A DNA stretch of 17,512 nucleotides from Actinomycetes bacterium (GTDB taxonomy: Bacteria; Actinomycetota; Acidimicrobiia; Acidimicrobiales; RAAP-2). The stretch's first letter is position 1, and each line of letters begins with the position of its first letter. Both the position numbers and the translations under genes were made by a program. Of this stretch, positions 1-17,512 are shown one piece after another. The DNA is taken from contig JAKCEC010000011.1 of the NCBI GenBank assembly GCA_021841725.1, positions 1 to 17,512 on the forward strand. Reading direction: 5' to 3'. Under the pieces are notes generated by a model. That model was not told the origin of the DNA, searched no databases, and saw only the letters and a program-made list of their open reading frames with translations.

Positions 1-64
1 TCCGCGTCAGGTCCGCGGTCAAGGTGTACTCGCCGCGAACTCGATCGGGCAACAGATTGGGCAT
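1..64 (-). CDS. N-terminal fragment of an unidentified protein
   Basis: A minus-strand frame opens with ATG at 64-62 and stays open to the window edge, giving 21 residues that begin MPNLLPDRVRGEY. A Shine-Dalgarno-like AAAGGA lies on the minus strand at 80-75, 10 nt before the start. The fragment is too short to assign to a family. It would be transcribed divergently from the NifX-like gene at 216, which makes 65-215 a divergent promoter region. The call rests only on the start codon, the ribosome-binding site and the open frame, so it is tentative. Confidence 0.45.
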   Translation of the reverse strand, partial: MPNLLPDRVRGEYTLTADLTR

Positions 65-163
65 AATTCACACGTCCTTTGGTCGTCCCAATCTTCACAC
101 CATTCCCGCCGGAACGCGACCCCCCCCCCACGCGCGCGGCCCCCCGTCGCCAGACCGGGGGAA

Positions 164-179
164 GGTGACCAAGGTCACC
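164..179. promoter_or_regulatory. CRP/FNR-like inverted repeat
   Basis: GGTGACC and GGTCACC form perfect 7-bp arms separated by AA. Read as a CRP/FNR-type half-site pair, the core is GTGA-N6-TCAC, the spacing expected for that family. It lies 36 bp upstream of the NifX-like start codon and about 23 bp upstream of its proposed -10, in the divergent region shared with the gene at 1-64. The inverted repeat is seen directly; its use as an operator is inference. Confidence 0.4.
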
Positions 180-202
180 ACCTCGCCCCCGGCCACGCGC
201 GG

Positions 203-208
203 TACCCT
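203..208 (+). promoter_or_regulatory. Putative -10 (TACCCT) of a leaderless promoter
   Basis: TACCCT fits the TANNNT form and sits exactly 7 nt before the ATG at 216. That is the spacing expected when transcription begins at or next to the start codon. No Shine-Dalgarno sequence precedes this ATG, which supports a leaderless transcript. No convincing -35 is visible. Confidence 0.4.
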
Positions 209-215
209 TCGAGAC

Positions 216-539
216 ATGATTGTGTGCGTGCCCGTAACCGACGACGGACAAGTGGACCCGCGCTGGGGACGCGCTCATCGCGTCGCGGTGGCGCGGGTCG
301 CGGATCACCAGATCGCCGCGTGGCAGGAGATCGAAGTCGACTGGGACCGGCTCCACGACGAGGGCTCCCCCGCCCAGCACCACGCGCGCGTGGCTCGTTT
401 TCTCCTCGAGCACCACGTCGAGCGGGTGATCGCCCATCACGTCGGTGACGGCATGGTACGAATGCTGGGCACCATGAAGATCCCGCTCGACCTCGAGGCC
501 GCCGGCGACGCTCGCGAGGCCGCCGCGCGCGTCGACTAA
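216..539 (+). CDS. NifX-type dinitrogenase Fe-Mo cofactor biosynthesis family protein
   Basis: The product is 107 aa and resembles the Nitro_FeMo-Co domain family (PF02579: NifX, NafY, C-terminus of NifB). Visible signs are the N-terminal beta strand with VPVTDDG (residues 5-11), the WGRAHRV segment (17-23) where the family has FGRAP, the central VERVIAHHVGDGMVRML region where the family has a GMG-type loop, and a C-terminal segment ending in EAAARVD. Members bind metal clusters or cofactors, and stand-alone copies also occur in organisms without nitrogenase. No nif gene is in this window, so a nitrogenase role is not supported; a small metal-cluster-handling protein near Fe-S genes is a reasonable inference. 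I chose ATG 216 because the family domain begins there and a TACCCT -10 lies 7 nt upstream; a longer frame from 24 has non-family, proline-rich N-terminal sequence. It ends 7 nt from the convergent lipB-lipA gene. Confidence 0.75.
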   Translation: MIVCVPVTDDGQVDPRWGRAHRVAVARVADHQIAAWQEIEVDWDRLHDEGSPAQHHARVARFLLEHHVERVIAHHVGDGMVRMLGTMKIPLDLEAAGDAREAAARVD

Positions 540-546
540 GCCGCGT

Positions 547-2172
547 TCAGCGGCGCGTCGGCAGCGCCAGGGGCGTGGCGTCGCTCAGCGCCTCGCGCGC
601 GTGGTAACTCGAGCGCGTGAGGGGTGAGGATTGCACGTGCGCCAGTCCCGCGCGGCGCCCCCGTTGGGCGAGGTCGTCGAATTCCGCCGGCTCCCAGTAG
701 CGCGCCACCGGCAGGTGGTTCGCCGTGGGGCGCAGGTACTGGCCGATGGTCGCGATCGACACCCCCACCGCGGCCAAGTCGACGAGCACCTCCTCCACCT
801 CGTCCGCCGTCTCCCCGAGTCCCACCATCATCCCGGACTTGGTGGTCAGTCCGGCGGCCACCGATCGCGCCAGAACGGCGAGCGAGCGATGGTACGCCGC
901 GCTCGGACGCACCGCGCGTTGCAGGCGCGCCACGGTCTCCATATTGTGATTCAACACGTCGGGGCGAGCGTCGATGATGAGCTGCAGCGAGTCCCGGTCC
1001 CCCTTCAAATCACTGATCAAGACCTCGATATTGGTCTCGGGCGATCGCTCGCGGACGGCACGGATCGTGTCGGCGATCGCCCCGGCGCCACCGTCGGCCA
1101 GGTCGTCACGCGCGACGCACGTGATGACCGCGTGGCTGAGCCCCAAGCGCACGACCGCCTCGGCCACCCGTGCGGGCTCACTCGGGTCCAGGGCCAGGGG
1201 CTTACGCGTGTCGATGAGACAGAAGCCGCACGCGCGCGTGCAGCGCTCGCCGTTCACCATGAACGTGGCGGTACCGCTCTGCCAGCATTCGAAGATGTTG
1301 GGACAACCGGCCTCTTCGCACACGGTGGTCAGGCGCAGGTCCTCGGTGAGGGTGCGCAGGCTCTGGTACTCCGTGCCCATGTGCGCCTCGATCCGCAGCC
1401 ACTCGGGCTTACGCGCCGTGATCGCGACGGCGTCGTCGGGGTTCACGCCCGCGCGGCGCAAGCGACGAATCATCGGTCGTTCGTCGGAGGTGCGCGCCGC
1501 GGAACGGTCCACGCGCGCCACGCGCTCGTCGCTCCCGAGACGGATCGCGAGCTCCTGGCCCAGGCGCTCTTCCACCTGCGCCTCGGTGACGTCGAGGCCC
1601 AGCGACTTCATCGAACCCACGGGCTTGTCCGGGATGCCGCACGGAACGATGGCGGCGAACCCCGCTAGGTCGATGTCGACGTTGAGCGCGACGCCGTGCA
1701 GGCTGCGCCGTTCGCCGCGGGCGTTGCGCACGGTGCGCACGCCGACGGCGGCGATCTTGTGCGGACGCGTGTCGAGTCGCGCCCAGACGCCCGGATAGCC
1801 CTCGAGGCGGCCAATCTCACCGAGTCGGCCCTCGGGGTCGAAGGCCCGCACCGTGGCGATGACGGCGTCCTCCAGGCGACCCACGTGTTGACGACCCGAC
1901 CCCGGGTCGTCGCGGACCGTCACCACCGGCCACGCCACCGCCTGCCCGGGGGCGTGGTAGGTGACGTCGCCGCCACGATCGGTCGTGACCACGTCGGCGT
2001 CTAACGAATCCGCCGGCACCAAGAAGTGGTCCTCTTGGGCGCGGACCCCACGCGTGTAGGTGGGCGGATGCTCGAAGAGTAAGACGTAGTCCTCCGTCGA
2101 TTCGACGAGGGCGCGCTGCAGGGCGTCGGCCTCGGCGAAGCTCACCCGCCCCCAGTGCCGACGACGCAGCAC
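547..2172 (-). CDS. LipB-LipA fusion: octanoyltransferase joined to lipoyl synthase
   Basis: A single 541-aa frame contains both enzymes of endogenous lipoate assembly. Residues 1-215 are LipB, which moves octanoate from acyl carrier protein to E2 lysines: GGDVTYHAPGQ at 67-77 (families usually have HGPGQ), the Lys of the Cys/Lys dyad at K139 (PHKIAAVGV), and the Cys at C178 (IVPCGIPDK). Residues about 250-541 are LipA, the radical-SAM enzyme that inserts two sulfurs: the auxiliary-cluster cysteines C285, C290 and C296 (CEEAGCPNIFEC), the SAM-cluster cysteines C311, C315 and C318 (CTRACGFC), NHNMETV at 408-414, QYLRPT at 478-483, and the C-terminal RSSYHA (520-525) carrying the conserved serine. 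The domains are joined by a charged linker near 213-245. M234 could start a separate LipA, but no ribosome-binding site precedes it. The start is GTG, overlapping the E2 stop by one base (TAGTG), so translation is probably coupled. All catalytic residues appear present. Confidence 0.93.
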   Translation of the reverse strand: MLRRRHWGRVSFAEADALQRALVESTEDYVLLFEHPPTYTRGVRAQEDHFLVPADSLDADVVTTDRGGDVTYHAPGQAVAWPVVTVRDDPGSGRQHVGRLEDAVIATVRAFDPEGRLGEIGRLEGYPGVWARLDTRPHKIAAVGVRTVRNARGERRSLHGVALNVDIDLAGFAAIVPCGIPDKPVGSMKSLGLDVTEAQVEERLGQELAIRLGSDERVARVDRSAARTSDERPMIRRLRRAGVNPDDAVAITARKPEWLRIEAHMGTEYQSLRTLTEDLRLTTVCEEAGCPNIFECWQSGTATFMVNGERCTRACGFCLIDTRKPLALDPSEPARVAEAVVRLGLSHAVITCVARDDLADGGAGAIADTIRAVRERSPETNIEVLISDLKGDRDSLQLIIDARPDVLNHNMETVARLQRAVRPSAAYHRSLAVLARSVAAGLTTKSGMMVGLGETADEVEEVLVDLAAVGVSIATIGQYLRPTANHLPVARYWEPAEFDDLAQRGRRAGLAHVQSSPLTRSSYHAREALSDATPLALPTRR

Positions 2173-3347
2173 TATCGCTCGCTCCGCACGTCGAGGCCCG
2201 CCAGCAACTCCCCCACCCGCTCGAGGTACCGGGTGGCCCCCGCCGCGTCACAGACCCGGTGGTCGAACGTCAGACCCAGGATCACGCGCCGACCCACCTC
2301 CACGCTCGCGACCCCCTCACGGGTGACCACGACCGGAACGCGGCGCACCGCGCCGATACTCAATACCGCCACCTGGGGCTGGATGATGATGGGCTCGCTC
2401 CACAGCGTGTTCGCGCTGGTCGCCGCGGCGACCGTGAAGGTGCCGCCCATGAGGTCGTCCGCGTTGAGTTGGCGCGAACGCACGCGCTCGTCCAGTTCGG
2501 CGCTGCGCCGGGCCAAGGCGCGCAGGGTGAGGCCCGCGGCGGCGTGGACCACCGGCACCAACATCCCGTCGTCGTCGACGTGGCGGGTGAAGCCCACCGA
2601 GATGGTCCGGTGCAGTGTCAATTGGTCGTCGGCGTAGGTGGCGTTCAAGTATTCGAACTCGGCCAACGCCCGCACCGCCGCGATGGTCACGAGCGCCTCG
2701 TCGGTGATGGCGAAGCCCTCTCGCGTCTCGCGCCCGAGCGCGTCCAGCGCGTCGACCACCCCGGCGTCCACCTCCACCGCCACGAAGCCGTGGGGGGCCG
2801 AGAGCACCGAGACGCTCATGTGCTGGCCCATGCGACGTCGACCGTTGGACAGCGCGACCACGACTTCCTCGGTCGGTCCCTGGGCCACGGCGCGCTCGGC
2901 GTCGCGACGGGTGATCGCCCCGCCGGTGCCGGTGCCGGCGACCGTCGAGGGTTCCACCCCGCCGTCCATCAGGATCCGCCGCACCACGGGCGAGACGACG
3001 ACGCCGTTGGCGGTGACGGCCTCAGACGTTGTCGGTCGGGGCGCGTTCGTGGCCGCGGCGGGGGCCGGGGCGCTCGTCGGCGCCGCGGTCGCGGCCGTCG
3101 CGGCGGGCACGGCGCCCTCGTCGATGACCGCCACGCGGGCGCCGGTCTGGACCGTGTCGCCCTCCTCGGCGAGGATCTGCGTCAAGACGCCCGCCGCGGG
3201 CGACGGCATCTCGGAGTCGACCTTGTCGGTCGACACTTCAAAGAGTGGTTCGTCGCGGGCGACGGCGTCGCCCACCTTCTTGAACCATTGGGTGATGATT
3301 CCTTCGGTGACCGACTCACCCAACGACGGGAGGGTGACGTCAGCCAA
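2172..3347 (-). CDS. sucB: 2-oxoacid dehydrogenase complex E2 (dihydrolipoamide acyltransferase)
   Basis: The 391-aa product has one lipoyl domain (1-80, lipoyl-lysine K42 in VSTDKVDSEMPSP), an Ala/Pro/Thr-rich linker (about 79-112), a peripheral-subunit-binding domain (about 117-153) and a catalytic acyltransferase domain (about 165-385). The catalytic His and Asp are H363 and D367 in FDHRVCDAAGA; the family usually has DHRxxDG, so the Gly after the Asp is Ala here. The N-terminus resembles actinobacterial SucB/DlaT proteins, which serve the pyruvate and 2-oxoglutarate complexes; which acyl group it carries cannot be decided, and no E1 gene is in the window. The start is TTG at 3347, preceded by GAGG 8 nt upstream, and overlaps the 3' end of lpd by 8 nt. 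E2 is a natural substrate of the LipB-LipA protein encoded immediately downstream; in Mycobacterium dlaT, lipB and lipA are likewise near neighbours. The symbol is approximate. Confidence 0.9.
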   Translation of the reverse strand: MADVTLPSLGESVTEGIITQWFKKVGDAVARDEPLFEVSTDKVDSEMPSPAAGVLTQILAEEGDTVQTGARVAVIDEGAVPAATAATAAPTSAPAPAAATNAPRPTTSEAVTANGVVVSPVVRRILMDGGVEPSTVAGTGTGGAITRRDAERAVAQGPTEEVVVALSNGRRRMGQHMSVSVLSAPHGFVAVEVDAGVVDALDALGRETREGFAITDEALVTIAAVRALAEFEYLNATYADDQLTLHRTISVGFTRHVDDDGMLVPVVHAAAGLTLRALARRSAELDERVRSRQLNADDLMGGTFTVAAATSANTLWSEPIIIQPQVAVLSIGAVRRVPVVVTREGVASVEVGRRVILGLTFDHRVCDAAGATRYLERVGELLAGLDVRSER

Positions 3348-4755
3348 GGTGGATACCTCGTCCCGCCAACGCCAGCAACGTCTCGCCGAAGGTCTCCGAC
3401 AACGACGGGTGCGGCTGGATGAGCGCGGCCGCCTCTTCGGCGGTGGCCTCCCAGTTCACGGCGTAGTACCCCGCGCCGAGTTGCTCGGTCACCCAGGGTC
3501 CGGCCATGTGCACCCCGAGAATCTGCCCGGCGGTCCCGTCGGCGCGCTTCTCCGCGATGATCTTCACCACACCCTCGGTCTCGCCGATGATCTGCGCGCG
3601 GCTGTTGCCACTGAAGGGGTCCTTCTTCACGACGACGTCGTAGCCGCGTTCCTTAGCGGCGGCTTCGGTCAGACCACAGAAGGCCACCTCCGGATTGGAG
3701 TAGATGGCCCACGGGACGCGGTCGTAGTCGACGGGGACCACCGCCTCACCCATGATCGTCTTGATCGTGACGACGGCCTCGGCGAACGCCACGTGCGCGA
3801 GTTGGGGCGTGCCCGCCACCACGTCACCGACGGCGAAGACCTGGGGGTTGGCGGTGCGCATGTAGCCGTCGGCCACCACGAAGCCGCGCTCGTTCACCTC
3901 CACGCCCGTTCCCTCACCCAGGAGCCCTTCGGTGCGCGGACGACGCCCCACCGAGACCACGACCATTTCGACCTCGACGTCGGCGCCGCCCTCGATCTTG
4001 ATGGCGGTGGTCTTCTTGGCGGGGGCGTGACCGGTGATCGTGACGCCCGTCTGGATCTCAATGCCGCGCTTCTTGAACGCGCGTTGCACGACGGTCGCCA
4101 CTTCGCTGTCGCAGCCGGCCAGGATTGAGGGCAGGCCCTCCAAGACGGTGACCCGCGTCCCCATGTCGGCGAGCATCGACGCGAACTCACAGCCAATGGC
4201 CCCCCCACCGATCACCGCGGCCGTCGCGGGCAGCGAGGTGAGGTTGAGGAACTCGTCGGAGGTGACGACGAACTTGCCGTCCACGTCGAACCCCGGCAGG
4301 GTGCGCGGGACGGAACCGGCGGCGATGATGACGTGGGTACCCTCGAGCAACGCGCCGGCGTCGGCGCCCTCGAGGACGGTGACCCGCTGGCCCGCGTCCA
4401 GTCGACCGGTGCCCTCGAAGAGGGTGACCTTGCGACCCTTCAAGAGTCCCGACAGTCCCTTATGGAGGCGATCGACGATCTCGTTCTTGCGGTTCTGGCT
4501 CACCGCGAAGTCGACCGCGACGCCCTGGGTGGTGATACCGAAGGCCGCCGAGTGCTCGAGCGTGCGTCGCACGTGGGCGGTCTCGAGGAATTCCTTGGCG
4601 GGGACGCACCCGCGGTGCAGGCACGTGCCCCCCACCTTGTCGCGTTCGATCAGGGCGATGTGCAGACCGGCCGCCGCACCGTAGAGAGCGGCGGCGTAGC
4701 CACCGGGTCCTCCTCCGATAATGACGACATCGAACTGCTGGACCTCGTGTGCCAC
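3340..4755 (-). CDS. lpdA: Dihydrolipoamide dehydrogenase (E3)
   Basis: This 471-aa FAD-dependent disulfide oxidoreductase reoxidises the dihydrolipoyl arm of E2 and reduces NAD+. Numbered from the GTG start, GGGPGG (14-19) binds FAD, the redox disulfide is C45/C50 in GGTCLHRGCVPAK, a second Rossmann motif (VIGGGAIGCEFA) binds NAD, AVGDV is the second FAD motif, and the C-terminal active-site pair is H449/E454 in QPHPSLSETFGE. All expected catalytic residues are present and the length is normal. I chose GTG 4755 because AAGGGAA lies 5 nt upstream, while an in-frame TTG at 4770 has no ribosome-binding site. Downstream it overlaps E2 by 8 nt, so the two are surely co-transcribed. Upstream, 71 nt separate it from rnhA; that gap holds a possible minus-strand -10 (TAGGAT, 4800-4795), but its best -35 match is poorly spaced. 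Confidence 0.95.
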   Translation of the reverse strand: MAHEVQQFDVVIIGGGPGGYAAALYGAAAGLHIALIERDKVGGTCLHRGCVPAKEFLETAHVRRTLEHSAAFGITTQGVAVDFAVSQNRKNEIVDRLHKGLSGLLKGRKVTLFEGTGRLDAGQRVTVLEGADAGALLEGTHVIIAAGSVPRTLPGFDVDGKFVVTSDEFLNLTSLPATAAVIGGGAIGCEFASMLADMGTRVTVLEGLPSILAGCDSEVATVVQRAFKKRGIEIQTGVTITGHAPAKKTTAIKIEGGADVEVEMVVVSVGRRPRTEGLLGEGTGVEVNERGFVVADGYMRTANPQVFAVGDVVAGTPQLAHVAFAEAVVTIKTIMGEAVVPVDYDRVPWAIYSNPEVAFCGLTEAAAKERGYDVVVKKDPFSGNSRAQIIGETEGVVKIIAEKRADGTAGQILGVHMAGPWVTEQLGAGYYAVNWEATAEEAAALIQPHPSLSETFGETLLALAGRGIHLG

Positions 4756-4826
4756 GGTGGTTCCCTTCAAAGAGTCTGTTTTGTCCCCCGCGCAATCCTA
4801 ATGAGTCCGGGCGGTGGTCATCGGCG

Positions 4827-5270
4827 CTACGCGCTGGAGCGCTGGCCCCGTTGCGAATCGGCCGCCGCGGTGGCGAGGGCGTCCACGAAGTCATTCATGG
4901 GATCCCCCGAGTGACCCTTGACCCAGGTGAAACGCACTTCGCGATCGGCGTGCACCACCAGCGGCAACAGGACCTCCCAGAGGTCGCGGTTGGCCACGGG
5001 CTGACCCTGGGAGTTCTTCCAGCCGCGTCGCAACCACCCGGCGTGCCACTGGTCGTGAAAACATTTCACGACGTACGTCGAGTCGCTCACGATTTCGAGG
5101 GCGCCGGCCGGGTGCGACTGGAGCGCCTCGATGACGGCCAGGACCTCCATCCGCTGATTCGTCGTGTGCGGGGCCGCGCCGCTGGCGTAGGAGTCCCGAC
5201 CGGCGGCCCAGGCCCACCCACCGGGCCCGGGGTTGCCGCGACAGGAACCGTCGGTGTGGAGACGGATCAC
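4827..5270 (-). CDS. rnhA: Ribonuclease HI
   Basis: The 147-aa product degrades the RNA strand of RNA-DNA hybrids. The metal-binding carboxylates match RNase HI: D7 (HTDGSCRGNPGPGG), E42 (TNQRMEVLA), D63 (SDSTYVV) and D130, with the catalytic-loop His at H120 (VKGHSGDP), ten residues before D130 as in the E. coli enzyme. The basic handle region (WLRRGWKNSQG, near 79-89) is present. The start is GTG at 5270, overlapping the rrf2 stop in a 4-nt GTGA, so translation is probably coupled; an upstream extension has no family similarity. Its place between a transcription regulator and lpd has no obvious functional meaning. Length and motifs are standard for a stand-alone RNase HI. Confidence 0.95.
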   Translation of the reverse strand: MIRLHTDGSCRGNPGPGGWAWAAGRDSYASGAAPHTTNQRMEVLAVIEALQSHPAGALEIVSDSTYVVKCFHDQWHAGWLRRGWKNSQGQPVANRDLWEVLLPLVVHADREVRFTWVKGHSGDPMNDFVDALATAAADSQRGQRSSA

Positions 5271-5725
5271 GGGTGGCGCGTGATCCACGCGTCGGGATCG
5301 TCGGTGAAGCGGGTCACCGACGCCGGCAGGTCGCCGCGGAGGACCTCGCCCAGCGTCACGTGCTCGAGCACCTCGCGCAGGGCCGCCCGCACGGCGACCC
5401 ACACGTCGCGCAGGTGGGTCGCTTCACCCTCGTACTTGAGTGTCTCGGGACGCAGACCGCGCACGCCGGCCAGTGGCCCCGACACCACGCGCAAGATATC
5501 CGCGATCTGGATCTCGTCGGCGTCGCGGGCCAGTCGAAAACCCCCCTCGGGTCCCCGCTGACTCGTCACCAGTCCCCCCCGACGCAGATCCGACATGATC
5601 GCGCCCAGGAACTTCGAGGGCAGCTCTTGCTCCTGGGCGAGGTGCTCGGCGCTCACCGACGTCGAGCTCGCCGCCAACGTGAGAAGTGCCCTGATGGCGT
5701 ACTCGGCCTTGGCGGGAATCTGCAT
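5267..5725 (-). CDS. Rrf2-family transcriptional regulator without cluster-binding cysteines
   Basis: The 152-aa product starts MQIPAKAEYAIRALL, the typical Rrf2 N-terminus, followed by the winged-helix region (AEHLAQEQELPSKFLGAIMSDLRRGG, about 26-51) and the wing (TSQRGPEGGFRLARD, about 54-68). Rrf2 proteins such as IscR, NsrR and CymR sense Fe-S status, nitric oxide or cysteine supply. IscR and NsrR bind their cluster through three cysteines in the C-terminal half; this protein has no cysteine at all, so it cannot bind a cluster that way. A direct cluster-sensing role is therefore not supported. It heads the rnhA-lpd-E2-lipBA gene line and diverges from thiE, so it may regulate either or itself; that is inference. 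ATG 5725 is chosen because the family begins there. A CAGAAT -10-like hexamer lies 6 nt upstream, suggesting leaderless expression. Confidence 0.88.
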   Translation of the reverse strand: MQIPAKAEYAIRALLTLAASSTSVSAEHLAQEQELPSKFLGAIMSDLRRGGLVTSQRGPEGGFRLARDADEIQIADILRVVSGPLAGVRGLRPETLKYEGEATHLRDVWVAVRAALREVLEHVTLGEVLRGDLPASVTRFTDDPDAWITRHP

Positions 5726-5783
5726 TCCCCCATTCTGCCCCACGAAACCGCGCGGGACCGGGTACCTCGGTAAAGTGAGGGTC
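5726..5783. promoter_or_regulatory. Divergent promoter region between rrf2 and thiE
   Basis: Only 58 bp separate the two start codons. On the plus strand TAAAGT (5771-5776) lies 7 nt before the thiE GTG. On the minus strand CAGAAT (5737-5732) lies 6 nt before the rrf2 ATG. Both fit -10 elements of leaderless promoters; -35 elements are not convincing. Rrf2 binding here would be a natural place for autoregulation, but I see no clear inverted repeat. The region is too short for a TPP riboswitch upstream of thiE. Confidence 0.45.
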
Positions 5784-6422
5784 GTGTCCGACCTCGCCAC
5801 CCGTTCGCTCTACCTGTGCGTCGGGGTGCGCGAGGACGTGTCGAGTTTCCTGCCCGCCGTCTTGCGCGGCGGGGTGGACCTCGTGCAATTGCGCGAGAAG
5901 TCCCTGCCCGACGAGGCGCGACGCGACGCCGCCCGTCGCATGATCCCCGTGTGCCGCGACTTCGGCGTTCCCTTCATCATGAACGACTCGGCCGAATTGG
6001 CCTCCGAGGTCGGCGCCGACGGCGTGCACGTCGGCCAGGAGGATGCGTCGGTCGCCCACTGCCGCGAGCTCCTCGGCGACGAGAGCATCGTGGGTCTCTC
6101 CACGCACGCCGACGAGGAGTTCGACGCCGGTCTCGCACAACCGGTGACCTACCTCAGCGCGGGCCCCATCGTCGAGACGCCGACCAAGCTCGGCCGCGCC
6201 CCCACCGGGCGCGACTACGCCGCCCGCGCCCAGGCGCGTTCGCGGGTTCCGGTCTTCGTCACCGGCGGGGTCACCGACCAGAACGTGGCCGACTTGGTGG
6301 GCGCCGGCCTGCGTCACTTCGTGGTGGTTCGCTACCTCACCGAGTCGAGCGCGCCCGAACGCGCGGCGCGAGCCCTTCGCCACGCCCTCGACGAGGCCCT
6401 GGCGACGGCTCCGCCCGCGTAG
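5784..6422 (+). CDS. thiE: Thiamine-phosphate synthase
   Basis: The 212-aa TIM-barrel protein joins the thiazole phosphate and HMP-pyrophosphate halves of thiamine. Motifs in order: QLREK (35-39), a pyrophosphate/Mg-binding region MNDSAELASEVGADGVHVGQED (66-87), GLSTH (104-108), the YLSAGPIVETPTKLG stretch (123-137, families have GPvfpTxTK) and TGGV (160-163) before the C-terminal phosphate-binding loop. The start is GTG 5784, placed by the TAAAGT hexamer 7 nt upstream; GTG 5775, three codons earlier, is possible. The protein is slightly divergent but has the core motifs. It stands alone, without other thiamine genes, and ends 3 nt from the convergent stop of the next gene. Confidence 0.88.
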   Translation: MSDLATRSLYLCVGVREDVSSFLPAVLRGGVDLVQLREKSLPDEARRDAARRMIPVCRDFGVPFIMNDSAELASEVGADGVHVGQEDASVAHCRELLGDESIVGLSTHADEEFDAGLAQPVTYLSAGPIVETPTKLGRAPTGRDYAARAQARSRVPVFVTGGVTDQNVADLVGAGLRHFVVVRYLTESSAPERAARALRHALDEALATAPPA

Positions 6423-6425
6423 GTC

Positions 6426-7172
6426 CTAGCGGTGGCGGTCCAGCCACCCGAGCAGCGTGGCCACCATGCGCGGATCGGCGCGCAGTTGGTGCCCCGCCCC
6501 CTGGATGATGCGCAGTTCACAGCGCCCGTCGGCCCCGGCGACCAGCAGTCGCGCGTCCGCCACCGGCACCTCCATGTCCTCGGACCCGTGGCCGATGAGT
6601 AGCCGACGCGGGGGGATGAGGGCGATGGACCCGACGGGGTCGATGCGCTGGACGTCGTCGTAGAGCGCGTCGGGGTCGAGGAGGTCATCGGGGTCGCCCA
6701 CCACGCCCGCCACCTGCACCACGCGGTGAAAGTCCTGGGCGTCCCCGCACCACGCGTCGAGGTCCGCCGGCGACGCGAAGGTGGCCACCCCGCGGATCCG
6801 GTCGTCGTGGGCGGCCACGTGCAGGGCCAGGGAGCCGCCAAACCCGAACCCCGCCAGCGAGATACGCGGCTCACCCTGGGAGACGCGCTCCACGATCGCC
6901 ACCAGGTCGTCGCGCCACTGAGAGGCCGAGAAGGTACCCGTGCTGGACCCGACGCCCGAGAGGGTTCCCGTGGCCACCAGCCAGCCCGACTCGTTGGCCA
7001 GGTGTTCGGCCAGTTCGGGCAGGAGCCCCGCGGCCTGGCGACCCATGCCCATGGCGCGGGGCAAGCCGTGCACCAGGATCACGACGTGGTTCGCCAGGGG
7101 ACGGGTTTCGGAGCGCGCCACCCGTAAGTCGAGGACCGACCGACCGCTCGTGATTTGTTCGTGCTCGATCAT
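6426..7172 (-). CDS. Alpha/beta-hydrolase-fold protein lacking the nucleophile serine
   Basis: The 248-aa product has an alpha/beta-hydrolase layout: the oxyanion segment LVHGLPRA (33-40), a nucleophile-elbow position at 108-112, an acid residue D199 in GHGSEDMEVPV and a base H228 in GAGHQLR. The elbow reads GFGFGG where the family has GxSxGG, so residue 110 is Gly instead of Ser. Asp and His are kept. The codon is an unambiguous GGG in this sequence. The protein may be a non-catalytic or alternative-chemistry member, or the family may use another residue (S114 is nearby but not at the elbow). It resembles prolyl-oligopeptidase/dienelactone-type small hydrolases; the substrate is unknown. ATG 7172 is chosen because the domain starts soon after; TACGAT 9 nt upstream and a G-rich stretch could serve as -10 or ribosome-binding site. 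It diverges from the hydrolase at 7227. Confidence 0.75.
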   Translation of the reverse strand: MIEHEQITSGRSVLDLRVARSETRPLANHVVILVHGLPRAMGMGRQAAGLLPELAEHLANESGWLVATGTLSGVGSSTGTFSASQWRDDLVAIVERVSQGEPRISLAGFGFGGSLALHVAAHDDRIRGVATFASPADLDAWCGDAQDFHRVVQVAGVVGDPDDLLDPDALYDDVQRIDPVGSIALIPPRRLLIGHGSEDMEVPVADARLLVAGADGRCELRIIQGAGHQLRADPRMVATLLGWLDRHR

Positions 7173-7181
7173 GTCGCCCCC

Positions 7182-7187
7182 ATCGTA
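7182..7187 (-). promoter_or_regulatory. Putative -10 (TACGAT) for the hydrolase-fold gene
   Basis: On the minus strand TACGAT lies 9 nt before the ATG at 7172, in the 54-bp divergent region 7173-7226. It fits TANNNT and would give a leader of at most a few bases. On the plus strand of the same region, GAGACT (7215-7220) sits 6 nt before the GTG at 7227 and is a weaker -10 candidate for that gene. Confidence 0.3.
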
Positions 7188-7226
7188 AGTCAGGTCGCGC
7201 GCGGCCGGGTCTGCGAGACTCTCCAC

Positions 7227-7844
7227 GTGGAGAACGTCGCCCTGGTGTGGTCCAACGCCGCCGCCGAAGTACACCGCTTCGTCGTCGGCCCCCTCGACAA
7301 CAACGTGTACGTGGTGCGCTGTCGGCGCACCGGCCGCGCGACGCTGATCGACGCGGCGAACGAGCACGAACGGCTCCTCGCGGTCGCGCGCCGACTCGGC
7401 GTCGTCTCGGTGCTCGAGACGCACGGACACGCGGACCACGTCGGCGCCGTGGCCCAGGTACGCGACGCGGGGATCGACGTGTGGGTGCGCCACGAGGACG
7501 CCGCGTTGTTACCCGGTTACGATCACCTCCTCGAGGACGACACCGAATTCGCCGTCGGCGACCTGCGACTGCGTACCGTGCACACGCCCGGTCACACCCC
7601 GGGTTCGATCTGCTTCGCCCTCGTCGACACGCCGGTGCTCTTCAGCGGCGACACGCTCTTTCCGGGGGGACCGGGGTCGACGAAGTTCGAGGGGGGCGAT
7701 TTCGCCACGATCATCACCAGCGTCGAGGAGCGACTCTTTCGTCCCTACGGGCCCGACACCGTGGTGTGGCCCGGACACGGGGGCGCCACCACCCTCGGGG
7801 TGGAGCGACCCCACCTCGACGAGTGGATCGCACGAGGTTGGTGA
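7227..7844 (+). CDS. Metallo-beta-lactamase-fold hydrolase (glyoxalase II-like)
   Basis: The 205-aa protein has the full set of metal ligands of the glyoxalase II-type branch: THGHADH with H66, H68, D70 and H71, then H123 in HTPGHTPGS, D142 in FSGDTLF, and H184 in VWPGHG. This predicts a binuclear metal hydrolase, probably Zn or Fe, acting on a thioester or related small substrate in the cytoplasm. Actinobacteria generally lack glutathione, so a true hydroxyacylglutathione hydrolase is not assured; mycothiol-linked or other substrates are possible. The GTG at 7227 is chosen because the first family strand (VHRFVVGPLDNNVYVV, 15-30) follows shortly; a longer frame from 7155 runs over the divergent promoter. 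It precedes sufC1 by 58 bp on the same strand, but sufC1 has its own promoter-like element. Confidence 0.85.
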   Translation: MENVALVWSNAAAEVHRFVVGPLDNNVYVVRCRRTGRATLIDAANEHERLLAVARRLGVVSVLETHGHADHVGAVAQVRDAGIDVWVRHEDAALLPGYDHLLEDDTEFAVGDLRLRTVHTPGHTPGSICFALVDTPVLFSGDTLFPGGPGSTKFEGGDFATIITSVEERLFRPYGPDTVVWPGHGGATTLGVERPHLDEWIARGW

Positions 7845-7889
7845 GGCGCGCCGCGGCGCCCTCCAGCATGGAACTTTGGCCCTCACCAG

Positions 7890-7895
7890 TAGGCT
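7890..7895 (+). promoter_or_regulatory. Putative -10 (TAGGCT) of the sufC1-sufS-sufU operon
   Basis: TAGGCT fits TANNNT and lies exactly 7 nt before the GTG at 7903, with no Shine-Dalgarno sequence present, so a leaderless transcript is likely. A GGAAC at 7870-7874 resembles an ECF-sigma -35, but its spacing to a matching -10 is not right, so I do not claim it. Confidence 0.4.
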
Positions 7896-7902
7896 GTCTG
7901 CC

Positions 7903-8664
7903 GTGACCACGCCCCTCCTCGAACTTCGAAACCTCCACGCCGAGGCCGACGGTGCCACCATCTTGCGCGGCGTCGACCTGGTGGTGCACGCCGGCGAGGT
8001 CCACGCGTTGATGGGGCCCAACGGGGCCGGTAAGTCCACCCTGGCCAACGTCGTCATGGGGCACCCGGGGTACGTGATCACGAGCGGATCGCTGTTCTTC
8101 CAGGGACAGGACATCGCCTCGTGGACCCCCGACGAGCGCGCGCGCGCCGGCGTCTTCCTCGCCTTCCAGTACCCCGAGGCGATCAGCGGGGTGTCGGTGG
8201 TCCAGTTCCTGCGCCAGGCGATCGCCGCGCGCAAGGGGCTCGACGAGCTCAGCGTCCTCGAGGTGCGCCTGGACCTGATGGAGTGGATGGACCGCCTCGG
8301 TATGGACCGGGCCTTCGCCGAACGCCACCTCAACGACGGCTTCTCGGGCGGCGAGCGTAAGCGCAATGAAGTGCTGCAGATGGCCCTGCTCGCCCCGGCC
8401 CTCGCCCTGCTCGACGAGACCGACTCGGGACTGGACATCGACGCGCTGCGCATCGTGGCGCGCGGCGTGCGCACGGTGCGTGACCAGCACCCCGACATGG
8501 GCGTGGTGGTCGTGACGCACTACGTCAAACTCCTCGAAGAGATCCAGCCCGACCGCGTGCACGTGCTCATCGACGGGCGCATTGAGACCTCGGGTGACGC
8601 CTCCCTCGCCCAGACGATCGAGGAACACGGCTACGACGGGTTGCGCCGCCCGGTGAGCCGGTGA
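7903..8664 (+). CDS. sufC: SUF Fe-S assembly ATPase SufC (copy 1)
   Basis: The 253-aa ABC ATPase has Walker A GPNGAGKST (38-46), the SufC-type Q-loop FQYPEAISGVS, signature FSGGERKRNE, Walker B LALLDETDSGLDIDALR and the H-loop THY. These match canonical SufC proteins closely, including QYP and DETDSGLDIDAL. SufC powers the SufB-SufD scaffold on which Fe-S clusters are built. The start GTG 7903 follows a TAGGCT -10 by 7 nt; a TTG at 7876 in the same frame lacks support. Its stop overlaps the sufS start, so it is coupled to the cysteine desulfurase. It is one of two SufC genes in the window and the more canonical one, yet it is not in the sufB/sufD operon. Confidence 0.95.
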   Translation: MTTPLLELRNLHAEADGATILRGVDLVVHAGEVHALMGPNGAGKSTLANVVMGHPGYVITSGSLFFQGQDIASWTPDERARAGVFLAFQYPEAISGVSVVQFLRQAIAARKGLDELSVLEVRLDLMEWMDRLGMDRAFAERHLNDGFSGGERKRNEVLQMALLAPALALLDETDSGLDIDALRIVARGVRTVRDQHPDMGVVVVTHYVKLLEEIQPDRVHVLIDGRIETSGDASLAQTIEEHGYDGLRRPVSR

Positions 8665-9896
8665 TGCGCTTCGACCCGAAGCTCGTGCGCGGAGACGTCC
8701 CGTTGCTGAACCGAGTGATCAACGGTCGACCGATCACCTACTTGGATTCGGGCGCCTCGTCGCTCACCCCGCGCCCGGTCATCGAGGCCATGGACCGCTA
8801 CTACCAGCACCATCACGCCAACGTGCACCGCGGGGTCTACCAGACCGCCAACGAGGCGACCGCCATCTACGAAGGCGCGCGCGAGGCCACCGCGCGCTTC
8901 TTGAACGCCCCGGGTGGGTCCCCGGAGATCGTGTTCACCAAGAACGCCACCGAGTCCTTCAACCTGCTCGCGCGCTCCTGGGGCGCCACCTTCTTGGGGC
9001 CCGGTGACGTCGTGCTCGTGAGCGAGATGGAACACCACGCGAACATCGTGCCGTGGTTCCAGTTACGCGAGACTCACGGCGTCGAGGTGCGCTTCATCCC
9101 GGTGGGCGACGACTTCCGCCTGGACCTCAGCCGCGTCGAAGAGGCGATGGCCGGGGTCAAGTTGGTCTCGGTGACCGCGATGAGCAACGTGCTCGGCACC
9201 ATCAACCCCGTGCGCGCGCTCGCCGACCTGGCCCACGCCCACGGGGCCCTCATCGCCATCGACGGGGCCCAGTCCGTCGCGCACCTGCGCACGGACCTGG
9301 TCGACCTCGACGTCGACTTCCTCGCGTTCTCGGCGCACAAGATGCTCGGGCCCACCGGACTCGGGGTCTTCTGGGCCCGCGAAGAGTTGCTGCGCGCCAT
9401 GCCCCCCTTCCTCGGCGGGGGCGGCATGATCAAGGACGTCAGCACCGACGGCTTCACGCCCGCGACGGGTCCCTCGAAGTTCGAGGCGGGGACGCCCCCC
9501 ATCGCCCAGGCGGCCGGGTTCGCCGCGGCCCTGCGGTACCTCGACGGCCTGGGTATGGACAACGTGGCGGCCCACGAACACGACCTCACCGTCGACGCGC
9601 TCACGCGCCTGGCCACGACTTTCGACGGGCGCGTGCGCGTGATCGGACCCGACAACGGGGTCGAGCGCGGCGGCGTGATCTCCCTCGACGTCGAGGGGGT
9701 CCACCCCCACGACGTCGCCCAAGTCCTCGATCAGTTCGGCGTCTGCGTGCGCCCCGGCCACCACTGCGCTAAGCCCCTGATGAAACGCTTCGGCCTCGCC
9801 GCCACCGCGCGCGCCTCCTTCGGGCCCTACTCGCTGACCAGTGACACCGACGTCCTGCTCGAGGCCCTCACCCACGCCGTCGAGATGTTCGCCTGA
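8664..9896 (+). CDS. sufS: Cysteine desulfurase SufS
   Basis: The 410-aa PLP enzyme removes sulfur from cysteine and supplies it to SUF assembly. The PLP-binding lysine is K226 (AFSAHKMLGPTG), the PLP-stacking His is H124 (SEMEHHANIVPW), D200 lies in AIDGAQS, and the catalytic persulfide cysteine is C368 (RPGHHCAKPLM), followed by the RAS segment (383-385). The short GHHCAKP active-site loop is typical of group II (SufS) desulfurases, which need a sulfur-transfer partner such as SufU. I chose ATG 8664, which shares one base with the sufC1 stop (TGATG) and has GGTGAG 6 nt upstream; GTG 8661 would add one residue through a GTGA overlap. sufU follows 2 nt after the stop. Confidence 0.97.
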   Translation: MRFDPKLVRGDVPLLNRVINGRPITYLDSGASSLTPRPVIEAMDRYYQHHHANVHRGVYQTANEATAIYEGAREATARFLNAPGGSPEIVFTKNATESFNLLARSWGATFLGPGDVVLVSEMEHHANIVPWFQLRETHGVEVRFIPVGDDFRLDLSRVEEAMAGVKLVSVTAMSNVLGTINPVRALADLAHAHGALIAIDGAQSVAHLRTDLVDLDVDFLAFSAHKMLGPTGLGVFWAREELLRAMPPFLGGGGMIKDVSTDGFTPATGPSKFEAGTPPIAQAAGFAAALRYLDGLGMDNVAAHEHDLTVDALTRLATTFDGRVRVIGPDNGVERGGVISLDVEGVHPHDVAQVLDQFGVCVRPGHHCAKPLMKRFGLAATARASFGPYSLTSDTDVLLEALTHAVEMFA

Positions 9897-9898
9897 GC

Positions 9899-10363
9899 AT
9901 GGCCAACCTCGACGACCTCTACCGCGAGATCATCCTCGACCACTACCGTTCACCGCGTAATCGCGGCGAACTCGCCCCGCCGGCGCACCGCACCGAGGGA
10001 TTCAATCCGCTCTGCGGCGACGAGATCGTGCTGTACGCGCTGGTGGAGAACGGCGTACTCCTCGACATCAAGTTGACCGGCCACGGGTGCTCCATCTCAC
10101 AGTCGTCCTCCTCGCTGATGAGCGCCGCCGTGAAGGGCAAATCCCTCGACGACGTGCGCGAGACCATTGCCACCTTCAAGGCGCTGATGACGACGCCCGA
10201 ACACACGCCGGGCGACGACGAGCAGGCCGTGAGCGACGCGAACCTGCGCCGCCTCGGCGAGCTCGCGGCCCTGGCGGGCGTGGTGAAGTTTCCGGTGCGC
10301 ATCAAGTGCGCGACGCTGGCCTGGAATACCCTGGCCCAAGCGCTCGACGAGATCGACGCCTAG
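9899..10363 (+). CDS. sufU: Zn-dependent sulfurtransferase SufU
   Basis: The 154-aa protein accepts sulfur from SufS. The zinc ligands and transfer cysteine are C39 and D41 (NPLCGDEI), C64 (GHGCSISQSSSS) and C137 (RIKCATLAW), matching B. subtilis-type SufU. The roughly 20-residue insertion (MTTPEHTPGDDEQAV, about 97-111) that separates SufU from IscU is present. The N-terminal LDDLYREIILDHYRSPRN is typical. It lies 2 nt after the sufS stop in the sufC1-sufS-sufU operon. The gene ends 6 nt from the convergent stop of the LytR-CpsA-Psr gene, with no visible terminator. Confidence 0.96.
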   Translation: MANLDDLYREIILDHYRSPRNRGELAPPAHRTEGFNPLCGDEIVLYALVENGVLLDIKLTGHGCSISQSSSSLMSAAVKGKSLDDVRETIATFKALMTTPEHTPGDDEQAVSDANLRRLGELAALAGVVKFPVRIKCATLAWNTLAQALDEIDA

Positions 10364-10369
10364 ACCCGA

Positions 10370-11737
10370 CTACTTCGGCGTACAGGGCGTCGGGTCGAAG
10401 TACTGATCGCCCTCGGGCGGGATCGTCGTGGTGGTGGTGGCGACCGCCGACGTCACGGCGGCCAGGTTCACCCGAACGGCGGCGCCCGAGGACGGGACCG
10501 TGAGGGCGGACGCGGCGGCCGACGTCGCGGGCACCGTCCAGCCCGGCGCGTAGCCGGCGGAGTTGACGGGTGGCGGATTGGTCGGCTTTTGCAACTGAGA
10601 ACCGAAGATCTGGGTCAGCATCTTCTGCATCGCCGGCTCCTGCACGAAGAGGATGCTGCCGAGGTTGCCGTAACTCCCCGGCGCGGTGGGCAACGTGTAG
10701 GTGGCCAGGTTCGTCGGGTCCAGGTTGTGGAACTTGACCGCCAGACCGATCAGTTCGCCCGAGGAGAAATTGCTGTCCAGGGCGATGCCCGTGGTCAGCT
10801 TCGAGATGAAACTATTGATGGTGAAGGGGTTGTACAAGCCCTTGGCCTTGTCGATCATGGCCTTGAGAAACTCGTTCTGGCGGTAGATACGTCCGTAGTC
10901 GCTCGTGACGTCGGTCGACCAGACGCCGTTCTGGTACCACTGGTAGTGACGACTGCGCACCAGGGCCAGCGCCTGAAAATTATTGACGATCTGACAGCCG
11001 GCGTGCGGGACGTTCAAGCCGGAGTAGGCGTCCTTGGCCGGGTAGGGAAAGTTCATGTACACGCCGCCGATGGCCTGAGCGGCGTTGATGATCCCGAGAA
11101 AACTCACCACCACGGTGTGCGCGATGGGTATCCCGAAGTTGGCGGTGATGGTCTGGGCGAGCAACGAGGGGCCGTTGCCGAAGTTCACGTTGAGCCGGTT
11201 GGCCTTGCCGTAGAGGTTCTGGTTCGCCAGCAGCGTCGTGATGGTGTCGCGCGGGATCGACAGCACGGTGATGGTGCCCTGGGCGGGGTCGACGTGCATG
11301 ATCTTGATCACGTCGCTACGCTGTCCGCCGGCTTGACCCGTCGACGCGCCCGTTTGGGCCGCGATGTACCCCGAGAGCCCCGCGCGAGAATCCGAACCGA
11401 TCTCGAGGATGTTGAAGGGTTGGTTGCCGACGCGTCGGACCTCGCCCGCCACGTTGATCTTCTTGATGTGGCCCAACTGCCAGAGCGTGTAGAGGTAGCC
11501 CCCACCGACGAGGAGCACGAGGGCGACCAGCACCGACCCCGCCGCGATCCACCACCCCCGGTGGCGCCGCCACCCGCGCCGCGGAGCGGTCGCCTTGGTC
11601 CGCCGGTGCTTGACGCCGGCCTTCTCGTCGATCGCCTCGCCGAGGGCGGCGAGGCGATGGGAATTCGCGAGACCGCCCGGTGCGGGGGCGTCGTGTCGTG
11701 ACCGGCCGCGAGGGGAGTCAGGGGAGTCCGAGGGCAT
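10370..11737 (-). CDS. LytR-CpsA-Psr family cell-wall glycopolymer ligase
   Basis: The 455-aa protein has a cytoplasmic basic N-terminus (1-60), one transmembrane helix (about 62-85, WWIAAGSVLVALVLLVGGG) and an extracellular LCP domain (about 105-375). LCP enzymes transfer polyprenyl-linked glycopolymers to peptidoglycan. Family residues seen are GSDSR (114-118), RSDVIKI (140-146), SIPRD (160-164), a divergent KANRLNVNFG where the family has KLNxAY, VRSRH (260-264) and GRIYRQNEF (282-290). The C-terminal tail (from about 390) is Ala/Thr/Pro-rich and low complexity, as in wall-spanning linkers. The single conserved arginines and aspartates appear present. ATG 11737 is preceded by TAACGT at 6 nt, suggesting leaderless transcription; it begins only 34 nt after sufC2, so read-through from the SUF operon is possible. 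It is not functionally linked to Fe-S assembly. Confidence 0.9.
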   Translation of the reverse strand: MPSDSPDSPRGRSRHDAPAPGGLANSHRLAALGEAIDEKAGVKHRRTKATAPRRGWRRHRGWWIAAGSVLVALVLLVGGGYLYTLWQLGHIKKINVAGEVRRVGNQPFNILEIGSDSRAGLSGYIAAQTGASTGQAGGQRSDVIKIMHVDPAQGTITVLSIPRDTITTLLANQNLYGKANRLNVNFGNGPSLLAQTITANFGIPIAHTVVVSFLGIINAAQAIGGVYMNFPYPAKDAYSGLNVPHAGCQIVNNFQALALVRSRHYQWYQNGVWSTDVTSDYGRIYRQNEFLKAMIDKAKGLYNPFTINSFISKLTTGIALDSNFSSGELIGLAVKFHNLDPTNLATYTLPTAPGSYGNLGSILFVQEPAMQKMLTQIFGSQLQKPTNPPPVNSAGYAPGWTVPATSAAASALTVPSSGAAVRVNLAAVTSAVATTTTTIPPEGDQYFDPTPCTPK

Positions 11738-11743
11738 CGGACA

Positions 11744-11749
11744 ACGTTA
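11744..11749 (-). promoter_or_regulatory. Putative -10 (TAACGT) for the LytR-CpsA-Psr gene
   Basis: On the minus strand TAACGT fits TANNNT and lies 6 nt before the ATG at 11737, with no Shine-Dalgarno sequence. It sits in the 34-nt gap after sufC2 and would let the LCP gene be expressed apart from the SUF operon. Confidence 0.35.
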
Positions 11750-11771
11750 CCAGCGCCGAATAAGAAATCCG

Positions 11772-12497
11772 CTACGGCGCGAGGTCACGGAACGGCTCGT
11801 AACCGTCCCTCTCGAGAATCTCCGCCATTTCGGCCCCACCGGTGGCCACCACGCGACCCTCGGAGACCACGTGGATGGTCGTGGCGGTCAGTTCGTGCAA
11901 CAGGCGGCGAAAATGCGTGATCGCCAGCACGCCGCACTGCCATTCGGTGGTCGCCTCCTGCAGGCGCCGCGCGACGGCCCCCAGGGCGTCGACGTCCAAC
12001 CCCGAGTCCACTTCGTCGAGCACCGCGAAACGCGGTCGCAGGATCGCCAGCTGCACCATCTCGGCGCGTTTGCGCTCACCACCGGACAGGTCGACGTTGA
12101 CGAATCGGTCGAGGACCTCGGGTCGCAGTTCCACCCGACGCGCCTCGTCGCGCATGCGCTCGAGCAAGCCCTCGCGGGCCGCGCCCGCCGCCGCGAGCAG
12201 ATCCACGGGGCGTACCCCGGGCACCTCCATCGGGTGCTGCAGCGCCAAAAAGAGACCGTGGCGCGTGCGCTCGGTGGCCGAGAGGTCGAGCAGCTCCACG
12301 CCGTCGAGGCGCACCGAACCGCCCAGAACGCGGTAGCCCGGGTGACCGGCGAGGGCGTGGGCCAGCGTCGACTTTCCCGAGCCGTTGGGCCCCATGATCA
12401 CGTGGACCTCACCCGAGGACATCGACAGGTCGAAGCCCCGGAGCACTTCCTTGCCCGCCACCTCGACGCGCAAACCCTCAATCGTCAGCGTGCTCAA
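11772..12497 (-). CDS. sufC: SUF Fe-S assembly ATPase SufC (copy 2, diverged)
   Basis: The 241-aa ABC ATPase has Walker A GPNGSGKST (36-44), Q-loop LQHPMEVPGV (86-95), signature LSGGERKR (137-144), Walker B FAVLDEVDSGLD (157-168) and H-loop H195 (THF). All ATPase motifs are intact. Compared with usual SufC it has QHP for QYP, DEVDSGLD for DETDSGLD, THF for THY and a shorter helical segment between Q-loop and signature. It is the last gene of the sufB-X-sufD-Rieske operon, the canonical actinobacterial position for SufC, so it probably partners SufB and SufD. No permease or binding-protein gene is near, which argues against a transporter ATPase. The start is TTG 12497 with GGGTGG 7 nt upstream; it overlaps the Rieske gene stop in a 4-nt TTGA. 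Which of the two SufC copies serves which subunit is unknown. Confidence 0.88.
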   Translation of the reverse strand: MSTLTIEGLRVEVAGKEVLRGFDLSMSSGEVHVIMGPNGSGKSTLAHALAGHPGYRVLGGSVRLDGVELLDLSATERTRHGLFLALQHPMEVPGVRPVDLLAAAGAAREGLLERMRDEARRVELRPEVLDRFVNVDLSGGERKRAEMVQLAILRPRFAVLDEVDSGLDVDALGAVARRLQEATTEWQCGVLAITHFRRLLHELTATTIHVVSEGRVVATGGAEMAEILERDGYEPFRDLAP

Positions 12498-12808
12498 CTC
12501 ATCACCACCCGAAGTCGACCGTCCTCCACGACGACGTCGTAGCGCGCCACCGGTCGCGTCGCCGGGAAGGACGTCGGTTGACCGTCCTTCAGATTGAACA
12601 TGGCGCCGTGACGCGCGCACTCGATCTCGCACGCGGCGGCGTCCACCTCGCCCTGGGCGAGCGAGAAGTCTTCGTGGCTGCAGCGGTCGTCGAGCACGTA
12701 CACGTCGTTCTCGATCCGGACCACGACCAGGACCCGCCCGTTCACCTTCACCTGGGTGGCCCGCGCCGGCTCGTAGTCGTCGAGCGTTCCGATGTCGTAG
12801 GCGCTCAC
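12494..12808 (-). CDS. Rieske [2Fe-2S] ferredoxin in the SUF operon
   Basis: The 104-aa protein carries one Rieske motif: C43-x-H45 (DRCSHEDFSL) and C64-x2-H67 (CARHGAMF), the two Cys and two His that bind a [2Fe-2S] cluster. It matches the small ferredoxin subunit type of non-heme dioxygenases. Such genes sit between sufD and sufC in Streptomyces-type suf operons, so its position here is the expected actinobacterial one; a role in electron supply or cluster handling during assembly is inferred, not shown. No dioxygenase gene is present. The start is GTG 12808, overlapping the sufD stop by 4 nt (GTGA), and its stop overlaps sufC2 by 4 nt (TTGA), so translation of the three genes is probably coupled. 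Confidence 0.92.
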   Translation of the reverse strand: MSAYDIGTLDDYEPARATQVKVNGRVLVVVRIENDVYVLDDRCSHEDFSLAQGEVDAAACEIECARHGAMFNLKDGQPTSFPATRPVARYDVVVEDGRLRVVMS

Positions 12809-14025
12809 GGTGTCACTATCTCCACTCCGCGCAGGGTCTCGGCGAGGTCTCGTTCGACGACGTCGGCCAATTCCGGGGGCAGCGTCGCGAGCATCTCGTA
12901 GAAGAAACCTTGAATCATGAGCCGTTCCGCGTCGGCGCGGGTGACGCCGCGCGACTCGAGGTACCAGCGCTGCAGTTCGTCGAGGGGGCCGACGCTCGAG
13001 GCGTGCGCGCACATCACGTCGTTCTCGCGAATGTCGAGGTTGGGCACGCTGTCGGCGTGGGCGTGCGGCGAGAGCAGCAGGTTGAGGTTGGTCTGGCGGG
13101 CGTCGGTGCGCTTGGCGCCCTTCTCAATCTCGATGAGTCCGGTGTAGACCGAGCGCGATTCGTCCGCCACCGCGCCCTTGGAGAGCAGGGTGGAGCGGGT
13201 GCGTCCCACCCGGTGGTACTGACGGGTCCGAAAGTCGTGGACCTGGTCGCCGGAACCGAGGAACGTGGTGCGCAACTCGTTCTCCGCTCCGGTACCGAGA
13301 AACTCCGCGTCGTTGCGCGACCGGTTGTAGTGCGCGCCAATCGAAATGACCGCTTGGCGGAGCCGCGCGTCGCGACCCAGGCTGCCGGTCGAGCGCGCGA
13401 CGTGCCAGGCACTGGCGTCGAGGCGTTGGTAGGTGCTCACCCGCAAGGAGGCGTTGTCGGCGAGGTCGTAGCGCGTCAGGGGCACCACCAGGGCGTTGAC
13501 GCCCCCCTCGAGGTACTCCACCACTGACGCCTGTGAGGAGCGGCCCATGGTGACGTGCACTTGCGCGAAAGAGGTGTCCGACGCCGTGGTGTTCACGATC
13601 ACGATGGGCGAGGTCACGTGCGCCGTCTCCGCGACGCGCAGGGTGATCGCGTAGGGCGAGAGGGCGCAGTTCATCTGCGCGAACGCGTCGGAGGCGTACT
13701 GGGGCGACCACGTCGAGGCGACGCGCTCCACGCTCACGCCCTCGAGGTCGCCGGTGACTTCCACGACCTCGGCGTCGACCACGCGCACCACCATGCCGGC
13801 GTGCGCGGCCAGTTCTTGCGCGAAGGGCGACATCTCGGGGGCGGCGCCCCGCGAGACGACCGCGAAGCGGTCCAGGTCGAGTTCACCCAGGGGTGCGTAG
13901 CGCCACACTTCGTCGACCGTCGTGGGCAGGCCGAGTTCGCTGAAGGCACGCCACGCCTCGCGTCGGGCGTCGGGATTCTCGAGGGTCTCGAGGTGGGCCT
14001 GGGCGGACTGCGCGAAGTTTGTCAT
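12805..14025 (-). CDS. sufD: SUF scaffold protein SufD
   Basis: The 406-aa protein belongs to the SufB/SufD beta-helix family that forms the SufBCD scaffold. Family signs are the N-terminal WRYAPLGELDLD, a run of repeating short strands through the middle, NLNLLLSPHAHADSVPNLDI and the C-terminal CAHASSVGPLDELQRWYLESRGV (H341 near the position of the functional E. coli SufD His in HGATVG), then AERLMIQGFFYEML. I chose ATG 14025 because SufD proteins start near MTNF; a GTG at 14073, directly after the preceding stop, would add 16 proline-rich residues. No Shine-Dalgarno sequence precedes ATG 14025; TACACT 16 nt upstream may give a short-leader transcript. It overlaps the Rieske gene by 4 nt. 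Confidence 0.93.
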   Translation of the reverse strand: MTNFAQSAQAHLETLENPDARREAWRAFSELGLPTTVDEVWRYAPLGELDLDRFAVVSRGAAPEMSPFAQELAAHAGMVVRVVDAEVVEVTGDLEGVSVERVASTWSPQYASDAFAQMNCALSPYAITLRVAETAHVTSPIVIVNTTASDTSFAQVHVTMGRSSQASVVEYLEGGVNALVVPLTRYDLADNASLRVSTYQRLDASAWHVARSTGSLGRDARLRQAVISIGAHYNRSRNDAEFLGTGAENELRTTFLGSGDQVHDFRTRQYHRVGRTRSTLLSKGAVADESRSVYTGLIEIEKGAKRTDARQTNLNLLLSPHAHADSVPNLDIRENDVMCAHASSVGPLDELQRWYLESRGVTRADAERLMIQGFFYEMLATLPPELADVVERDLAETLRGVEIVTP

Positions 14026-14041
14026 AGGGGAGGGCTTGGAA

Positions 14042-14047
14042 AGTGTA
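14042..14047 (-). promoter_or_regulatory. Possible internal -10 (TACACT) upstream of sufD
   Basis: On the minus strand TACACT, a fair -10 match, lies 16 nt before the sufD ATG in the 48-nt gap after the four-Cys gene. It could drive sufD-Rieske-sufC2 separately from sufB. No -35 is visible, so this is weak. Confidence 0.25.
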
Positions 14048-14073
14048 CTGGCTGGGGGGGCGTGTTCCGGCAC

Positions 14074-14430
14074 CTAACGGCGCCAGAACCTCCACCCGCG
14101 TCGCTGACGCTTCTCCATCTCGTCGAGGACGCGACGGCGCTCCTCGAAGAGCTCGGGGGCCACGGCGTCGATGATGTCACTGGCGGCGTTGAGTACGTCG
14201 CGGCGATTTTGGACGGGCACGTCGGGTGCGGGTGGCTCTTCGACGTTGGGCCGTCGCGCCAGGGATCCGTGCGACCACCCCACGTCGGCCAGGCGCCGCT
14301 CGTAGGTGAGACAATTCTCCGGGCAACTCCAGGGCTGGTCCGGCGCGTTGCCAAGGACGCAGAAGCGCGCAACTTCACCAGAGTCATACGTGCGGCTCTG
14401 GAAGTGCTTGCATTCCTCGCGCATTCCCAT
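14074..14430 (-). CDS. Uncharacterised four-cysteine protein between sufB and sufD
   Basis: The 118-aa protein has four cysteines, C7, C24, C36 and C40, spaced C-x16-C-x11-C-x3-C, with the last pair in WSCPENC. This is the pattern of a metal or Fe-S site confined to the first 40 residues. A conserved-looking GWSHGSL (51-57) follows, then a Pro/Glu linker (61-72), a charged helical stretch (about 75-108) and a strongly basic, aromatic C-terminus (RRGWRFWRR, 110-118). I do not recognise a named family. It lies in the operon between sufB (60-nt gap with a hairpin) and sufD (48-nt gap), so a role in SUF assembly, for example as a cluster carrier or scaffold partner, is inferred from position and cysteines; zinc binding is the alternative. 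ATG 14430 has GGAG 5 nt upstream; ATG 14424 is possible. The frame agrees in GC-rich codon use with its neighbours. Confidence 0.85.
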   Translation of the reverse strand: MGMREECKHFQSRTYDSGEVARFCVLGNAPDQPWSCPENCLTYERRLADVGWSHGSLARRPNVEEPPAPDVPVQNRRDVLNAASDIIDAVAPELFEERRRVLDEMEKRQRRGWRFWRR

Positions 14431-14464
14431 GTCGTCTCCATTGTGCCACGCCGTCCGGGTTCGC

Positions 14465-14482
14465 ACGCGGGGTGACCCGCGT
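14465..14482 (-). other. GC-rich hairpin between sufB and the four-Cys gene
   Basis: ACGCGGG and CCCGCGT form a perfect 7-bp stem around a 4-nt loop (TCAC on the transcribed minus strand), starting 8 nt after the sufB stop codon. No T-rich tract follows, so it is not a classic intrinsic terminator. It could attenuate read-through or protect the sufB message 3' end, making SufB more abundant than the downstream products; that role is inference. Confidence 0.4.
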
Positions 14483-14490
14483 CCAAAGTC

Positions 14491-15891
<1,401 letters not shown>

Positions 15892-15983
15892 CGTGCTCCT
15901 TCTCGGAATATTCCCTATGCCCATAGTACTTACTCGAGAACGCGTTCTGACAGAAAAATCGGTTCGTCTGGCAGAGTGGAGCA
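15892..15983. promoter_or_regulatory. Divergent sufB/oligopeptidase promoter region with three palindromes
   Basis: In 92 bp there are AGAACGCGTTCT (15937-15948, perfect 12-bp palindrome), CTATG-CC-CATAG (15915-15926, 5-bp arms) and GGAATATTCC (15905-15914, perfect 10-bp palindrome). A minus-strand TACTAT (15928-15923) is a likely sufB -10 and overlaps the second palindrome; the first lies in its spacer/-35 zone. On the plus strand, CTGACA (15947-15952) and CAGAGT (15972-15977, 6 nt before the ATG at 15984) are possible promoter elements for the peptidase, though 19 bp apart. The motifs do not match the IscR, SufR, Fur or IdeR consensus as I know them. Regulator binding is inference. Confidence 0.5.
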
Positions 15984-17512
15984 ATGTCCCTTGCCCCGCG
16001 CGTCCCTCAACGTCCCTTCGAAATTAGCCGCCACGGCGACACCCGTGTCGATCCCTACTACTGGCTGAACGAGCGCGAGAACGAGGAGGTCCTCGCGCAC
16101 CTGCGCGCCGAGAACGGGTACCTGGCGAGCGAACTCGCGCACCTGGCCCCGCTCGAGAGTCGACTCTTCGACGAGATCAAGGCGCGCATCGAGGAGACCG
16201 ACATCTCGGTGCCGGTGCGCCGGGGCGATTGGTGGTACTACGAGCGCACGCGCGAGGGGCTCAATTACCCCATCAGCTGCCGTCGGCCGGTCACCCCCGC
16301 GGTGGACGCACCCCCCGTCGTCACCGGTGACGACGACGTCGCCGACGAACAGGTCATCCTGGACGAGAACGTCGAGGCCGAGGGGCACGACTTCTTGTCG
16401 GTGGGAATCCTCGCGGTGAGCCCCGACGATCGGTGGGCGGCGGTGGGCCTCGACTTCGACGGTGACGAGCGCCACCGGGTGAGCGTGCGGCCACTGGCCG
16501 GCCAGGCGCCCCTCGACGACGTGCTCGACGACGTCTATTACGGGTTCGCGTGGGCCGGCGACAGTCGCCACTTCTTCTACACGCGCGTCGACGACGCGAT
16601 GCGACCCTGGCAGGTGTGGCGCCACGAGATCGGCACCGCCGCGCAGGCCGACGTGCTCGTCATGCAAGAAGACGACGCGCAGTTCAACGTGTCGGTGGGC
16701 CGTAGCCGCGACGACGCGGTCATCCTGGTGTCACTCGCGTCGTCGTCCACCTCCGAGATGTACTACCTCGACGCGATGCACCCGACGGCCGACTTCACGG
16801 TGGTCGAGGGTCGCCGCCACGACATCGAATACAACCTCGAGCATTTCCGCGACCGCGCGGGTCGCGACTGGTGGCTCAAGATCACCAACGAGGACGCCAC
16901 CGACTTTCGCCTGCTGGCGCGGGGGGTCGGCGAGGACGCGCCCTGGCGCGAACTGATCGCCCACCGACCCGGCCAACGACTCGACGGGGTGGACGCCTTC
17001 GCCGATTTCCTCGCCATCTCCGAGCGCCACGACGGGAGCGCGGCGGTGCGCATCGCGCCGTTGCTCGAGGGTGCGGACCCCTTCGGCGACCACCTCCTCG
17101 AGCGGGCCTCCTTCGTTGACGGGGGACCCGCACCGAGCACGGTGTCGGTGTCGGCCAACGCGATGTTCGAGACCACCCGACTGCGGGTGTCGCTCTCGTC
17201 GCTGGTGACCCCGCACCTGGTGGCCGACGTCGACGTCGCCACCGGCGCCACCACGGTGCTCAAACAGCAGCGCGTCCTGGGCGGCTACGACCCGACGAAC
17301 TACGTCACCGGGCGACTGTGGGTGCTCGCGAGCGACGGGGTCCGCATCCCCGTCTCCGTCGTCGCGCGCCACGACCTCCTCGTGCGCCGCGCCGACGGGG
17401 ACCTCGCGCCGGTGGGCCCCACCCCCCTGGTGCTCTACGGGTACGGGAGTTACGAGATCTCCATCGACCCCACCTTCTCGTCCCTGCGCCTGTCGCTGCT
17501 CGACCGCGGCGT
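15984..17512 (+). CDS. ptrB: Oligopeptidase B / prolyl oligopeptidase family (S9A), N-terminal part
   Basis: The frame opens at ATG 15984 and runs off the window after 509 codons with no stop. The N-terminus (RHGDTRVDPYYWLNERENEEVLAHLRAEN) is typical of S9A peptidases, followed by the DWWYYERTREGLNYPISCRRP segment and a beta-propeller region (about 100-440) that gates access to the active site. The last residues, LVLYGYGSYEISIDP followed by SLRLSLLDRG, are the start of the alpha/beta-hydrolase catalytic domain; the Ser, Asp and His of the triad lie beyond the window. Oligopeptidase B cleaves short peptides after Arg or Lys in the cytoplasm, but specificity cannot be judged from this part. GGAG lies close before the ATG (2 nt), too close for a good Shine-Dalgarno site, and CAGAGT 6 nt upstream suggests a leaderless transcript. 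It diverges from sufB. Confidence 0.88.
   Translation, partial: MSLAPRVPQRPFEISRHGDTRVDPYYWLNERENEEVLAHLRAENGYLASELAHLAPLESRLFDEIKARIEETDISVPVRRGDWWYYERTREGLNYPISCRRPVTPAVDAPPVVTGDDDVADEQVILDENVEAEGHDFLSVGILAVSPDDRWAAVGLDFDGDERHRVSVRPLAGQAPLDDVLDDVYYGFAWAGDSRHFFYTRVDDAMRPWQVWRHEIGTAAQADVLVMQEDDAQFNVSVGRSRDDAVILVSLASSSTSEMYYLDAMHPTADFTVVEGRRHDIEYNLEHFRDRAGRDWWLKITNEDATDFRLLARGVGEDAPWRELIAHRPGQRLDGVDAFADFLAISERHDGSAAVRIAPLLEGADPFGDHLLERASFVDGGPAPSTVSVSANAMFETTRLRVSLSSLVTPHLVADVDVATGATTVLKQQRVLGGYDPTNYVTGRLWVLASDGVRIPVSVVARHDLLVRRADGDLAPVGPTPLVLYGYGSYEISIDPTFSSLRLSLLDRG

Follow-up and report, generated by a model that had tools for sequence, protein, structure and literature searches.

A reading frame of 118 codons lies between sufB and sufD in an actinobacterial suf cluster and raises the question of what a small four-cysteine protein would do inside a scaffold operon. 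The cluster is part of the window, by which we mean the whole 17,512-nt stretch analysed here (positions 1 to 17,512 of contig JAKCEC010000011.1, assembly GCA_021841725.1), and the gene is called X in the following. A sequence-only reading of this DNA had proposed X as a candidate SUF accessory factor of a family it did not recognise. Should X indeed act in SUF, a partner specific to one lineage would have joined the scaffold complex, and an ancient machine would be seen still to gain parts. Even as a passenger, X would represent a large conserved Cys4 family lacking a Pfam or NCBIfam match. What is new here is the protein family and the arrangement of a known suf operon.

X is a real gene between sufB and sufD

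The minus strand of the window carries sufB, X, sufD, a Rieske-type ferredoxin gene and sufC in this order, with no gene intervening among the first three, and the plus strand carries a second sufC-type gene, sufS and sufU (Table 1). The frame itself and the TIGR01980 and SUFBD_core matches of its flanks confirm what had been described there, a 118-aa four-cysteine frame between sufB and sufD with a basic, Trp/Arg-rich tail. The cysteines C7, C24, C36 and C40 form the pattern C-x16-C-x11-C-x3-C within the first 40 residues, and the tail is KRQRRGWRFWRR. The spacer from the sufB stop to the ATG of X is 60 nt, and that from the X stop to sufD is about 48 nt, taking the ATG at 14025 as the likely start of sufD. 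SufD scored 206.9 bits with TIGR01981, slightly below the cut-off of 222. SufB and SufD of the window retain residues which we take to be functional in E. coli (C263 and C407 in SufB, H357 in SufD). The Rieske-type ferredoxin probably starts near 12805. A scan for sigma-70 promoters and terminators gave no match.

Table 1. Positions of gene X, its parts and the suf genes in the window
Feature	Position	Strand	Remarks
Gene X, 118-aa Cys4 protein	14074..14430, stop included	-	ATG at 14430
Cys7 codon of X	14410..14412	-	
Cys24 codon of X	14359..14361	-	
Cys36 codon of X	14323..14325	-	
Cys40 codon of X	14311..14313	-	
GGAG, likely ribosome-binding site of X	14436..14439	-	5 nt before ATG
N-terminal Cys4 domain of X, residues 1-52	14275..14430	-	predicted beta-hairpin 10-14, 20-24
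Predicted long helix of X, residues 73-115	14086..14214	-	AlphaFold2; ends in basic Trp/Arg tail
sufB	14491..15984	-	TIGR01980 687 bits, cut-off 346.4; 60 nt upstream of X
sufD frame	12805..14073	-	likely ATG 14025; SUFBD_core 1e-62
Rieske-type ferredoxin	12494..12805, end of ORF 12494-13012	-	PF00355 3.6e-15
sufC	ORF 11772..12632	-	TIGR01978 244.9 bits; conserved part from near 12490
Second SufC-type ATPase	7876..8664	+	TIGR01978 318 bits; immediately before sufS
sufS	8661..9896	+	Aminotran_5 6e-128; adjacency in relatives
sufU	9899..10363	+	NifU_N 9.9e-20

We compared the first 56 codons of X with those of 11 relatives and found dN of 0.023-0.106 and dS from 0.69 to saturated. The codon changes were mostly at position 3, and against the relative L031 there were 2, 1 and 22 changes at positions 1, 2 and 3. 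Since the changes are biased to position 3 and dN is low compared to dS, the frame is not a product of chance; X is a real gene under purifying selection. Alternative frames at this place are a longer one with a GTG start at 14466 (130 aa) and others on the opposite strand. The 130-aa frame was rejected since conservation begins only at M1/M3 of the 118-aa frame.

A large family with invariant cysteines

A single-sequence search retrieved 1268 homologues of X at E ≤0.001, a profile search at least 7999 (8000 candidates scored), and a profile built from distant members gave 1488 matches. The best 120 proteins of each search (360) together with the window's own X made a set of 361, and the exact C-x16-C-x11-C-x3-C pattern was present in 361 of 361, so the invariance expected of the four cysteines held. 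Among 224 locus entries the spacing was 16/11 in 223 and 15/11 in one, although these entries are not an independent test because a relaxed version of this very motif had served to select them. Six more loci outside the motif filter were read by eye; five of them had all four cysteines, and in the sixth (L078) the start of the X gene was unreadable. Besides the cysteines, R13, G18, P33, P37 and R46 were invariant in 121 aligned sequences.

Searching X against Pfam (including WhiB, E up to 1) and NCBIfam gave no match at threshold, and each database returned a single unrelated match below it. We took these, PF18280 (E 0.042) and urea carboxylase (E 0.26), as chance. The two databases also showed no match to the SufA, SufE, SufU, SufT or SufR models and none to a helix-turn-helix or other DNA-binding family. 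A Pfam search of 13 distant homologues gave no usable family, and DUF1163 (E 0.0022 in one of the 13) was likewise taken as chance. There was no usable match in PHROGs for three family members and nothing usable among phage records, and the best PDB sequence found by profile was unrelated (E 0.62). The profile and PDB-sequence searches thus agree with the original failure to recognise the family, as they match no characterised one. Among the papers listed by searches of an open-access library, which covers few subscription papers, none reported on gene X, so that this absence is weak evidence. We conclude that X belongs to an undescribed family, large and strongly conserved around its four cysteines, without a Pfam or NCBIfam match.

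AlphaFold2 predicted a hairpin and a long helix for X (mean pLDDT 79.7, pTM 0.35), and a hairpin for the N-terminal domain alone (mean pLDDT 74.9, pTM 0.53). The predicted hairpin is positioned between C7 and C24 and is followed by an irregular stretch which holds C36-x3-C40. By block, residues 71-110 average a pLDDT of 88-94 and the last block 61. Foldseek against the PDB returned 0 matches at E ≤0.001 for X and for its N-terminal domain. The list for X was headed by ribosomal chains with a top E of 0.48, rank 1 being 6z6m_LW, a chain of the 80S ribosome which we take to be eL24. We regarded the ribosomal and WW-domain entries as noise, and a second inspection gave no significant match either.

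Zinc ribbons usually have two CxxC-type knuckles. X may be like zinc-ribbon or eL24/TRASH-type zinc domains in its predicted four-cysteine beta-hairpin followed by a long helix (Foldseek top E 0.48), but differs from zinc ribbons in its fixed 16/11/3 spacing, kept in all 361 proteins, instead of CxxC knuckles. The cysteine spacing of Wbl proteins differs from that of X. X resembles them, judged from sequence alone, as a small actinobacterial four-cysteine protein, but it matched neither the WhiB Pfam model nor a DNA-binding family. In PMC11995493, Wbl proteins are described as small actinobacterial proteins whose four cysteines bind a [4Fe-4S] cluster.

Position of X within Acidimicrobiales

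Kinship of genomes follows the labels of the search tool, and the titles of named relatives identify the order of the window as Acidimicrobiales. Counting the window's own genome, its genus and its family, a match to X was present in 94 genomes of the order, and 91 remained after removing three that have only a short paralogue (G014, G173, G269). Coordinates gave the position of X in 31 of these and fetched loci in 59, while in G145 X lies at a contig end; X was counted as near when on the same strand and ≤5 kb from sufB and/or sufD. This was so in 80 of the 91 genomes with full-length X, across many families, and in 14 of 14 genomes of the window's own genus. The sides never conflicted: sufB, when seen, was upstream of X and sufD downstream, and 37 of the 59 loci showed the two together. 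Two genomes carried X beside sufU/sufS and not sufB/sufD (G087, G114; loci L206, L209), and two were not judgeable (G059, G145). In the seven genomes G193, G225, G254, G256, G258, G285 and G289, X was seen next to sufU/sufS in none and ≤5 kb from sufB/sufD in none, with part of one flank hidden by a contig end in G254 and G289.

The 80 named contigs closest to X in sequence are a biased set. In 79 of them sufB preceded X, sufD followed it, or both, and 70 had the full pair; L039 had neither. An opposite-strand GNAT-type gene separates sufB from X in 12 of these 80 loci, and an opposite-strand enoyl-CoA-hydratase-type gene separates X from sufD in 59, both assignments resting on a Pfam check of one member each. 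Because of these intervening genes, a shared sufB-X-sufD transcript is not universal.

Distribution of the family

X was matched in 148 of the 296 class genomes drawn, that is in the window's own genome, 13 of the same genus, 5 of the same family, 75 of the same order and 54 of the same class; at least three of the 148 matched only through the short paralogue. A sufB-type match was found in 280 of the 296, in 267 of them over the cut-off. Since many class genomes have SUF but no X, SUF can do without X, which is thus no general component of the system. Two order genomes among the misses listed lacked X (G161, G295), and both also lacked a sufB match. The order genome G014, a single contig, has sufB and only the short paralogue.

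In the draw from the phylum, X was matched in 32 of 396 genomes, all of the same class. Six of the misses listed belong to this class as well. The sorting of the list suggests that the 344 misses beyond those listed all belong to other classes; if so, none of 358 genomes from outside the class has X, and we read the family as restricted to Acidimicrobiia. The named matches bear titles of Acidimicrobiales, Acidimicrobiaceae and other Actinomycetota, and a few of Acidobacteria or Saccharibacteria. Four contigs titled Saccharibacteria or Acidobacteria (L042, L053, L062, L070) have suf loci of the Acidimicrobiales type and are therefore probably mislabelled MAGs.

Class-specific proteins of Acidimicrobiia have been reported before: Table 2 of PMC5962788 gives signature proteins of this class, function unknown, as accessions and lengths. 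X is like them in being class-specific, and several listed there are of similar size, the comparison being one of length.

Position of X outside the order

Elsewhere in the class, 31 loci of X from other orders were inspected over a span of ≤6 kb per side, and none had sufB, sufD, sufS or sufU there; these loci come from 26 genomes, and six are shortened by a contig end. The placement of homologues beside suf genes, suggested by the window, therefore holds for the order (80 of 91 genomes) but not beyond it. A 185-aa class gene, rph or both were ≤6 kb from X in 21 of these loci, and genes for a racemase (murI-like) and a metallo-beta-lactamase often lay beyond them on the upstream side. Pfam confirmed the racemase and metallo-beta-lactamase families in L116, which upstream also has a threonylcarbamoyl-AMP synthase and a cysteine-synthase-type PLP enzyme. 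Weak sufC-like matches in L116 and L137 (29-43% identical) are probably other ABC proteins. In this class-wide branch X ends in tails of consecutive Lys and Arg residues.

The 185-aa protein (L116 5401-5955, plus strand; G000:C38:915-1466) has no family match. Its gene is widespread, being present in 64 of 100 class genomes. The genome of the window has it too, on a contig other than that of the window. Its length equals that of one signature protein in the table of PMC5962788, a likeness of length alone. In 20 X loci with scattered contexts no neighbour was common to four or more loci, and Pfam assigned ten neighbours from six of such loci to unrelated families or to none.

We also checked 14 sufB/sufD loci of the class, taken exclusively from genomes that had shown no X linked to suf. 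In 6 of the 14 the sufB and sufD match ends were 10-141 nt apart, which leaves no room for a gene, and in the other 8 the gap of 2.1-6.0 kb was occupied by longer frames. There was no X match and no convincing other small four-cysteine gene between sufB and sufD in these 14 loci. Since sufB and sufD can be adjacent where X is elsewhere or absent, X looks inserted into the scaffold operon.

A short paralogue of the Cys4 domain

In 20 loci of the order (L179-L198) we found a short paralogue with the Cys4 domain, mostly of 57-70 aa and in three cases of 84-104 aa. A gene for NIL, LarE or HemQ was ≤6 kb away in 19 of them (14 when counting NIL/LarE only), the exception being L198. The paralogue is on the strand opposite to these genes and convergent with them where adjacent. 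Examples of the neighbours are LarE (TIGR00268, 278 bits), NIL (PF09383, 62 bits) and chlorite dismutase/HemQ (158 bits). The Cys4 domain thus has a second sulfur/iron setting, which is not an operon, in a second undescribed subfamily.

History of the suf placement

A tree was built from 102 sequences (first 70 residues, 70 columns kept). It is weak, as 55 of its 99 inner branches are drawn open, and so it was used for coarse grouping only. The 20 short paralogues are set apart (98). A group of 56 (SH-aLRT 93) contains 40 of the 41 suf-linked sequences, the two sufU/sufS ones and 14 others, and outside it are 20 rph-context sequences and the suf-linked L211. The suf label changes 10 times on the tree as drawn, and the starred branches force at least two changes.

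The simplest reading of these poorly resolved branches would be one move into the suf locus, after which linkage was lost several times and an unlinked branch passed in part to other families by transfer. The family would have existed first in Acidimicrobiia outside the suf locus. X was probably inserted between sufB and sufD once, in an ancestor of Acidimicrobiales, and would have been mostly retained there. The grouping is consistent with such a single origin of the suf placement.

A candidate accessory at the SUF scaffold

We favour the reading that X is an accessory at the SUF scaffold in Acidimicrobiales, because the sufB-X-sufD placement is kept across the order. This is plausible, and we put its probability at roughly one in two. 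Given the split of contexts, with 0 of 31 other-order loci by suf genes, a SUF role is plausible for the branch of this order and does not define the family. To that extent the original accessory proposal stands, in which X may be a cluster carrier, a scaffold modulator or a metal sensor. X is like SufA, SufE, SufU, SufT and SufR in being a small gene in or beside a suf operon with cysteines that are likely important. It is unlike them since it matches none of their models, is found in one class and is suf-unlinked outside one order in the loci examined.

According to the favoured reading X would be made together with SufB and would consist of an N-terminal domain for a metal or cluster, a short linker and the helix. 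Since the Cys4 set is fixed and comes without other catalytic signatures, the four cysteines may bind a single Zn or a single Fe-S cluster. A partner is suggested by the charged helix and its basic aromatic end, and in the model the C-terminal helix would dock on it, most likely on the SufBCD scaffold or a client. X could then help cluster assembly, hand-over or tuning in this order. X does not stand in for a missing A-type carrier, as an A-type carrier gene was present in 20 of the 21 genomes searched, the window's own included. DUF59 matches were found in 16 of these 21 genomes, and 16 of the 27 matches are in open frames of 375-411 aa, which are probably Mrp/ApbC.

A more specific version is tentative. 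X would be a new SUF component whose Cys4 domain binds a cluster or metal and whose helix docks on SufB or SufBCD. It would have been drawn from a class-specific family and fixed in the scaffold operon of one order, with sister proteins serving the NIL-LarE-HemQ locus. Suf-linked, unlinked and absent X inside one class make a natural contrast by which the role is directly testable.

The main rival is that X is a zinc-stabilised housekeeping adaptor for RNA, the ribosome or the membrane, with its basic tail, merely co-expressed with suf in one order. The wider family near rph and the 185-aa gene (21 of 31 loci) and not near suf, the Lys/Arg-run tails of the class-wide branch and the ribosomal chains at the top of the Foldseek list, not significant at E 0.48, would fit an adaptor. 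However, the suf position kept in 80 of 91 order genomes exceeds what is expected of an idle passenger, CxxC knuckles as usual in zinc ribbons are missing from the cysteine pattern, and the short paralogue sits by sulfur and heme genes. We hold this alternative to be possible but less likely than the accessory role.

X could also be an Fe-S, iron or redox sensor which governs suf expression or SufBCD activity in the place of SufR. Four invariant cysteines and a basic tail would suit such a function, and TIGR02702 gave no strong SufR match: the best one in the window's own genome (73% complete) had 38.3 bits against a cut-off of 178.8, and 0 of 60 class genomes exceeded the cut-off. However, this cyanobacterial model is a poor test, since 12 of 14 control genomes match it and only one is over the cut-off. 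Scores of 115-126 bits do occur in four of the 60 class genomes, of which two belong to the order. Moreover, X matches no helix-turn-helix or DNA-binding family, is inside the operon and not at its head, and has no suf genes nearby in 31 of 31 loci beyond the order. A sensor is thus improbable compared with the accessory role. That X is a spurious by-product of the high GC between sufB and sufD, where many frames overlap, is refuted by the low dN/dS, the thousands of homologues and the exact cysteine spacing, and we give it practically no credence.

Other features of the window and related loci

Both SufC ATPases of the window (7876-8664, plus strand; 11772-12632, minus strand) retain the Walker A, signature and Walker B motifs, and a sufC-type match adjoining sufS recurs in many relatives. 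A scaffold combining two different SufC chains is possible.

The minus strand of the window at 547-4770 carries a lipoylation set. One protein of 541 aa fuses a lipoyl ligase-type domain (LplA-B_cat) to a lipoyl synthase domain of the radical-SAM kind; an E2 lipoyl acyltransferase and a dehydrogenase of E3 type complete the set.

In three loci the sufB matches are interrupted by about 0.5-1.2 kb (L101 4246-6822, L247 1534-4095, L203 4060-7179), as an intein or an insertion would do.
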